From Acidobacteriota bacterium (GTDB taxonomy: Bacteria; Acidobacteriota; Blastocatellia; Chloracidobacteriales; JADJPF01), in NCBI GenBank assembly GCA_016213785.1, contig JACQZQ010000106.1:1-64000 (forward strand): 64,000 bases of DNA. Reading direction: 5' to 3'. Within the stretch, counting starts at the first letter, position 1, and the number at the start of each line of letters is the position of its first letter. Below the pieces are notes generated by a model. It saw nothing but the letters and a program-made list of their open reading frames with translations, did not search any database and was not told the DNA's origin. Position numbers and translations under genes: made by a program. Below, in pieces: positions 1 through 64,000 of this stretch.

Positions 1-636
1 CCAATGATAAAGCTCACCTCTTCTTTTTCCTATACCACCATATTCCAGTAATTCTTGACGTACAAAAATTGTTCTAAGGGTGTAATCATAAGAGTTTTCA
101 TTTTGAGCCATTATACTTCTAATGGCTGTTTGAGAGTCTTCATCTTGGGTTGAAGGGTCTAACTTGATGCCAAATGCAGTATTAAAATCAATGGATTGTT
201 TGGTGTTGCCATCCATTCCTTCAAATAACTTTTCAGGAGAACATAATCCAAATTGATTTTCTAACTTGCTTGCTTCAGGATTTGTTGATGCAGCAGGGAC
301 TTCAACCCCTTGACACATATAACTTGAAGTTCCTCCAGACTTGGCTAAATGATCTATTAACTGCTTTTGTATCCTATCATATAACTCGTTTACTACGTAA
401 TTTCTTATAGGTGAGTTTGTGACTAGCAGGATTTGTTGTGACCTTCTTACATTTTCCTCAAATATAGTATCTGAAAGCTGTTTGGCTGTTCTTGTGGTTG
501 GCCCTATAATTGCCATTGCACTTACTACAAAAAAGAAAAATACTAGTGCTATTAATACCCATCCTCTTGCATTATTATAGGCTTTAATTAGCTTTTTTAA
601 GTTGGTTTTAGCTTTTTTAATATTTGTGTTGTCCAT
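1..636 (-). CDS. PilX/GspK-like pilus assembly protein (3' end missing)
   Basis: An open frame of 212 codons runs from an ATG at 636 off the left edge of the window, so the C-terminus is missing. Residues 1-25 are basic (many Lys), followed by a Gly-Trp and a hydrophobic segment (about residues 26-45, VLIALVFFFFVVSAMAII), which resembles the N-terminus of PilX/GspK-type minor pilins. It lacks a typical FTxxE prepilin sequence. A GGAGGA ribosome binding site (641-646) overlaps the stop codon of the upstream gene, so it is the third gene of a translationally linked minus-strand operon after two class III-signal prepilins. The role as a minor pilin or secretion pseudopilin component is inferred from this position and the membrane anchor. 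Nothing in the visible soluble part identifies a function. Confidence 0.6.
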   Translation of the reverse strand, partial: MDNTNIKKAKTNLKKLIKAYNNARGWVLIALVFFFFVVSAMAIIGPTTRTAKQLSDTIFEENVRRSQQILLVTNSPIRNYVVNELYDRIQKQLIDHLAKSGGTSSYMCQGVEVPAASTNPEASKLENQFGLCSPEKLFEGMDGNTKQSIDFNTAFGIKLDPSTQDEDSQTAIRSIMAQNENSYDYTLRTIFVRQELLEYGGIGKRRGELYHW

Positions 637-645
637 AATATCCTC

Positions 646-2001
646 CTAGTCAAGATTACGTATTGCAATAGGGAAGTTTAATCTAGCTTGTCTACTGTTT
701 ATATCGTTTTTGTATGGTGATGGTATTTCACGAAACATCTCTACATCTACTGATACTACTTCTGCTAGCCAATCTACTATGGGGTTATTAGGTGTAGGTC
801 TTGTTGAGCCATCTCTTAGTCTATATGTCACCTTAAATGAGTTTATTTCACCTAAAATAGTTTCCTCGCCGCCTTCTACTCTAAAACCACCGTTTTCGTT
901 AGCGATAACTTTTCCGCCTCTGTTTCTAACTAGGCGATTGCTCATTTTGTCGCTTTTATAAAAGAAAGTAGCAATTTTAAGAGGAACTAGGATAGCTCCT
1001 GCTGAGAATGTGGTGTTAGCATCAGGAGTATTTGTTAATCCTGACTCATTTCCACATTCTCCATTCATACATAGATCAAATGTTATATCTAAAGATTGTA
1101 GCTCACCTTTTGAATTATTTGTTCCTACAATATTAATTATTTTTACTAGCCTTGAGCTTGTTACTACTTGCTGATTTTGTTCTGTGTTAGAAGGAGTGTT
1201 TATAAGCAAAAGAACATCGCCTGGCTTAAACATATTAGCACTTGGTTTCCAAGGTAATTCTAGCAATGTGGTTTCAAGAGGGACATTAGGTGGGATTGCT
1301 GGAGTTGAAGAACCATTGCCAGTAGTTGAAGTACCTGTAGGCGTGGGGCTTGGGCTTGGGCTAGGACTTGGACTAGGGGTTGGAGTGCTACCACCGCCTT
1401 TTACTTGCAATGCAACTGTGTTTGAGGGAGCAGCAACTGTGTTTGAAGAAGCAGAAGCAGTAGAGTTTGTAGAAGAAGACTTAGGGTTATCACTAGAGGA
1501 AAAAGAGGCAGTCTTAGTATCTTTAGTAACCATAAAGTTAGATTGAAGAGCAATAAGAGAAACTTTAGCTTTGCCAATATTGCCACTTGCTGTAGTAGGC
1601 TGAGAAATAGCTAAACGAGGGATATTAGCGTCAGCGTAGGCTACAGTAAATGCATCTTGTCCATTTATTTTATATGGAGTAACTATCCCTAATTTGATGG
1701 GCTTAAGTTTACCTGAAGGATCTTGAATAAAGCCTGCTGCTGGAAGAATAGGCGTTCCCGTTGCTAGTCCAGTTGTTGTTGCAAGTCCTCTTCCTGGGAG
1801 TGATAAAAGGGCTTCAGCAACAGCATCTTTTACATTAAAAAGGTCTCTTTCCGTTTGAATAAAGCGTTGTTGACGATTAGCTTCTTTTAAGTATTGAATA
1901 AAGGCTTGAGAAACACATACAAAAAATAATGAGCCAAGGATGACTATCATAACTGACTCTAATAATGTAAACCCTTTAGATTGATAAATTAACTTTTTCA
2001 T
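646..2001 (-). CDS. type IV pilin-like prepilin with Pro/Ser spacer
   Basis: A 451-aa protein with a prepilin signal at residues 10-16 (G-FTLLE, Glu at +5) followed by a hydrophobic helix, so it should be cut by prepilin peptidase and assembled into a type IV pilus or type II secretion pseudopilus. The next region (about 30-160) looks globular. A low-complexity Ser/Asn/Thr stretch then leads into an alternating Thr-Pro/Ser-Pro spacer (about residues 205-222) and a C-terminal globular domain with two close cysteines (CMNGEC). The length is about twice that of a minor pilin. It starts 8 nt downstream of the preceding prepilin gene and its stop overlaps the ribosome binding site of the next gene. 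The specific pilus type cannot be told from sequence. Confidence 0.7.
   Translation of the reverse strand: MKKLIYQSKGFTLLESVMIVILGSLFFVCVSQAFIQYLKEANRQQRFIQTERDLFNVKDAVAEALLSLPGRGLATTTGLATGTPILPAAGFIQDPSGKLKPIKLGIVTPYKINGQDAFTVAYADANIPRLAISQPTTASGNIGKAKVSLIALQSNFMVTKDTKTASFSSSDNPKSSSTNSTASASSNTVAAPSNTVALQVKGGGSTPTPSPSPSPSPSPTPTGTSTTGNGSSTPAIPPNVPLETTLLELPWKPSANMFKPGDVLLLINTPSNTEQNQQVVTSSRLVKIINIVGTNNSKGELQSLDITFDLCMNGECGNESGLTNTPDANTTFSAGAILVPLKIATFFYKSDKMSNRLVRNRGGKVIANENGGFRVEGGEETILGEINSFKVTYRLRDGSTRPTPNNPIVDWLAEVVSVDVEMFREIPSPYKNDINSRQARLNFPIAIRNLD
1338..1391 (-). repeat. short repeats coding the Thr-Pro/Ser-Pro spacer
   Basis: Degenerate 6-bp repeats (GGGCTT/GGACTT on the plus strand) encode the alternating Ser-Pro and Thr-Pro spacer of the prepilin. 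Such runs can change length by slippage. Here the repeat keeps frame because the unit is 6 bp. Confidence 0.6.
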
Positions 2002-2009
2002 AAATCCTC

Positions 2010-2696
2010 CTATTTACTAATAGTCCCATCTGTTTTTGATAGAGTATAGCTGCGAAGTATTTTATTTTTATCATAGTGAACTACTATTACAGAGAAAGTA
2101 ACATCATTTTTATTAGGAAAGTCTTTAATAATCATCCATTGGCGGCGATATCTTGGTTCTAAAGACTGATTTGGTTCTTTAAATGTTGAGGTAGAGCAAT
2201 CTATTCTAGAAAAGTTGCCATCAGAATCACCATTACCTAATTCTCCACCTTTGCCTATCCCGCTTTTTTGTGGTGTTTCTGAATTAGTTGAATTAGTTGA
2301 GGTTGTAGAAATATTAGAATTGGAAGTTGGTTGACCTTCTACTGTAATTTTAGTTGGAGGAAGTTGTGAAGTAGTGCGAAGTAAACAAGCAGAAGCATTA
2401 AAAAGGTCAAAATAACCATCAACAGGGTTAGAAGGGTCAATAGAGCCTATTTTTGTTTGTCCTGAAGGAATTTTTGCTAATTGTTTTTTTGAGTCATTAA
2501 ATAACTCATTAGCTTTTTGAGTAGAAAGAAAGGCTGTGTCTGCTACTTTTTGGACTAATAGGCCATTTTTTAATGAAGAGATCATTACTTTTGCTAGATT
2601 TGTAAATATTATTGCTAGGAGTACTGTGCATATTATCCATTCTAGTGCTGTAAACCCATCATTTCCTTTAATTAAGCGTTTTGCTTTCTTCAGCAT
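2010..2696 (-). CDS. type IV pilin-like prepilin (minor pilin/pseudopilin)
   Basis: A 228-aa protein with a short basic leader (MLKKAKRLIKGNDG) and a prepilin cleavage motif G-FTALE at residues 14-19, followed by a hydrophobic helix (WIICTVLLAIIFTNLAKVM). These are the hallmarks of class III signal peptides processed by PilD-type peptidase. The middle (about residues 120-155) is Ser/Thr/Asn-rich and probably disordered; two Cys flank it (CLLRTTSQ and DCSTST). It is the first gene of a three-gene minus-strand operon with another prepilin and a PilX-like protein, a typical minor-pilin arrangement. Its target structure, pilus or secretion pseudopilus, is not determinable from this window. Confidence 0.7.
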   Translation of the reverse strand: MLKKAKRLIKGNDGFTALEWIICTVLLAIIFTNLAKVMISSLKNGLLVQKVADTAFLSTQKANELFNDSKKQLAKIPSGQTKIGSIDPSNPVDGYFDLFNASACLLRTTSQLPPTKITVEGQPTSNSNISTTSTNSTNSETPQKSGIGKGGELGNGDSDGNFSRIDCSTSTFKEPNQSLEPRYRRQWMIIKDFPNKNDVTFSVIVVHYDKNKILRSYTLSKTDGTISK

Positions 2697-3098
2697 TTTT
2701 TTCTCCTAATTTATTTAAGGTGTTTAATTTAGAGTGATTTAGCAATTTAGTTAATTAAACTTAGGAACATCAATCTTAGTTCAGATTATAGCTTTATTTT
2801 TTTGCTTAGGGAAGTTTGGTGTTCTTTGGTTTTTGATGATTTTGCCATAAGCAATTTTTATTCCTTTTACGACATCCGATAATGTGTGTTGCTAGGTTTT
2901 TTGCTACTATTTGAAAAATAATGGTTTAATATTTTACTTTATTTTTTATTTTAATATTTCTTGTTTTATGGCTGACATTTTTGGCATTCTTGCCATTTCT
3001 GGCAATGTTAATTTGATTTGCCTTTGCCATTTTTGGCAGAGGTTTATTGTAGCTTGAAATTAAGGGTTACTTAAAAAATTGGGTTATTGGTTTTTACC
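2697..3098. other. 402-bp intergenic region with short palindromes
   Basis: A very AT-rich gap between two minus-strand genes with no convincing ORF. It holds several TGCCA/TGGCA palindromes in its right half (2980-3040), described separately. The promoter of the pilin operon is expected at its left end, but I could not fix a -35/-10 pair. Confidence 0.5.
2990..3038. repeat. TGCCA-N4-TGGCA palindromes
   Basis: TTGCCA-TTTC-TGGCAA at 2990-3005 and TGCCA-TTTT-TGGCA at 3025-3038 are perfect inverted repeats with 4-nt spacers. A further TGGCA-TTCT-TGCCA overlaps the first on its left side. They could be operator sites or small repeated elements; the sequence does not decide. Confidence 0.5.
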
Positions 3099-3788
3099 TT
3101 AACGAATTCCATTAGATAGGCTGTTGTAATTATTAGTGATACTATTTAAGAAAACTTGATTTGCATAAGTTCTATTTCTTTGGGCTTGTTGGCTAGCGCT
3201 ACTATTATTTCTTGGTTTGGAGTTATTATTAGAGGAGCGGTTATTATTTTGTGTTAATGAATTAGAGTTGCTATTTTTGGAGTTAGCAAAACTAAGGTTA
3301 CTAAAGAATTCTTTAAGTTGGCTAGAATATTTTTCAAAAGCATCGGAATTGGTTGCTACTACTGTAAAAAACTCAGCGCGTCTACCAACTCCAACCATTA
3401 TATACATTGTAAAATAAGTTCCTTGGTTGTCTTTTGAAATGGATATTTCAGAAATAATTTTATTCCCATCAAAAGAGTCCTCAGAAAATTGACGATTGAT
3501 TATTTCTCGTTCACTTTCTGCTTTATTTACTAATGTATTCAAAAAATTAGAAAGGTCATTAGGGGGATTATCAACTCCAGGGGTAATTAAAAAAACAATT
3601 TCAGCGTTCTCAAAGTTTTGCTCTTTAGGTAATAAGACCATAAGAGAGTCTGAAGCTTGTTGGCGGTATCCTGATGGGATTTTGTAAATTACATTACCAT
3701 GTTGGTAAGAACCACTTTGTGCAAATACCTCATAGTTAAGAGAAAGAATTGTCATTAAGAAAAGGAAAAAACTTAAGAAGGTTTTCAT
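3099..3788 (-). CDS. secreted hypothetical protein
   Basis: A 229-aa protein with a clear signal peptide (residues 1-23, hydrophobic core FLSFFLFLMTILSLNYEVFA, probable cut after VFA-Q). The mature part to about residue 170 is predicted alpha/beta (segments such as VIYKIPSGYRQQ and NAEIVFLITPGVDNP). A long Asn/Ser/Arg-rich low-complexity tail follows (about 170-210) and the protein ends NSLSNGIR. A GAGGA ribosome binding site sits 7 nt before the ATG. I do not recognise the family. The overall form, a signal peptide followed by a region beginning GNVIYKIPSGY, resembles periplasmic proteins that handle a ligand or stress, but that is only a guess. It is a single gene, with palindromes on both sides. 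Confidence 0.5.
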   Translation of the reverse strand: MKTFLSFFLFLMTILSLNYEVFAQSGSYQHGNVIYKIPSGYRQQASDSLMVLLPKEQNFENAEIVFLITPGVDNPPNDLSNFLNTLVNKAESEREIINRQFSEDSFDGNKIISEISISKDNQGTYFTMYIMVGVGRRAEFFTVVATNSDAFEKYSSQLKEFFSNLSFANSKNSNSNSLTQNNNRSSNNNSKPRNNSSASQQAQRNRTYANQVFLNSITNNYNSLSNGIR

Positions 3789-3950
3789 TTTATTGTCCTC
3801 GCGGTCTTTATTGAAATTTTGTTTGGCTAAGGCTAGGGCAAGGTTTGTACCAGAAGTAAAAAACGATTATGTAAAAAATAATAACTAATGATAAAAAAAG
3901 CTTTAGCACTAGTTGAATAAATAAGGAAACGGATTTTTCTAAAACTTTTC

Positions 3951-3996
3951 CGCCAAAAATGGCGTTGAGTGCCAAAAATGGCGAGCCAGATTTGGC
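3951..3996. repeat. GCCA-N-TGGC palindromes upstream of MOSC gene
   Basis: CGCCA-AAAA-TGGCG (3951-3964), TGCCA-AAAA-TGGCG (3970-3983) and GCCA-GATT-TGGC (3985-3996) follow each other within 46 bp, directly upstream of the MOSC gene and of the divergent secreted-protein gene. They are the same type of palindrome as those at 2990-3038. The position between divergent genes suits an operator. Confidence 0.5.
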
Positions 3997-4030
3997 AATG
4001 TAAAACCTAAATATTTTATGGAGTATTACT

Positions 4031-4579
4031 GTGGAACATTTAACATTAGCAAAACTTAATGAAGGTTTAAGTTATATTGAGCAATCACCTAGAGATAAAG
4101 GAGTTTTAGAGTTAATTGTAAGACGACCAGAAATTGATGTTAGAGAAATTTTAGAAATAGGGCAATTAGACTTAAGTCAAGGACTTGTTGGAGATAACTG
4201 GAAAACTCGTGGTAGTTCTCGCACTCCTGATAAATCTTCTCATCCTGATATGCAGTTAAATATTATGAATGCAAGGGCTATTTCAGTAATAGCACAAAAT
4301 AAAGAATTTTGGCAACTTGCAGGGGATCAGTTATTTATAGATATGGATTTAAGCGAAGAAAACTTGCCTCCAGGAACCAAGTTAACTCTAGGTTCAGCCA
4401 TTATAGAAATAACAAACCAGCCTCATAATGGTTGTGTTAAATTCTCAGAAAGGTTTGGCCGAGATGCTCTTAAATGGGTTAACTCGCCTACTGGAAAGAA
4501 ACTTCACCTACGAGGTGTAAATGCTAAAGTTATTCAACCTGGGGAAATTAAAGTAGGTGATGAAATAAGGAAAGTATAA
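4031..4579 (+). CDS. MOSC domain-containing protein
   Basis: A 182-aa protein that is essentially one MOSC domain, the sulfur-carrier domain found at the C-terminus of molybdenum-cofactor sulfurases and in stand-alone proteins such as YiiM. Supporting segments are ARAISVIAQ, GDQLFIDMDLSEENLPPGTKL, and PHNGCVKF with the conserved Cys that is thought to carry sulfur. The C-terminal region LHLRGVNAKVIQPGEIKVGDEI is also typical. The start is a GTG at 4031, preceded by GGAG (4020-4023) at 7-nt spacing. It lies convergent to the PilT-like gene and the two share a terminator. The substrate is unknown; members are linked to molybdenum cofactor or N-hydroxylated compound metabolism. Confidence 0.85.
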   Translation: MEHLTLAKLNEGLSYIEQSPRDKGVLELIVRRPEIDVREILEIGQLDLSQGLVGDNWKTRGSSRTPDKSSHPDMQLNIMNARAISVIAQNKEFWQLAGDQLFIDMDLSEENLPPGTKLTLGSAIIEITNQPHNGCVKFSERFGRDALKWVNSPTGKKLHLRGVNAKVIQPGEIKVGDEIRKV

Positions 4580-4583
4580 GGTT

Positions 4584-4621
4584 CTAGAAATAAGGAAAGT
4601 AAAAGCTATCCTTATTTCTAG
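4584..4621. terminator. bidirectional terminator between MOSC and PilT-like genes
   Basis: A perfect 13-bp stem (4584-4596 with 4609-4621) and a 12-nt loop lie between the convergent stops at 4579 and 4631. Confidence 0.8.
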
Positions 4622-4630
4622 GATGTTTTG

Positions 4631-5854
4631 TTATCTTTCAAATCCATCTAATGCAGGGAAAGAGCCTGAGTTAGTTGGAGTAGGGGGGGCAACAGCTTCT
4701 TGAGTTGCCATATTGCTTGTTAAATCGGAAATAGCTAATGTAAAGTTACCAGGATTAGATGAATAGCTAACTCCATCTTGTATTGTAATTATGCCACTAC
4801 GAACCATATTTTCTAGGACTTGATCAAAGGTCTGCATCCCATCAATAGCCCCATCTTTCATGGCATCAACTAAAGTTTTACCGCTTTGTTCACCTCTCTC
4901 AACATAATCACGGGTTCTTTGAGTTGAGCGTAGTATTTCTATTGCTGCTACACGCCCTTGACGATCAGCACGAGGAATTAAGCGTTGGGAAATTATATAG
5001 CGAAATGTTTGTGACAGTCTGATACGAATAACATGTTCTTCTGATTTAGGAAAAACGCCTATTATACGTTCAATTGTTCTAGCAGCATCAATTGTGTGTA
5101 GAGTAGAAAATACTAAGTGGCCTGTTTCAGCAGCTTCAAGGGCAATTTCTACGGTTTCCATATCTCGCATTTCACCTACTAGTATTACCTTAGGCGCTTG
5201 ACGAAGTGCAGAGCGCAAAGCATTCTTAAAGTCAGGACAATCAGCATAAAGTTCGCGTTGGTGAATAGTAGAGTTTTTATGTGGGTGAATAAATTCTATA
5301 GGGTCTTCAATTGTTACGATATGGTAATAATACATCTCATTTATAAGATTAATAATTGCAGCTAGAGTTGAAGACTTACCGCTTCCTGTTGGGCCTGTTA
5401 CTAGGACAATTCCATTTCTTAAGTCGCAGATTTGTTTAAGGTGATCTGGAAGCATAAGATCTACAAAAGTTGGTATTCGATTAGGTATTACACGCATAAC
5501 AATTGCGTGTGTACCGCGCTGTGTAAAAATATTAACTCTAAAACGAGAAAACCCAGGCACACTATAGGATAGGTCTGCTGCTCCAAATTTTTCTAGTTTT
5601 TCTCTAGCAATAGCATTATTAGCAATCATTAAATCACAAATAGATTTTGTATGGCCTGGAGTAAGCATTTCTAACCCTTGAAGCTTTACTGCGCGTAACT
5701 GACCTAATAATTCTACCTGAGGGGGGCGACCTGGGGAAAAAATCAGGTCACTTACTTTTTCTGAGACTGAAACCATTGCTCTAAGTACTTGATTAAAGGC
5801 TTCGTTGGCGGCATTAGATACTGATTGACCAGAAGAGGTTGACATACTAGTCAT
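4631..5854 (-). CDS. pilT: PilT-family pilus retraction ATPase
   Basis: A 407-aa secretion-type ATPase of the PilT/PilU branch, which powers pilus retraction from the cytoplasmic side. Visible motifs in order are Walker A (GPTGSGKSS, about residue 153), an Asp box (TIEDPIEF), Walker B (VILVGEMRDMETVE, within the AIRAEG-like box) and a His box (GHLVFSTLHTIDAARTIERII). The N-terminal PAS-like region (GRPPQVELLGQLRAV) is also typical. Length is somewhat above the usual 345-380 aa because of an N-terminal Ser/Thr-rich extension and a C-terminal Pro/Thr-rich tail of about 40 residues. AAGGAG precedes the first ATG by only 3 nt, and a second ATG three codons in is possible. PilU-like retraction ATPases cannot be excluded. 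Confidence 0.85.
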   Translation of the reverse strand: MTSMSTSSGQSVSNAANEAFNQVLRAMVSVSEKVSDLIFSPGRPPQVELLGQLRAVKLQGLEMLTPGHTKSICDLMIANNAIAREKLEKFGAADLSYSVPGFSRFRVNIFTQRGTHAIVMRVIPNRIPTFVDLMLPDHLKQICDLRNGIVLVTGPTGSGKSSTLAAIINLINEMYYYHIVTIEDPIEFIHPHKNSTIHQRELYADCPDFKNALRSALRQAPKVILVGEMRDMETVEIALEAAETGHLVFSTLHTIDAARTIERIIGVFPKSEEHVIRIRLSQTFRYIISQRLIPRADRQGRVAAIEILRSTQRTRDYVERGEQSGKTLVDAMKDGAIDGMQTFDQVLENMVRSGIITIQDGVSYSSNPGNFTLAISDLTSNMATQEAVAPPTPTNSGSFPALDGFER

Positions 5855-5973
5855 AAGCTCCTTGGGGTTTTTAGTTTTCTTTGGGATATTTCTAGGTAAG
5901 CAAAATAGTAAATTTTTTCGGCTATTTTAGCAAGACTTTACTTAATTTCAAATATATTAAATTTATAAAAAAC

Positions 5974-6000
5974 AAAGCCTAGAATTTATTTCTAGGCTTT
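5974..6000 (-). terminator. terminator after the sortilin-like gene
   Basis: A perfect 11-bp stem (5974-5984 with 5990-6000) with a 5-nt loop, 23 bp past the stop codon of the 6023-9292 gene, and rich in T in the transcribed direction. Confidence 0.8.
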
Positions 6001-6022
6001 GGTCAGTTATCTTACTTATATC

Positions 6023-9000
6023 CTACTTATCTTTCCACTCTGGCAAGCGACCAGGTGTATATGGTGCGCCTACTGAATCTAAAGCTTTTTCTAGGTTTTT
6101 AACATCTACCTCAATAAGTGTTCTTAGTTTGTTTAGTTCTTCAGTAAACTCTTCAGAGGCGATTTTATATGCATCTTGTTGTGTTTGTGTTGGTGGTGCA
6201 GTGGATAGATATTGGTCATCAACAGCACTACTAGCACGCTCAGCAATTGATGTTGGCACATTTTCATTACGTCCACGTAAGGAAACATCCCCTCGCAATT
6301 TACGAAGAATATCATTTAAGCGTTTTTCTATTGCTAGAGTATCATCTAGAAGTTTTAGATTAGGAGACTCAGAATCTTTAATAGCTTGTTTAATTGTTCC
6401 TAGCTTGGTTCTTAAGCCATTAGCGCTTTCTAATGCTCCATTTACAGCTTTAAGTAGGCTATTAGCTTTCTTTTGGAACTCTACATGAGCTACTCGGTCA
6501 TTTTGGGAAGCAAGTTGAGCATCTAGCACTTTGACTGTAAAGCTTTGAGTCTCGCCTATAGGAGTAATCACTCCATCGACTCTTTTAGCTAAAGATACTT
6601 TATAAGTTCCTGGTAAGACTAAAGAGCTAGCAAATAGTTCCCCATCTTCATTAAGTGGTTGGGAAGATACTGCTACAGGAGGATAGCGTAAATTCCAAAC
6701 AACTCTATTAATTCCTGATGAAGCAGTTCCAGTAAATTTTCTTACCACATTACCATTAGTGTCTGTAATAGTAACAATAATTTCTGGTGCTGGTTCTTCG
6801 TCTTCTGCGCGAAGTTGGTCAGGAGTTGGATAAGGAGAGGATTGTTTTTTCTTATCAGCTTCTTTTTCGGCCTCTTGACGAAGTTGTTTTTTAGTTTTTA
6901 GAGAATCTTTAAGATAATAAGTAATAGTTGCTCCAAAGGGTGGATTTTCTGCAACAAAGAAATTATCACCTTGAAAAGATTTACCACGACCGCCTAAAGG
7001 CTCAGAAGGAATAAACCACCAAGGATCTTTTACTGGGAAAACCACGCAATCTTGGTTTAACATTTCAGGCTTAAGTAAGCGTAGGGGAGCATAATTATCT
7101 AAAACATAAAAACCACGCCCAAAAGTAGCTACTACTAGATCATTTTCACGTTTTTGAATAGCTAAATCTTTCATTGCGATAGTTGGTAATCCACCAGTTA
7201 ATTTAATCCATTTTTGCCCACCATTAATGCTAAAAAATAGACCAAACTCTGTACCTACAAAGAGTAAATTAGAATTTATATGATCTTCAGCAATGGCTAA
7301 TACAGGGCCATTTTCTGGTAAATTATTAGATAAAGATACCCAAGTTTTACCCATGTCGGTACTTTTTAGCACATAGGGCTTAAAATCAGCATTTTTATGG
7401 TTATCAAAAGTTGCATAGACTATGTTAGGGTCATGTTGAGAAGCCAGTAAGCGGCTAACATAAGTCATTTCAGGCACATTGGCAAATTTTTCTACCTTGC
7501 GCCAATTATTTCCACCATCTTCTGTTACTTGGATTAAACCATCATCACTTCCAACATAGATTAAACCCTCTTTCTTAGGTGATTCTGATAGTGCTGTAGC
7601 ATTACCATAAAATGATGTAGATGCATGTTTAGCAACAGCATCAGCACCCCAAACTTTACCCATAACAGGAAGTTTATTGCGGTCAATTTCTCTAGAAAGC
7701 TCTTTATTTATTACTTTCCAGCTATTTCCACGATCATCGCTTCTAAAGAGTTTATTAGCAGCAAAATAAAGTCTAGTATGAGAATGAGGGCTTATGATTA
7801 AAGGAGAATCCCAATTCCAACGAAGTGGAGGTTCACCTTTACCTTCTTGAGGTTTAATACCAATTATTTCGCCTGTACGTTTATCAAAACGAATTAATCC
7901 GCCATATTGACTTTCTGAGTAAATAATATTGGGGTCTTCTGGGTCAATTTGGACGCGAAAACCATCTCCGCCTACAGTAACAAACCAGTCTGAGTTGCTA
8001 ATTCCTGTTTGGTTACGGGTTTGTGATGGGCCGCCTAGAGTAAAATTATCTTGTGTTCCTCCATAGACATTGTAGAAAGGAAAAGCATTATCTACTGCTA
8101 AATCATAAAACTGTGTTATTGATAGGTTGCTTTTGTAGTTCCAAGTACTACCACGATCAAAGCTTTCATAAACACCACCATCACAACCTACTAAAAGGTA
8201 ATTAGTATTTTTAGGGTCAATCCACATTACATGGCTATCAACGTGTTTATACTTTTCTGGCATTCTAGAAAGGGTTTTACCTCCATCGTTAGAAACCATA
8301 AGAAAAGTATTCATTATATAAATTCGATCAACGTTTTTAGGATCAGGGGTGATTTGAGAATAATAAAGGGCTGTTTGGTCAAAGGGATTTCGTTTTTCCC
8401 AAGTAGCACCAGAGTCAGTAGAGCGGAATATTCCGCCTTTTCTATTTGCTGCTTCAACCGTAGCATAAATAACTTTACTATCTGCTGGAGAAATAGCTAG
8501 GCCGATTCTACCTAGGTCATCTGAGGGTAGGCCAGATTTTAATTTTGTCCAAGTCTCGCCAGAATCAGTAGATTTATATATAGCACTTTCTGGGCCGCCA
8601 TTGATTAATGTCCAAACATGGCGACGACGCTGATAAGCTGCTGCATAGAGTAGATCAGGGTTAAAGGGGTCTTGTACTACATCTGTTACACCAGTATTTT
8701 CGCTAATAGAGAGTGTATTTTTCCACGTTTTACCCCCATCCGTAGTCTTAAATAAGCCTCGCTCTCCACCAGGCCCCCATAAAGGCCCCTGAGAAGCTAC
8801 ATAAAGAGTATTACTACTGCGAGGGTCTATAAGGATTCTTGCAATATGTTCAGAGGTTTTTAGTCCCATATTTTTCCAAGACTTCCCCCCATCATCAGAG
8901 CGATAAACTCCATCGCCATAGCTGACACTACGTTGAGAATTAAGTTCTCCTGTTCCTACCCAAACCGTAGCAGGGTTTTTAGGGTCTATTGCTAGTGCTC

Positions 9001-9292
9001 CTATTGAGTAAGACCCTTCATTATCAAAGACAGGTATCCAAGTTGTTCCAGAATTAACTGTTTTCCAAACATTTCCTGATGCTGCACCTACATAGTAAGT
9101 ACTATGTTCATTAGGATCTACAGCTATAGCTACAACACGGCCAGAAGTTAGGGCTGGGCCAATGGCGCGAAATTTTAACCCAGAAAAAGTAGCCGAATTC
9201 ATAGGATCTTTTTTTTCTTCTGCTTGTTGTGCATAAGCCATAGGGTTTTGTATTACTAAGGCTATTAGAAAAAATAGGTAAAGTAATCTCAA
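6023..9292 (-). CDS. secreted sortilin/VPS10-like BNR-repeat protein
   Basis: A 1089-aa protein with a signal peptide (residues 1-21, cut near AYA-Q). It is dominated by BNR/Asp-box repeats: SDDGGKSW, TDGGKTW, STDSGETW, STDSGATW, SNDGGKT, SFDRGSTW, RSDDRGNSW, TEDGGNNW, STDMGKTW and INGGQKW. These build one or two beta propellers, as in VPS10/sortilin domains. After about residue 740 follow a linker, a beta-sandwich resembling an Ig-like module (VRKFTGTASSGINRVVWNLRYPPV) and a charged helical tail. Close relatives are common in Acidobacteriota and Bacteroidota and are often labelled glycosyl hydrolase, although no sialidase active-site residues can be shown here. The location is periplasmic or on the cell surface. 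The ligand is unknown. Confidence 0.8.
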   Translation of the reverse strand: MRLLYLFFLIALVIQNPMAYAQQAEEKKDPMNSATFSGLKFRAIGPALTSGRVVAIAVDPNEHSTYYVGAASGNVWKTVNSGTTWIPVFDNEGSYSIGALAIDPKNPATVWVGTGELNSQRSVSYGDGVYRSDDGGKSWKNMGLKTSEHIARILIDPRSSNTLYVASQGPLWGPGGERGLFKTTDGGKTWKNTLSISENTGVTDVVQDPFNPDLLYAAAYQRRRHVWTLINGGPESAIYKSTDSGETWTKLKSGLPSDDLGRIGLAISPADSKVIYATVEAANRKGGIFRSTDSGATWEKRNPFDQTALYYSQITPDPKNVDRIYIMNTFLMVSNDGGKTLSRMPEKYKHVDSHVMWIDPKNTNYLLVGCDGGVYESFDRGSTWNYKSNLSITQFYDLAVDNAFPFYNVYGGTQDNFTLGGPSQTRNQTGISNSDWFVTVGGDGFRVQIDPEDPNIIYSESQYGGLIRFDKRTGEIIGIKPQEGKGEPPLRWNWDSPLIISPHSHTRLYFAANKLFRSDDRGNSWKVINKELSREIDRNKLPVMGKVWGADAVAKHASTSFYGNATALSESPKKEGLIYVGSDDGLIQVTEDGGNNWRKVEKFANVPEMTYVSRLLASQHDPNIVYATFDNHKNADFKPYVLKSTDMGKTWVSLSNNLPENGPVLAIAEDHINSNLLFVGTEFGLFFSINGGQKWIKLTGGLPTIAMKDLAIQKRENDLVVATFGRGFYVLDNYAPLRLLKPEMLNQDCVVFPVKDPWWFIPSEPLGGRGKSFQGDNFFVAENPPFGATITYYLKDSLKTKKQLRQEAEKEADKKKQSSPYPTPDQLRAEDEEPAPEIIVTITDTNGNVVRKFTGTASSGINRVVWNLRYPPVAVSSQPLNEDGELFASSLVLPGTYKVSLAKRVDGVITPIGETQSFTVKVLDAQLASQNDRVAHVEFQKKANSLLKAVNGALESANGLRTKLGTIKQAIKDSESPNLKLLDDTLAIEKRLNDILRKLRGDVSLRGRNENVPTSIAERASSAVDDQYLSTAPPTQTQQDAYKIASEEFTEELNKLRTLIEVDVKNLEKALDSVGAPYTPGRLPEWKDK

Positions 9293-9351
9293 GGTAGAAG
9301 TCTCCTTAAAAAATGGGTATAAAAATTTTTGGGCGGAGTTTAAATATAGTT

Positions 9352-9403
9352 AAGCCCTTAAGTCTATCTAGGGCTATTGTTAATAGCCCTTATCAGGGCT
9401 TTA
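9352..9403 (-). terminator. nested hairpin terminator after FKBP gene
   Basis: A perfect 9-bp stem with a GTT loop (9370-9390) sits inside a weaker outer repeat of AAGCCCT and AGGGCTT (9352-9403). It lies between the FKBP gene (9443) and the sortilin-like gene, downstream of the former. Confidence 0.6.
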
Positions 9404-9442
9404 AGAAGAAAAATTAAAATTATTTGGTACAGTCTAAGCAGT

Positions 9443-9796
9443 TTATCTTATTGCTAATAATTCTACTTCAAAAACTAGAGTAGCATTAGGAGGGATAATG
9501 CCACCAGCGCCTCTAGCCCCATAACCAATTTGGGGAGGAATAATAAGTTTGCGTTTGCCGCCTATTTTCATTGTCATTACGCCTTCATCCCATCCTTTAA
9601 TTACCATTCCAACACCAATTTGAAATTGGAAGGGTTGAGCGCGATCTACTGAGCTATCAAATTTTTTTCCATCAGTTAGCCAGCCTGTATAATGGACAGT
9701 TACGGTTTGAGCAAATTGTGGTTGAGCACCACTGCCTTCTACTAAATCAATATATTGTAAGCCAGAGGCTGTTGTAGTAGGGGTTTGGTTTGACAT
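9443..9796 (-). CDS. FKBP-type peptidyl-prolyl cis-trans isomerase (cytoplasmic)
   Basis: A 117-aa single-domain FKBP that catalyses cis-trans isomerisation of peptide bonds before proline. Typical segments are [18 protein letters not shown], the basal Trp in VIKGWDEGV, and [17 protein letters not shown] with [15 protein letters not shown]. No signal peptide is present, so it is probably cytoplasmic. The frame could be extended to a GTG at 9811 (15 bp upstream). The ATG at 9796 is preferred because AAAGGA lies 6 nt before it. It follows a lipoprotein FKBP gene on the same strand with a gap of about 50 bp, so the pair forms a probable operon of a periplasmic and a cytoplasmic isomerase. Confidence 0.9.
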
Positions 9797-9848
9797 TAGA
9801 AATCCTTTCACATTAAAAAATAATTTATTATTTTGAATCTAGGAAATA

Positions 9849-10373
9849 TTATTTAACCTCTAGTAACTCAACATCAAAAATCAGTAATGCATTAGGTGGG
9901 ATAGAGGGGCCTGCACCTTGAGGGCCATAACCAAGATTTCCTGGAATAATAAGCTTACGTTTACCTTTTACTTTCATACCAACTAGACCTTCATCCCAAC
10001 CAGGAATTACTTGACCAGAGCCTAAGGTAAAAGGAAAGGGGGTTCTACCTGGCCCAACTGAGCTATCAAATAGGGTTCCATTATTAAGCCAACCTGAATA
10101 ATTAACGGTAACTTGTTGACCAGCTTTAGCTTCTGTCCCTGCTCCCTCAATAATATCAATATATTTTAGGCCTGAAGAGGTTGTTTTAGTTTGTTGACCT
10201 GCGTTGGCTTGTTCTCCAGGTAAATTAGCTGGAATGGCTGAAAAATCAGTTGCATTTATTGGAGATGCAGATGGAGATGGAGAAGAGGTAGGGGTATTTA
10301 CTGTTTGATTATTTTCACAAGCAAAAGAAAATAAAAGAATTATTAAGAAAATAACTAGTCTATGTTTTGACAT
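9849..10373 (-). CDS. FKBP-type peptidyl-prolyl isomerase, lipoprotein
   Basis: A 174-aa FKBP with a lipoprotein signal (hydrophobic residues 6-18, lipobox FSFAC with Cys19), so it is anchored in the envelope. A Ser/Pro/Thr-rich linker (about residues 25-60) leads to a complete FKBP domain from about residue 65: [41 protein letters not shown] and [26 protein letters not shown]. It is a paralogue of the downstream cytoplasmic FKBP and is transcribed with it. The expected role is folding of periplasmic or outer-membrane proteins. Confidence 0.9.
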
Positions 10374-10511
10374 TATTTGGTTCCTTTTTTAGAGATAAAT
10401 TTTCTTTGTCATTAGGCTACTATGAAAACCCCTTAAGCTTTATTTAGGGTATTCTTTAAGAATCAACTAGTTGCAAAGAAAATTGCAGTCCTATAAATTA
10501 TCCTATAATGT

Positions 10512-12380
10512 TTATTCATTCAACTCTGGCATAGCATCTGTAACCCGGTTTTCATTTAAGTTAGCTGTTTTAGTGCTACTAATTTGTCGAGTTGCTAGGA
10601 GTGTTGCTAGCACTTGATAGGTTTTAGCATTACAACATGGTGAACGAGCAAGCAATTCATTAATTGTAATTGCTGGTTGATCAAGCATTTCCCAAATATG
10701 TTCGGCTAATGCTAAAGTTTCTTCATCTCGCCAGCTAATTTGCTCAAAACGTCGCCTAAAGTTAGTTAATAAATTAGGGAATTTTAAGACAAAACGGCTA
10801 AGTAAGGTTTTTAGTCCTAAAGCTTCTTTAAGTAAATAGGGTGCTTCTTCAGTAATAGGTTCAAGCCTTTCTAGTTCTATAGGTAATAAACATTGTCTAA
10901 ATAAAAAACAACCTTCTAAGGGCATTTGAAATAATTGATAAAAAGCTTCTACTCCATGACGAACCCCTAAACGCACATGAGTAATATTACCTTGATCAAG
11001 ATATAAACTAGCAAAAGCACGAGAGTTAGAAACATCTTGTTCTGCTTCAGGAGGAGCTTCTGTATTATGTAAAGTTAATAGTCCTGTTTCTTGAAGCCCT
11101 ATTAATAGATGAATTACAGAAGCTAAATCAAACCAACTTAAATGGCCTTGAACTCGTTTATTGTTTAAGTAGCCTGACTTAATAGTTAATTTACCGCTTT
11201 GTTGTGGTTCAGGTGTAGAAAATTTTTCGGGGTCTAAAACTGTGTGTCCATCTGTTCTTGAGCTTCTAATTGAGCTTGTTTCTATATTGCGAATATCCAT
11301 TTCTTGTTCTTCGCTAGTAAGAGAATTAGACATAGATTGTCTAGAATCATTCATAGCTAGCAAAATAGCTGCATCTAAGTCTTTATCAGTAGCTTGTAAG
11401 AAAATATCCTTAAATTCTTGTTCTCTAAGTGCGCGGCTTGCTACATCAAATTCTTGAGCAAAACTGCTAGCAGAAGCAGGGCGTGAACGAGGATCTTTTT
11501 CTAATGCATGCATCACTACGGCATTAATTATTTTAGGAATTTCTGGACGAATTTCATGTATAGGTCTAGGTCTTTCATTAAGTTGTTTAAGTAAAACAAT
11601 AATTGGCGAAGGGCCATCAAAGGGTATTTCACCAGTGAGTAATTGATAAAGCATTATTCCTAGGCTATAAACATCCGAACGAGCATCTACAGGTTGGCCT
11701 GAGCATTGTTCAGGGGAGATATAAAAGGGTGTTCCAACTACAGCATCTCCTCCTGTAAGCTGCCCCATATTTTCTTCAGTAAAGTTTAGGTCATAGACTT
11801 TAGCAATACCAAAATCAAGGACTTTAACAATTTCTTGTCCATCTTCTTGATGAAGAAAGATGTTTTCTGGTTTAAGGTCACGGTGAATTATACCTCGATT
11901 ATGTGCTACTGATACGGCTGCACATACTTGTTGCATTAAATGATTAGCTTCTTCTACAGAAAAATGATGTCTTGAGCGTAGTTTTTCATATAGAGATTGA
12001 CCTACTAGTAATTCCATGACTACATAAATTAGCCTATCGCTAGTAATACCAAAATCTAGCACTGCAACAGCATTAGGATGGCGAACTTTCATTGCTGCAT
12101 AGGCTTCGCGACGGAAACGCTCAATTGCTACTCCATCATTAGCTAAGGCTTTATGCATAATTTTTATTGCTATAGGTGATTGTAATTGTAAGTGAGTAGC
12201 ACGATAAACCGTCCCTGTTCCACCTTCAGCAATTTTGTAATCTATGGAGTATTTATTATCAATAATTTTTTCTAATAAGCTATCGTTTTCTGATAGGGAC
12301 TCTGTTAACGGCTGTCCGTCATAGACACAGAAAAACATTATGTTTTCATAGGTGCGTTGACAAACGGGACAACTTTTCAT
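10512..12380 (-). CDS. zinc-ribbon Ser/Thr protein kinase with DUF4388-like domain
   Basis: A 622-aa kinase. Residues 4-22 hold a short Cys motif (CPVCQRTYENIMFFCVYDG), like the zinc-ribbon start of many acidobacterial kinases. The kinase domain covers about 46-310: glycine loop EGGTGTV (52-58), Lys73, HRDLKPEN with Asp168, DFG 189-191 and GTPFYISPEQ. All catalytic residues are present. From about residue 400 a second domain (GHLSWFDLASVIHLLIGLQETGLLTL) resembles DUF4388/PATAN, a domain found in surface-sensing and gliding regulators. The C-terminus has a helical region with the ARSPCCNAKTY sequence, shared with the paralogue at 16496-18361. No membrane segment is seen, so it is cytoplasmic. 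The substrate is unknown. Confidence 0.85.
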   Translation of the reverse strand: MKSCPVCQRTYENIMFFCVYDGQPLTESLSENDSLLEKIIDNKYSIDYKIAEGGTGTVYRATHLQLQSPIAIKIMHKALANDGVAIERFRREAYAAMKVRHPNAVAVLDFGITSDRLIYVVMELLVGQSLYEKLRSRHHFSVEEANHLMQQVCAAVSVAHNRGIIHRDLKPENIFLHQEDGQEIVKVLDFGIAKVYDLNFTEENMGQLTGGDAVVGTPFYISPEQCSGQPVDARSDVYSLGIMLYQLLTGEIPFDGPSPIIVLLKQLNERPRPIHEIRPEIPKIINAVVMHALEKDPRSRPASASSFAQEFDVASRALREQEFKDIFLQATDKDLDAAILLAMNDSRQSMSNSLTSEEQEMDIRNIETSSIRSSRTDGHTVLDPEKFSTPEPQQSGKLTIKSGYLNNKRVQGHLSWFDLASVIHLLIGLQETGLLTLHNTEAPPEAEQDVSNSRAFASLYLDQGNITHVRLGVRHGVEAFYQLFQMPLEGCFLFRQCLLPIELERLEPITEEAPYLLKEALGLKTLLSRFVLKFPNLLTNFRRRFEQISWRDEETLALAEHIWEMLDQPAITINELLARSPCCNAKTYQVLATLLATRQISSTKTANLNENRVTDAMPELNE

Positions 12381-12455
12381 AAGTAAAAATTACCTTTTAA
12401 TTTCAGGCTATTACCTGGACTATTTTAAATTCAGTATTTTTAGAGTTTAAGAATA

Positions 12456-12477
12456 CACCTTAAATTAAATTAAGGTG
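12456..12477 (-). terminator. terminator after the GT39-type gene
   Basis: A perfect 8-bp stem (12456-12463 with 12470-12477) with a 6-nt AT loop, 30 bp past the stop of the 12507-13967 gene. The following T tract is weak. Confidence 0.5.
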
Positions 12478-12506
12478 GAATTGGTTTTGCAAATTATTTG
12501 GCTTAC

Positions 12507-13967
12507 TTAAATCCAAGAAGGCAACCACATTCTTAAGAAGAAACCCCTAGGCGATAATGGTAAGCCTAAATAAATGGGTAAGAAAAAGAGAAATCCTAAA
12601 AATATAATACTAATAATAATTATTGCTAGATTTTTAGTCGATTTTTGCTTGCTTGATACTAGGCAATGTTCTAATACCCAAGCAGCAGTAAGAAAACTAA
12701 ATGTAGATGCTGGAATATAATGATAGAGAAATGTAAAGCGGCTTACTCCAGCCCAACTAAATAAATTTGCACTATAACTAATTATTAAATAAAGAGGAAC
12801 AAAAAAATTTATTGCCAATAAGTATTTTTTATTATTAGGGTTTTGTTGAAAAACTAATTCTATTGCTATAAGAGAAAATCTTTCTACTAATGTAAAAATT
12901 ATCCACAATAATGATACTAGTGCTAGTAAATAAAGTAGAGGGTTGCCCATAGCATGAATATCATAAACTAGTGCTGCTTCATTAAGAGGAATAGGTTTTT
13001 TTCCTGTAGGAACAATTTCATCAGGGTTTTTAACTGTTTCATAAAAATAACTTACAGGTCTAGCCATAATAGGCCAAGTAAACCAAGGTGATGTGTAGGG
13101 GTGTTCTTCTGGTTTATTAGCAAAAGATTTATGAAATGTATATATTTGAGTCTCGATCTCTTTAATTGTTCCAGGGTTTTGTCTTAAGTGAGGTTGCCAG
13201 GATAAAATATATATTGAGTAAATTATTAAAGGTAAATAAAGTAGGTGATAAATTTTTATTTGCTCAATCTGTTCTAGGGGAGAAATAAAATTAGCCTTTT
13301 CACTATAGTCTTTAGTAAAAATAAAATTTTCAGGAAAAAGTTTTTTAAGTATATAAATAGTTAACCAAGTAGCATAAATAGCTATAATAATACTTAATCC
13401 GCTCCATTTTACTGCAACTGTTGCTCCTAGGAAAATTCCTGTTAAGGTTAAGAAAAACCATTGTTTCCAACCTCTTTTACAAAGAGTTATAAGAAAAAAT
13501 AAATGTCCTAGTAGTCCAAAAAAAATTAAATAGGTGTTAAGTAGGGCTAGGCGTGCTTCTACTAGAAGTAGCCCATCTAGACTAGCAAAAAAGCCTGATA
13601 GCAAAGCATATCTTTTATTACCAGTTAATCTATAGGCTAAGGCAATTAAAATTATAGGAATAAAAGATCCTACCAGTGCATTTACCCAACGATAACCAAC
13701 AGGATTAAAGCCTAAAGCCCAAATACCAAAAGCAATAAAGTATTTTCCTAAAGGAGGATGAGCATCAAAAACATGAGTATTGGTAAGGTAACTTTGAGCA
13801 AAATTAGCAAAATGTACTTCATCAAAAACTAGTACGTCAAAACGGGCAAGTCCCCAAAATCTTAAACAAGTAGAAAAGATTGCAATAAAGATTAATAACA
13901 ATCTATACCAGTTTTCATCTGTAAATAAATTTTGTAGCGAGGAAAGTTTTTTATACATTTGGCTCAT
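12507..13967 (-). CDS. GT39-type (PMT/ArnT-like) membrane glycosyltransferase
   Basis: A 486-aa polytopic membrane protein with about ten hydrophobic helices. After the first helix come RFDVLVFDEVHF (Asp49-Glu50) and the periplasmic loop VFDAHPPLGKYF (His70-Pro-Pro), the signature of protein O-mannosyltransferases and related polyprenyl-phosphate-sugar dependent transferases. Such enzymes move a sugar from a lipid carrier to a protein or lipid on the outer side of the inner membrane. The length is typical of bacterial members. It stands alone, divergent from the RsiV-like lipoprotein gene and followed by its own terminator. The donor and acceptor are unknown; an ArnT-like lipid A role is less likely because no other ara4N genes are nearby. 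Confidence 0.8.
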   Translation of the reverse strand: MSQMYKKLSSLQNLFTDENWYRLLLIFIAIFSTCLRFWGLARFDVLVFDEVHFANFAQSYLTNTHVFDAHPPLGKYFIAFGIWALGFNPVGYRWVNALVGSFIPIILIALAYRLTGNKRYALLSGFFASLDGLLLVEARLALLNTYLIFFGLLGHLFFLITLCKRGWKQWFFLTLTGIFLGATVAVKWSGLSIIIAIYATWLTIYILKKLFPENFIFTKDYSEKANFISPLEQIEQIKIYHLLYLPLIIYSIYILSWQPHLRQNPGTIKEIETQIYTFHKSFANKPEEHPYTSPWFTWPIMARPVSYFYETVKNPDEIVPTGKKPIPLNEAALVYDIHAMGNPLLYLLALVSLLWIIFTLVERFSLIAIELVFQQNPNNKKYLLAINFFVPLYLIISYSANLFSWAGVSRFTFLYHYIPASTFSFLTAAWVLEHCLVSSKQKSTKNLAIIIISIIFLGFLFFLPIYLGLPLSPRGFFLRMWLPSWI

Positions 13968-14012
13968 TTTTCTATTTTATGCATCAGTTTGATTAATAAA
14001 GCAACGATAGCT

Positions 14013-14021
14013 TGCTATAAT
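14013..14021 (+). promoter_or_regulatory. extended -10 promoter for the RsiV-like lipoprotein gene
   Basis: TGCTATAAT matches the TGnTATAAT extended -10 consensus. It lies 47 bp before the ATG at 14069. No good -35 hexamer is seen, as is usual for extended -10 promoters. Confidence 0.55.
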
Positions 14022-14068
14022 CTCTTTACAAGTAAAAAACTAGTAGAAATCAATAACAGGGGTAATTT

Positions 14069-15250
14069 ATGAATAAAAATAAGCATCTTACCTTTCTAGT
14101 AATACTACTATTAACTTTAGCTTCTATTTCTTGTGGTGATATAAATTGGTCAGAAAAAAATAAATCTGATACTAATAGTTCTAAACCTGATACAAATATA
14201 TCTAATGAAAGCAAAATAGCTAATGCTCCTGTGCCAGAAACATTTAGTAAAACCTTATTTGGCAAGATTGGCACTTATGAAATAACAATGAATTTAATCC
14301 GTGAAAAAAAGGAATTAACAGGAGACTATGGCTATGACAATAAGATACAAACTTTTATTTTAAGTGGTACAGATGGACTTAGCTTAAAGGGTAATATTAC
14401 AGAGGATAATACTTTTATTCTCAAGGAAATAGAAACCATCTTAAAGGATGGTGATTTTAAGGAAAAAGTAACAGGAATTTTTAGTGGTAAAATTATAGCT
14501 GAACAAAGAAATAATATTACCGTAATAAAACTTAATGGTGATTGGTTAAATGCTGATGAAACTAAGAAATTAAACTTCTTTCTTACCGAACAACGTTTTT
14601 CTTTAGGCGATAATATTAAAATACTAGATAAAGAACTTAGGGAAGATAATAAGAAAAATAATTTTGAATTTAATGCTGTTTATCCTCAATTTGAAGGAAG
14701 TGAAGAGGCTGAGGTAGTAAAACTTAACCAAAAAATAACTAATACAATAGAAAAAATGTATAGAGAGTTTAAGAAAAATGCTTTAGATTTAGGAGAGGAA
14801 GAAGATTCTAATGAATCTGTGGGGGGTAGTTATTCTGATATTGTCTATTCTTTTGATCTTGTTAATAAAGATATGGTTAGCATTAGATTTTCTCTTAATG
14901 ATTATTATGCAGGTACAGCACACCCTAATAGCCAAGTTATAAATTTCAATTATGGGATAAAAGCAAATAAAGAGTTGCAGTTAGAAGATTTATTTCTTAA
15001 AGACTCTAATTATGTAAGTAAAATAAATAGTCTTTGTCAAAAAGCCTCTAAGGGTAAAGACTATGAGATTTTCTTTAATGATGAAAATCCAAAAGAAAAT
15101 TTAGCAAACTGGACGGTTTCTCCTAAAGGGATATTTTTCCATTTTGGGGTAGCACATGTTTTTGGCGATATAGCAACAATTTTTATTCCTTATAAAGAAA
15201 TATCAGATTTAATTGATCCCAATAGCCCAATAAGTTCTTTTGTTAAATAA
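14069..15250 (+). CDS. RsiV-like lipoprotein (DUF3298-type)
   Basis: A 393-aa lipoprotein: hydrophobic residues 7-20 and a lipobox ending in Cys22 (SISC). An Asn/Ser-rich linker follows. The middle (about 45-180) is beta-rich and unassigned. The C-terminal half (about 190-385) fits the DUF4163/DUF3298 fold seen in RsiV, with the segments YYAGTAHPNSQVINFNY, LQLEDLF and GDIATIFIPYKEISDLI. In RsiV this domain binds lysozyme, but many proteins share it, so the ligand here is unknown. GGGG (14058-14061) lies 7 nt upstream of the ATG. It is convergent with the PilZ gene and shares its terminator. Confidence 0.7.
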   Translation: MNKNKHLTFLVILLLTLASISCGDINWSEKNKSDTNSSKPDTNISNESKIANAPVPETFSKTLFGKIGTYEITMNLIREKKELTGDYGYDNKIQTFILSGTDGLSLKGNITEDNTFILKEIETILKDGDFKEKVTGIFSGKIIAEQRNNITVIKLNGDWLNADETKKLNFFLTEQRFSLGDNIKILDKELREDNKKNNFEFNAVYPQFEGSEEAEVVKLNQKITNTIEKMYREFKKNALDLGEEEDSNESVGGSYSDIVYSFDLVNKDMVSIRFSLNDYYAGTAHPNSQVINFNYGIKANKELQLEDLFLKDSNYVSKINSLCQKASKGKDYEIFFNDENPKENLANWTVSPKGIFFHFGVAHVFGDIATIFIPYKEISDLIDPNSPISSFVK

Positions 15251-15267
15251 AAAGGTTTAGTTTTTAA

Positions 15268-15293
15268 GTACCCAGAAATTACTTCTGGGCACT
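15268..15293. terminator. bidirectional terminator between lipoprotein and PilZ genes
   Basis: The inner stem 15271-15277/15283-15289 (CCCAGAA with TTCTGGG) is perfect. It extends outward by four pairs with one mismatch. It sits between convergent stops. Confidence 0.7.
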
Positions 15294-15307
15294 AGTTTTA
15301 GATTCTC

Positions 15308-15712
15308 TTAAATTCCTCCAATGGAAGTTAAATAGCCTTCATAAAGCCCTAAATCAGTTCCAGACATTTCTTTAATATAAATACCTACATTCCAGTTAAT
15401 ATTATCCTCTGAAGGTCGATACCAAACGGCAAAACCTTCAATATGAACTGTTCCAACAGGCAAATCTATTTCAATATCAAGACGATTCTTAAAGGCTACA
15501 GTATGATCTTTAATAATATTTAAAGAATCGCTTTCAACGGCAGTAGTTTGGATATGCATTCCTTGTAAGCTTAAATCAACAACTTTTCCAGTAATAACAC
15601 GTGAGCGGTTTTCTTCATCATCAGCATCAATAATTGTTAGTCTTACAGGCAAACCTGCTTCGGGTGTAGGTCTTTTAGTAGCTAATGAAGTAGTATTTGG
15701 GCTATTTTCCAT
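15308..15712 (-). CDS. PilZ domain protein
   Basis: A 134-aa protein with a single PilZ-like domain: VVDLSLQGMHIQ fits the (D/N)xSxxG motif and VHIEGFAVWYRPSEDNINWNVGIYI fits the last strands. PilZ domains bind cyclic di-GMP through an RxxxR motif near the start plus the DxSxxG motif. Here an arginine-rich N-terminal segment is present (RLTIIDADDEENRSR) but the canonical spacing is not obvious, so binding is uncertain. The domain sits in a 134-aa cytoplasmic protein. It could act as a c-di-GMP effector for the pilus and polysaccharide genes in this window, but that is inference. Confidence 0.7.
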   Translation of the reverse strand: MENSPNTTSLATKRPTPEAGLPVRLTIIDADDEENRSRVITGKVVDLSLQGMHIQTTAVESDSLNIIKDHTVAFKNRLDIEIDLPVGTVHIEGFAVWYRPSEDNINWNVGIYIKEMSGTDLGLYEGYLTSIGGI

Positions 15713-15931
15713 AAAAATTTTAGAGTGATGGTTAAAGGCTAATTTATAAAAACCAGCAACCTTTTTTCTCCTTTTGGTGTTCTATTAACATCCTTAGCTT
15801 AAGCTTAGAGCTATATGTTATGCTCTATCTACGCTAATTTAACATAATAGGTTTGGCAATAGAAGAAACCAGAGTAAAACAAAATTATAAGATATCAAAA
15901 TTTCTACTTTTTAGTAATTTTGGAGGCAAAA

Positions 15932-16453
15932 GTGAAAGACAAAATTATTGTAGTTGAAGGAGATATTACAAAATTAGACGTAGATGCAATAGTTAATGCT
16001 GCTAATAGGTCTTTACTTGGTGGTGGAGGGGTTGATGGCGCTATTCATAGGGCTGCTGGAAGAGAGCTTTTAGAAGAATGTAGAAAATTAAAAGGCTGTG
16101 AAACAGGAGAAGCAAAAATTACTAAAGGCTATAATCTTAAGGCCAAATGGGTAATTCATACTGTAGGGCCAGTTTGGAGAGATAGTAGTGTTCAAGAAGA
16201 CGAGTTTTTAGCTAGATGTTATCGTAATAGTCTTGCTTTAGCTAAAGTTCAGGGAATAAAAACCATAGCTTTTCCTGCTATTAGTACAGGGGCTTATAAC
16301 TTTCCTATGGATCGTGCTACGAAAATTGCTATAAAGGAAATTAAGAATTTTCTTTTGAAAAATAATTCTATTGAAAAAGTATTTTTAGTTTGTTTTGGTA
16401 TATCAGCTTATAAAATGACTCAAAGAATCCTAGAAAAATCTTTAGAAGATTAA
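15932..16453 (+). CDS. macrodomain protein (O-acetyl-ADP-ribose deacetylase-like)
   Basis: A 173-aa single macrodomain. Conserved segments: [36 protein letters not shown] (ADP-ribose binding with the NAAN and GGGVDGAIH loops) and [15 protein letters not shown]. This is the YmdB/MacroD class, which removes acetyl from O-acetyl-ADP-ribose or ADP-ribose from acidic residues. A longer frame opens at a TTG (15920), but GGAGG (15922-15926) lies inside it and is spaced 5 nt from the GTG at 15932, so the GTG start is preferred. It is a single gene convergent with a kinase gene. It could reverse ADP-ribosylation or act in RNA processing; the sequence does not decide. Confidence 0.9.
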
Positions 16454-16495
16454 AGTGTAAGCTATTATGAAAGTACAGTACTTAGAGATAAATTC

Positions 16496-18361
16496 TTAAT
16501 AGTCTTCTGATAGAATTAAGCTAATTTGTCCTGTAGATTCTAATAAGTTAATGATCCTATAGGTTTTAGCATTACAACAAGGCGAGCGAGCAAGCATTTG
16601 TGCCAGATTCATATCTGGTTGTTGAGCCAAGTACCAAAGGGTTTCTGCTAGTGAACTAGTAGATTTATCTTGCCAAGATAGTTTGTTTGTTAGAATTTCA
16701 AATCTAGCAAAAAGATCAGGAAAGATTTCTTTATATTCTGTAAGCTCTGTTTTTAGAGCAATTGATTCATCCCAAAGATCTTCACCGCTTTCAATTACAG
16801 GCTCTAGGTTTCTTAGCTCATCTAAGTAAAAAGCTGGACGGAATATATAACTACCTTCTACAGGCATTTGGAAAAGCTGGAAAAATGCTTCTCTTCCAAC
16901 TCTTACACCTAATTTAGAGGAAAGCACATTTCCATTTTCAAAATAAATGCTACAAAAAGGTGGAGGAGGTAATTCTTTTACTTTATTCTTAGCTACTTCA
17001 TGAGCAGTTCCTCTAGCTGTATAAACTAAGAGTGTTCCTGTAAGCTGTAGCCCTATAAGGGTATGAATAACAGAAATTAGATCACATTCTGGAAAATTGC
17101 CATGTAAAAAATGTTGCCCAGCAGGCACAAATTCTAAAGCATGGCTTGTAGATACAGCTTTTACTGTTTCTACTGTTGTAGCTTGTGTAGGAGTAGTTGT
17201 AGGAGTAGTTATAGGAGTAGAAGCCGATGCAGATGTAGAAACGGAAGTATTTATAACTGTATCAAGGTCTAGACGGCCTGTTGTGCCTGTACTACGTGAG
17301 CGACTAGCAGAATAATCTAGAGACGAACCTGAAGGGTCTAAGGTTAATAGAACGGCTGCTTCTAGATCTAGGTCTGTAGCAGAACTAAAAGCTGTCATAA
17401 ACTCTTGATTGGAAACGGTTTGAACCGCAGCAGATAATTCCCTAGCAAATGTAGTAATATCTTGAGGTCGTTTATCAGGATCTTTTTCTAATGCATGTGA
17501 TACTACAGCATTAATAATAGGCGGTATATCTGGGCAAACCTCATAAAGTGGTGTTGGTATTTCAGTCACTTGTTTATAAATTACTGCAATGGAATTTGGC
17601 CCATCAAAAGGTAGCATTCCTGTAAGAATACGATAAAGTATTATTCCTACAGAATATATATCTGAACGAGGGTCAACAGCACGAGCAGTACATTGTTCAG
17701 GGGAAATATAGTGGGGTGTTCCGATAACAGATCCCATACCAGTAATATCACTAGCATTAATTCCATCAAGTACTTGAATTAGTTTAGCAATACCAAAATC
17801 TACAACTTTAACAATTTCCTGACCATCTTCTTTATGTAGAAATATGTTATCTGGTTTTAGGTCGCGATGAACAATTCCACGTTTATGGGCTACATTAAGG
17901 ACTGCACAAATCTGTTGAATAACATTATTAGCTTCTAAAATACTAAGTCGGGGCTTTTCCTTTAAGCGTTCAGATAAAGAGATTCCGACTAGAAATTCCA
18001 TAACTACATAAACTAGATCATCAGAAGTAATACCGAAGTCAGTTACAGCAATAGCATTAGGGTGGCGAATTTTCATTGCTGCATAGGCTTCGCGGCGGAA
18101 ACGCTCAACCGCAGTAGGATTATTAACTAAATCCTTACGCATTAATTTTATTGCAACAGGTGCCTGGAGTTGTAAGTGTGTTGCTTTGTAAATAGTTCCA
18201 GTAGTGCCTTCACCAATTTTTTCATCAATTTGATATTTATTATCAATCTGAAAACTTACAAAATCTACTTGAGAGGCGTTAATTAACGCACTTCCATCAT
18301 ACGGGCAAAAGCTTTTTTCTGGGGGAAAAGCTTTTTTGCATTTTGGACATTGCATCAACAT
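16496..18361 (-). CDS. zinc-ribbon Ser/Thr protein kinase with DUF4388-like domain (paralogue)
   Basis: A 621-aa kinase with the same plan as 10512-12380. Residues 5-22 hold a Cys motif (CPKCKKAFPPEKSFCPYDG). The kinase domain is intact: GEGTTGTI (50-57), Lys72, HRDLKPDN with Asp167 and DFG 188-190. A Ser/Thr-rich linker (about 355-400, with a repeated TTPT tract) leads to a DUF4388-like domain (about 408-500, HFLHGNFPECDLISVIHTLIGLQLTGTLLVY). The C-terminus again has ARSPCCNAKTY. The linker is longer and less ordered than in the paralogue. No strong ribosome binding site is visible, and the second Met (codon 3) could also be the start. The gene is monocistronic. Confidence 0.85.
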   Translation of the reverse strand: MLMQCPKCKKAFPPEKSFCPYDGSALINASQVDFVSFQIDNKYQIDEKIGEGTTGTIYKATHLQLQAPVAIKLMRKDLVNNPTAVERFRREAYAAMKIRHPNAIAVTDFGITSDDLVYVVMEFLVGISLSERLKEKPRLSILEANNVIQQICAVLNVAHKRGIVHRDLKPDNIFLHKEDGQEIVKVVDFGIAKLIQVLDGINASDITGMGSVIGTPHYISPEQCTARAVDPRSDIYSVGIILYRILTGMLPFDGPNSIAVIYKQVTEIPTPLYEVCPDIPPIINAVVSHALEKDPDKRPQDITTFARELSAAVQTVSNQEFMTAFSSATDLDLEAAVLLTLDPSGSSLDYSASRSRSTGTTGRLDLDTVINTSVSTSASASTPITTPTTTPTQATTVETVKAVSTSHALEFVPAGQHFLHGNFPECDLISVIHTLIGLQLTGTLLVYTARGTAHEVAKNKVKELPPPPFCSIYFENGNVLSSKLGVRVGREAFFQLFQMPVEGSYIFRPAFYLDELRNLEPVIESGEDLWDESIALKTELTEYKEIFPDLFARFEILTNKLSWQDKSTSSLAETLWYLAQQPDMNLAQMLARSPCCNAKTYRIINLLESTGQISLILSEDY

Positions 18362-18520
18362 AGAGTTATTTACAGGGTTTGGATAGAGTTAAAATTTTTG
18401 AATTTTAAGTGTAAGTATAACTAAAAGTATAAAAAAGTATAAATTAGTATAATTTTGATTATTTATTATAATGTAACTAAAATATTTTTAAGCTCTTCTA
18501 GCCATCTAGTGGCTTTTGAT

Positions 18521-18546
18521 AATAGCCCAGCCATAGCTGGGCTATT
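18521..18546 (-). terminator. terminator after the small 77-aa gene
   Basis: A perfect 11-bp stem (18521-18531 with 18536-18546) and a CATA loop, 11 bp past the stop codon of the 18557-18790 gene. Confidence 0.85.
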
Positions 18547-18556
18547 TGTGTTAATT

Positions 18557-18790
18557 TTAACGAGTTATTAGATAAATTATCTGTTGAATTAAACTACGTT
18601 TTTCAATTATTTTAGCTCGTGCTCGCCAAAGGGGTTTATCTGTAAGATGGTTTATATGATCACGCCAACTATCTATAACTACTTCTGCCCCAGCATTGTT
18701 TTTTTTATATTCTTGAGCCGCTTTTTCTACCTCAGCACGGTCTTCAGATTGTAAAATTAGTGTGAAGTATGGTTTTGCTTGTCCTAACAT
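18557..18790 (-). CDS. small hypothetical protein (77 aa)
   Basis: A 77-aa protein that I cannot assign. An AGGG ribosome binding site lies 6 nt before the ATG and a strong terminator follows, so it is a real single-gene unit. It starts with an amphipathic beta-like strand (KPYFTLILQSED), continues with a helix rich in Glu/Ala/Lys (RAEVEKAAQEYKKNNAG) and ends in a basic helix (PLWRARAKIIEKRSLIQQIIYLITR). The composition suggests a small alpha/beta cytoplasmic protein, possibly nucleic-acid or membrane associated because of its basic C-terminus. Confidence 0.55.
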   Translation of the reverse strand: MLGQAKPYFTLILQSEDRAEVEKAAQEYKKNNAGAEVVIDSWRDHINHLTDKPLWRARAKIIEKRSLIQQIIYLITR

Positions 18791-18920
18791 TATTTTCCCT
18801 ATTTTTTAGAGGTTATTATATAGTCAGCATTTAACTAACATATTTAGATCGTTTTCTCAAGGAATTTAGGCTGAAAAGTCTAAACTTAACACTATCCTAG
18901 TTAACTAATCCCTAAAATGA

Positions 18921-19520
18921 CTACTTAAGCTGTGCAACAGATTTTAAGAAATCAATAGTTGTTTGATCATTCCAATTTGCTCCTCCAATATGCTCAAAAA
19001 CTATTTTACCCGTTGGAGAAATAACAAATGTTTTAGGAATCACCTCAGTACTAAAAGCTGATGGTAAGTTTTCAGAAATAGTATAAATAGGTAGGGAGTA
19101 TTTTCTTTTTTGAACAAATTTATTTACCGTTTCCTGATCTTCATTTGAGACTAATGCAAAAACTATGTTGTCTGCTTTAGTCTTATCATAAAGTTGTTGT
19201 AGACTAGGCATTTCTGCTACGCAAGGGCCACACCATGTTGCCCACATATTAAGTATAACTACTTTGCCTTTCCATTCGCTTGCTTGTATTGTTTTACCTG
19301 TTAAATCCGTAGCCGACCATCCATAATCAGCTAGGGCTTCTCCTGTTATTGAGCTTGGAAATGGTGGTGGAGGCAAACTTGCGCCAGCTTTTTTAACATC
19401 CTCATCACTAGGTGGAGGTGGGCTTCCTTCATTAACAGAAATTTTACAGCCACTTAGAGAAATAATTAATAAAATTAATAGCGAAAGGCGTAAAAAATGA
19501 CTTAAGTAAGATTTATACAT
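18921..19520 (-). CDS. TlpA-family thioredoxin lipoprotein
   Basis: A 199-aa protein with a lipoprotein signal (hydrophobic residues 11-22, lipobox LSGC with Cys25), a short Pro/Ser/Asp-rich linker (31-55) and a thioredoxin-like domain from about residue 65. The active site is WCGPC (96-100) in the segment KGKVVILNMWATWCGPCVAEMPSL, typical of the TlpA/ResA branch. The C-terminal VIPKTFVISPTGKIVFEHIGG contains the cis-Pro region. The expected role is reduction of disulfides in the envelope, for example in cytochrome c maturation; c-type hemes do occur in the window (37406-39682), but no linkage can be shown. Confidence 0.85.
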   Translation of the reverse strand: MYKSYLSHFLRLSLLILLIISLSGCKISVNEGSPPPPSDEDVKKAGASLPPPPFPSSITGEALADYGWSATDLTGKTIQASEWKGKVVILNMWATWCGPCVAEMPSLQQLYDKTKADNIVFALVSNEDQETVNKFVQKRKYSLPIYTISENLPSAFSTEVIPKTFVISPTGKIVFEHIGGANWNDQTTIDFLKSVAQLK

Positions 19521-19616
19521 TGTAATTTAGAAAATGTCCTAAGTATTTTAGAATTATAGTTGATATTTTTAAGCAAAGTAACAAGCCTAGAATTAGCTAT
19601 AAACCACATTATGGAT

Positions 19617-20771
19617 TTAACTTTTATTTTCTACAATATTACGATGCGAGAAAAATGCTGTTATTTGTGTTAAAGCAACCCCAAGTGTAAAAGCAAAAGG
19701 GAGGCTAGCTATTTTAACAAAAGAATTATTTGGTCTAGCTAGTTGATTTTCGCCTACTAAAAACTTTAAGTGGTTTTGATCATAACTGACTAGAAAAAAT
19801 ACTAGTAATACCCAAATAATACCTAATATAAAAGAAATTGGCATTGCTAAAACCAGGCTTTTTTTATAGCGACGTAGCAGTTTACCAGTTAAGTTACCTA
19901 AACTAAGGCAAAGAGCTAAGCCAATTAACCAGGCTAAAATACCTAGCTTGAAAAAATTAGGTGAGGGTATTTGTATTGTTAAAGATAGAGAATTTGCTGG
20001 TAAGGACTGCCATGAGCCTTTAAGCATTTCTCCTTCAGCAGTTAATTTTACATTACTAGAAAATTGCCAACCTTTAGGAATATAGATAGTTGTGTCTAGA
20101 TTAGAAAAGCCTACCCAATCTCTAGCAGGAGTAAGAACATAAACAAATTGCCAAGGAATAGTTTCTTCTCCTTGTAAGTATGTACTAGGCTGAGCAAAAT
20201 AAGCCACTTTAAGCGTATGAGTACCAGTAGGGACTTCCAAGTTAAATTTAACAATAGGACTTTTAATTAATGGTCGGTAGGGTATACGCCAATTTCCATT
20301 TACTGAAGGGGTAAAGTTAGGTATTCCCCAATTTATAGGAAGATCTTTTTCTGTGGGATCAAAATTTTCCATCACTACTGCTTGATCATTTAACCATACA
20401 CCGCTTTTTGTATTAGGTGTAAAACTCATAATATCACCAAAAAAAGTTAATGTGATATTTTGAGGAGCTTTATCATTACGTATTTTATAAAGAGTTTCTA
20501 TAAAAGCTAGCCTAGGAGAATACTCACTCGTAAACTCTATCATTTGTGAGCGTTTGAAGTTAACAAGTTCTCTTAAATCTATATTAAGAGTTTCTCCTTC
20601 AACGACTACTGAGCCTAAATCTATTGTAGGTTCACCAATTGAATTGCCAGCAAGAAAAGGATTAAATGGTCTACTTGCTTGTGTTGTATCAAGGCTAAAA
20701 ATTGCAAATAGGAAAATAAAAAAAATAAAGAAGATTACAAAAAAAGGTTTTTTAAACCTAAATCTAAACAT
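19617..20771 (-). CDS. membrane protein of unknown function with signal peptide
   Basis: A 384-aa protein that I do not recognise. Residues 1-32 form a signal peptide (RFKKPFFVIFFIFFIFLFAIFSLDTTQA). The mature part to about residue 270 is a beta-rich extracytoplasmic domain with many aromatic residues. At the C-terminus are three probable membrane helices (LGILAWLIGLALCLSLG, SLVLAMPISFILGIIWVLLVFFLV and a segment near the end). The form, a signal peptide plus large outer domain plus a helical membrane anchor, suggests an envelope protein. Most of its codons are the AT-rich ones usual in this window. It is a single minus-strand gene between a TlpA-like and a tandem-kinase gene, with no visible operon partner. 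Confidence 0.5.
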   Translation of the reverse strand: MFRFRFKKPFFVIFFIFFIFLFAIFSLDTTQASRPFNPFLAGNSIGEPTIDLGSVVVEGETLNIDLRELVNFKRSQMIEFTSEYSPRLAFIETLYKIRNDKAPQNITLTFFGDIMSFTPNTKSGVWLNDQAVVMENFDPTEKDLPINWGIPNFTPSVNGNWRIPYRPLIKSPIVKFNLEVPTGTHTLKVAYFAQPSTYLQGEETIPWQFVYVLTPARDWVGFSNLDTTIYIPKGWQFSSNVKLTAEGEMLKGSWQSLPANSLSLTIQIPSPNFFKLGILAWLIGLALCLSLGNLTGKLLRRYKKSLVLAMPISFILGIIWVLLVFFLVSYDQNHLKFLVGENQLARPNNSFVKIASLPFAFTLGVALTQITAFFSHRNIVENKS

Positions 20772-20833
20772 AAAAACACTGCCCTTAAAATAAACCGAAA
20801 AGGCTTATTAAATAAATTAAGTTATAGAAAATT

Positions 20834-20863
20834 ATGTCTTTTTGCTCTTTAATAAGAAGACAT
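20834..20863 (-). terminator. possible terminator after the tandem kinase gene
   Basis: A 7-bp stem (ATGTCTT at 20834-20840 with AAGACAT at 20857-20863) with a long AT-rich loop, followed by an A/T tract in the minus direction, 30 bp past the stop at 20893. Weak. Confidence 0.35.
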
Positions 20864-20892
20864 TAGGCTTATTATGCTTGAGTTAAGGGATT

Positions 20893-23800
20893 CTATAAAT
20901 AAGTGATTCCAGCCTCTAGTAATTCTGCTAGAGCATTAGCAAACTGAGAAAATGTCTTAAAATGAACTCTACGATCTAGTTTGTTATCATCTCTAATATA
21001 TAGATTTATAGCTTTTAACAAAAAGTCTTCTAGTAATGGGGAAATATCTGCACAAATCTTAGAAGGACGTTTAATTTGTAAAATAGGAGACTTAAAATAT
21101 TGCCCTACAAGCTCTGAGTAGTAAACCCATTCAAATAAGTTTTCCCCAATATTGCTTAAGTCTACACTTTCTGAAGATTTTGTTTCTGATGTAAAGGGCT
21201 GTTGATGACAAACTATTTCCCAGGCTATTAAACCTAAGGCAAAAAGATCATCAGCTTGTAAATCTGGATAGTAAGCAGGTGTAGTAATTAAAGATGGTAA
21301 ATAGGTTTTTTCTTCACAACCAAAATACCCTAAATCAATAAACTTGATTTCAGTATCATTAACAATAATATTTTCTGGTTTTAAGTCACCATGATAGCGG
21401 AAGTTAGGGTTTTGTGAGAGTCTTTCTAAGGCTAGAGCAATTTCTATTATTACTCTTATAGGTACATTGCCTTTATTCATTAGCTCTCTTAAGCTTTGGC
21501 CTGCAATAAATTCCATTTGGTAATAGCAAATGTTATTTGTATGTACTAGCCTATCAATTTTGACTAAGGCAATATCATTAACTTTCTGAGTTTTTTCTAC
21601 TTGAAATTGAAGCGTCTGATAAATATTTGGTATTTGAGTTATTAAACCTCCTGTAACAACTTCAATTTCTTGAGTCATATTACTAGAACGATTTGAAACT
21701 ACGATTAACTCAGGGGGTTTAGCTATCTTAAAAGCTCTTTGATTAAGATTAGTGCTATCAACCCCATAATATACCCAAGAAAACATCCCTTCGCCTAGTA
21801 AATGCTCTAGGTAATAACTACCCGCAGATAGCCCTAAACAAAACCTATTAGTTTTACTACTAGACTCAACAATAGCAAGTTCTGATAGAGAAGGAGCTAA
21901 GCTTGATAGAGTGCTTAAAGCTTCTCTTAAGGCAATGAAAAACTCTTTAGCTGTTTTATAACGCTCCTTAGGGTCACTAGCTAGGGCTTTTTGGAAAACG
22001 CTATCAAGGCTTTTAGGTAATAATTTATTAAAATCTTGAAGAGATTTAATATTATTAGAAAGTTTTTTTGATAGCATTGCTGCAAAACCATCAGATTCAA
22101 AAGGGATATGACCAGTTAGTGCTTCATATATAACTAAACTAAGTCTATAAATATCTGTTTGTGGATATAAAGCTTCGCCTGCCATTTGTTCTGGAGCAAA
22201 ATATCTTGGATTACCAAGGGGGCTATCTTCTTTGTTCTCAAAATCAAATAAAAATGCTTGTTGATTAGGTGTAATAAGAATTTTTAGAGGCGAAATATCA
22301 GCATGTAAAACACCGTTTTGATGGGCATAATCAAGAGCATCAGCAATTTGTTCAACTATAAAAAGTAATTGCATTGGTGCAATAAAAGGTTTTTCTCTTA
22401 AATATTCAAAAATATTTTTTCCTTTTACATACTGTATTGAAATAAAATAATAGCCCTGACTTTTACCAGCTTGATAGATTTTAATAACGTTTGGATGGTC
22501 TAGCTTAGCATCAGTACAGGCTTGTTTAATTAAATCTCCGGCTATTTTATCATCAGCACCCCTAGAAAATTTATCAGAGAGAATTTTTAGCAGTACTGTC
22601 CTATTGCCTAAGTTAGTTTGTGTAGCTAAATAGTTGGTAAATATAGAGCCTGCTGAAAGCACTTTATCTAGATGAAAACTGCTAATAGTCCCTAAATGAG
22701 GTTTAGTAACTCTAGTGCTAGGTTTGGTTGAAGGAGATTTAGAAACTTGGATTTCAGGTGTTTTTATATTATTAGCAAGAGAATTTAATAATGTGAAAAT
22801 ACTAGGAAGTGTATTTACTCCGCTATGTTTATTACTATGATAGATTGCATTAACTTTACCTAATTCTTCTTCTGTTAAAGTAATTAAAGTATCTGTATCT
22901 TGAATTTTTAGTATAAAACGGGGTTTATTTGATTGATTAAATAAATCTTCAGGCAATGATAAGACTATGTAATACCATAAATTAAAAGGAAAAATACATT
23001 CTACTACTAGAGTAGAAAAATCAGGTGTTTGGGGTATAGAGCTATCTAGATCATTAATTTGTTGAGGAAAGCTTAGGCTTAAGTAAAGGTGATGTGAAAA
23101 TCTCCAACGCTTAGTAATAATTAGTTTTTGGCCTAATTCAGCTACCTTAAAAGTAATATTTTGATTATTAAGACTAGGTGTTTTAACTAGTATCAAGTTA
23201 GTAAGAGGTGTTTTTTCCAAATTACTTAAGCTATAAGTTTGAGTTTCTAATAAATCATTTGAGGCTTCATAAGAGGATAAGTAATCTAGTATTAATTCTA
23301 CTTCTTTATTTCTAATACTTCCTAAAGGGCGAAAAATATTTCCTGGAGAGGGTTTTTCTAAATAATCAATAAAAAGCTGTGCAACGTGTTGGAATTCTAA
23401 GTCATTACTTAAACTAATGATATTATTACCTCTTAGTTTTACTAAATAGGCTTCCCATTTTTCTCCAGAAATCAAAGTTCGTTCCGCTTGCAGGATTAAG
23501 TAATGATTGTTATCTACATTTAAGTATTCTTTTACAAAAAAATCTTCATTTATAGTAGAGTCTGAGGGAATAGGTACAGAGATAGAAAGGTTTTCAGATA
23601 AAGGTCTTTGCCATTTGCGGATAGGAAGTGATTTACCTGCTGGTATATAATCCCATCTTACTTTAAAATTTCTTGTAAACTGTCGTTCTTTAATACACCC
23701 TGAGTAATATTCTGGTGAGTAGCGATTATAAATTGTGCCTAAGAAAATAGTCATTTCTTCTAATGAAATAAATGGGTTAAGTTGTATTTCATTTTTTAGT

Positions 23801-24264
23801 ATAGGGATAAGTTTTTGTAGCTCAGTATTTCCTAAGACATTAATAGAATTGGGGTTATTTAGTTTTACAACATATTGCGTAAAGACTTCATTATCTAGAT
23901 CAACAGGGGTTTGTTCTAAGATTAAATAAACATAAGGTTTAATTTGACCAAACCATAAAATTTCTAAATCAGGTCGTTGTTGATAAAGTATTTGAACTGT
24001 ATCAAAAGAAATATTTTGGGAGTATTTTTCATAAACTCTATATTCTGGAGGTTGCAGACGAATAAAAATTCTTTTTGAAGGCTCATTAGCATAGTTATTA
24101 ATAAATTCTGCTTGCCAAGAACGTGTAATTTTTATTTTTTCTCCTCCACTGCTAAATTCAGCAGGAAAAAAAGGTAGTCCTGCCACTAATATTCTTTCAT
24201 GACTTAAGAATTGGCGATGGGGAAATAGAAAAGGAGAAAAATTCTGCATTTTAAGTTTCCTCAA
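20893..24264 (-). CDS. tandem kinase protein: threefold repeat, degenerate kinase, intact kinase
   Basis: A 1123-aa protein in three parts. Residues 1-510 hold three similar segments (about 45-185, 212-335, 383-500). Each begins with a Trp-containing strand (ITRSWQAEF, PIRKWQRPL, ITKRWRFSH) followed by beta-strands; I do not know this repeat. Kinase 1 (about 529-785) keeps Lys560 and the catalytic Asp (HADISPLKIL, Asp656). Its glycine loop is lost, the Asn of HRDLKPEN is replaced and DFG reads DFE (674-676), so it looks like a pseudokinase. Kinase 2 (about 818-1110) has GEGMFSWVYYG, Lys847, HGDLKPENII (Asp960) and DLG in place of DFG. No membrane helix is seen. It is divergent from clpS, with a perfect inverted repeat in the intergenic region. 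Confidence 0.75.
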   Translation of the reverse strand: MRKLKMQNFSPFLFPHRQFLSHERILVAGLPFFPAEFSSGGEKIKITRSWQAEFINNYANEPSKRIFIRLQPPEYRVYEKYSQNISFDTVQILYQQRPDLEILWFGQIKPYVYLILEQTPVDLDNEVFTQYVVKLNNPNSINVLGNTELQKLIPILKNEIQLNPFISLEEMTIFLGTIYNRYSPEYYSGCIKERQFTRNFKVRWDYIPAGKSLPIRKWQRPLSENLSISVPIPSDSTINEDFFVKEYLNVDNNHYLILQAERTLISGEKWEAYLVKLRGNNIISLSNDLEFQHVAQLFIDYLEKPSPGNIFRPLGSIRNKEVELILDYLSSYEASNDLLETQTYSLSNLEKTPLTNLILVKTPSLNNQNITFKVAELGQKLIITKRWRFSHHLYLSLSFPQQINDLDSSIPQTPDFSTLVVECIFPFNLWYYIVLSLPEDLFNQSNKPRFILKIQDTDTLITLTEEELGKVNAIYHSNKHSGVNTLPSIFTLLNSLANNIKTPEIQVSKSPSTKPSTRVTKPHLGTISSFHLDKVLSAGSIFTNYLATQTNLGNRTVLLKILSDKFSRGADDKIAGDLIKQACTDAKLDHPNVIKIYQAGKSQGYYFISIQYVKGKNIFEYLREKPFIAPMQLLFIVEQIADALDYAHQNGVLHADISPLKILITPNQQAFLFDFENKEDSPLGNPRYFAPEQMAGEALYPQTDIYRLSLVIYEALTGHIPFESDGFAAMLSKKLSNNIKSLQDFNKLLPKSLDSVFQKALASDPKERYKTAKEFFIALREALSTLSSLAPSLSELAIVESSSKTNRFCLGLSAGSYYLEHLLGEGMFSWVYYGVDSTNLNQRAFKIAKPPELIVVSNRSSNMTQEIEVVTGGLITQIPNIYQTLQFQVEKTQKVNDIALVKIDRLVHTNNICYYQMEFIAGQSLRELMNKGNVPIRVIIEIALALERLSQNPNFRYHGDLKPENIIVNDTEIKFIDLGYFGCEEKTYLPSLITTPAYYPDLQADDLFALGLIAWEIVCHQQPFTSETKSSESVDLSNIGENLFEWVYYSELVGQYFKSPILQIKRPSKICADISPLLEDFLLKAINLYIRDDNKLDRRVHFKTFSQFANALAELLEAGITYL

Positions 24265-24284
24265 AAGTAAGTCAAATTTTTATC

Positions 24285-24321
24285 AATCTATTAATAGGTT
24301 ATTATAGGTTATTAATAGATT
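24285..24321. promoter_or_regulatory. perfect inverted repeat between kinase and clpS genes
   Basis: AATCTATTAATA (24285-24296) is repeated as its reverse complement at 24310-24321 with a 13-bp spacer. It lies 20 bp upstream of the kinase start (24264), in the divergent intergenic region. It is operator-like; no known regulator matches it by eye. Confidence 0.45.
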
Positions 24322-24396
24322 ATTTAGAGTTTATTTACAACAAGTCTAAAAAGATAATATTTCCTTTCGCTAGTTTTTTGCTAATAAAAATTGCTC

Positions 24397-24424
24397 TTGC
24401 CTAGACTAAGTTGCAAAATATAAT
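24397..24424 (+). promoter_or_regulatory. promoter of the clpS-clpS-clpA operon
   Basis: TTGCCT (24397-24402), 16-nt spacer, TATAAT (24419-24424). The start codon of the first clpS is 41 bp downstream, with AAAGGA (24455-24460) as its ribosome binding site. Confidence 0.6.
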
Positions 24425-24465
24425 TATCTAAAACATATTATCAAATTATTTATTAAAGGACTTTT

Positions 24466-24786
24466 ATGTCTAAGCGCAATTATGAGCCTGATGAGGCGGT
24501 AATAACAAAGAGTAGTAAGAAAGAAAAACTTGACGAACCTCCACGTTATAAAGTGATTTTGCATAATGATGATTTTACCACACAAGATTTTGTTGTTTAT
24601 GTACTGCAAAAAATCTTTAACCACCCTATTGAAGAAGCTATACGTCGAATGTACCAAGTTCATTTTGAGGGAATGACTATTGCAGGGATTTATCTTTATG
24701 AAATAGCAGAAACAAAGTCTAATAAGGTAATTCGTTTGGCTCGGGAAAGAGATTTTCCTTTTATGAGTACTGTTGAAAAGGAATAA
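24466..24786 (+). CDS. clpS: ClpS-type adaptor, first copy
   Basis: A 106-aa protein of the ClpS family, which brings proteins with N-terminal degrons to a ClpA-type unfoldase. The core spans about 22-100: PPRYKVILHNDDFTTQDFVVYVLQKIF, with the Asn-Asp-Asp of the N-degron pocket, and MYQVHFEG with the pocket His. The residue at the gatekeeper Met of E. coli ClpS (Met40) is Gln here (NDDFTTQDF), and the preceding Pro is Thr. The N-terminal extension (about 20 residues, charged) that engages ClpA is present. It is followed after about 55 bp by a second clpS and then clpA on the same strand. Confidence 0.9.
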   Translation: MSKRNYEPDEAVITKSSKKEKLDEPPRYKVILHNDDFTTQDFVVYVLQKIFNHPIEEAIRRMYQVHFEGMTIAGIYLYEIAETKSNKVIRLARERDFPFMSTVEKE

Positions 24787-24842
24787 GTATTATCTAAAGC
24801 TTGTTCTTTTATGCAACTAGCTAAATTAAACGAGTAAATATT

Positions 24843-25169
24843 ATGTCTACTAATAGCGATTTTGAAGCAAATACTATAACCAAAAGTAGAGAAGATGTTG
24901 AAAAAAAATTAACAGAACCTCCAAAATATCGTGTAATTTTACATAATGATGATTTTACCCCTATGGATTTTGTTACTTTAGTACTTGAGAAGGTTTTTCA
25001 GTATTCTTATCAAAAAGCTTGGATACTAATGTTAAAAGTTCATGATCAAGGAAGTGGAGTTATAGGAGTATATACTTATGAAATAGCAGAAATGAAACTA
25101 GTAAAAGCTATTGGTATGGCAAAAAAGAAAGGCTATCCACTAATGCTAAGTTTAGAAAAAGATATGTGA
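24843..25169 (+). CDS. clpS: ClpS-type adaptor, second copy
   Basis: A 108-aa ClpS paralogue with a charged N-terminal extension (1-27) and the core PPKYRVILHNDDFTPMDFVTLVLEKVF, LKVHDQG, GVYTYEIAEMKLVKAIG. It keeps the canonical NDDFTPM gatekeeper Met and the pocket His, so it should recognise the classical bulky hydrophobic N-degrons. The first copy differs at exactly those gate residues, so the two may select different N-termini. It lies about 70 bp upstream of clpA and is probably cotranscribed with it. The ATG was chosen because it directly precedes the conserved frame; no strong ribosome binding site is visible. Confidence 0.9.
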   Translation: MSTNSDFEANTITKSREDVEKKLTEPPKYRVILHNDDFTPMDFVTLVLEKVFQYSYQKAWILMLKVHDQGSGVIGVYTYEIAEMKLVKAIGMAKKKGYPLMLSLEKDM

Positions 25170-25238
25170 TAAGTAAAACTTGTTCTGAAAAATTTTGACT
25201 TATAAGCAACCATAGTAAAAATTAGGAAAAATAAATTT

Positions 25239-27581
25239 ATGTTAACAAAAGAATTACAACTCACCTTACAATATGCATTAAATTTGACAGTAAGTCGTCG
25301 CCACGAATGCATAACTCTAGAACACTTACTATTAGCTTTACTTGCTGATAATGTAGCTAGCAATATTCTTAGGCATTGTGGAGCAGACTTAAAAGAGTTA
25401 GAAACGCAGCTAGAAGCTTTTTTATCAGAAAATTGTCAGTTTATTGCAGATGATGAGTATGAATCTCCAGAACAAACACCCTCTTTTACTAGAGTTCTAG
25501 AATATTCTATAAGACAAGCTCAAGGAGCAGGAAAGTATGAAATAGATGGAGGTAATGTCTTAGCTGCTATTTTCCGGGAAGGCCATGCACAGGCTACTTA
25601 TTTACTTAGAAGACAAGGAATTACTCGCTTAGATGTCTTAAACTATATATCTCATGGCATTTCCAAAATAAATGAATCCCCAGAACCAATTATTGGTGGT
25701 AATGATGAAAGTGATGATGAAGAAGAACACTCACCAACACTAGATAAACCTTTAGAGTCATTTACTACAAACCTAGTAGCAAAAGCAGCAAAGGGTTTAA
25801 TTGACCCACTTATTGGACGGGATAGTGAACTAACCCGTACTATTCAAGTCTTATGTCGTCGTCGTAAAAATAATCCTGTGTATGTAGGTGATCCTGGAGT
25901 AGGTAAAACTGCTTTAGCAGAGGGTCTTGCAAGAAAAATTCACCTTGGAGAAGTTCCAAATATTCTTAAGTCTGCTGAAGTCTATCAGCTAGATATGGGT
26001 GCTTTACTTGCAGGGACAAAATTCCGAGGCCAATTTGAAGAAAGATTAAAAGCTGTTATTAATTCGCTTAAAAAGCGCCCAGGCTCAATACTTGTAATTG
26101 ATGAAATACATACAATTGTTGGTGCAGGCTCAGTTAGTGGGGGTACAATGGATGCCTCTAATATTCTTAAACCTGTGCTTGCATCAGGTGAAATTCGTTG
26201 TATTGGGTCAACTACTTATTCTGAGTATAAAGCCTCTTTTGAGCGAGATCGCGCCCTAGCAAGAAGATTCCAAAAAATCGAAATCGGAGAACCCTCTATT
26301 TCTGAAGCAATTCAGATTTTACAAGGAATTAAAAGCTATTATGAAAAGCATCACGAGGTTGAGTATACTGATGAAGCCGTTTCTACATCTGTAGAATTAT
26401 CAGCTAAATATATTAACGACCGATGCCTACCAGATAAAGCAATTGATGTTATTGATGAAGCTGGAGCAGCAGTAAAATTACTAGATGAAGAAAAACGTTC
26501 TAAAGTAATTAATACTCATGATATAGAACTTGTTGTTGCTAGAATGGCAAAAATTCCACCTAAAACCGTTTCTGTATCTGATAAGGAAAGACTACAAAAT
26601 TTAGATAAAGAGCTAAAGTCTGTAATCTTTGGTCAAGATAGTGCTATAGCTCAAGTAGTTAGGTCTATTAAGCTTTCTCGCTCAGGTTTAGGTAATCCTG
26701 ATAAACCTGTAGGGTCATTTCTTTTTGCAGGCCCAACAGGTGTTGGTAAAACAGAACTTGCTAAACAGCTAGCTATAGCTTTAGGAGTAGAGTTTTTACG
26801 TTTTGATATGAGCGAATATATGGAGAAACACACTGTTTCTCGCCTTATTGGTGCTCCTCCAGGCTATGTAGGTTTTGATCAAGGTGGACTACTTACTGAT
26901 GCTATTAATAAAACTCCATATGCAGTACTTGTACTAGATGAAATAGAAAAGGCTCATCCTGATTTATTTAATATCCTATTGCAAGTGATGGATCACGCTA
27001 CTTTAACAGATAATAATGGTAAAAAAGCAGACTTCCGTAATATTATCTTAATTATGACTACTAATGCTGGGGCTAGAGAGATAAATAAAGAAACCATTGG
27101 GTTTAAGGAAGGTTTGGTTGTAAGCCATAGTAAACAAGCTATAGAAAAGACTTTTAGCCCAGAATTTCGTAACCGTCTAGATGCTACTATTATGTTTGGT
27201 CAGCTTAGCCAGGAAATTATTAAACAAGTAGTAGAAAAATTTATTAATGAATTAAGAAAGCAACTCTTAGATAAGAAAGTTACTTTAGATTTAAGTGAAA
27301 CAGCAAAAGAATGGTTAGCTAAAAAAGGCTATGACAAACTTTATGGTGCACGACCTATGGCAAGACTTATACAAGTTGAAGTTAAAGAACAGCTTGCAGA
27401 AGAAATTCTTTTTGGTTCATTGCAAAATGGGGGAGGGGCCATAGTTGATCTTCAAGATGGTAAGATTAAAATCCTGTCTTCTAACCTAATCAAAGCTACT
27501 GATAAAAAATCAAATGAGCAAGAAAATAAACCATCCACAAAAGTTGATAAAAGAAAAAGAAAATCAGTTAAAGAAGGGTAA
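25239..27581 (+). CDS. clpA: ATP-dependent Clp protease ATP-binding subunit ClpA
   Basis: A 780-aa AAA+ unfoldase. It has an N-terminal Clp_N domain (about 1-145, with the [14 protein letters not shown] segment), D1 with Walker A GDPGVGKT (217-224) and Walker [13 protein letters not shown], and D2 with GPTGVGKT (about 495) and [15 protein letters not shown]. An IGF tripeptide (ETIGFKEG, in D2) is the expected ClpP docking loop. No ClpB-type middle coiled coil is present, which fits ClpA. The C-terminus has a basic, Lys-rich tail. It follows two clpS genes, so it is the unfoldase for their N-degron substrates; clpP is not in this window. The next gene, a nitroreductase, starts 3 bp after its stop. 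Confidence 0.95.
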
Positions 27582-27584
27582 TAG

Positions 27585-28286
27585 ATGAATTTAAGAGAAT
27601 TTGAAGAACTTGCAGTCAGTCGCCGTGCTACAAGGCATTTTTTGCCTGATCCAATTGATATAAAGCTTTTAGAGCAATTACTTGACATAGCTCGTTGGGC
27701 ACCAAGTGGCTATAATATCCAACCAACACATTTTTTTGTAATTACAGATAAAAAATTAAAAGACTCACTTTATCCAATTTGTATGGAGCAAAGCCAAATT
27801 CTAGAAGCTCCTGCAATAGTTGTCTTTGCTGGTGATCGCAGGGCAGCCGAAAATAATTTTGAAAAAGCTATAGCAATAGATTTAGAGCAAAAAGCAATTA
27901 CCAAAGAATATGCAGAGCGTTTGCGAGGGTTTGTTACTTTAGCTTTTAAGCAAAACCCAATAGGAATTAATTGGTTTTGGAAAGCATTGCTTATTCCTAT
28001 TGTTAGGCTTTTTCGTCCCATCCCCCTTATTCCTGCTGTTTACAAACGCAATTGGGTAGATAAACAAGTTATGTTAACAGCAATGAATTTTATGTTAGCT
28101 GCAAATGCTACAAAACTTTCTACAGTTCCAATGGAAGGTTTTGATGAAGGAAAACTAAGAAAACTACTTAAAATACCTTCAAGTTTTACTATCCCTGTGA
28201 TTATTCCAATTGGCTATTCAGCTACAACAGACCTAAAAAAAACACGATTACCATTAAAAGACATAATACATTTTGATAAATGGTAA
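27585..28286 (+). CDS. nitroreductase family protein
   Basis: A 233-aa FMN-dependent nitroreductase-fold protein. The start has the SRRATRHFLPDPID-type Arg/Ser FMN-binding segment, followed by LLDIARWAPSGYNIQPTHFFVI, which is typical. It has an extra helical insert (about residues 105-155, LKQNPIGINWFWKALLIPIVRLFRPIPLIPAVYKR) compared with minimal members. The C-terminal IPVIIPIGYSATTDLKKTRLPLKDIIHFDKW is also typical (GYP-like turn). The ATG lies 3 bp past the clpA stop, with AAGGG inside the clpA tail, so translation is coupled. The substrate is unknown and its link to N-degron proteolysis is not clear. Confidence 0.85.
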   Translation: MNLREFEELAVSRRATRHFLPDPIDIKLLEQLLDIARWAPSGYNIQPTHFFVITDKKLKDSLYPICMEQSQILEAPAIVVFAGDRRAAENNFEKAIAIDLEQKAITKEYAERLRGFVTLAFKQNPIGINWFWKALLIPIVRLFRPIPLIPAVYKRNWVDKQVMLTAMNFMLAANATKLSTVPMEGFDEGKLRKLLKIPSSFTIPVIIPIGYSATTDLKKTRLPLKDIIHFDKW

Positions 28287-28343
28287 ATAGGTAAAAATAT
28301 TCTTTGGGGCAAGAAAAATATACTAACAGCGGGGAAGTTATAG

Positions 28344-28373
28344 AATAAGAGGAGTAAAACTACTCCTCTTATT
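28344..28373. terminator. bidirectional terminator between nitroreductase and 75-aa gene
   Basis: A perfect 12-bp stem (28344-28355 with 28362-28373) with a 6-nt loop, between convergent stops at 28286 and 28394. Confidence 0.85.
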
Positions 28374-28393
28374 ACTTATACTTACTTTATTTA

Positions 28394-28621
28394 TCAGTGA
28401 GAACGTTGTGCGCTAACTGTTGTTTCTGTGTCGTGAATATCGACCTCAATTAGACCTTGACGATATAGCGCATAACCTGAAGAAGTGGAAGCGATTACTG
28501 CTGGAATTCCACGTTGAACGAACCATTGCTGCCAAGCGACAAGGTCACGGTAATCATCGGAACGTTTGCTCTTAACAAATGTTGAAAAGCGATTAGTTTC
28601 GGTAATAGCCACCTGTGACAT
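28394..28621 (-). CDS. small hypothetical protein (75 aa)
   Basis: A 75-aa protein with a near-ideal ribosome binding site (AAAGGAG, 5-nt spacing) and a strong shared terminator. Its coding sequence is visibly richer in G+C than its surroundings, which fits high expression or recent arrival. The central segment (DYRDLVAWQQWFVQRGIPAV) is helical and aromatic, followed by a short beta region (ALYRQGLIEVDIHD). No signal peptide, Cys pair or known motif is seen. I cannot name it. It is a single gene. Confidence 0.6.
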   Translation of the reverse strand: MSQVAITETNRFSTFVKSKRSDDYRDLVAWQQWFVQRGIPAVIASTSSGYALYRQGLIEVDIHDTETTVSAQRSH

Positions 28622-28863
28622 ACTAACTCCTTTATATATAAAAAATGACTAATTAAAATAAAAATTAAGTTGATGTTTGTTTGCTTTTCCAGTTTCTGGA
28701 AAGCTCACTATTATTTACTAAAATAACTCTGAAGTAAACGAAAAAGTTTAATTTTTTAATATAAATTTAAACTTTTTTATTTATAAACAGAATTATCTTC
28801 CAAATAAGTGCTAATCCAAAGAACTAAACAAATAAACTCCCAAGACTAGATTTGGGGCATTAA

Positions 28864-31800
28864 TTAGTTATTTTGTAAAAATTTTTCTGCATAAATAACC
28901 TCTTTTATTGGAATTTGACTAGATTTCCAATGAGAAGTTATTTTTTGAAAATAAGCTTTAGCCTCTAAGGTTTTTTCTTGCACCTCTGCTATTTTGCCTA
29001 AGTAGTAATTAGCTTTAATATTGTCTATTACTACCTCGGTTCCAACAGAATTAGCTGATTGTTGATGCATTACAATTGGTTGATTAGCTAGATTGCTAAA
29101 TTCCTCTTCTGCTTCTTTATATTTTTTTAGCATAAATAAGCAGATTCCAATGTTAAGAGAATGTGCTCTTAAGACACCAGATTTTTTACGAAGTTCTTGC
29201 CAAGTTAACAATGCATCTAGATAGTCACCTTTAGTTTGTGCTACTAAAGCGCTGGCATATAATTTAAGCATTTCTTGGCTAAAAGTGGTATAAGAATTTT
29301 TATTAACTTTAAGAAAATTTTCTACTGCAACATCAATTTTATCTAATTCACCTTTAGCTATTAGTAATTTAAGTAAACAGGCTTCTACTATACGGTTACT
29401 ATAACGGGAAAAAAGATCTAGTTGGGAGTTTTTTTCTCCAAGTAGTTTTTGTGATTTAAGAAAATGAACCTCAGCCTCTTTTAAGTCTCCTAACTCTAAG
29501 TATAATAACCCCAGTTCTATAGATGTTATTACTGCTAAGCCCCGAGCACCTCTAGCATTTTCCTCTTCAATTGCCTGATGTAAATACTTGATTGTTTTTG
29601 CTTTATTACCTCTAAGTAACTCAATCATTGCTAAAGACTTAATACTATCTGCTCCAATTAAGTTTTTATCTCTTAAGGACAATTGCTTTTGATAATTTTT
29701 TTCTGCTTCATCTAAATTACCTATTACTCTATAAGCTGCTGCAATTTTCCAATAAGGATAAAAATTAAGAAAATCAGGTTTTATTTCTAAAGCTTTTTGA
29801 TAGGCTAAGAGTGCTTTATCTGCTTGACCAGATAATAAGTAAATATCCCCTACAGTATCATGGGGGTTTGGTTCATTAGGTCGGGCAGTAGCGTATTTAA
29901 GCGCATGAGTTATAGCAGGAGGAAAATTTCCTTTTATTGCATATACATAAGCTAAACGATTATGTCCTTCTAAGTAATCAGGATCAATTTTAATTGTTTG
30001 TCCAAATGCCTCAAGTGCCTTGTCTATTTGTTCATCAGCTAGATAAGCTGTTCCTAGTTGCCTAAACGCTTCTTTATCATTTGTAAAACGTTCAGTTATT
30101 TCCTTAAATAACTCTATTCTTTTCTCAGCCTCGCCTGCTATTGTGGCCTCTAGGCCGCGAATATAGAGTTTTTCTTTTGTTCCAACACGTTCTATTAGCT
30201 CAGTTGCTTTAGTTATAGCCTCTTGAGTCTCTTTCTCATCACCTATTCTTAATTGGACTAATGCTAATTGTAAGTATGCCATAGCAAAATTGGGATCAAT
30301 TGAAATAGCTTTCTCAAATTCTGTTATAGCATCAGAAAAATAGAGCTTAAATGTATTTTCAATCCCTTGCTCATAATGTTTATACGCAGAAATAGATTCT
30401 GTAGTTACATCACTAATAGAAACACTAAGACCATCACTAGGTTTAGCCCCTAAATGATCAGCAAGTTTTAATGTAATTTGGTCTACTATAGGGAAAATAT
30501 CATTGAGATTATCCCCATCAATTTTATCTGAGAAAAGTATTTTGCCGTTAATAGTATCCTGAAGTGTAATAGTTAAACGGATTCTACTACCGATTTTTAA
30601 TATAGTTCCTGTTACAAATGCACTTACCTGGGCTTTTTGAGCTACTTCTAGAATTGCTTCACTGCTTAGCCTATCTGGATTGCTATTTACACGACGTACT
30701 AATTCATAGAGTTGTTGACTACTTACAACATCAAAACTTTCAAATTGTGCTAGGTTAGTCGTTAACATTTCTGCCATACCACGTTCTAGCCATTTTAATT
30801 CTTGATCTTGAGAGATATTTTCAAAGTTAATAACTGCTAAAGATTTTTTAGTTTTAGTATTTTTATTAGGATTATTAGAAAGTGATAGATCTTTATTTGA
30901 AATCAAGTATTTATTTGAGATAACGGCTGTAAAAGCTAAAGCTAATAATACTACTAAACCTACTGCTAAATAGCGAGATGAGCGAGGTTTTATAAATTTT
31001 GTTGTTAAAGAATTTACAGAACTAAGTTCTTTTTGTGCATCAATTTTTTTGGTATCGCTTACATCTGTGCTACTAGTAATTTTATTTATTGATTCACCAA
31101 TAGTACGATCACTATCATTAAGTTTTACAGAAACTTCTCCGCTATTTCGTTTGATCTTTTCTAAAAACTCATAAGGAGATTTCGCTTGAGAAATAGAAGC
31201 TTCTAAATCAAGCTCTAGTTTTGTAGCACGTAAAATTTCTATAATAGGCGCTAGTGTTTGATAGCGCTCTGAGGAGAGTTTAGCTATAGATTTATTAACT
31301 ATAGCTTCAATTTCAGGGGGTAAATCTTCGCGATACTCAGTAATAGGAGAAGGATCATATTGTAGGGTTGCTACTAATTTTTCTCCTAAATTACGGCCAT
31401 CAAAAGGTAAGTGAGTTGTTAAAGCTTCATAGAGCATCACGCCAAAAGCAAAGATATCGCTTCTTATGTCGGCGGGCTGACATTGAATCATTTCAGGCGC
31501 TAAATAACCAACCGTGCCTTGAATAATATTAGGATCGCTCTTAAATTCTTCTACTATGCCTTTTTCAGTAAATTCATACTCAAGTTTAGCTAAACCAAAA
31601 TCTAGAATTTTAACAAACCCATCATTTGTAAGCATTATATTTTCAGGTTTTAAGTCTCTATGAATAATTTTGGCTTCATGCGCTTTATGTAAACCCTCAG
31701 CAATCCTAGTAAATATATCTAATGCTTCAGAAAGTTTAAGACAGCCATTAACTAGACGTTCTCTTAAGGTAATGCCATTTACAAATTCCATTACCATATA

Positions 31801-32052
31801 TTCAAATTCTTCTGTTTGGCCTATTTCGAAGACTGTAAGAATATAAGGGTGATTAAGCGCTGATGCAGCACGGGCTTCAATTAAAAAACGACGTTTTACT
31901 GTTTCATCTTTTGCTGCTTGAGGCGGAAGGACTTTTATAGCTACAACTCGGCCTAAGCGGTTGTCTCGGGCTTTATAAACCTCACCCATTCCGCCTTCAC
32001 CAAGCTTTGAAATGATTTCATATTGAGCAAATGTGCGTCCTATTAATTCCAT
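28864..32052 (-). CDS. membrane Ser/Thr kinase with TolB-like and TPR domains
   Basis: A 1062-aa protein. Kinase domain (about 10-280): GEGGMGEV, Lys40, HRDLKPEN with Asp133, DFG 151-153, GTVGYLAPE; all catalytic residues are present. A membrane helix follows at about 361-378. The outer part begins with a TolB/FlgO-like domain (about 404-530, KKSLAVINFENISQDQELKWLERGMAEMLTTNLAQFESFDVVS). From about 560 to the end are many tetratricopeptide-like helices (for example AYLQLALVQLRIGD and AFRQLGTAYLADEQIDKALEAFGQTI). This domain order is common in Acidobacteriota. The expected role is sensing in the periplasm and phosphorylation in the cytoplasm. It forms a single transcription unit. Confidence 0.85.
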   Translation of the reverse strand: MELIGRTFAQYEIISKLGEGGMGEVYKARDNRLGRVVAIKVLPPQAAKDETVKRRFLIEARAASALNHPYILTVFEIGQTEEFEYMVMEFVNGITLRERLVNGCLKLSEALDIFTRIAEGLHKAHEAKIIHRDLKPENIMLTNDGFVKILDFGLAKLEYEFTEKGIVEEFKSDPNIIQGTVGYLAPEMIQCQPADIRSDIFAFGVMLYEALTTHLPFDGRNLGEKLVATLQYDPSPITEYREDLPPEIEAIVNKSIAKLSSERYQTLAPIIEILRATKLELDLEASISQAKSPYEFLEKIKRNSGEVSVKLNDSDRTIGESINKITSSTDVSDTKKIDAQKELSSVNSLTTKFIKPRSSRYLAVGLVVLLALAFTAVISNKYLISNKDLSLSNNPNKNTKTKKSLAVINFENISQDQELKWLERGMAEMLTTNLAQFESFDVVSSQQLYELVRRVNSNPDRLSSEAILEVAQKAQVSAFVTGTILKIGSRIRLTITLQDTINGKILFSDKIDGDNLNDIFPIVDQITLKLADHLGAKPSDGLSVSISDVTTESISAYKHYEQGIENTFKLYFSDAITEFEKAISIDPNFAMAYLQLALVQLRIGDEKETQEAITKATELIERVGTKEKLYIRGLEATIAGEAEKRIELFKEITERFTNDKEAFRQLGTAYLADEQIDKALEAFGQTIKIDPDYLEGHNRLAYVYAIKGNFPPAITHALKYATARPNEPNPHDTVGDIYLLSGQADKALLAYQKALEIKPDFLNFYPYWKIAAAYRVIGNLDEAEKNYQKQLSLRDKNLIGADSIKSLAMIELLRGNKAKTIKYLHQAIEEENARGARGLAVITSIELGLLYLELGDLKEAEVHFLKSQKLLGEKNSQLDLFSRYSNRIVEACLLKLLIAKGELDKIDVAVENFLKVNKNSYTTFSQEMLKLYASALVAQTKGDYLDALLTWQELRKKSGVLRAHSLNIGICLFMLKKYKEAEEEFSNLANQPIVMHQQSANSVGTEVVIDNIKANYYLGKIAEVQEKTLEAKAYFQKITSHWKSSQIPIKEVIYAEKFLQNN

Positions 32053-32136
32053 AAAAATAAGTTATCGGCAGTAAAAAAAAACAATATCACTTATATATAA
32101 AGATTTTTATTGATTTAAAACAAATTTTTGTAAATT

Positions 32137-33381
32137 CTAAGATTTATTACTAGTGTTGATATGTTCTATATCTGTATTATTCCTATATAAATAAGTAAAA
32201 TAGTAGTTAATAATAAGTTCTACAACTTCGTTATAGTTTTTAATACCTGATTGTACTCGATTAGCCTTTAAGTAACTATTATTTACTGTTTCAGAAGCTT
32301 TACTTAATGTTCCTTCGTATTTTGACCAAAAGCTATACATAGCTTTAAGGTCTGTTTTAGGGCCTAAGTTAAACATTTTATAAATGTCTTTATATTTTTC
32401 AGGCTCTACGCTAGCTAAATTACTTAGTAAATATGTTGAAGCCATTAAATAGCCTGAGTAACGTATATAGGGATTTTCTGATTTGCTGCAAATTAAAAAA
32501 GCAATAAAATTAGCCTCGTCTTCTAAGGCAAAACCTCTTTGATGTGCTTTTTCATGAGCTAAAGTAAAAGGTATTGCCACATCAGTTTGGGCTACATTTA
32601 CATTTGGTTCACCTGTTAAAGGGATAAATATTCCTGAAATACCAAAATGACTCATTAAATTAGAAAAATAAACTGCTTTAGCAGGCCCATAATTACCATA
32701 AGTTAACTCTTTTAATAAAACCTCTTTTTGAAATGATTCTTCAATTTTATTATTAAGTGTTATCCAATCTATAGGTAATTTACTATGTTGAACTTGAGTA
32801 TTAAATAAATTATTTTGTTCACTATTAGTTAGGTAATATTTAGTCTCTAGAGCCTCTTTATAGCTTTCATTATAGCTTTCATTTGTTGCAATAATAAACT
32901 CTTTACATACTTCTATTAGTTCTACTGAACTAGGTTCTCTAGGTATTAGCTTAAGGTTTTCTCTTAGGGGTTGTTTCTGGTAATTTAGCCCCCAAAGCAA
33001 AAGAAAAAACAGTAGCCCTATATTTAGAATTGTAGTAAAACGCCAAAATGTTTTAACAAAAAATTCTTTTGCTTCTTGGCGTTTTTGATAAAATGCTTTT
33101 ATTTGATAGCCTAGCCAAATTATTATGCTTATTGATAACAATAATAATAATAATTCTGCTATAGAAAACCAGATCAACTTATTAAATAAACTAAGAATTT
33201 GTCCTATATAAGGATAAATTTTACGGCTGTAATATAATTCTACTTTTTGTGGATAAAAACTTGATAAAGTTTGAAGACAAATACTAAATAAAAGAATAGA
33301 TAATGAGCTTATCCATTTACTTAAAGCAATAATAGAAGTAATTTTGTTTTGTTTTGTTGTTTTTGTTTTGCTATTTTCCAT
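32137..33381 (-). CDS. DUF3810-type membrane protein with HExxH-like site
   Basis: A 414-aa protein with three probable membrane helices at the start (about 18-42, 70-95 and 112-132) and a large outer domain. It contains LAHEKAHQRGFALEDEANFIAF, an HExxH motif (HEKAH) followed by a second acidic cluster (EDEAN), the arrangement seen in DUF3810 proteins and in other zinc metallopeptidase-like folds. The surrounding segment NVAQTDVAIPFTLAHE fits that family. Peptidase activity is inferred from the motif only. The N-terminus is Lys/Thr-rich and cytoplasmic. It is a single gene upstream of the kinase-TPR gene and on the same strand, separated by about 85 bp, so cotranscription is possible. Confidence 0.75.
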   Translation of the reverse strand: MENSKTKTTKQNKITSIIALSKWISSLSILLFSICLQTLSSFYPQKVELYYSRKIYPYIGQILSLFNKLIWFSIAELLLLLLSISIIIWLGYQIKAFYQKRQEAKEFFVKTFWRFTTILNIGLLFFLLLWGLNYQKQPLRENLKLIPREPSSVELIEVCKEFIIATNESYNESYKEALETKYYLTNSEQNNLFNTQVQHSKLPIDWITLNNKIEESFQKEVLLKELTYGNYGPAKAVYFSNLMSHFGISGIFIPLTGEPNVNVAQTDVAIPFTLAHEKAHQRGFALEDEANFIAFLICSKSENPYIRYSGYLMASTYLLSNLASVEPEKYKDIYKMFNLGPKTDLKAMYSFWSKYEGTLSKASETVNNSYLKANRVQSGIKNYNEVVELIINYYFTYLYRNNTDIEHINTSNKS

Positions 33382-33624
33382 AGTTTATTGAGATTATAGC
33401 TCAGATAATCAAAGTTAAGAATAATTTAAATATCCCTGCCAAATTTAACTAATAAAAGTAGCAGCATTTTGCTAGGGGTGGAAAATAGATATTTTAACTT
33501 ATATCATTTTATGATTAACTATTGATTCTTGGTAGTTTGGCAGTATAAGACTTGCTAAATTGTGCCAAATCATAACCAATTATACTAAATCAATAATTGT
33601 TAATGCTAATATCGGAAAAAGGAA

Positions 33625-36600
33625 ATGTCAGCAAAAGATCCCAGTCAAATAAAATATGCTATCAGTGATTTTGAGATGTTTTTAGCTGGTAAACGTGCAC
33701 CAGCACTGATAGGTCAATCCCTTGCAACCATTGTTCGTTATGTAGATATTCAACAAACTGCCAATATTGTTCTTAATTGGGCATTAAATAATCAAGAACA
33801 ACACTTAATAGATTCATTAATGAATTCTAGAAATAAAGTTTTTGATATTTTCTTTTACCGAGTTGTTAAATTTGAAATAGTACATAAGTTTTTTCCTATT
33901 TTTGAACAAGCACTTGTTAATTTTTGTCCAAGCCCAGATAAAGAGCATTTAGCCTCTCTTTTCCAACAATTTAGATGGCAAGATATCCGTCCAATTGGCA
34001 CCATTAGAGACCAACGTTTTGTAATAGAAAAACGCCAAGAAATAAAAGTAGATACAGAAAAATTTAATGAAAATATTTATAAAAATGCTACTTTTAGTGT
34101 CTTATCAGCAGATAAAAGATATGCCTTTAATGATGAAACCATAGGTAGTCAAATTGCAGGCTATCAAGAAAAAGTTAAAGAAATATTCTCTGATTTTGTT
34201 GATTTAGTTCAAGATAAACAACAGAAAAAAGAAATCCTTTTAGCTAATGAGTCAGATAAATATAATGACTATCAAAAGAAAGAAGCCTTTAAGATAGAGC
34301 AATATATAACACAAATGCTAGATTTAGGGATTGCTCTATTTAATGACGATTTTCTTTATCAAAGCATGCAGATTTTTGCAATTATCCGTGAACTTCGTAT
34401 AGAACATAAATTAAAACTAGAAGAAGTAAAGAAATTCCAGGATAAAGCAGAACAATTTAGCATGCAAAAATTAGAGGATTGTACTAATAGCAAAGCCGGT
34501 TGTTTATTAGTCAAGCAAATAATTAGCCTATTTACTTATTGGCAACCAAGACGCGTTCTTGACCAACTCCAAGTAGAAGAAAATCGGCGTGTTCGTAGAT
34601 TTTTACTTAAAGTATTAGAATGCTACGGTAGAGATGTTTATAGCCTACTTTTAGCTGAACTAGGTAGTAAGGCTAGTAGTTTTCCTTGGTGGTATTCTCG
34701 TAATTTAATTTATTTGTTAGGCCGTATTACTTGCGATAGTGAAGCGCTTAAAAATCAAGTTGTAGAGCAACTCTGTAATTATTGGCAACCAAAGGCACAA
34801 CGTCAGCTAGTTAACCAAATTATTAGTACCCTTGGGGTTATAGCTACTGATTTAGCTTGTGAACGTTTAAGTGAGAGAATGAAACTTATAGAATCACAAA
34901 TAGATTCTGATAAGTTTTCTGCTGAAGTTTATCAAAAAATAATTGCTGCTCTTTTTGCAATTGAATCAGAACGCTCTCTTGAACTAGCCTTAGAATCAGC
35001 CCAACGCCAAGAACAATTAGCTCAATATTTTGATAAATTCCCTAAAGTTTATCTCTCTGACCGTACAATTCTCTATATTGCTGGTAAAATACGTAAAGAA
35101 ATACAAAAGATAAAATATACTTTCTCTCTTTTAGGTGATAAAGAAACAGCCCTAGAATTATTAAAATTAATTGCCCATATGGGTAATGAACCAGTAAAAA
35201 ACCTTTGTAAAGAAATAGTTAAGTCTCTGCCTGCTAAACATAAACTTAGCCAAGAAGCAGAAAAAATATTAACAATCAGTCCGCTCCCTCTTTTTTCTAA
35301 AGACCATAGCTTACAGAAACTTGCTATAGCAAAAAATATTCCTGAAATGATATGTCTTATTCTAGAAACCTCTGCTTCAGGAAAATTAGCTATTCGTACT
35401 GTAGATGGAATAGAATGTGAAGTTGATTTTGAAAAAGCAGTAGCTACACGTGCTTTTGTTAGAGCTTTTTATTTAGAAGGTGAAAATGCTTTCTATTGGG
35501 CTTTTCTTTTAGATGCTCGTGATATTGAATCTATTTATTTTATTTCTTCTCCTAGCCGCACAGAAATAAACATTAATCGTAATACTGAAAGTTTAATTTC
35601 TGAAGGGTTAATCCAAAGAGGACAAGTTCTTCAAATTTCAGGTAATTATATTTCTCCAGAATCTCAATTTAGAAGAAAACAAGTTAATTCTTACTACACA
35701 AATTTTAATAATACTGATGCTCCAGAAAAATATCAGCGTGTATGGGATAACTTAGAATTAAATACTGATATTGCCTCTCTTCAACAAGTAACACATCTTT
35801 CTAAACACGATATTTACAAAATACTTTTTTATTTCCTCAAGCAAAATATGTTGGTTGTAGATAGTAATGAGGAAAAAGAAAAGCTTGTTGATATTGAAAG
35901 CGGTTTAGTCACTCTTAGCGCTACTTTGCAAAGAATTGAGCGTCGCCCAGTAATGTTTAATTACTATAAGACGTTTGCAGAAATTTGCGCTGATTTAATG
36001 CGTACTGTACAAGATGATGTCGTTAGATTTGCAGTAGGCGTATTGCGTAATTACTGTTTAGAGTATTACCAACACCGTAAGGTTTTTACATCAACCAATG
36101 TAGAAATTTGCCAACAAGTCTTAGAATGGGTTGCAGGTTATATTCAAAATCCTAGTGATGAAAATCGACAATCCTTACTTGATTACATTAGCTTTACTTT
36201 CCGAATGGAAGATGCTTCTCTACAGCCCTTACCACCACCACCACCAGAAGTAGATGAAAATACTGCTTTAGAAAAATTAGAAAATATTGAAATAGGTAAT
36301 GATCCTCTAGAAGGTTCAGGTGATTTTGATGAGTCAATGCTAGATGATGTTTTTGGTTCACTTGATACTATCCTTGGCTCAGGCTTGGGTATGAATTCAG
36401 GCGAATTTGGAGCAATTGATGGAAGTGGGTTAACTGAATCAGAAGATGCAATGATTAGAGATCTTTTTGATAATATTGCTTTAGCTTATGTAAAACCACT
36501 AAAAGATTATATTCGTGAATTATACCGTAATTGGGAAGCAGAAAGACAGACTTCTTTAGAATGGATAGAAATTATTGAGCCTATTTTCTCTTTACTCTCA

Positions 36601-37341
36601 GGCGCTTCGGCTAAAATGGGCTATCAGCAAATTGCTGATGCTGTTAAATATATGGAAAGTCTAGTAATGAGCGACAAAGCTTTAGGGGAAAGAGAAGGAC
36701 GTGATTATTTTGATCAACTAGCTGCACAAAATATAATTGTTGCTTATCAAAAACTCTCTGAAATACAACCAAAAACCTTTGCTCTTACTGTCTCAGAACA
36801 AGACTTAGAAGATAAGAAGGAAATCTTAATAGTTAAATTTGTCCTTAAGCAAATATCTGATGTAACAGATAAAATACTTAATAAAATTCTTTTTGCTGGG
36901 CTTAATACTTTTGATAAGTTTATGCAAACAAATGCCGATGAAATAGCAGCTTTAACAGGAATGGCTAAGCAACTAGCAGAAGAAATTTATATGAAGTTTT
37001 ATCAATACCGTAATATTTATTATCAAGATGATCCTGATTATAGCCAAAAGTTTATGGCTATGTTTGACTTAAACTTACGTTTGCTTAAACAAATGCATGT
37101 TGATGTAGAACTGCTAGTTTTTGAAGAGCAATTGGGTAAAGAAGGGGCTACTGCTAAAAAAGAAAAGCTTACCCAAGACCGCCAACGTATGTTATGGTCG
37201 CTATTTATCCTGCTTTGTATTAAGCAAGAATATGATTTAATTGAAACTATTCAACAATCTGTTTTTGATGTTAGGGTTCAACTTCTAGATGATTACTTCT
37301 GTCGTCTAGTTATGTCTTCTACAGAAACCACATTTGCCTGA
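33625..37341 (+). CDS. large HEAT-like protein with DUF4388-like domain
   Basis: A 1238-aa cytoplasmic protein without signal peptide or membrane helix. About residues 300-420 are HEAT-like helical repeats (VLDQLQVEENRRVRRFLLKVLECYG and similar). About 570-700 (MICLILETSASGKLAIRTVDGIECEVDF) resembles DUF4388/PATAN, the same domain type as in the kinases at 10512 and 16496, and is followed by a winged-helix-like segment (NTDIASLQQVTHLSKHDIYKILFYFLKQNML). About 860-930 is a Pro- and Asp/Gly-rich linker, and the last 300 residues are helical. A short AGGA precedes the ATG closely. The function is unknown. The DUF4388 link suggests a partner of surface-sensing or polarity regulators. Confidence 0.55.
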   Translation: MSAKDPSQIKYAISDFEMFLAGKRAPALIGQSLATIVRYVDIQQTANIVLNWALNNQEQHLIDSLMNSRNKVFDIFFYRVVKFEIVHKFFPIFEQALVNFCPSPDKEHLASLFQQFRWQDIRPIGTIRDQRFVIEKRQEIKVDTEKFNENIYKNATFSVLSADKRYAFNDETIGSQIAGYQEKVKEIFSDFVDLVQDKQQKKEILLANESDKYNDYQKKEAFKIEQYITQMLDLGIALFNDDFLYQSMQIFAIIRELRIEHKLKLEEVKKFQDKAEQFSMQKLEDCTNSKAGCLLVKQIISLFTYWQPRRVLDQLQVEENRRVRRFLLKVLECYGRDVYSLLLAELGSKASSFPWWYSRNLIYLLGRITCDSEALKNQVVEQLCNYWQPKAQRQLVNQIISTLGVIATDLACERLSERMKLIESQIDSDKFSAEVYQKIIAALFAIESERSLELALESAQRQEQLAQYFDKFPKVYLSDRTILYIAGKIRKEIQKIKYTFSLLGDKETALELLKLIAHMGNEPVKNLCKEIVKSLPAKHKLSQEAEKILTISPLPLFSKDHSLQKLAIAKNIPEMICLILETSASGKLAIRTVDGIECEVDFEKAVATRAFVRAFYLEGENAFYWAFLLDARDIESIYFISSPSRTEININRNTESLISEGLIQRGQVLQISGNYISPESQFRRKQVNSYYTNFNNTDAPEKYQRVWDNLELNTDIASLQQVTHLSKHDIYKILFYFLKQNMLVVDSNEEKEKLVDIESGLVTLSATLQRIERRPVMFNYYKTFAEICADLMRTVQDDVVRFAVGVLRNYCLEYYQHRKVFTSTNVEICQQVLEWVAGYIQNPSDENRQSLLDYISFTFRMEDASLQPLPPPPPEVDENTALEKLENIEIGNDPLEGSGDFDESMLDDVFGSLDTILGSGLGMNSGEFGAIDGSGLTESEDAMIRDLFDNIALAYVKPLKDYIRELYRNWEAERQTSLEWIEIIEPIFSLLSGASAKMGYQQIADAVKYMESLVMSDKALGEREGRDYFDQLAAQNIIVAYQKLSEIQPKTFALTVSEQDLEDKKEILIVKFVLKQISDVTDKILNKILFAGLNTFDKFMQTNADEIAALTGMAKQLAEEIYMKFYQYRNIYYQDDPDYSQKFMAMFDLNLRLLKQMHVDVELLVFEEQLGKEGATAKKEKLTQDRQRMLWSLFILLCIKQEYDLIETIQQSVFDVRVQLLDDYFCRLVMSSTETTFA

Positions 37342-37372
37342 TAATCAATAGATTAAAAGTTATTTGATATTA

Positions 37373-37398
37373 AAAGCCCAAGGTTTTCCTTGGGCTTT
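37373..37398. terminator. bidirectional terminator between 1238-aa gene and electron-transfer fusion
   Basis: A perfect 11-bp stem (37373-37383 with 37388-37398) with a TTTT loop, flanked by T/A tracts. It serves both convergent genes. Confidence 0.85.
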
Positions 37399-37405
37399 AG
37401 AGTCT

Positions 37406-39682
37406 TTAAGCATCAAGCTTAACTTTACCCTTAGCATATCCTACACAAGTTAAAATATAACCCTCTTCTTTTAACTCAGGATCTAACCCATTTTCTACTT
37501 CCATTGTTACATCACCTTCTAAAAGGCGAGTTGTACAAGTACCACATTGACCTTGACGACAACTAAAAGGAATAGTTACTCCATTTATTTCAGCTACTTC
37601 TAGTAGGGTTTTTTCTGGAGGTACAAGGCATTGTTTACGAGAGCGAACAAATTCTACGTTATTATCAGATATTATTAATGGCTTAGTTACAGCAGGTCTT
37701 TCAACTTTTTCTGTAGCAGTAGCACTTTCTATTGGTTTTGTACCTGTTGAAGAGACGCTTGAAGATTCTACTAAAGGTCTTCCCCCAAAACTCTCTACCT
37801 TAATTTGAGCCTCTGCAACTCCCATTGACTTTAAGGTTTCAGTTAAAGAATCCATAAATTGTCTAGGCCCACAAATAAAGAAAGTAAAGCTATTTAAGTC
37901 TTTTAAATTATTTTCAATTAATGCTTGACTTATTCTACCTGTTGAGCCTCGCCACTCTTTATCTGGCTTAGTTAAACTTACAACATAACGAAAATTAGGG
38001 AGATTCTCCTTAAGCCTATTTAGCTCTTTTTCAAAAATAATATCTTTTGATGTTTGTACATTGTAAATTAATATTGCTTCTGTTGATAAACAACGGTCAT
38101 CAAGGTAGCGAAGTATTGAGATCATAGGAGTAATTCCACTACCAGCAGCAAGTAAAACTAGTTTTCTATGCTTATTTTCATCAAAATAAAATTGTCCTGA
38201 AGGCCCTTTAGCCTCAACAGTTAAACCTAAAGTAGCTTTTTCATTAAGAAATGTAGAAACATAACCACTATCTACTTTTTTAGGTGTAATTTCTATATAG
38301 CTTTGTTGTGTAGGTGAACTACAGATAGTGTAGGAACGGACAGCTTTTTTCCCATCTATCATCCATTGGAAAGTAAGAAATTGTCCAGGTCTAGAAGAAA
38401 ACTGTTCTCCTTGAGGAAGTAAAAACCTTAAGGTTTTTGCATTAGGAGTTTGTGTTTCAATTCGTGCTAATTGAAGTACTAAAGCTGATTTTTTAGGGTC
38501 TGGGGCAAAAGGCTGGGGTAGTTTAACAGAGCTTTTAACAGAAGGTGTAATGCTTATATCTTCTTTTGGTATTGTTGCAGCAGAGGCTAAAGCTATTCCT
38601 AGTGGTAAATTACCGGGTCTTCTTAGCATCATAACACCAAAAATTATTACTCCACCTAGAACTAAAATAATAGCGGAAGCATTTAATGGTGAAAGGGGTT
38701 TGGGAATAACTGGTGCTTTGACTTCTGAACCAAGCAGGCTAGTTCCGCTACTAGAAGCTTTTGCTACCATTTCAGTGCGTTTTTCTGCTGCATCAGGATT
38801 TTGAGTTTCAGCAAGAAACTTAATAATTGCTTCATCATCTCCTGTCTTAAATAAGCCGTTATTTCCAGAGTAAGCAACCATTCTAACTACAGTTGATCGC
38901 CATTCATCAGCAGACTTTTTAGCTCCATAAGTACGGTCTAAATCATGGCATTTATTACATCTAGTATCTACTAAACCTTTGCCAGCATTTTTTAAGCCCT
39001 CTGCTGTCATTTGGCCTTTATCATCAACAACTGTTGTTTGTGATACTAGGTAGGAAACTATTGTTGGGACATCGCTTTCTATAATTCCAGAACTAGGTAA
39101 AGCTCTCATACGGTTAACGCTTGCTAACCACCCCTTTGCATCTTTTTGAACTCCAACCACTCGATCTAGACCGTGACATTTTGAACATTTTTTTTCTGTT
39201 AGAATTCTTGCAGCATCAATATCTATTTTATTTGTACCTAAATTAATAGACTCTAAAGCGACATCTTTAATAGTAGCTTTACGTAGAAAATAAGGCCCCA
39301 CAGCCATCATCACTATTACAAAAGATAGAGAGAAAATTATTAAGCCTAAAGGCATTAACACTGAATAATATGTTTTATAATAACGGGCTACTAAGACTTT
39401 AATAAAAAGTATAGGTATCAGTAGCATTGCTAGCAACATATGTAGTAGTGGCCTTAAAGCAAGCTCATCAGGGGTATCTTTAATCTTCATAACCATGTAA
39501 TAGGTCATTACACAAAAAAGTAATATAAAGATATAACCACCAATACGATGACCTTGGACAAGTTTAGCACTTGCACCCTTATCTTTTAGGCGACTTGAAG
39601 CATGGAAAATTAGCCAAACCGTTACAGCACCAACAACAATGTAAATAAGCCCTAAAACCGCACTGAGTGAGGTTTCTAACAT
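37406..39682 (-). CDS. membrane electron-transfer fusion: membrane domain, two c-type hemes, flavin reductase, 2Fe-2S ferredoxin
   Basis: A 758-aa protein with five modules. Four membrane helices (about 7-26, 47-66, 79-100 and 108-131) carry His45 and His81, possible heme b ligands. Two c-type heme sites follow (CSKCH 166-170 and CNKCH 242-246). A fifth helix lies at about 334-352. Then comes an FNR-like flavin domain (about 400-625) with RSYTICSSP, LLAAGSGITPM and FFICGPRQFM. The last part is a plant-type ferredoxin (CRQGQCGTC with Cys708, 713, 716 and Cys746). With an even number of helices before the hemes and one after, the hemes should face the periplasm and the flavin and iron-sulfur part the cytoplasm. 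It would move electrons from NAD(P)H across the membrane, or the reverse. Confidence 0.75.
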   Translation of the reverse strand: MLETSLSAVLGLIYIVVGAVTVWLIFHASSRLKDKGASAKLVQGHRIGGYIFILLFCVMTYYMVMKIKDTPDELALRPLLHMLLAMLLIPILFIKVLVARYYKTYYSVLMPLGLIIFSLSFVIVMMAVGPYFLRKATIKDVALESINLGTNKIDIDAARILTEKKCSKCHGLDRVVGVQKDAKGWLASVNRMRALPSSGIIESDVPTIVSYLVSQTTVVDDKGQMTAEGLKNAGKGLVDTRCNKCHDLDRTYGAKKSADEWRSTVVRMVAYSGNNGLFKTGDDEAIIKFLAETQNPDAAEKRTEMVAKASSSGTSLLGSEVKAPVIPKPLSPLNASAIILVLGGVIIFGVMMLRRPGNLPLGIALASAATIPKEDISITPSVKSSVKLPQPFAPDPKKSALVLQLARIETQTPNAKTLRFLLPQGEQFSSRPGQFLTFQWMIDGKKAVRSYTICSSPTQQSYIEITPKKVDSGYVSTFLNEKATLGLTVEAKGPSGQFYFDENKHRKLVLLAAGSGITPMISILRYLDDRCLSTEAILIYNVQTSKDIIFEKELNRLKENLPNFRYVVSLTKPDKEWRGSTGRISQALIENNLKDLNSFTFFICGPRQFMDSLTETLKSMGVAEAQIKVESFGGRPLVESSSVSSTGTKPIESATATEKVERPAVTKPLIISDNNVEFVRSRKQCLVPPEKTLLEVAEINGVTIPFSCRQGQCGTCTTRLLEGDVTMEVENGLDPELKEEGYILTCVGYAKGKVKLDA

Positions 39683-39815
39683 AAAGTACTCCTAACTTTG
39701 TTCTAGATGGATTTTCTAAATTCTATTTAAAAATACGTAAAGCTTATATGGAATGGATTTTATTTTCTACTGATTTTGGAGCAGTAATTGCAGAGAATGG
39801 AGAAGTAGAACTAGT

Positions 39816-40934
39816 CTATATCTTCTTTAAGATTAATACTTTAAAGTGATCGCTGATTCCACCAGGAATAAAAAAGTTCTTTATTGCTAACCTAGCTTTT
39901 AGTGACTGAAAGCTAGAAGGGTCAAGTTCTATCATTTTTTGCAATCTATCTAGGAGTCCTAATTTAATTAAGTAATCTGCTTGACGCATAAAAGATAGTG
40001 TTTCTAGCTTGTTATACTGGGCAAACTTCATTAATATTTCAAAATTTACATCTGTAGTAATATCTTGGCTTCCAATATTTTCTAGGTAATTGCTATTAGT
40101 CATATGTTGAAAAAAACAACGTAACGTACCCTCAAAATGATCTAATGAATAGAGATGATCAGACAAATCACCATAATCAATTATAATCACAAACCCTTTT
40201 TTTAAGACATCAGAAATCTGTTTTAGCCAGTCTATAGCCTCTAGATTTATTTCAATAACTTGTTTATCTACAAACTCAAAGCTTAAATGCTCTAAATAAA
40301 AAGCTATATTCTTAGGCATTTTTTCTATATTTTGCCAAAAGGGAGTTAATTTTTCTCCATCTATATCAATATAAAGTTCTTGCAATTCTTTTTTATACCA
40401 TCTTATTTGATGAATAGGAAAAGAGTCTATAACCTCATTAGCAATAATTATAGCTTCTTTTGGACTATTTTTTAGCTCTTCTAACTCTATCCATTCTATT
40501 TGTGAAGAAAATGGAGCTAGTAAATTTTTTTGTAGGGCTTGCATAGCAGGGCTAATTTCTTGAATTAAATACTTAATTTTTGCTAATGGAAAATTTAGCT
40601 CCTTTTCCATTGTATAAAGAATATCAAAGGCTAATTGTCCTGTTCCTGCACCGACTTCGATTATAGTTAAAATATTATTAAACTTATGTAATTTGCCTAG
40701 CGGGATATTTATTATTTTGGAATGCATTTCTAAGCATTCTTTAGCTAGTAGAGCACCAAAGGCTGAGCTAATATTTGATGAGGTATAAAAATCTCCGCTA
40801 CGGCCAATTTTTTCTTTAGAAGTAAAATAATAACCAAACTCTTTATCATAAAGAGCCATTTTCATAAACTCATAAAAAGAAATTGGAGCGGATGATTTTA
40901 TTTGATTAATTATTTGCTCTTGTAATTTATTCAT
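39816..40934 (-). CDS. MidA-family (COG1565) SAM-dependent methyltransferase
   Basis: A 372-aa protein of the MidA/NDUFAF7 family. Conserved segments are SFYEFMKMALYDKEFGYYF (start), GDFYTSSNISSAFGALLAKE, LTIIEVGAGTGQLAFDIL (SAM binding) and EAIIIANEVIDSFPIHQ. In mitochondria the homologue methylates an Arg of a complex I subunit; the bacterial substrate is unknown, so a polysaccharide role cannot be claimed. The start codon follows the stop of the upstream flippase-glycosyltransferase gene directly (TAA-ATG), so the two are translationally coupled and end the minus-strand block. Confidence 0.85.
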   Translation of the reverse strand: MNKLQEQIINQIKSSAPISFYEFMKMALYDKEFGYYFTSKEKIGRSGDFYTSSNISSAFGALLAKECLEMHSKIINIPLGKLHKFNNILTIIEVGAGTGQLAFDILYTMEKELNFPLAKIKYLIQEISPAMQALQKNLLAPFSSQIEWIELEELKNSPKEAIIIANEVIDSFPIHQIRWYKKELQELYIDIDGEKLTPFWQNIEKMPKNIAFYLEHLSFEFVDKQVIEINLEAIDWLKQISDVLKKGFVIIIDYGDLSDHLYSLDHFEGTLRCFFQHMTNSNYLENIGSQDITTDVNFEILMKFAQYNKLETLSFMRQADYLIKLGLLDRLQKMIELDPSSFQSLKARLAIKNFFIPGGISDHFKVLILKKI

Positions 40935-43895
40935 TTACTTGAACTTATTAGCATAAGCTTCTAGTACTCTACCAGCATTACGCTTCCAAGTATAGTTTGC
41001 TATAACGTCTTGACGGGCTTGAGCACCTAAACGTTTACAATCACTTGGTCTAGAGCTTAGCTTAATTAAAGTTTCTACTAGCATTTCTACATTAGCTGGT
41101 TCAATTAAATAGCCATTTTTATCATCTTCAATTACATCTGCAATTTGGCCTAAACGACTAGCTACAATGGGTTTTGCCATAGCCATATATTCAAATAGCT
41201 TTGTTGGTGAGCCAAAAAAATCACTCCCATCTTCCATTGGGACATGAGGTGAAACCAGTATATCGCAAGCATCTAAATAAGATGGAACTAACTTATGATT
41301 AAGCCTACCAGTAAAAGTAACTCTATCTGTTGCATTATGTGTTTTTACTATTTCTTCTACTTTAGCTTTTAAGTTTCCTTCGCCTATTAGTAAGAAATGG
41401 CAATTAGAATCCTTAGGTATTTTAGTAATAGCTTCTGCTAGTACAATTACACCATGCCAAGGGCCAAATGTGCCTACAAAACCTATTACAGTTTTATTAT
41501 CTATACCTAATTGCTTTCTTACCTCGTCACCACCTTGGTTTGGGCGAAACATTTCTGGATCAACGCCATTAAAATTAACAATAATCTTTTGGCTATCTAC
41601 TCCAGCAGAAATTAAATTTTTCTTTTCAACTTCTGAAACTACAAAAATTAGTTGAGAAGCTTGAAGGTTAAGACGCTCAAACTTTTCCAGTAACCATAAA
41701 AGGCTTGCATCATCCCAATGACGACCTACCCATACTTCAGACCCATTAAACTCAAGTAGTAGTGGGATAGTTGTTAACCAAGAAATTACTACACCTGCAA
41801 AAGTAAACCTACTATAACGCTGATAAATAAAATCTGGAGGGTTTTTACGTATTTTCCCTAGAGCTTGAAGGGTAAAAGTTAAATTATTCCAAAGCTCAAA
41901 AATCATTCTATGAGCATTAAAAAATGACGAAGGCTCAATTACTTCTATGGGTGTTTCTTCTTTATTAATCCCAGAAATACCATCATTAGAAATAAAATTT
42001 AGTTTAGCCTTATTTTCTAACGCTCCTTTAGTAAAACCATTTATATGGCTATTAGCTCCACCTGTTTGTGCTCCGCTTGTAGGCGTAGTGCGGATAAACG
42101 TGATTTTTGGTAAACCTTCTTTAGCCTTCCATTTAAGTGGTCTAAATTTAACTAAAAATTGCATTAATTGTGTTAAAAAGTAAGAGGAAATAATTACTAA
42201 AAATGATCCTAATAATTCAATAAATAAATGTGGAATCTTTAGAAAAATTATTCTTAGACGTGAGTTTCTTTCAGTTAAATTATGGGCATCTACTAACCAG
42301 CATTCTTTGCAACCAATTAGAAAACCAAAGATTAACATTGGAGTTCGGCGGGTTTGCCATTCAAGACGATCACAAAAAACTATAAAAATTTCTCTTTCTG
42401 ATGAACGCATTTTCCAAAGTCTAGCAAACTGAGAACCAGAACGGGCTTCGGATTTATTAATCAAATCAAGCCTATATTCACCATATTTTTTATTTAGCCA
42501 ATCAATTCCTGTAGCAGTATCATTAGAAAGATCTACCATAGTTATATGAGGTGACTTTGCCTTTGCTTCAGAGACACTACGATAGTAATAATAGTGAAGG
42601 CTAAAATTAACTGCTGATGCTCCTGCTACCATCCAAGCTGCACCCATTACACCAAAACTAGGCAAAATTAAAAATAAACAAATAACATTAACTATACCAA
42701 TAAAAAAAGAAATATTACGTAATTCACCGCCTCGGCCATGAGCAGCAAGAAAAGCATTATAAGGCTGGAACATACCCCCAAAAAATGCTCCTATAGCAAA
42801 TGCAGGTAATAGAGTAGTAGCAGGTAAGAATTTTTCTGTATAAAGTAAAATGACTAGGTAAGGGCCAATAAGAATTAAGCTTAAAGCTCCTGTAGTAAGC
42901 AGAAGTAAATTAGACTGAACAATTACCCGTCTTACTTGCGGTTCATTAGCAAAAGTCTTAAATCGAGTAATTGCCATTGAACGAGAAAGGTTTGTTAAAG
43001 GATCTGCAAGCTTTCGTGCTAGGTCATAAAACCCTAATATTTCTGGCCCTAAAAATACTGGAATTAATATTCCGTCTAGCCTAGTAGAAATCATTGTAGT
43101 AATACGACCGAAATAAATATCAAAACCAAAACGTTTTGTTTCAGACATAACTTGAGCAATATTTTCTTTTAGCTTACTAAAACTAGGTTTTAATAAAAGA
43201 GTTACCACTGTAGAAGAAAAAATAATTGCCCCAAGTGAAGAAAAAAGTGCTGTAAGAATAGTTAATTGATTGAAAAACGAAAGAGTTAGCACGCTTAAGA
43301 ATGATGCTATAGGTAGCAGTATTCTAAGTAGAGATAGAAAGCGAATTTGATTTAACCCTTGACAAATTTGTTCTAAACAAAGTTGTACAGGCAAAATTGC
43401 ACATAGTGGAGATACTGCTATTAAAAAAGTTCTTACATCAGAATTTAAGAATAAACTATTATCGCTACTAGTATAATTGCCAATAGTTACTAGAGCAGAA
43501 CCCAAGAATTCTGCTACTACTAAAATTAAAATACTAAAACAAATACCAATTATTATGGATAAAGTGATTAATGCTCCAATAAGTCTACGTACATCTACAG
43601 GGTTGCGTTCAATAGCTAAAAGACGAGTGCCAGCAGCAAATACACCAAATTCAAAAAAATAGTTAAAAAATTGTATTACTGAAGTCCAACAGAAAATAAA
43701 TATTCCATAATTTGTAGTATCTAGAGAGCGTGCTAATATAGCGCTAAAAAGGGCATTAAGCACACTGCTGACTATTTGAGTAGTAAAGAGTAAACTAGTT
43801 TGTTTGGATGTTTCGCTAGTAATTAGTTTCCAAAGAGATTGGGGTGTAAAATTAAGAGATTCTGTGTTTGATGATTGGATTTGTACGTTACTCAT
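40935..43895 (-). CDS. Wzx-like flippase fused to GT4 glycosyltransferase
   Basis: A 986-aa fusion. Residues about 15-440 form a polysaccharide flippase of the MATE/Wzx type with about twelve to fourteen hydrophobic helices (for example TTNYGIFIFCWTSVIQFF and GSVLVTIG-type segments). A linker of about 130 residues (445-575) has one or two extra hydrophobic stretches. The C-terminal part (about 590-986) is a GT4-type glycosyltransferase: GGANSHINGF at the start, FVGTFGPWHGV in the middle, then GRLNHKLVPSYLDACDILVSPH and FGSPTKLFEYMAMAKPIVAS as the donor-binding end. The two activities are usually on separate proteins, so the fusion is unusual. It is adjacent to the MidA gene and is part of an exopolysaccharide-like block. 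Confidence 0.8.
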   Translation of the reverse strand: MSNVQIQSSNTESLNFTPQSLWKLITSETSKQTSLLFTTQIVSSVLNALFSAILARSLDTTNYGIFIFCWTSVIQFFNYFFEFGVFAAGTRLLAIERNPVDVRRLIGALITLSIIIGICFSILILVVAEFLGSALVTIGNYTSSDNSLFLNSDVRTFLIAVSPLCAILPVQLCLEQICQGLNQIRFLSLLRILLPIASFLSVLTLSFFNQLTILTALFSSLGAIIFSSTVVTLLLKPSFSKLKENIAQVMSETKRFGFDIYFGRITTMISTRLDGILIPVFLGPEILGFYDLARKLADPLTNLSRSMAITRFKTFANEPQVRRVIVQSNLLLLTTGALSLILIGPYLVILLYTEKFLPATTLLPAFAIGAFFGGMFQPYNAFLAAHGRGGELRNISFFIGIVNVICLFLILPSFGVMGAAWMVAGASAVNFSLHYYYYRSVSEAKAKSPHITMVDLSNDTATGIDWLNKKYGEYRLDLINKSEARSGSQFARLWKMRSSEREIFIVFCDRLEWQTRRTPMLIFGFLIGCKECWLVDAHNLTERNSRLRIIFLKIPHLFIELLGSFLVIISSYFLTQLMQFLVKFRPLKWKAKEGLPKITFIRTTPTSGAQTGGANSHINGFTKGALENKAKLNFISNDGISGINKEETPIEVIEPSSFFNAHRMIFELWNNLTFTLQALGKIRKNPPDFIYQRYSRFTFAGVVISWLTTIPLLLEFNGSEVWVGRHWDDASLLWLLEKFERLNLQASQLIFVVSEVEKKNLISAGVDSQKIIVNFNGVDPEMFRPNQGGDEVRKQLGIDNKTVIGFVGTFGPWHGVIVLAEAITKIPKDSNCHFLLIGEGNLKAKVEEIVKTHNATDRVTFTGRLNHKLVPSYLDACDILVSPHVPMEDGSDFFGSPTKLFEYMAMAKPIVASRLGQIADVIEDDKNGYLIEPANVEMLVETLIKLSSRPSDCKRLGAQARQDVIANYTWKRNAGRVLEAYANKFK

Positions 43896-43959
43896 TATAG
43901 GTATTTAAAATACTAACTTATTTATATTTAATTGGTTCATAAAATAAATTAAAGCTTAA

Positions 43960-44193
43960 TTAAGTTAATATTTTCTTGAATTCCTCCAAACTATTTACTA
44001 AAATAGCTTGCTTACGTAAGTTTTTGAGTAGAGTAATATCCTCTGTTTTATTTACAGTTTCAGTTAAATTTTTAGGAATAGCTCCAAATCTAGTTTCTAA
44101 AATATTTATAACAGATTCTTTTGCATTTAGAATAGAGCCTTGTTGTAAGCCTTGTTGTAAGCCTTGTTGCATCCAAGATGTAACTATTTCCAT
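43960..44193 (-). CDS. free-standing Rpn-like C-terminal tail protein (77 aa)
   Basis: A 77-aa frame (MEIVTSWM, then QQGL repeats, then SILNAKESVINILETRFG) that matches the last 97 residues of the Rpn-like protein encoded just upstream, with three instead of eight QQG units and about six other changes. It starts 78 bp past the stop of that gene. AAAAGGAGG (44199-44207) lies 5 nt before the ATG, an almost perfect ribosome binding site. The frame therefore looks translated rather than a dead fragment. In E. coli Rpn systems the C-terminal part is made from an internal start and blocks the full-length toxin, so this could be a separate copy of such an antitoxin. That is inference. Confidence 0.6.
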   Translation of the reverse strand: MEIVTSWMQQGLQQGLQQGSILNAKESVINILETRFGAIPKNLTETVNKTEDITLLKNLRKQAILVNSLEEFKKILT

Positions 44194-44271
44194 AACTGCC
44201 TCCTTTTCTTTTGGTTCAATTTTATCTAAATTTTGTTGAAGTATTTTTTCTTCTGCTTAAAAAAAGCTTAA

Positions 44272-44565
44272 TTAAGTTAATATTTTCTTGAATTCCTCCA
44301 AACTATTTACTAAAATAGCTTGCTTACGTAAGTTTTTGAGTAGAGTAATATCCTCTGTTTTATTTACAGTTTCGGTTAAATTTTTAGGAATATCTCCAAA
44401 TCGAGTTTCTAAAATATCTATAACAGATTCTCTTGCATTTAGAATAGCGCCTTGTTGTAAGCCTTGTTGTAAGCCTTGTTGTAAGCCTTGTTGTAAGCCT
44501 TGTTGTAAGCCTTGTTGTAAGCCTTGTTGTAAGCCTTGTTGCATCCAAGATGTAACTATTTCCAT
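44272..44565 (-). CDS. possible intragenic C-terminal product of the rpn-like gene (97 aa)
   Basis: Within the rpn-like gene, AAAAGGAGG with 5-nt spacing precedes an in-frame ATG (44565). The product would be the last 97 residues, including the eight QQG units. The same arrangement is duplicated at 43960-44193. It follows the pattern reported for E. coli RpnA, where a short internal product inhibits the nuclease. Expression is not shown here. Confidence 0.45.
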   Translation of the reverse strand: MEIVTSWMQQGLQQGLQQGLQQGLQQGLQQGLQQGLQQGAILNARESVIDILETRFGDIPKNLTETVNKTEDITLLKNLRKQAILVNSLEEFKKILT

Positions 44566-45249
44566 AACCGCCTCCTTTTCTTTTGGTTCAATTTTATCTA
44601 AGTTTTGTTGAAGTATTTTTTCTTCTGCTGAAGTTAGTTTTAAGTAAGTATCTATAAATCCAGATATAAGCTTTGTTTTTGCTGGGTTAAGTTTTAAGGT
44701 TACTAACATTCTTAAGCATTCTAATTTAACTTTAGGCCTATCTTCCTTTGCTATTTGCATTTTTGACATTAATGCACTTGCAACAGGGTTTGTTTGATTT
44801 AGATAATCTCTCCAATTTAACCTATTTAGTTGTATTGTTTGGTAATTAAAGTTAAGGACTTCTAAATCAGGAAACTCTACTTTGTAATTACTTAATGGTT
44901 CTGTTTTAGGGCTATCATATGAGAATATCACTATTGGGTAAACAGGCAGTCTATATTTTTCGAATAACCTAGCAAAATAGCAAAATAACCTTTCTCCAAA
45001 TTTTTTTTGATATTGAGCTTGGCTTTCTAGATGAATTAGGAAAAAAGCCTCTTTTCCTATAAATTTTCCTTTTACTAGTATATCTACCTCATGTGCTTCG
45101 CCTTTTACTACATCTGTAAACACTTCCTTATCCAAAAAAACAATACTATCTTTATCTAAATATTTTGCCATTTGAGGCAAAAATAGTTCTAAAAACTCGA
45201 TAAAAAATGTTGTAATTAATTCTTTAAATAATCTGTCATGACTTATCAT
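44272..45249 (-). CDS. Rpn/PD-(D/E)XK nuclease-family protein
   Basis: A 325-aa protein of the Rpn/PDDEXK-transposase-like family, DNA-cleaving proteins that act in recombination and phage defence. The nuclease core is near the start: EVDILVK (Asp56), then FFLIHLESQAQ (Glu75-x-Gln77). The C-terminal part (from about 229) has eight QQG units (QQGLQQGL) followed by a conserved ILETRFGDIPKNL end, the DUF4351-type tail. A GGAGG (44571-44575) inside the gene precedes an internal Met at codon 229. It lies inside the exopolysaccharide-like block on the same strand, directly upstream of its own duplicated tail, so it looks like a passenger gene. Confidence 0.8.
   Translation of the reverse strand: MISHDRLFKELITTFFIEFLELFLPQMAKYLDKDSIVFLDKEVFTDVVKGEAHEVDILVKGKFIGKEAFFLIHLESQAQYQKKFGERLFCYFARLFEKYRLPVYPIVIFSYDSPKTEPLSNYKVEFPDLEVLNFNYQTIQLNRLNWRDYLNQTNPVASALMSKMQIAKEDRPKVKLECLRMLVTLKLNPAKTKLISGFIDTYLKLTSAEEKILQQNLDKIEPKEKEAVMEIVTSWMQQGLQQGLQQGLQQGLQQGLQQGLQQGLQQGAILNARESVIDILETRFGDIPKNLTETVNKTEDITLLKNLRKQAILVNSLEEFKKILT
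44444..44540 (-). repeat. 12-bp QQGL tandem repeats in the rpn-like gene
   Basis: Eight nearly identical 12-bp units (CAACAAGGCTTA on the minus strand) code for LQQG. The copy in the free-standing tail gene (44135-44170) has three. The 12-bp unit keeps the reading frame. Confidence 0.85.
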
Positions 45250-45265
45250 AATTTACACTAAATCT

Positions 45266-47251
45266 TTACCCTTCAGTTTTAATATGTGGAGTGCTGGTTT
45301 CTAGCCCAGCTAAACGCCCTTCTATCCAATGTTCATACCAAAGGCTTAAATTTAGTAAGCACCAAAGATTAAAACTATAATCAACTCGACCTGTGCTATG
45401 TGCCCCTATCATAGTCCGAATATGGTCGTAATTAAAAAAATCACGTTTTCTTAAAGGTGAGCGAAATAGAGAATCTTCTATAAAATTTGACATTCGGTCA
45501 ATAAACCATTGTTTAATGGGCAAGCCAAACCCTTGTTTTTTACGATAAATTATATTATTGGGAATTAAATCCTCTAAAGCTTTCTTTAAGATATATTTAG
45601 ACTGTCCATTTTTATACTTAAGATGGCGAGGGATATTCATTGCAAACTCAACTAATTTATGGTCTAGAAATGGAACGCGAGCCTCAATAGATGTTGCCAT
45701 AGTAATTTTATCTACTCGCATAAGTAAAAGTTCTGAGAGACGCATTTTAAGTTCTAAATAAATCATCCGTTCAAGAAAATCTGAGCTAGGTTTTTCTTTA
45801 GCAATTGTGTCAAGATAACTTTTAGCCATTGTATAAGAAGAAAGTTCGCGAGTACGAGAACGGAAATTTTTTGAAAGCAAACTGTTTTTAGTTACTTCAT
45901 CATGAATAATTACACTACCCCAAAACAGGTCTTCACCTGCTTCTAAACGCCGAACTAGCTCAGGAAAAAGTTTTTGACCACGTGGTAAGCGTTTAGCAAT
46001 TGTTGGTGCAAAAGGAGAAAGCATAAATCCCATACTACGACGAAGTAGCTTAGGCAATTGTTCTAGTTTGTGCCATACCTTTTCATAAATATTAAGATAA
46101 TCAATATAAGTACCATAACCGCTAAAAATCTCATCAGATCCTTCACCTACTTGGACTACAATTGTTCCACTATCTCGAGCTAGTTTAGAAACATAATAAA
46201 GTGGTACACAAACAGGATCAGCAATAGGTTCATCTTGATGAAAAATTAAATCAGGTAGGAATTCTACTACATCATCTGGCCCAATCATTACTTCATGATG
46301 GTCTGTAGCAAATATCTGGGAAATTTGTCTAGCATACTCAAGTTCATTAAATCCATCTGCTTCATGAAAACCTACTGTAAAAGTTCTTACTTTATCGGTC
46401 ATTCTAGCCATCAAAGCTACATTAGCACTAGAATCAATTCCTCCTGAGAGAAATACTCCAAAAGGAACATCACTCATCATACGTTTTTCTACTGCCTGAG
46501 TAAGTAGTAAGCGGATACGTTCAATACAAAACTCTTCGCTATATTCTTCAGTAGGTGAGGGGACAATAGCATCCCAATAGCGATTTACTTTAATCCTTCC
46601 ATTATTTTCACAAACTAACATATGTCCAGCTGGAAGCTTTTCTATGCCTCTAAAAAGAGTTTGTGGAGCAGGAGTAGTAAGAAATGTTAAGTAGTGATAT
46701 AGGGCTTCTTCATTAATATCGCGAACTACTGCGGGGTGAGCTAGAAGGGCTTTTATTTCAGAAGCAAAAAGTATTTGTCCTGGAAGTTGCATATAATAAA
46801 GAGGTTTTACTCCTAAACGGTCACGTACTAGGACAAGTCTTTCCTCTTTACTATCCCAAATAGCAATAGCAAACATTCCTTCTAGGTGTTGGACAAAATC
46901 AAGTCCTCGTTCTTCATAAAGGTGGACAAGGGTTTCTGTATCAGTTTCAGAAAAATAGATATGACCTTTATCAACAAGTTCTTTTCGGAGTCTACGGTGG
47001 TTATAGATTTCTCCATTAAAACTAATCCAAATAGTGTTATCTTCATTGGGCATAGGCTGTTGACCAGCAGCAGAAAGATCAACAATTGAAAGGCGGCGGT
47101 GTCCAAGACCAACACGACCATCGGGTGAAATATAAATTCCTGCATCATCTGGCCCTCGATGCACCATTCGGTCGCGCATATCTTCAATTAGATTTTCAGT
47201 AATTTCAGGTTGCACAGACCCAAACTTAAAAATACCAACAATTCCACACAT
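45266..47251 (-). CDS. asnB: asparagine synthase (glutamine-hydrolysing), amidotransferase
   Basis: A 661-aa AsnB-type enzyme. The glutaminase domain begins with the Cys2 nucleophile (MCGIVGIF), with RGPDDAG, GHRRLSIVDLS and SFNGEIYNH downstream. The synthetase domain has the ATP-binding PP-loop FLSGGIDSS and VGEGSDEIFSGYG. It transfers an amide to an activated acid; in polysaccharide loci such enzymes often amidate a sugar acid rather than make asparagine. It sits between a heparinase II/III family gene and the Rpn-like gene in the exopolysaccharide-like block and is on the same strand, with a gap of 15 bp to the latter. Confidence 0.9.
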   Translation of the reverse strand: MCGIVGIFKFGSVQPEITENLIEDMRDRMVHRGPDDAGIYISPDGRVGLGHRRLSIVDLSAAGQQPMPNEDNTIWISFNGEIYNHRRLRKELVDKGHIYFSETDTETLVHLYEERGLDFVQHLEGMFAIAIWDSKEERLVLVRDRLGVKPLYYMQLPGQILFASEIKALLAHPAVVRDINEEALYHYLTFLTTPAPQTLFRGIEKLPAGHMLVCENNGRIKVNRYWDAIVPSPTEEYSEEFCIERIRLLLTQAVEKRMMSDVPFGVFLSGGIDSSANVALMARMTDKVRTFTVGFHEADGFNELEYARQISQIFATDHHEVMIGPDDVVEFLPDLIFHQDEPIADPVCVPLYYVSKLARDSGTIVVQVGEGSDEIFSGYGTYIDYLNIYEKVWHKLEQLPKLLRRSMGFMLSPFAPTIAKRLPRGQKLFPELVRRLEAGEDLFWGSVIIHDEVTKNSLLSKNFRSRTRELSSYTMAKSYLDTIAKEKPSSDFLERMIYLELKMRLSELLLMRVDKITMATSIEARVPFLDHKLVEFAMNIPRHLKYKNGQSKYILKKALEDLIPNNIIYRKKQGFGLPIKQWFIDRMSNFIEDSLFRSPLRKRDFFNYDHIRTMIGAHSTGRVDYSFNLWCLLNLSLWYEHWIEGRLAGLETSTPHIKTEG

Positions 47252-47296
47252 ATTTTTTTAGCCCAAACTTTGTTTTTAATTTAAAATATTAAAGTA

Positions 47297-49393
47297 TTAA
47301 ACTTGCCATTGCTCAATTTGTTCAATCAAATCATCTATTCCAGAAATATCTTCTGAACTACAAGGTGCTATAAGAAAACGTCTTTTTTCTGGTGCAGATG
47401 CTTTTAGATTATACACTACACCCCAAGATTTTGTCTTTTCTCCATAGCCTTTAGACACCCATCTCTCTACTATTTCTGTTTTTAAGCCTTTAGACTCTAG
47501 CGGGACAAGAATTAAAGATAAATTATTAGTCTCATCAATAATTAATATTTTGGTTTTTTCTATAATTTCAACACTTAAATTTTCATCAAAATTAAAGAAA
47601 AAACTAAATAAATGCTCACCACTTCCTCTTAAAATATCGGTAATTAGCCAGCAGGCTAATACCTTATTAAATTGTATTTGGCGCTGATGAATAACTGGTT
47701 GGCTTAATCGCTCATAAGCATTATGTTCTACATCTAAGAAATCATACTCAAGCGTAGAAGTCCAACGATTAATTTTAGGTTTAGCTTGACTGCCTAAAGT
47801 AAAAAGCTGACCAGGGTAAATTTCGTTTATTTCAGTATTATCAACCATTACAGTGTTATGAAAAGCTGTTGAGCGAAAAAGGTTTCGTGCTTTAGCATCA
47901 GAGGTATAAACATAACTGCCTGGGTCTACAAAAAATGTTTTTTCACGATAAAATAATTCAAAACTAAGTAAATCATTATGAGCATGAGAACCTTTTCCAT
48001 TAATTCCTATATCTCCTACATCTACAACCATATACAAATCTTTATCTCTTAGTAAGTAAATCCCTGCATTAGGAAAAATTACTGAAGAAGGCATTTCTGT
48101 TAAAGGTAGGTTTTCTAGTGTATCCCACCCAAAATAACCAAATATCCAAATGCTTTCTTCTTGAGCACTACCTAAGAGCTTAAAATTTTCTTGTTGAAAT
48201 AAAACTGCTGCAATAGGAAGTAAATAGGAATGGTCATTTGCTTGTCGTGTCTGCCAAATAATTACTCGACCACTATCACAATCACCTATTAAAGGTGCTT
48301 TAGCATCAGGCTTAAGATAAGCTCTTACAAATTCAAACATTTTCTCTAGCTTGTTCCAATAACGATCTTCGATAGCTATTTTATTTTCTTTACATAATAA
48401 AAATGCATATAGGAAAATTTCTAATACTAAAGCATGATAGCCTATAGATGATTCCCAGTCAGCTCCATCTGGATAAACTTGCTTATCCATTTCTTTAAGT
48501 AATTCTGATAGCGCAAAATCAACCCATTTCTTAGATTGCCTAAATTCAGGAAAAACTATACCAATAAAAAGTAATCCAATTAGGTCAGATAAGTAGTGGT
48601 TACTAGTTACTTGTAAGGAATATTCTAGGTTATTTTCAATATGATTTGCATGAGAAAATAGTAGTTTAAGTAAAGTAAGTAAAATTTCTTGATTAAAGTT
48701 TTCTGATGATCGAAAAAAATAAAAAGCTAAGGTTAAACTAATTGCTCTTAATGCTACTTCCATTGCACAAAGCCAATGAATACCAATTTCTACAGGGTTT
48801 TCTTTAGCAAAAGAAAGTAGTTGACTACAAAACTCTACTGCATATTTCTCATTTTTAGTTAAATGATAAGCTTGTCCTAAAGTAACAAAGTGTTGGAGAC
48901 GCGCTAATTCCCAAGGGATTTTAATATCAGTGCCAGGTTTATCGCTTATTGTGCTAATTTTACTATAGTGAATTTTAGGCCAATGGTAATCTGTTGTAGG
49001 GTCATAGCTCCAGTCTATTTCTTCTTTATACTCTAATTTTCTACCTAAAAAGGCAAATTTATGCTCACAGATATCATTAGCTTTACTGATAATTTCTCGT
49101 TCAGACTCAGGAAAATTATCTTTATAGAGTTCAGAAGTCTCTAAAAGCCTATTAAATCCGGGGTAGAGTTTTATATTATCTCTTTTCTTAAAATAAGTAA
49201 GAATGTCTAGGGTTTTACCCAGGTTAATTTCTTGTAAAAGCTTTTCAGTAGTTATTTCAGGATTAATTATAAGATTTTTGGCATAGCGATAATGATGAGC
49301 AAAGCGGGATTTTAGTAGTAAAAGGGTTTCTTGGGCAGCCTGTTCAGAAGATAAACCAGCCATTTTCCTTTGAAATTTCTTAAGTATTTCCAT
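47297..49393 (-). CDS. heparinase II/III family protein
   Basis: A 698-aa protein. The N-terminal half is an alpha/alpha toroid (for example WELARLQHFVTLGQAYHLTKN and IHWLCAMEVALRAISLTLAF). The C-terminal half is the heparinase II/III beta domain, with GKGSHAHNDLLSFELFYREKTFFVDPGSYVYTSD and AFHNTVMVDNTEINE. The family includes polysaccharide lyases that cut acidic polymers and also proteins in exopolysaccharide loci that trim a nascent chain. No signal peptide is visible, so it is probably cytoplasmic or exported by another route. It begins the minus-strand block, with a gap of about 45 bp to asnB. Confidence 0.85.
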   Translation of the reverse strand: MEILKKFQRKMAGLSSEQAAQETLLLLKSRFAHHYRYAKNLIINPEITTEKLLQEINLGKTLDILTYFKKRDNIKLYPGFNRLLETSELYKDNFPESEREIISKANDICEHKFAFLGRKLEYKEEIDWSYDPTTDYHWPKIHYSKISTISDKPGTDIKIPWELARLQHFVTLGQAYHLTKNEKYAVEFCSQLLSFAKENPVEIGIHWLCAMEVALRAISLTLAFYFFRSSENFNQEILLTLLKLLFSHANHIENNLEYSLQVTSNHYLSDLIGLLFIGIVFPEFRQSKKWVDFALSELLKEMDKQVYPDGADWESSIGYHALVLEIFLYAFLLCKENKIAIEDRYWNKLEKMFEFVRAYLKPDAKAPLIGDCDSGRVIIWQTRQANDHSYLLPIAAVLFQQENFKLLGSAQEESIWIFGYFGWDTLENLPLTEMPSSVIFPNAGIYLLRDKDLYMVVDVGDIGINGKGSHAHNDLLSFELFYREKTFFVDPGSYVYTSDAKARNLFRSTAFHNTVMVDNTEINEIYPGQLFTLGSQAKPKINRWTSTLEYDFLDVEHNAYERLSQPVIHQRQIQFNKVLACWLITDILRGSGEHLFSFFFNFDENLSVEIIEKTKILIIDETNNLSLILVPLESKGLKTEIVERWVSKGYGEKTKSWGVVYNLKASAPEKRRFLIAPCSSEDISGIDDLIEQIEQWQV

Positions 49394-49707
49394 TTCTGCC
49401 CCCTGAATTCTGATAAATTTAGTAAGTTAATGAGTAGTTTAAGTAATAAAATAAAATTTAGTTAATATGAAGATATTAAAAATATATTAAGGAATATTGA
49501 CAAGTTGATCTAATAGTCTACCAGAAGTTCCTTGTAATACTAGGTTTATTGACAAGAGCATTGCAAATGCTATGTGTGCGTGATAAACTATTCTCACTTT
49601 TGTCAAGCTAGCATTAAATAGTATTTGCTTCAATATACAAATTAAAATTTATATACTAAAAATACTTAGGCTTTTATCAGCCTTACTTTTTCAATAAAGA
49701 CATTAAA
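49394..49707. other. 314-bp intergenic region between divergent genes
   Basis: AT-rich, with no ORF of note. TTGACAAG occurs twice (49498 and 49549), and its inverse (TTGTCAA, about 49600) lies to the right, so a promoter or operator area is likely. TTGACA (49549-49554) with TATGTG 16 nt further on is one weak candidate. TATACT (49652-49657), 51 bp before the hsp70-like start, is another. No CIRCE-type heat-shock element was seen. Confidence 0.4.
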
Positions 49708-51261
49708 ATGGGTAGAATAATCGGAATTGATCTAGGTACAACCAACTGTTGTGTTGCAGTAATGGAAGGTGGAGTAGCCCAAATTATCCCCAATAAAGAG
49801 GGAGGCAGAACTACACCTTCAATTGTCGGGTTTACAGAAAAAGGAGATCGGCTTGTAGGCCATATTGCTAAACGCCAAGCCATCACCAACACCCAAAATA
49901 CAGTTTTTGCAGTAAAACGCTTAATAGGCCGTAAATATAACTCTCCAGAAGTTCAACGTGCAAAAGATTCTTGTCCATATGAAATTACTGAAGCCCCCAA
50001 TGGTGATGCACGGGTAAGAATACAAGGTAGAGATTACTCACCACCAGAAGTATCAGCAATTATATTACAAAGACTAAAATCAGCAGCAGAAGACTTTCTT
50101 GGTGATGAAGTTACTGAAGCCGTTATAACTGTACCAGCCTATTTTGATGACTTCCAACGCCAAGCTACTAAAGATGCTGGTAAAATTGCTGGTCTTAATG
50201 TCCAACGTATAATTAATGAACCTACTGCCGCTGCTCTAGCCTATGGCTTAAATAAAAATGCTAATGAGAAAATTGCAGTATATGACCTAGGTGGGGGAAC
50301 ATTTGATATTTCAATACTAGAAATGAATGATGGAGTGTTTGAAGTTCTATCAACTTGCGGGGATTCATTTTTAGGTGGTGAGGATTTTGACCAACGTATT
50401 ATTGATTGGCTTATTGATGAATTTAGAAGTGAAACTAATATTGATCTTCGTCAAGATCGCTTAGCCCTTCAACGCCTTAAAGAAGCCGCTGAACGTGCTA
50501 AATGCGATCTTTCATTTACTTCTGAAACTTCAATTAATCTACCATTTATTTCTGCTGACTCTTCTGGGCCAAAACACCTAGCAAAAACACTTACTCGTGA
50601 TCAGTTTGAACTCTTAGTTATGGATCTAGTAGAAAGAACAGTAGATCCTTGCCAAAAAGCTCTTTGGGATGCAAGGCTAAAATCAAACGATATAGATAAA
50701 GTACTTTTAGTAGGCGGTCAGACTCGTTCTCCTATTGTACAAAAACGAGTAGAACAAATTTTTAATCGTAAACCTTCTAGTGAGATTAACCCAGATGAAG
50801 TGGTTGCAATGGGAGCATCTATTCAAGGTGGTGTGCTACTTGGTGAGGTTAAAGACCTAGTACTTCTAGATGTTATTCCTATGTCTTTAGGTGTAGAAAC
50901 ACATGGAGGGAAATTTACCAAATTAATAGATCGTAATTCAACTATACCTATAAAGAAGAGCTTAATTTTTACTACATTAGTAGATAATCAATCAACAGTA
51001 GAAATCCATGTCCTACAAGGTGATAGCGAAAGAGCCGCAGAAAACCGCTCATTAGGGCGATTTGACCTAGTTGGTATTCCTGCTGCTCCTAGAGGTCTAC
51101 CACAAATAGAAGTTGCTTTTGAACTTAATGCTGATGGGATTGTTCAAGTTTCTGCTAGGGACTGTTTAACAGGTAGAGAGCAAAAGATTACTGTAAGTCC
51201 TAGTAGTGGACTTTCTCCAAGTGAACTTGCTGACTTAATGGCTGAAGCCCGAAGCTATTAG
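49708..51261 (+). CDS. Hsp70-like protein lacking the lid domain
   Basis: A 517-aa DnaK homologue. The nucleotide-binding domain is intact: [67 protein letters not shown] and [12 protein letters not shown]. The substrate-binding beta domain is present ([18 protein letters not shown] to [16 protein letters not shown]). The protein ends at [12 protein letters not shown], where DnaK (about 638 aa) would continue into the helical lid. No lid-like coding is visible in the 64 bp that follow. It can bind ATP but would be expected to hold peptides weakly. It is followed by a Ser/Thr kinase gene on the same strand after 64 bp, so the two are probably cotranscribed. Confidence 0.85.
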
Positions 51262-51325
51262 TTAAATGATTAAGTAGTTGAGTTTTTAAGCCTACTAAAA
51301 TCTGAAATATTAAATTTTCCATTTA

Positions 51326-52393
51326 ATGAATATTGGCGCTGGTACTTCTATTGGACATTATGAGCTTGTAAAAATGCTTGGCACAGGTAGCGCTGGAGAA
51401 GTCTACCGCGCCCAAGATAAATCCCTAGGACGTACAGTTGCAATTAAGTTACTCACAGAACAAACTGCTGCTTTAGATACTGAACTAAGAAGGCGTTTTG
51501 TCCAAGAGGCAAAAGCCGCTTCTGCTCTAAATCACCCTAATATCCTTACTGTATTTGAGGCTGGACAATACCAAGGTCTAGATTATATGGTCATGGAGTA
51601 TGTTGAGGGCCAAACCCTAAGAGAATATCTAAAAGCAGGAAAAGTCTCTCTCCCAACTTTACTTAATATTGCTATTCAAATGTGTGTAGCTTTAGAATCT
51701 GCACATGCTGCTGATATTATTCATAGAGATATTAAGCCAGATAATATAATGATTCGTAAAGATGGATTAGTAAAATTATTAGATTTTGGATTAGCTAAAA
51801 TTAAGGATAAACAAAATCAAGCTCTTACTAGTACAAAACCAGGGACTTTATTAGGTACAATAGGCTATATGTCACCAGAACAAGCCCAATGTGAACCTAA
51901 CACTGATGCAAGAGCAGATATATTTTCCTTAGGTGCAGTAATTTACGAAATGGCAACTAGCTTCCCGCCATTTTATCAAGAAAATCATATTGATACCCTT
52001 TATGCAATTCTAAAATCTGATCCTAAACCCTTTACTGAAGAACAAGGTGTCCCAACAGATTTACAAGAGCTTATCTTAAAGGCTTTAGCAAAGGATCCCA
52101 ATGATCGCTATCAATCAGCTAAAGAAATGCTAGTTGAATTACGCAATTTAAGTAAAGCAGAAGAATTTCAAAGAGTCCTTCAACATGTGGAAGAAAATAG
52201 TGGTAGCCCAGAGGCAAAAAAACTTGGTTTAGGTGGTAGCCAATCACTTTTTAGCTCACAAGTCTATGATGGTGATGTATTTAATAAATCTAATCAACAG
52301 AACAAATTGCAAAATAATTATTTACCTTGGATACTAGTTGTTATTCTTAGTGTGATAGTAATAATTGAAACATTAATTATTTTGTTTAGATAA
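51326..52393 (+). CDS. tail-anchored Ser/Thr protein kinase
   Basis: A 355-aa kinase. Domain (about 9-275): GTGSAGEV (19-26), Lys41, HRDIKPDN with Asp135, DFG 153-155 and GTIGYMSPEQ. A linker follows and the last 24 residues (332-355) are hydrophobic (YLPWILVVILSVIVIIETLI), so it is anchored by its C-terminus with the kinase in the cytoplasm and almost no outer part. It is downstream of the lid-less Hsp70 gene, a pairing that suggests a functional link. The start is the ATG at 51326; there is no strong ribosome binding site. Confidence 0.85.
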   Translation: MNIGAGTSIGHYELVKMLGTGSAGEVYRAQDKSLGRTVAIKLLTEQTAALDTELRRRFVQEAKAASALNHPNILTVFEAGQYQGLDYMVMEYVEGQTLREYLKAGKVSLPTLLNIAIQMCVALESAHAADIIHRDIKPDNIMIRKDGLVKLLDFGLAKIKDKQNQALTSTKPGTLLGTIGYMSPEQAQCEPNTDARADIFSLGAVIYEMATSFPPFYQENHIDTLYAILKSDPKPFTEEQGVPTDLQELILKALAKDPNDRYQSAKEMLVELRNLSKAEEFQRVLQHVEENSGSPEAKKLGLGGSQSLFSSQVYDGDVFNKSNQQNKLQNNYLPWILVVILSVIVIIETLIILFR

Positions 52394-52512
52394 AAAAATA
52401 ATAATATCTAGGATATTTACTTTAATGATTGTATTATAAATGCCACAAAATCTTGTGTTTTTGCTTTTACATACCTATACTTTGTGGCAATCAGTCTCGC
52501 TGGTTTAATTCT

Positions 52513-53088
52513 ATGTTAGAAAAAATTACAGAAATAGTTCATCAAAGTTTAGATGTTAAGTGCCGCTTTTTCGCCGAAAGTTCAGCAGATATTGCCCGTG
52601 CTGCTCGTACTTTGACGGAATCTATCAAAGTAGGTGGGAAAATTTTCTTCTTTGGTAATGGTGGTAGCGCTTCAGATGCCCAACATCTTGCAGCAGAGTT
52701 TGTTAACCGCTATGTTGTTGATCGTCCTGCTATTGCAGCTATTGCACTAAATACAGATAGCTCAATACTAACATCTATAAGTAATGACTCCTCTTTTATA
52801 CATGTTTTTAGCCGTCAACTTGCTGCTTTAGGCAAGCGTGGGGATGTTGCTGTCTGTATTAGTACTAGCGGTAACTCTCCAAATATTATTGAGGCTGTAA
52901 AACAAGCCAAGCAACTAAATATGACTACTATTGGACTACTAGGAAAAGATGGGGGCAAATTACTTAAAATGGTTGATAATGCTTTGATTGTTCCTAGCAC
53001 TTCTACCCCACGTATTCAAGAAGTCCATATTATGATTGGTCATATTCTTTGCGAACTTGTAGAAGAAGAGCTTTATGGAATCAAATAA
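52513..53088 (+). CDS. gmhA: phosphoheptose isomerase (sedoheptulose 7-phosphate isomerase)
   Basis: A 191-aa SIS-fold protein of the GmhA family, the first step of ADP-heptose synthesis for LPS or related glycans. Conserved segments: IFFFGNGGSASDAQHLAAEFVNRY, CISTSGNSPNIIEAV and TPRIQEVHIMIGHILCELVE. A longer frame begins at a TTG (52429) and would add 28 residues with no family similarity; the ATG at 52513 gives the usual length. No clear ribosome binding site was seen. Its stop overlaps the start of the next gene (TAATG), so both are translated together. The rest of the heptose pathway is not in the window. Confidence 0.9.
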   Translation: MLEKITEIVHQSLDVKCRFFAESSADIARAARTLTESIKVGGKIFFFGNGGSASDAQHLAAEFVNRYVVDRPAIAAIALNTDSSILTSISNDSSFIHVFSRQLAALGKRGDVAVCISTSGNSPNIIEAVKQAKQLNMTTIGLLGKDGGKLLKMVDNALIVPSTSTPRIQEVHIMIGHILCELVEEELYGIK

Positions 53089-54041
53089 TGAGCCGTTATA
53101 AGCTTTCCCCAATAGACTTAAGCAAAACCCAAAGCTACTCGCTTTTTGAGCGTCCTAGCAAAGTAACTAAAAATGACTTTGCCAATCCCTATAAAAATAA
53201 ATCTTCTTTTAGTACTTGGCTAGAAAATTTACCTAATATTTTAGCGGTTAAAGACTTAAAAAATATTGCTCAAGCTGTAGTTAATGCTAGGAGAAAAGAG
53301 CGTGCAGTAATTATTGGGCTAGGTGGACATGTTATTAAATGTGGGCTTGCACCTGTCCTGATTGATTTAATGAAACAGGGTTTTATTACAGGTTTTGCAA
53401 TGAACGGCTCAGCCGCAATTCATGATTTTGAAATAGCTTTAGCTGGTTTTACTTCAGAAGATGTTGATGCAAGCCTTAGTAAAGGTGATTTTGGTATGGC
53501 AGAGGAAACAGGCCAAATAATTAATCAAGCCTCTTTTCTAGCTGTAGAAGAAAATATTGGTTTTGGTGAAGCACTAGGAAAAACTCTTATTGAGTTAAAC
53601 CCTACTAATTCAGATGTATCTTTACTTTGTACCTCCTATCAAGAAAAAGCCCCCTTAACCATCCACCTAGCTATTGGAACAGATATTGTGCATATGCATA
53701 AAAGTGCTGATGGTGCAAAGCTTGGGGCCGCTACTCATCAAGACTTTCGCTTGTTTTGTTCAATGGTAAGAGAGCTTTCTGGCGGAGGAGTTTATCTTAA
53801 TCTTGGATCTGCCGTTTTAATGCCAGAGGTTTTTCTTAAGGCTGTTACAGTAATTCGTAATTTAGAACTACCTTTAGAAGATTTTACTACTGCTAATTTA
53901 GATTTTATCCAACATTATCGACCTTTAACTAACGTTGTTAAACGTCCTGTAGCAGGTGTAGGAAAAGGTTATGCGCTTACAGGCCATCATGAGCTTTTGA
54001 TTCCGCTGCTTGCTGCTGCTATTATTGAACTATCAAATTAA
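53088..54041 (+). CDS. deoxyhypusine-synthase-like conserved protein
   Basis: A 317-aa protein (ATG at 53088 overlapping the gmhA stop). It resembles a family of bacterial proteins annotated as deoxyhypusine synthase-like: AVIIGLGGHVIKCGLAPVLIDLMKQGFITGFAMNGSAAIHDFEIALAG, GFGEALG, HLAIGTDIVHMHKSADGAKLG, GGGVYLNLGSAVLMPEVFLKAVT and TGHHELLIPLLAAAII. The fold binds NAD in deoxyhypusine synthase, but eIF5A, its usual substrate, is not expected in bacteria, so the reaction here is unknown. It is coupled to gmhA, which points to a role in sugar or nucleotide-sugar metabolism. The longer frame beginning at 53049 has no family support in its first 13 residues. Confidence 0.75.
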   Translation: MSRYKLSPIDLSKTQSYSLFERPSKVTKNDFANPYKNKSSFSTWLENLPNILAVKDLKNIAQAVVNARRKERAVIIGLGGHVIKCGLAPVLIDLMKQGFITGFAMNGSAAIHDFEIALAGFTSEDVDASLSKGDFGMAEETGQIINQASFLAVEENIGFGEALGKTLIELNPTNSDVSLLCTSYQEKAPLTIHLAIGTDIVHMHKSADGAKLGAATHQDFRLFCSMVRELSGGGVYLNLGSAVLMPEVFLKAVTVIRNLELPLEDFTTANLDFIQHYRPLTNVVKRPVAGVGKGYALTGHHELLIPLLAAAIIELSN

Positions 54042-54081
54042 ATAAAAAGTACTAAATAAATATTTTTAAGGAGAAAAGTAA

Positions 54082-54513
54082 ATGTCTATAAAAGTACTCT
54101 ATACTGCACATGCAACTTCTACAGGAGGCAGAAACGGACATGTCGAATCTGGAGATGGAGTTGTAAAAGTTGACTTATCAGTTCCTAAATCTATGGGCGG
54201 GCTTGGTAAATCTGGAACAACTACACCCGAAGAACTTTTTGCAGCAGGCTATTCAGCTTGTTTTGGTAGTGCCTGCGAATTTATGGCTAGACAATCAAAA
54301 CTCCACCTTACTTCTATTGAGGTAAAAGCTGCTGTTGGTATTGGTCAAAACGAAGCAGGAGGTTTTGGTTTAACCGTAGATTTAGATGTAAAAACAGGCG
54401 GACTTTCTCAAGCCGAAGCAGAACAACTTGTTGCCGCAGGACACTCTATTTGCCCTTATTCCTTAGCTGTTAAAGGCAATGTAGATGTAAATATCAAAAT
54501 TACAGCAGGTTAA
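54082..54513 (+). CDS. ohr: organic hydroperoxide resistance protein (Ohr/OsmC family)
   Basis: A 143-aa Ohr-type thiol peroxidase. The two active-site cysteines are Cys60 (GYSACFGSA) and Cys124 (HSICPYSLA), with the usual length and Gly-rich N-terminus (TSTGGRNGHVESGDG). It reduces organic hydroperoxides using lipoyl-type reductants. A GGAG ribosome binding site (AAGGAGAAAAGTAAATG) lies before the ATG. It is 40 bp after the previous gene, so it could be cotranscribed, but the roles are unrelated. Confidence 0.95.
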   Translation: MSIKVLYTAHATSTGGRNGHVESGDGVVKVDLSVPKSMGGLGKSGTTTPEELFAAGYSACFGSACEFMARQSKLHLTSIEVKAAVGIGQNEAGGFGLTVDLDVKTGGLSQAEAEQLVAAGHSICPYSLAVKGNVDVNIKITAG

Positions 54514-54529
54514 TAATATTATTTGGTGA

Positions 54530-54740
54530 ACTTATTGAACCTCCCCACTTAAACTTTCTCTGAAGAAAGTTTTGAAGTGGGGCAATACTTGATCTTAAGA
54601 GGCAGAAAGTTTGTAGCAGACTATCTCCTAACCCGCTTCCCAAAGCCCAACAGGCAACTTTAGGCTCTAAGGGAGTTTCCGAACTTCTGTGCGAGCACCC
54701 TAGTCTTAAATTATTTTTGCCACTGGTTTGTTGCTCCTCA
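54530..54740 (-). ncRNA. orphan omega-RNA-like / IS200-IS605 right-end-like element
   Basis: Read on the minus strand, a moderately G+C-rich, stem-forming region of about 200 nt (54740 to 54540) ends in a 17-bp hairpin. Its arms are 54543-54559 and 54564-54582, with a 4-nt loop and a 2-nt bulge. AGGTTCAAT follows immediately. IS200/IS605 right ends carry a guide RNA (omega-RNA) for TnpB with a hairpin next to the guide boundary, and this layout matches. No TnpB or TnpA frame is present; the 100-aa minus frame over it shows no family similarity. The hairpin is not followed by a T tract, so a plain terminator is unlikely. It could also be another structured RNA. Confidence 0.4.
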
Positions 54741-55079
54741 GTGTAAGAACAAAATTTTTTGGATACACATCCACTATATACTTTCCAAAACATTAGCAAC
54801 AAAATTTACTCTTTACCGATAAAACGGCATATCCAAGTATGCATCAAACATACAAAACTAACATTAATAAAAACCCTGAAGAAAATCCTGGCGAAAACTT
54901 TTCTAGTTGTTAGACAATAAATCCCCTCACTTATTTACAATTTTCACGGGAGTGTTAATTCTAAAGAATATTTCACTCCATCAGTGGGAGTTTAATTACT
55001 ATCTAGTATTGGACTTAACCGTTTTCAACTAAAATAGCTATAACTAATTAACAATCTTAATTTTAATAGCAACTATAAG

Positions 55080-55109
55080 TTGACTAGGAATTGTCTGGTC
55101 GAATATTAA
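55080..55109 (+). promoter_or_regulatory. candidate promoter of the 558-aa gene
   Basis: TTGACT (55080-55085), 18-nt spacer, TATTAA (55104-55109). The ATG is at 55158, with GGAG (55146-55149) upstream of it. Confidence 0.4.
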
Positions 55110-55157
55110 AGTTTTATAAAGAATCTTTACTGAATCTTAAATCTAGGAGAAACTCTA

Positions 55158-56834
55158 ATGGCTATAAATTCAATTGGTTCAAGCTCTAATATAAATGATG
55201 TAGTACAAGACCTAAATAATGGGAAACCATCCTTGGCACAACCTGTAACAAACGATGTGGTTCTTGATAAACCAGGAAGTTTGCCACAGGATGGAAATTT
55301 ACTAGCTTCACTTATACAGAGCACACTTAATAATACTCTTATTAATTCTAATACTCTTATTAATTCTAATACATTATCTGCTACTGCAAATGCAACGGCT
55401 ACATCTACTTCAAGTACAACAGCTACATCTACTATTAGTCCAGCACTATCACCACGCGCTTCGTTCCAAAATGTAGTAGCAAACAACATATTAGGAGCCT
55501 TCTTTAAGACCTCGCCTAATCAGATTTTGCCAGCCCAAGGAAGCTTTGCTGTAAACTCTGCAAATCAGCTTCAATCCTCGCAAATTTCATTTACAAAAGG
55601 AGGCACAATAACTAACTTTTTTGGACTGCCACCCTCAATATCACCTGGACCAGGAGGCACTCCTCAAAATACAACTCAATTAGGCAGGACAGTTTTAGAC
55701 AGGCAAGGCGTTATTTCATTTAGCCAAAATATGGCACCTCTTTCAGTAAACGAAAAGCAGTTGGTACGAAATCTTTATGCAATTGATCAAGTATCGGCCA
55801 ATAATTATTTAGCTAATATACAGAACTTAGGAAGTGCTCTTTTTAGTATTCAGCAGGCTGGAGGCTTAAGTTCAAGTGCAAACAATTTAATAAATAACAC
55901 TATTTCCAGTTTACGTACATCATATAACCAGCTTGCTATAAATCGCACACAAGTACCAGATCCAGATAGCCTCTATAAGCTTGTTGGAAGTACTCTCCAG
56001 GCTTTATCAACCAACACTACGGGAGTAAATCAGGATCGCCTTAACACAGCCAAGGATATTTTAGCTATAGGTTACTCTAACTATCTACTAAATCGCTTAC
56101 CTGTAAATGGGATGATTACTCCGATAAATGCAACAGCAGCACCTGCACCACCCCTTTTTAACGAAAAGAAACCATTAGCACAGGCACAATCAAATCCATC
56201 AGCAGTTTTCGGAACCAATTTGACTTCGTACTTAAATTCAATAGGAATAAGCGGCATCAATGCGCAGAAAGATGTTCAATATCAAGTCAATTCTGCTAAT
56301 GTGCTCCAATCTGCTATAGTCAATATAGGCAATGGACAGAACATGACATTTTTCTTCAGTGGTTTTCCAGTAACATCAACTAATCCACCACAACTAGTTT
56401 ACAGTGGCACAACAGGCGCAATTCAAGCTGCCCAGAGAGCTACAGTTAACGCAGCAACCCAGCAAAGACTTGTGTCATTCTATACAAATAATGCTGGGCC
56501 AAGAGCTAATTACATACAAAATTTGGTCAATTTGAACTCTGGTTTCCAGACCATACTGCAAAGCAGCACTGATTCATCAGCACGAAATACTGCTTCACAA
56601 ATAAGTAACTTACTCCAAGGTGCTATATCTGGGCTTAATCGGACTCCCCCTATTGTCCCAAATGTTCTCTCTCTTTACCAGAAAATAGGTCAGGCGATTC
56701 AAACAATAGCAGGAAGATCCTCCACCCTCGATAGTACTTCTAAGCAAGCACTTGACACTTTACAAAGATCGACTTTCCCGATAGGGCTTATAAACTACTA
56801 TAACAGACCCGTCACGCAAACTCAGCCTTCATAA
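55158..56834 (+). CDS. internally duplicated Asn/Ser-rich protein of unknown function
   Basis: A 558-aa protein of no family that I know. The first 100 residues are Ser/Asn/Thr-rich, with two exact TLINSN repeats. The rest is two copies of a 200-aa unit (about 103-316 and 350-552). Each unit has a beta part (FAVNSANQLQSSQISF and YQVNSANVLQSAIVNI, then ITNFFGLPPS and MTFFFSGFPV). A helical part follows (VSANNYLANIQNLGSALFSIQQAGG and GPRANYIQNLVNLNSGFQTILQSS), and each ends near YSNYLLNRLPV or GLINYYNRPV. No signal peptide or membrane helix is seen. Base composition is higher in G+C than the neighbours. GGAG precedes the ATG. It borders an IS-like relic, so transfer is possible. Confidence 0.6.
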   Translation: MAINSIGSSSNINDVVQDLNNGKPSLAQPVTNDVVLDKPGSLPQDGNLLASLIQSTLNNTLINSNTLINSNTLSATANATATSTSSTTATSTISPALSPRASFQNVVANNILGAFFKTSPNQILPAQGSFAVNSANQLQSSQISFTKGGTITNFFGLPPSISPGPGGTPQNTTQLGRTVLDRQGVISFSQNMAPLSVNEKQLVRNLYAIDQVSANNYLANIQNLGSALFSIQQAGGLSSSANNLINNTISSLRTSYNQLAINRTQVPDPDSLYKLVGSTLQALSTNTTGVNQDRLNTAKDILAIGYSNYLLNRLPVNGMITPINATAAPAPPLFNEKKPLAQAQSNPSAVFGTNLTSYLNSIGISGINAQKDVQYQVNSANVLQSAIVNIGNGQNMTFFFSGFPVTSTNPPQLVYSGTTGAIQAAQRATVNAATQQRLVSFYTNNAGPRANYIQNLVNLNSGFQTILQSSTDSSARNTASQISNLLQGAISGLNRTPPIVPNVLSLYQKIGQAIQTIAGRSSTLDSTSKQALDTLQRSTFPIGLINYYNRPVTQTQPS

Positions 56835-56852
56835 AGGCATTTTCAAATAAAG

Positions 56853-56898
56853 AAAACATAGAATTCAGAGACTTTATTTTCTCTAGATTCTATGTTTT
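56853..56898 (+). terminator. terminator after the 558-aa gene
   Basis: Outer stem of 12 bp (56853-56864 with 56887-56898) plus an inner AGAG/CTCT pairing, followed by a T run. Confidence 0.75.
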
Positions 56899-57066
56899 TT
56901 GTATTTTGGGCTATTAATTCTCTAGATAATCTTTTTATCCAAAGATATTTTTCTGGTAAAATTTTTCTGCAAAAAATTCCTTGTTTTGGAAACTTTTTCC
57001 CTTCTCAAATGTTTATACCCTCGGAAACCTATCCTTAAACTAATCCCCAAAAGTGAGGAACAATTT

Positions 57067-60000
57067 ATGAAAGTTACTATCCTACAGTCTTTATTAGGGT
57101 TATTGCTTCTACTCACCTCTTTAAGCTTTATTCAAGCACAAGTTCCAATCAATAATAGAGAGGATAATAATCTTAAAGTCTTGCCTGATCGGCCTGGTGA
57201 AGGGGTAATGGTTGCTAGAGGAAAAAATACTAACCCTATTCCATTAAAACAAACTGATGTAAAAATGTCCGTTTTTGGCTTTGTTGCCTCAGTTGATGTA
57301 GAACAAACTTTTATAAATTCATTTCCAGAAAAAATAGAAGCAATTTATATATTTCCTCTCCCTACAAATGCCGCAGTAGATGATATGGAAATAACTATTG
57401 GTAAACGTAAAATTCGCGGAGAAATAAAAACTCGTGAAGAAGCACGCCGCGAATATGAGCAAGCTAGAGATAGCGGAAATCGTGCTGCTCTACTTGAACA
57501 AGAACGCCCTAATATATTTATGACTGCTATTGCTAATATTGAGCCAAATAGCCAAATAGTTGTAAAAATTCACTACACAGAACGAATTGCTTATGATGAT
57601 GGTGGCTTTCGTTTTTCTTTTCCTATGGTAGTTGCTCCTAAATATATCCCTGGGGATTTACAAGTTAGAGATGGAAAACTAAAAAGATTACCTAATCCAA
57701 CACCAGCTAGCCCAGCAATAGATGTTGAAAAAATAGTTCCTCCAAATTTACCTGCTGGAATCCGTCCTGGTAATATTACTTTAACTTTAGACTTAGAAGC
57801 TGGCTTTCCAATAAAGAAAATAAACTCAATTACCCATCAAATTAAGTCTGATAAAATAACAGCCTCTCATTATAAAATTCAGCTAGCAAGACTTGATGAG
57901 ATACCTAATAGGGATTTTGTTTTAGAGTATAAAATTGCTGGTGAACAACCTGAAGCTGTAGTAATGCAGTCAAGTGACCAACAAGGCGAAGGCTATTTTT
58001 TAATGATGGCTGCGCCTCCTTCTGATTTTAAGATTAAAGACATTGTTGCTAGAGAAATGATTTTTATTGTTGATACTTCTGGCTCGATGAATGGTCTAAA
58101 AATGGAGCAAGCTAAAAATGCAATGCGTGCTTGTTTAAGAGGTCTTAACCCCCAAGATGATTTTAATATTATTAGGTTTTCTAATGACTTCCAAGCTATG
58201 TGGCAAAAATCCCAGTCTGTTAATCAACTCAATATTAATAGCGCAGATCAGTTTGTTAATAATTTACGTGCTGTAGGTGGAACGGAAATGTATGCTCCTC
58301 TTATGCACGCGCTCCAACATAACCCTGCAATGGCAGGACAGCCTGTTAAGCCTAGAACAATAGTCTTTATTACTGATGGTCAAGTTGGTAATGAAGCTCA
58401 AATTTTAGAAGCTGTTAAACAAAATTTAGGACAAACAAAAATTTTTACTTTTGGGATAGATAGCGCTGTAAATGAATATTTTTTAAGGAAGCTAGCAGAA
58501 ATAGGTCAAGGTACATCAGAGTTTATCCTACCTGCACAACAAGACTTTGAGACTGTTATAAACCGTTTTCAGTCCCGTATTTCTGCACCAATGCTTAGTA
58601 ATGTTGCTATTGATTGGGGTCAAATGCAGGTTAGCGATTTTTATCCTAACCCAATTCCTGATCTTTATATTAATCAACCATTATTTATTACTGGAAAATT
58701 TAAGTCTATTGGAACTCGTGAGCAAGTTTTTGTTAAAGCTTTAAGTGCTGTTGGATTAAGCTCTTTACCTGTTGTAATTGATACTTCGGTTAGTAATATT
58801 AGGTTTCGCGCTCTTTCCTCACTTTGGGCAAGAGCAAAAGTTGAAGAGCTTTCTAATAAATTGATTGAGACTCCAAATAGTCCTGCTGCTAAACAAGAAA
58901 TTATAGATCTAGGCTTAAAACATAAGCTTTTAACTCAATTTACTTCATTTGTTGCTTTAGAAGAAAAGACTATTGTTCCTAAAGAAGGTGGTAAACCTCA
59001 AACTATTAAAGTTCCTGTACCGCTTCCTGAGAATTGGAATGGAAACAATGCTGATGATGCTATTTTACGAGATGAAGAGGAAAAACGGGGTAAGATGGAA
59101 ATTCTCAAGCGTAAAGCAGATAAAATTACTAGCCAATCTGCTCCAAATTATTACAGAATGACCACTCCAGAGAGAAAGGCTGCTCCTAGTATTTCCACAC
59201 AAAATGTAGATACTTCAGGTCTAGGTTCAAGCCCTGGAGCTGTTAGCGCTAAAGGAGCAAGAGAAGAAAGCGGAAGGGCTTTAGGAACTATGACTAGCAC
59301 AGATAGCCGCCCTGGAGTTGCTATAAGCAGACACTCAACACCTGTTCCTTCTTCAGCACCTCCGCCACCTCCAGAGCCAGAGCGATCAGCTAAAGTCGGA
59401 AATATGTCGGCTAATGTAAAAGCCCCAGTAAGTGATAAAGCTGGCTCTAGAGGAGATAGATCAAATACTCCTGCTGATACAAAAGGTAAGGAAAAAGATA
59501 GAACTTTTAGTAATGAAGCCAACTCTGTTAAAGAGCCTAAAGTAGTTAATAAATCAGAAGTAAAATCAGAGGCAATTGATTTGGCTGATAGTAGATCTTT
59601 AGATGAAGTTGAGCGATACCTAGCCCGTAGCCAGGCAATCAACGGTGCTTGGGCTGATATGGAACAAAATGCTATTCGTACTACTGCTATAACAACTCTA
59701 GCTTTTGTATTAAATGGCAATACTGCACGTAAAGGTAATTATCAACCTCAACTACGTCGTGCTATTGAGCTACTTAATAGCAGTGTTGATTCTAATGGTG
59801 TTCTAAGTGATAAAGGTAGTGTAGTAAGTACAGACACTTTAGCTATTACACTTTGGGCAATGTCAGAGATAGTATCAGACTCTCCTAGCGTTTCTAATAA
59901 GCAAACTGCTGAAAGACTTTTAGTAAGCTTATTAAAACGACGTTCTAGTAATGGTTTATGGCTTGCTAAAGAAGGTGCAAGTGAAAGCATTAGTGCTACA

Positions 60001-60213
60001 AGTTGGGCAATAATTGCTCTAGAAAGCGCTAAAAAAGCAGGGCTTAATGTTGAGCAATCTATAATAGATGAAGCAAATAGGGCTTTTGCTAAAGATGGAA
60101 AAAATAAATTAAGCTTAAATGTTTTAATAAAAGAGCTTAATCTAACATCATCTCAACCTGTTGCAAATGCAGCTATACGTTACTTGATTCTTTCTAACCC
60201 AACCAACCCCTAA
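57067..60213 (+). CDS. secreted VIT-vWA protein with helical C-terminal domain
   Basis: A 1048-aa protein (ATG at 57067, 8 nt after GAGG at 57055-57058; a longer frame to 56986 lacks support). Signal peptide at 1-25 (LLGLLLLLTSLSFIQAQ). VIT domain (about 60-190, VEQTFINSFPEKIEAIYIFPLPTNAAVDDMEITIGKRKIRGEIK). vWA domain with MIDAS DTSGS (336-340). After about 640 comes a long Pro/Ser/Lys-rich linker, then a helical domain (about 840-1040, ERYLARSQAINGAWADMEQNAIRTTAITTLAFV) resembling an alpha/alpha toroid. VIT-vWA proteins are cell-surface or periplasmic and often bind protein partners through metal-dependent contacts. It ends in a strong terminator, so it is a single unit. Confidence 0.85.
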   Translation: MKVTILQSLLGLLLLLTSLSFIQAQVPINNREDNNLKVLPDRPGEGVMVARGKNTNPIPLKQTDVKMSVFGFVASVDVEQTFINSFPEKIEAIYIFPLPTNAAVDDMEITIGKRKIRGEIKTREEARREYEQARDSGNRAALLEQERPNIFMTAIANIEPNSQIVVKIHYTERIAYDDGGFRFSFPMVVAPKYIPGDLQVRDGKLKRLPNPTPASPAIDVEKIVPPNLPAGIRPGNITLTLDLEAGFPIKKINSITHQIKSDKITASHYKIQLARLDEIPNRDFVLEYKIAGEQPEAVVMQSSDQQGEGYFLMMAAPPSDFKIKDIVAREMIFIVDTSGSMNGLKMEQAKNAMRACLRGLNPQDDFNIIRFSNDFQAMWQKSQSVNQLNINSADQFVNNLRAVGGTEMYAPLMHALQHNPAMAGQPVKPRTIVFITDGQVGNEAQILEAVKQNLGQTKIFTFGIDSAVNEYFLRKLAEIGQGTSEFILPAQQDFETVINRFQSRISAPMLSNVAIDWGQMQVSDFYPNPIPDLYINQPLFITGKFKSIGTREQVFVKALSAVGLSSLPVVIDTSVSNIRFRALSSLWARAKVEELSNKLIETPNSPAAKQEIIDLGLKHKLLTQFTSFVALEEKTIVPKEGGKPQTIKVPVPLPENWNGNNADDAILRDEEEKRGKMEILKRKADKITSQSAPNYYRMTTPERKAAPSISTQNVDTSGLGSSPGAVSAKGAREESGRALGTMTSTDSRPGVAISRHSTPVPSSAPPPPPEPERSAKVGNMSANVKAPVSDKAGSRGDRSNTPADTKGKEKDRTFSNEANSVKEPKVVNKSEVKSEAIDLADSRSLDEVERYLARSQAINGAWADMEQNAIRTTAITTLAFVLNGNTARKGNYQPQLRRAIELLNSSVDSNGVLSDKGSVVSTDTLAITLWAMSEIVSDSPSVSNKQTAERLLVSLLKRRSSNGLWLAKEGASESISATSWAIIALESAKKAGLNVEQSIIDEANRAFAKDGKNKLSLNVLIKELNLTSSQPVANAAIRYLILSNPTNP

Positions 60214-60240
60214 AACTTTAATTTTATCTAACATTAATAC

Positions 60241-60269
60241 AAAGCCAAGAAATAGTATTTCTTGGCTTT
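60241..60269 (+). terminator. terminator after the VIT-vWA gene
   Basis: A perfect 13-bp stem (60241-60253 with 60257-60269) with an AGT loop, followed by TTTATT. Confidence 0.9.
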
Positions 60270-60358
60270 TATTGCTTTATTAGACTAATTAAGTATCTAG
60301 TTCTAAAATTAGCCTTAAATAGCTAAAGCTAATATTGGATATTATTAATTGGTTTTGT

Positions 60359-60388
60359 TTGACACTGTTTTACTCGGTCAACTATAAT
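60359..60388 (+). promoter_or_regulatory. strong sigma-70-type promoter for the first vWA gene
   Basis: TTGACA (60359-60364), 18-nt spacer, TATAAT (60383-60388): both hexamers match the consensus exactly. The ATG of the next gene is at 60457. Confidence 0.8.
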
Positions 60389-60456
60389 TTTTTATCGCTA
60401 TATTTCTTAATTAAATTAATTAAATATAAAGCAAATTAATACAAAGGTTTAGAACT

Positions 60457-61479
60457 ATGCAAAAGAGAAAGATTTATTTTCTAATCACAGCCATTTTCCT
60501 AATTCCGCTAATATTAGGTATATTTACAAGCTCATCTCTTGCACAAGATAAAAATAAATCACCTACACAAAAGCAAGAAGATGCTCAAGGTGATCTTGAG
60601 GAATCCATTAGAGTTACCAACGTTACATTACCAATAATTGTTACAGACAAAGATAATCGGTTTATTTCTAATCTAACAAAAGATAATTTTGAAGTTTATG
60701 AGGATAAAAAACCTCAAAAGATAATTGATTTTCAAGCTGCAACAGAACTTCCTCTTTACATAGGAATTTTGATGGATACTAGCGGAAGCGTTAAAGGCAA
60801 GCTTAAATTTGAAAAAGAAGCTACATTAAGTTTTCTTCAAACCGTTTTGCAACGCCGAAAAGATAAAGCAATGCTGGTTACTTTTGATTCTACTGTAGAA
60901 TTGCGTCAAGACTTTACAGATGATTTAAATTTGCTTACTAAAGCAATGGGGCCAGTAAAGGCTAGCGGTAATACTTCACTCTTTGACGCTGTTTATCGTA
61001 TTTGTGAAGAAAAAATGTTTAATGTTCCAACTCCTAGAAAAGTACTTATTGTTATTTCAGATGGCGCTGATACGGCTAGCGAACGCAGCTTAGACGAGGC
61101 TATCCAAATTGCTCAACGTAATGAAGTTGTAATTTTTGGTATTAGTACTAAAGGGGCAGGCTTTTTTGGTATTGAAGGCGGTAATATAGAGGGTGAAGAT
61201 GATAAAGAACTTCGCCGTTTATGTGAAGAAACAGGAGGAGAAATTGCTTTTCCTGGTAATTATTTAGATTTAGAAAGATCCTTTGCTAATGTTAATTCAA
61301 AAGCCCGTAGATATTACCTAGTAGCTTATGAGCCAGATGATCCAGACCGTCCAGGTTATCGCAAGATTGAAGTAAAATTAGTAGGCCGTAAAGATCTAAA
61401 ATTACGTACTCGTAAAGGATATAACGTTGTAAAACGTGGCACTAACACAGCGGTTGGACAACCTCCAGCAGGTAAATAA
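60457..61479 (+). CDS. secreted vWA protein of acidobacterial type (first copy)
   Basis: A 340-aa protein with a signal peptide (residues 1-29, cut near LAQ). About 50-95 is a beta-rich lead (IRVTNVTLPIIVTDKDNRFISNLTKDNFEVYEDKKPQ). A vWA domain follows with MIDAS DTSGS (107-111) and VLIVISDGADTAS further on. The C-terminal EETGGEIAFPGNYLDLERSFANVNSKARRYYLVAYEPDDPDRPGYRKIEVKL is the typical end of the acidobacterial vWA family (TIGR03436 in databases). A perfect promoter lies upstream. It is expected to be secreted or periplasmic and to bind a partner through divalent metal. The next gene, a paralogue, starts about 50 bp later. Confidence 0.9.
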   Translation: MQKRKIYFLITAIFLIPLILGIFTSSSLAQDKNKSPTQKQEDAQGDLEESIRVTNVTLPIIVTDKDNRFISNLTKDNFEVYEDKKPQKIIDFQAATELPLYIGILMDTSGSVKGKLKFEKEATLSFLQTVLQRRKDKAMLVTFDSTVELRQDFTDDLNLLTKAMGPVKASGNTSLFDAVYRICEEKMFNVPTPRKVLIVISDGADTASERSLDEAIQIAQRNEVVIFGISTKGAGFFGIEGGNIEGEDDKELRRLCEETGGEIAFPGNYLDLERSFANVNSKARRYYLVAYEPDDPDRPGYRKIEVKLVGRKDLKLRTRKGYNVVKRGTNTAVGQPPAGK

Positions 61480-61530
61480 AACCAGATAAAATTATAGCTT
61501 GAAGAAACTAAATATACTTAGAGGTGGAAA

Positions 61531-62556
61531 ATGCAAAGTAAAAAGTTTTGGTGGACAGTAATTTTAATAGTTTTTTTTGTAATACCTTTGCATTTAATTG
61601 CTCAAGTTCCTCAAGACAAAAAGACTCAAGCTAATAAGCAAGAAGAGCAAGAAGATGGCGTATTAAAAGTTAGTACAGACTTAGTTACAGTTCCATTAAG
61701 TGTTACAGATAAGAAAAATCGCTATATTACAGATCTTAAGGTTGAAGACATAACCCTTATGGAAGATGGTAAAGCTCAAGAAGTATTTTCATTTACTAAA
61801 GAAACTGATCTACCTCTTACGTTTGCACTTTTAATAGATATTAGTGGTAGCCAAGAACTAACACTTCCTGCTCAAAGGGAAGCAGCGCTTAAATTTTTAG
61901 AAAAAGTGATTCGTAATGATAAAGATTTAGCAGCAGTAATAACTTTTCGTAAAGATGTAGAAATGTTGCAAAGCCTTACCTCAAATGTTGATCAAATACG
62001 TCGTACGCTTAATGGTATTAAATTTACTGGAAGTACTTCTTCTTTAGGTAGTCCTCCAATAGGTGGGTCAGATTTTGCTGGAACTTCTCTTTATGATGCA
62101 GTTTATGTAACATCTGATGAGCTTTTAGCTAAAGAAGCAGGAAGACGTGTAATAATATTACTTACTGATGGACGAGATACTACCTCAGCCTATGGTATTA
62201 AACAGGCTATTGATAGGTCGTTACGCTCAGAAGTGCTAGTTTATGCAATTGGTATTGAAGGTCGCGGACAATATGGAGGTAATGTTTTTAACCAAGATGT
62301 AGATAAAAAGACTCTACAAAATATGTGTGAAGAAACAGGTGGAAGATTCTTTTTACCTAAAAATGAAAATGAATATTTTCAAGCTTTCCGCCAAATTGAA
62401 GATGACCTTAGACAACAATATATACTTTCTTATTCTCCAAGTAACGATGCCCAAGATGGCGGTTTTCGCAATATCACAATAAAAATTAATCGTAAAGATG
62501 GCAAAGAATTAAAGGTTCTTTCTCGTCGGGGCTATTATGCAAAAAAAGGTGCATAA
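61531..62556 (+). CDS. secreted vWA protein of acidobacterial type (second copy)
   Basis: A 341-aa paralogue of the previous gene with the same plan: signal peptide (1-25), LKVSTDLVTVPLSVTDKKNRYITDLKVEDITLMEDGKAQ, MIDAS DISGS (103-107), VIILLTDGRDTTSAYG, and the C-terminal EETGGRFFLPKNENEYFQAFRQIEDDLRQQYILSYSP. It differs by a Gly/Ser-rich insert (SSLGSPPIGGSDFAGTSLY) before the middle of the domain. AGGTGG lies before the ATG. The two genes are probably one transcription unit that arose by tandem duplication. Confidence 0.9.
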   Translation: MQSKKFWWTVILIVFFVIPLHLIAQVPQDKKTQANKQEEQEDGVLKVSTDLVTVPLSVTDKKNRYITDLKVEDITLMEDGKAQEVFSFTKETDLPLTFALLIDISGSQELTLPAQREAALKFLEKVIRNDKDLAAVITFRKDVEMLQSLTSNVDQIRRTLNGIKFTGSTSSLGSPPIGGSDFAGTSLYDAVYVTSDELLAKEAGRRVIILLTDGRDTTSAYGIKQAIDRSLRSEVLVYAIGIEGRGQYGGNVFNQDVDKKTLQNMCEETGGRFFLPKNENEYFQAFRQIEDDLRQQYILSYSPSNDAQDGGFRNITIKINRKDGKELKVLSRRGYYAKKGA

Positions 62557-62599
62557 ATTTATCTGGGGTGAAATATTTCTTTTAGTCGAGCGTTTTATT

Positions 62600-62638
62600 G
62601 TTAGGGGAATTAGACTCTAACGGACGGGTTAGCCCGCC
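62600..62638 (+). other. leader hairpins upstream of 62663 gene
   Basis: GTTAG/CTAAC (62600-62604 with 62617-62621) and CGGG/CCCG (62625-62628 with 62633-62636, loop TTAG) form two adjacent small hairpins 25-60 bp before the ATG. No T tract follows, so this is a structured leader rather than a terminator. Confidence 0.35.
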
Positions 62639-62662
62639 AATAAATTATTAAAGGAAAATAGA

Positions 62663-63796
62663 ATGAAAAAATTACTTTTATCCGCTCTAATAATGGCCTT
62701 AACTATTACTACCATTTATAGTGGAGTAAGTTTTACTAATGGGTTAACTCATTATGCAAGTGCTGCTAGTTTTAATGCTAGTGAGTCTTTAGCATTTCTA
62801 CCAAACTCAGATGTAGTTATGATTTTTGATCTAAATAGATTTTTAGGTACAAAGCTTTTTGAATCAGTAATTAGCGACCAAAAATCTAAAAAAGAATTTG
62901 AAGAATTTGAACAAAAAGCTGCTATCTATGGCTTTAATATGCGCCAAATACAAAGTGTTGCTGTAGGCGTTAGCGTTAATCACCAAAGCCCAAGTGATTC
63001 TAAATTTTGTGCTGTAGTAACAGGTGGTTTTGATCGTGAAAAGCTTTTGTCCGCTATAGCTTCTAATCCTGATAAAGTAACTATTGAATCTGAAGAATAC
63101 CAAGGCCGAACAATTTATCTTTTTACTGATAAAGAAAAACAATCTCGTGGTGGTGGAAAAACTGTAAAAGTTGATGAAAAAATTGCTGCCACTTTTCTTA
63201 ATTCCCAAACAGTTGCTCTTGGTACTTTGGAGAAAGTAAAAGATTCAATTGATGTTCAAAATGGAAAACAAACTAGTGTAGCTAGTAATCAGCAATTAAG
63301 TAATTATATTAGTACAACAAATAGATCTGCTATACTTCGTTTTGCTGCTGTAATACCAGAAAAACAAAAACCTGCTAGTCAAGGTAAAAAGTCAAAAGCT
63401 TTAACAAATGATGATTTATCTAATAGCCCAAATGCAAGTAAATCAGCTAGTTCTGAAGGTGATGGTAGTCCTTTTGGTAATGTTGAAAAATTGCTAGAAG
63501 CAATTCAAGGTGCTTATGGCTCACTTGATTTTGTTAGCGGAGTTCAACTAGAAACAACTGCTTTAATTCGTAGTGAGTCAGAGGCTAAACAAATTTCAGA
63601 TGCCTTAAATGGCTTATTATTCTTAGGCCGTAGCGCTCTACAAGGCGATCCTAAGCAAGCAAGCTTGGCTAAAGTTTTAGATGGGGTTGTGATTTCTGGA
63701 GGACTTAAAGATGTTCGCCTTAATATCAATATATCAGAACCCCTATTAAATGAGCTAATAAAGAGCTTCTCACAAAAAGAAAAGACTAAAAACTAA
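62663..63796 (+). CDS. secreted hypothetical protein
   Basis: A 377-aa protein with a signal peptide (about 1-36, LLLSALIMALTITTIYSGVSF, then ASAASF). The first domain begins ESLAFLPNSDVVMIFDLNRFLGTKLFESV and continues to about residue 225. The middle (about 230-265) is Lys/Ser/Asn-rich low complexity, and the C-terminal domain starts PFGNVEKLLEAIQGAYGSLDFVSGVQLE. The first segment, with a run of the form LPxxxDVVMxxDxxR, resembles exported acidobacterial proteins whose function is unknown; I cannot name it better. It follows the vWA pair by about 105 bp and has its own terminator. Confidence 0.6.
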   Translation: MKKLLLSALIMALTITTIYSGVSFTNGLTHYASAASFNASESLAFLPNSDVVMIFDLNRFLGTKLFESVISDQKSKKEFEEFEQKAAIYGFNMRQIQSVAVGVSVNHQSPSDSKFCAVVTGGFDREKLLSAIASNPDKVTIESEEYQGRTIYLFTDKEKQSRGGGKTVKVDEKIAATFLNSQTVALGTLEKVKDSIDVQNGKQTSVASNQQLSNYISTTNRSAILRFAAVIPEKQKPASQGKKSKALTNDDLSNSPNASKSASSEGDGSPFGNVEKLLEAIQGAYGSLDFVSGVQLETTALIRSESEAKQISDALNGLLFLGRSALQGDPKQASLAKVLDGVVISGGLKDVRLNINISEPLLNELIKSFSQKEKTKN

Positions 63797-63827
63797 ACCG
63801 TCGCTAAATTTAATATCTAATCTCTAT

Positions 63828-63862
63828 AAAAATAGCCTAGAATAAACCCCTAGGCTATTTTT
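63828..63862 (+). terminator. terminator after the secreted hypothetical gene
   Basis: A perfect 13-bp stem (63828-63840 with 63850-63862) with a 9-nt loop, ending in a T tract. Confidence 0.85.
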
Positions 63863-64000
63863 ATTTAATTAGTTAGAGTTAAAGAATTAAAATGGCAGTT
63901 TTTTACCGGTTATGATAAGGGTTTTAGAGGGGAAAAACGATTTCTCTAGTTAAGAAAAGTTTTTTTAATCTAAAGATTTTATTAAATCTTTGTTAAAGCT

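Follow-up and report, generated by a model that had tools for sequence, protein, structure and literature searches.

A putative gene-within-gene Rpn toxin–antitoxin locus that carries a second, free-standing copy of its own tail gene was found on contig JACQZQ010000106.1 of an Acidobacteriota bacterium, in the 64,000-nucleotide stretch of DNA that was analysed here as a whole (the window). We put the probability at about 0.6 that this locus was recently inserted, that the tail protein RpnS made from within the toxin gene is its working antitoxin, and that the free-standing copy is mainly a spare tail.

Organization of the locus and its genomic setting

All features of the locus lie on the minus strand.

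43896–45265, minus strand: rpn plus tail stretch of about 1.37 kb between asnB and a flippase/glycosyltransferase gene (genome comparison)
44272–45249, minus strand: rpn gene (RpnL-like), 325 aa, N-terminal nuclease domain and C-terminal tail (ORF)
44575–45249, minus strand: nuclease domain, residues 1–225 of the rpn product (column conservation, fold matches)
44272–44565, minus strand: intragenic RpnS-like gene, 97 codons, 8 QQG units (start Met invariant in alignment)
44563–44565, minus strand: internal ATG, codon 229 of rpn (sequence)
44571–44579, minus strand: internal ribosome-binding site AAAAGGAGG, 5 nt 5' of the internal ATG (sequence)
44437–44556, minus strand: 12-nt repeat array within rpn, encoding LQQG repeats (sequence)
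44263–44629, minus strand: upstream copy of the duplicated block, 367 nt (alignment)
43951–44257, minus strand: downstream copy of the duplicated block, 307 nt (alignment)
43960–44193, minus strand: free-standing tail gene, 77 codons, 3 QQG units (ORF, alignment, AF2 model)
44199–44207, minus strand: ribosome-binding site AAAAGGAGG of the free-standing tail, 5 nt before its ATG (sequence, alignment)

This anatomy agrees with the original prediction of a 325-aa gene with an internal ATG behind AAAAGGAGG, whose 3' segment and ribosome-binding site are duplicated downstream as a 77-codon frame with a different number of repeats. Eight substitutions separate the two blocks, along with a single 60-nt gap that corresponds to five 12-nt repeats, and their identity of ~97% over 300 nt is far above chance expectation. 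Because the copies carry these substitutions an assembly duplicate is unlikely, and with the additional 60-nt difference we ruled out an assembly artefact as the source of the duplication. The free-standing copy contains neither a frameshift nor an internal stop. An in-frame TAA (44257–44259) directly 5' of the copy closes its reading frame, indicating that the internal-type ATG is the natural start of the copy. The free tail is identical to the upstream tail at 73 of 77 aligned residues (94.8%); its 77 codons contain four amino-acid and two silent changes (dN/dS 0.52), six changes being too few to separate selection from drift. Promoter and terminator scans of the locus region yielded nothing above chance, and we assume that the free copy is co-transcribed with rpn.

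The rpn gene begins 17 nt past a gene that we take to be asnB; the neighbour on its other side encodes 986 aa and is presumably a flippase/glycosyltransferase gene. Both neighbours were named by sequence recognition. In one genome of the same genus these two genes adjoin, 26 nt apart, and rpn is also absent between them in two genomes of the same family. Among the genomes compared, only the window genome has rpn at the asnB site. As the two genes adjoin in relatives, the rpn and tail stretch looks like an insertion. Neither terminal inverted repeats nor a target duplication were evident around the stretch, and rpn genes are generally without them (PMC10327210). Separately, the flippase/glycosyltransferase gene of a same-genus genome (L161:1720–4665) was recovered as two tblastn pieces meeting near residue 575, and may be split there.

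Family assignment of the nuclease and its tail

A profile of 19 homologues of the window protein matched a profile of E. coli RpnA, RpnB, RpnC and RpnE with 96.9% probability (hhalign, E = 1.9e-10, 21% identity). Window residues D5, D56, E75, Q77 and R87 align with D11, D63, E82, Q84 and R94 of RpnA, and the first four are in register in the hhalign alignment. The D11A, D63A, E82A and Q84K substitutions abolish the RpnA phenotypes (PMC5350276). Across the 19 homologues the columns of D56, Q77 and R87 are invariant and E75 is conserved in at least 90%. The predicted structure of the N-domain matched almost exclusively PD-(D/E)XK nucleases, including NucS/EndoMS (Z 8.8 and 8.7), McrC, Card1, TnsA and BamHI; the best match (Z 8.8) had an rmsd of 3.1 over 103 aligned residues. 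Pfam and NCBIfam models by themselves did not identify the protein. TIGR01784 scored 25.4 bits with the window protein (E = 1.1e-5) against a curated cut-off of 52.1, a Pfam search of that protein at 1e-3 gave zero matches, and a PDB sequence search gave no usable match. In a weak Pfam search (E up to 1), PF04754 was found in 10 of the 19 homologues (best 3.3e-5) and DUF4351 in 18. Matches of the window protein to FliH and Yae1 were dismissed, both falling on the QQG repeats. Taken together, the alignments and the predicted fold give good support to the assignment, already proposed in the original prediction, of the window protein as an Rpn-type (YhgA-like, COG5464) nuclease with a PD-(D/E)XK core. 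Its closest orthologue is 87% identical and comes from a Blastocatellia metagenome-assembled genome (MAG) of the same genus; the contig ends 5' of the tail, so this figure covers the pre-tail part only.

RpnL and RpnS proteins are marked by four-residue repeats that begin 8–20 residues after the internal Met. The window tail fits this pattern, its repeats beginning at residue 9 from the internal Met. RpnS is further characterized as a three-helix bundle that dimerizes via its first helix. An AF2 monomer model of the 77-aa tail (pLDDT 86) contains a long helix (residues 2–36) and three short ones (41–49, 53–65 and 69–76). Searches with this model using Foldseek and VIA-align 2 returned generic helical bundles, with 7TH0 unlisted, a result that carries little weight for a small helical protein. 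The window protein is the sole exception in the aligned set of 19 to the presence of a DUF4351 (PF14261) tail, and its own tail core shares 46–57% identity with tails found in other Rpn subfamilies, two of these tails being encoded in its own genome. The protein thus has a chimeric look around 44275–44448 (minus strand), combining the N-domain of a DUF4351-tailed subfamily with the tail core of another Rpn subfamily. Tail exchange via the repeats would be the simplest reading of this arrangement.

Free-standing tails in E. coli and in relatives

The original prediction stated that no described system with such a free-standing copy was known to it. This part did not hold, as Zhong et al. (2023, PMC10327210) reported RpnE_S (ypaA), which is free-standing downstream of rpnE and was detected as protein, as well as RpnC_S downstream of rpnC in some strains. 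We confirmed the rpnE–ypaA arrangement in K-12, where ypaA begins 12 nt past rpnE, shares its AAAAGGAGAGATTAATG and has an additional four-residue repeat; no tail gene is annotated downstream of K-12 rpnC. The rpnE–ypaA pair resembles the window locus in that a PD-(D/E)XK Rpn gene with an internal start is directly followed by a tail copy that has kept the ribosome-binding site and ATG, and in that the number of four-residue repeats differs between the two tails. However, the sequences are distant (the 21% identity given above), the tail cores are different, and the repeat units number 1 and 2 rather than 8 and 3. In addition, K-12 rpnE is annotated as inactive whereas the catalytic residues are retained in the window protein. 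By its published description, rpnC with RpnC_S is an independent case of a downstream free tail. The window copy is tail-only, lies directly downstream of rpn on the same strand, has its own ribosome-binding site and is derived from the upstream tail. We conclude that the window locus is a further example of the rpnE–ypaA type.

How often tail copies follow rpn genes, a question raised by the original prediction, was surveyed in E. coli and in the subfamily of the window protein. Of 5,426 complete E. coli genomes, 3,099 (57%) contain the junction between rpnE and the copy. In 18 strains with both tails, K-12 included, there were seven repeat combinations, all seven of them mismatched. Repeat mismatch is thus common in rpnE/ypaA; since pairing the repeat numbers of the seven haplotypes at random leaves every pair mismatched in 86% of cases, avoidance of matching repeats cannot be claimed, and selection for mismatch is not implied. 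The C-terminal core of the copy is located on rpnE itself in two sampled strains that do not have the free copy, in line with a published fusion (PMC10327210).

Within the subfamily, a tail-only frame lies directly downstream of rpn at 9 of the 97 loci with enough sequence to score. Unambiguous copies, each with a start of its own, are found in the window and at L074/L075 (one event), L079, L091, L099 and L116, which amounts to at least five events besides the window. Two candidates were excluded, L071 being a split gene and the frame behind L086 belonging to another rpn subfamily. Relative to the upstream tail, the copy differs by −5 repeats in the window, 0 at L074, −1 at L075, 0 at L079, −2 at L091 and −3 at L116; L099 is a double tail in which the repeats are not countable. 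The cyanobacterial loci L074, L075, L079, L091 and L116 share with the window the N-domain subfamily and its M(E/Q)I(V/T/I)TSWM start, and the ATG of their tail copies lies 22–102 nt past the stop, with a ribosome-binding site. Their subfamily tails are mostly of the DUF4351 type, whereas the core of the window tail is of another type. The dN/dS of the cyanobacterial tails is 0.15–0.29, which is lower than would result had the free copy drifted after the duplication, and indicates purifying selection on those tails. With 94% identity over 4.9 kb, L074 and L075 represent one and the same locus, yet tail 1 of either partner is the counterpart of tail 2 in the other, and the correspondence extends into the upstream sequence (L074:1481–2120, L075:3621–4260). 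From the sequences, we conclude that the internal and free tails of this locus exchanged positions in the past.

In another subfamily, a tail lies directly behind the gene at L062 and L083, with two consecutive tails at L062. The Microcystis loci L062, L066, L083 and L086 have one or two tail-only genes after rpn whose C-terminal cores differ, resembling small tail arrays. Tail frames with an internal-type start and no adjoining rpn were also seen (L043:2487–2759, L045:1794–2105, L040:2429–2809 and L041:2352–2672), one of them close to the end of a contig, following genes of the plasmid replication type. Such frames could be either remnants or genes that stand alone.

RpnS binds to RpnL and prevents cleavage (PMC10327210). 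When one four-residue repeat was added to RpnC_S it no longer counteracted RpnC_LS, and matching the repeats of both restored its action (PMC10327210). Given that RpnC_S lost inhibition with a single added repeat and that the window tails differ by five, it is doubtful that the free copy inhibits the neighbouring RpnL. Thus, of the original claim that an inhibitor-like part exists twice, the two tail genes are seen, and the free copy as an inhibitor would be questionable on this comparison. The best-surviving alternative, which we nevertheless consider unlikely, is that the free copy is a second antitoxin that raises the dose against the adjoining RpnL, repeat number being of little weight. 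The retained ribosome-binding site, start and residue identity of the copy, the purifying selection on free copies elsewhere and the production of RpnE_S as protein would all be expected of such a gene. The outcome of the RpnC_S experiment runs counter to it, as do the mismatches in the window, at L075, L091 and L116, and in all the E. coli haplotypes. As the mismatch experiment was performed with RpnC only, mismatched tails might still bind in the family of the window protein. Slightly less probable is that tandem duplication and repeat slippage recently produced the copy as a by-product without function. Tandem duplications are typical of rpn genes (PMC10327210), and with a divergence of only ~3% the copy is too young for its six changes to give a selection signal. 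This explanation does not account for the intact frame, start and ribosome-binding site of the copy, nor for the persistence of independent copies in cyanobacteria with low dN/dS and in more than half of the E. coli genomes. Less probable again is an immunity gene directed against short-repeat RpnL variants from other cells or incoming DNA. The repeat-matched specificity demonstrated for RpnC and the differing cores of the Microcystis tails are compatible with such a role; however, a genome search found no RpnL with a matching tail in the window's own genome.

The internal start and the proposed role of the two tails

In the 28 homologues with an ATG at the internal position, the longest Shine-Dalgarno match averaged 5.75 nt, compared with 3.98 nt after synonymous shuffling with each gene's own codons (0 of 2000 shuffles reached the observed sum) and 2.70 nt at 153 other ATG codons of the same genes, and the internal ribosome-binding site was at least 4 nt long in 96% of 113 homologues; as homologues share descent, these figures are not independent draws. 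The signal persists while the encoded amino acids change (KEKEAV, REAT, GGNH and RSES), and the start Met is an invariant column of the alignment. Hence, it is highly improbable that the internal ATG and ribosome-binding site are fortuitous and that RpnS is not made. The conservation of the internal start across Acidobacteriota and cyanobacteria appears to go beyond coding constraint, and selection on it is well supported by these comparisons.

Within the window, the internal site matches over 7 nt, compared with a best of 6 nt among 33 starts scored, and no clear ribosome-binding site precedes the full-length RpnL start. The combination of a weak RpnL start with the strongest site at the tail fits production of RpnS in excess. 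In the region preceding the full-length start (45250–45265) no clear site is present, whereas the 87% identical orthologue, which resides at a different locus, carries AAAGGA ahead of the ATG; the window gene may have lost its ribosome-binding site through the insertion.

The preferred reading can then be put as follows. A gene-within-gene toxin–antitoxin locus would have been inserted recently into an exopolysaccharide operon. It would encode the full-length PD-(D/E)XK nuclease RpnL as toxin and, from the strong internal ribosome-binding site, the C-terminal tail RpnS, which would bind and silence RpnL. A second RpnS gene would have arisen when the 3' end was tandemly duplicated together with its ribosome-binding site, after which the two tails would have diverged to 8 and 3 repeat units. 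As part of the RpnL gene itself, the internal RpnS necessarily has the matching repeat number and would be the working antitoxin. The free copy would be made, would pair poorly with the neighbouring RpnL, and would act mainly as a spare tail that changes partner specificity upon recombining back into the toxin gene. The spare-tail proposal fits because exchange is seen at L074/L075 and in E. coli, that is, at loci other than that of the window. More generally, free Rpn tails could be exchangeable specificity cassettes, in which a mismatched spare is kept beside the toxin and switched in by recombination instead of inhibiting its neighbour; we offer this only as a tentative suggestion.

Copied-out Rpn tails are not confined to E. 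coli but have originated on repeated occasions in both Acidobacteriota and cyanobacteria, and their repeat number has often changed. As repeat number decides which tail inhibits which toxin in the single case tested, the role of mismatched free tails is directly assayable by expression.
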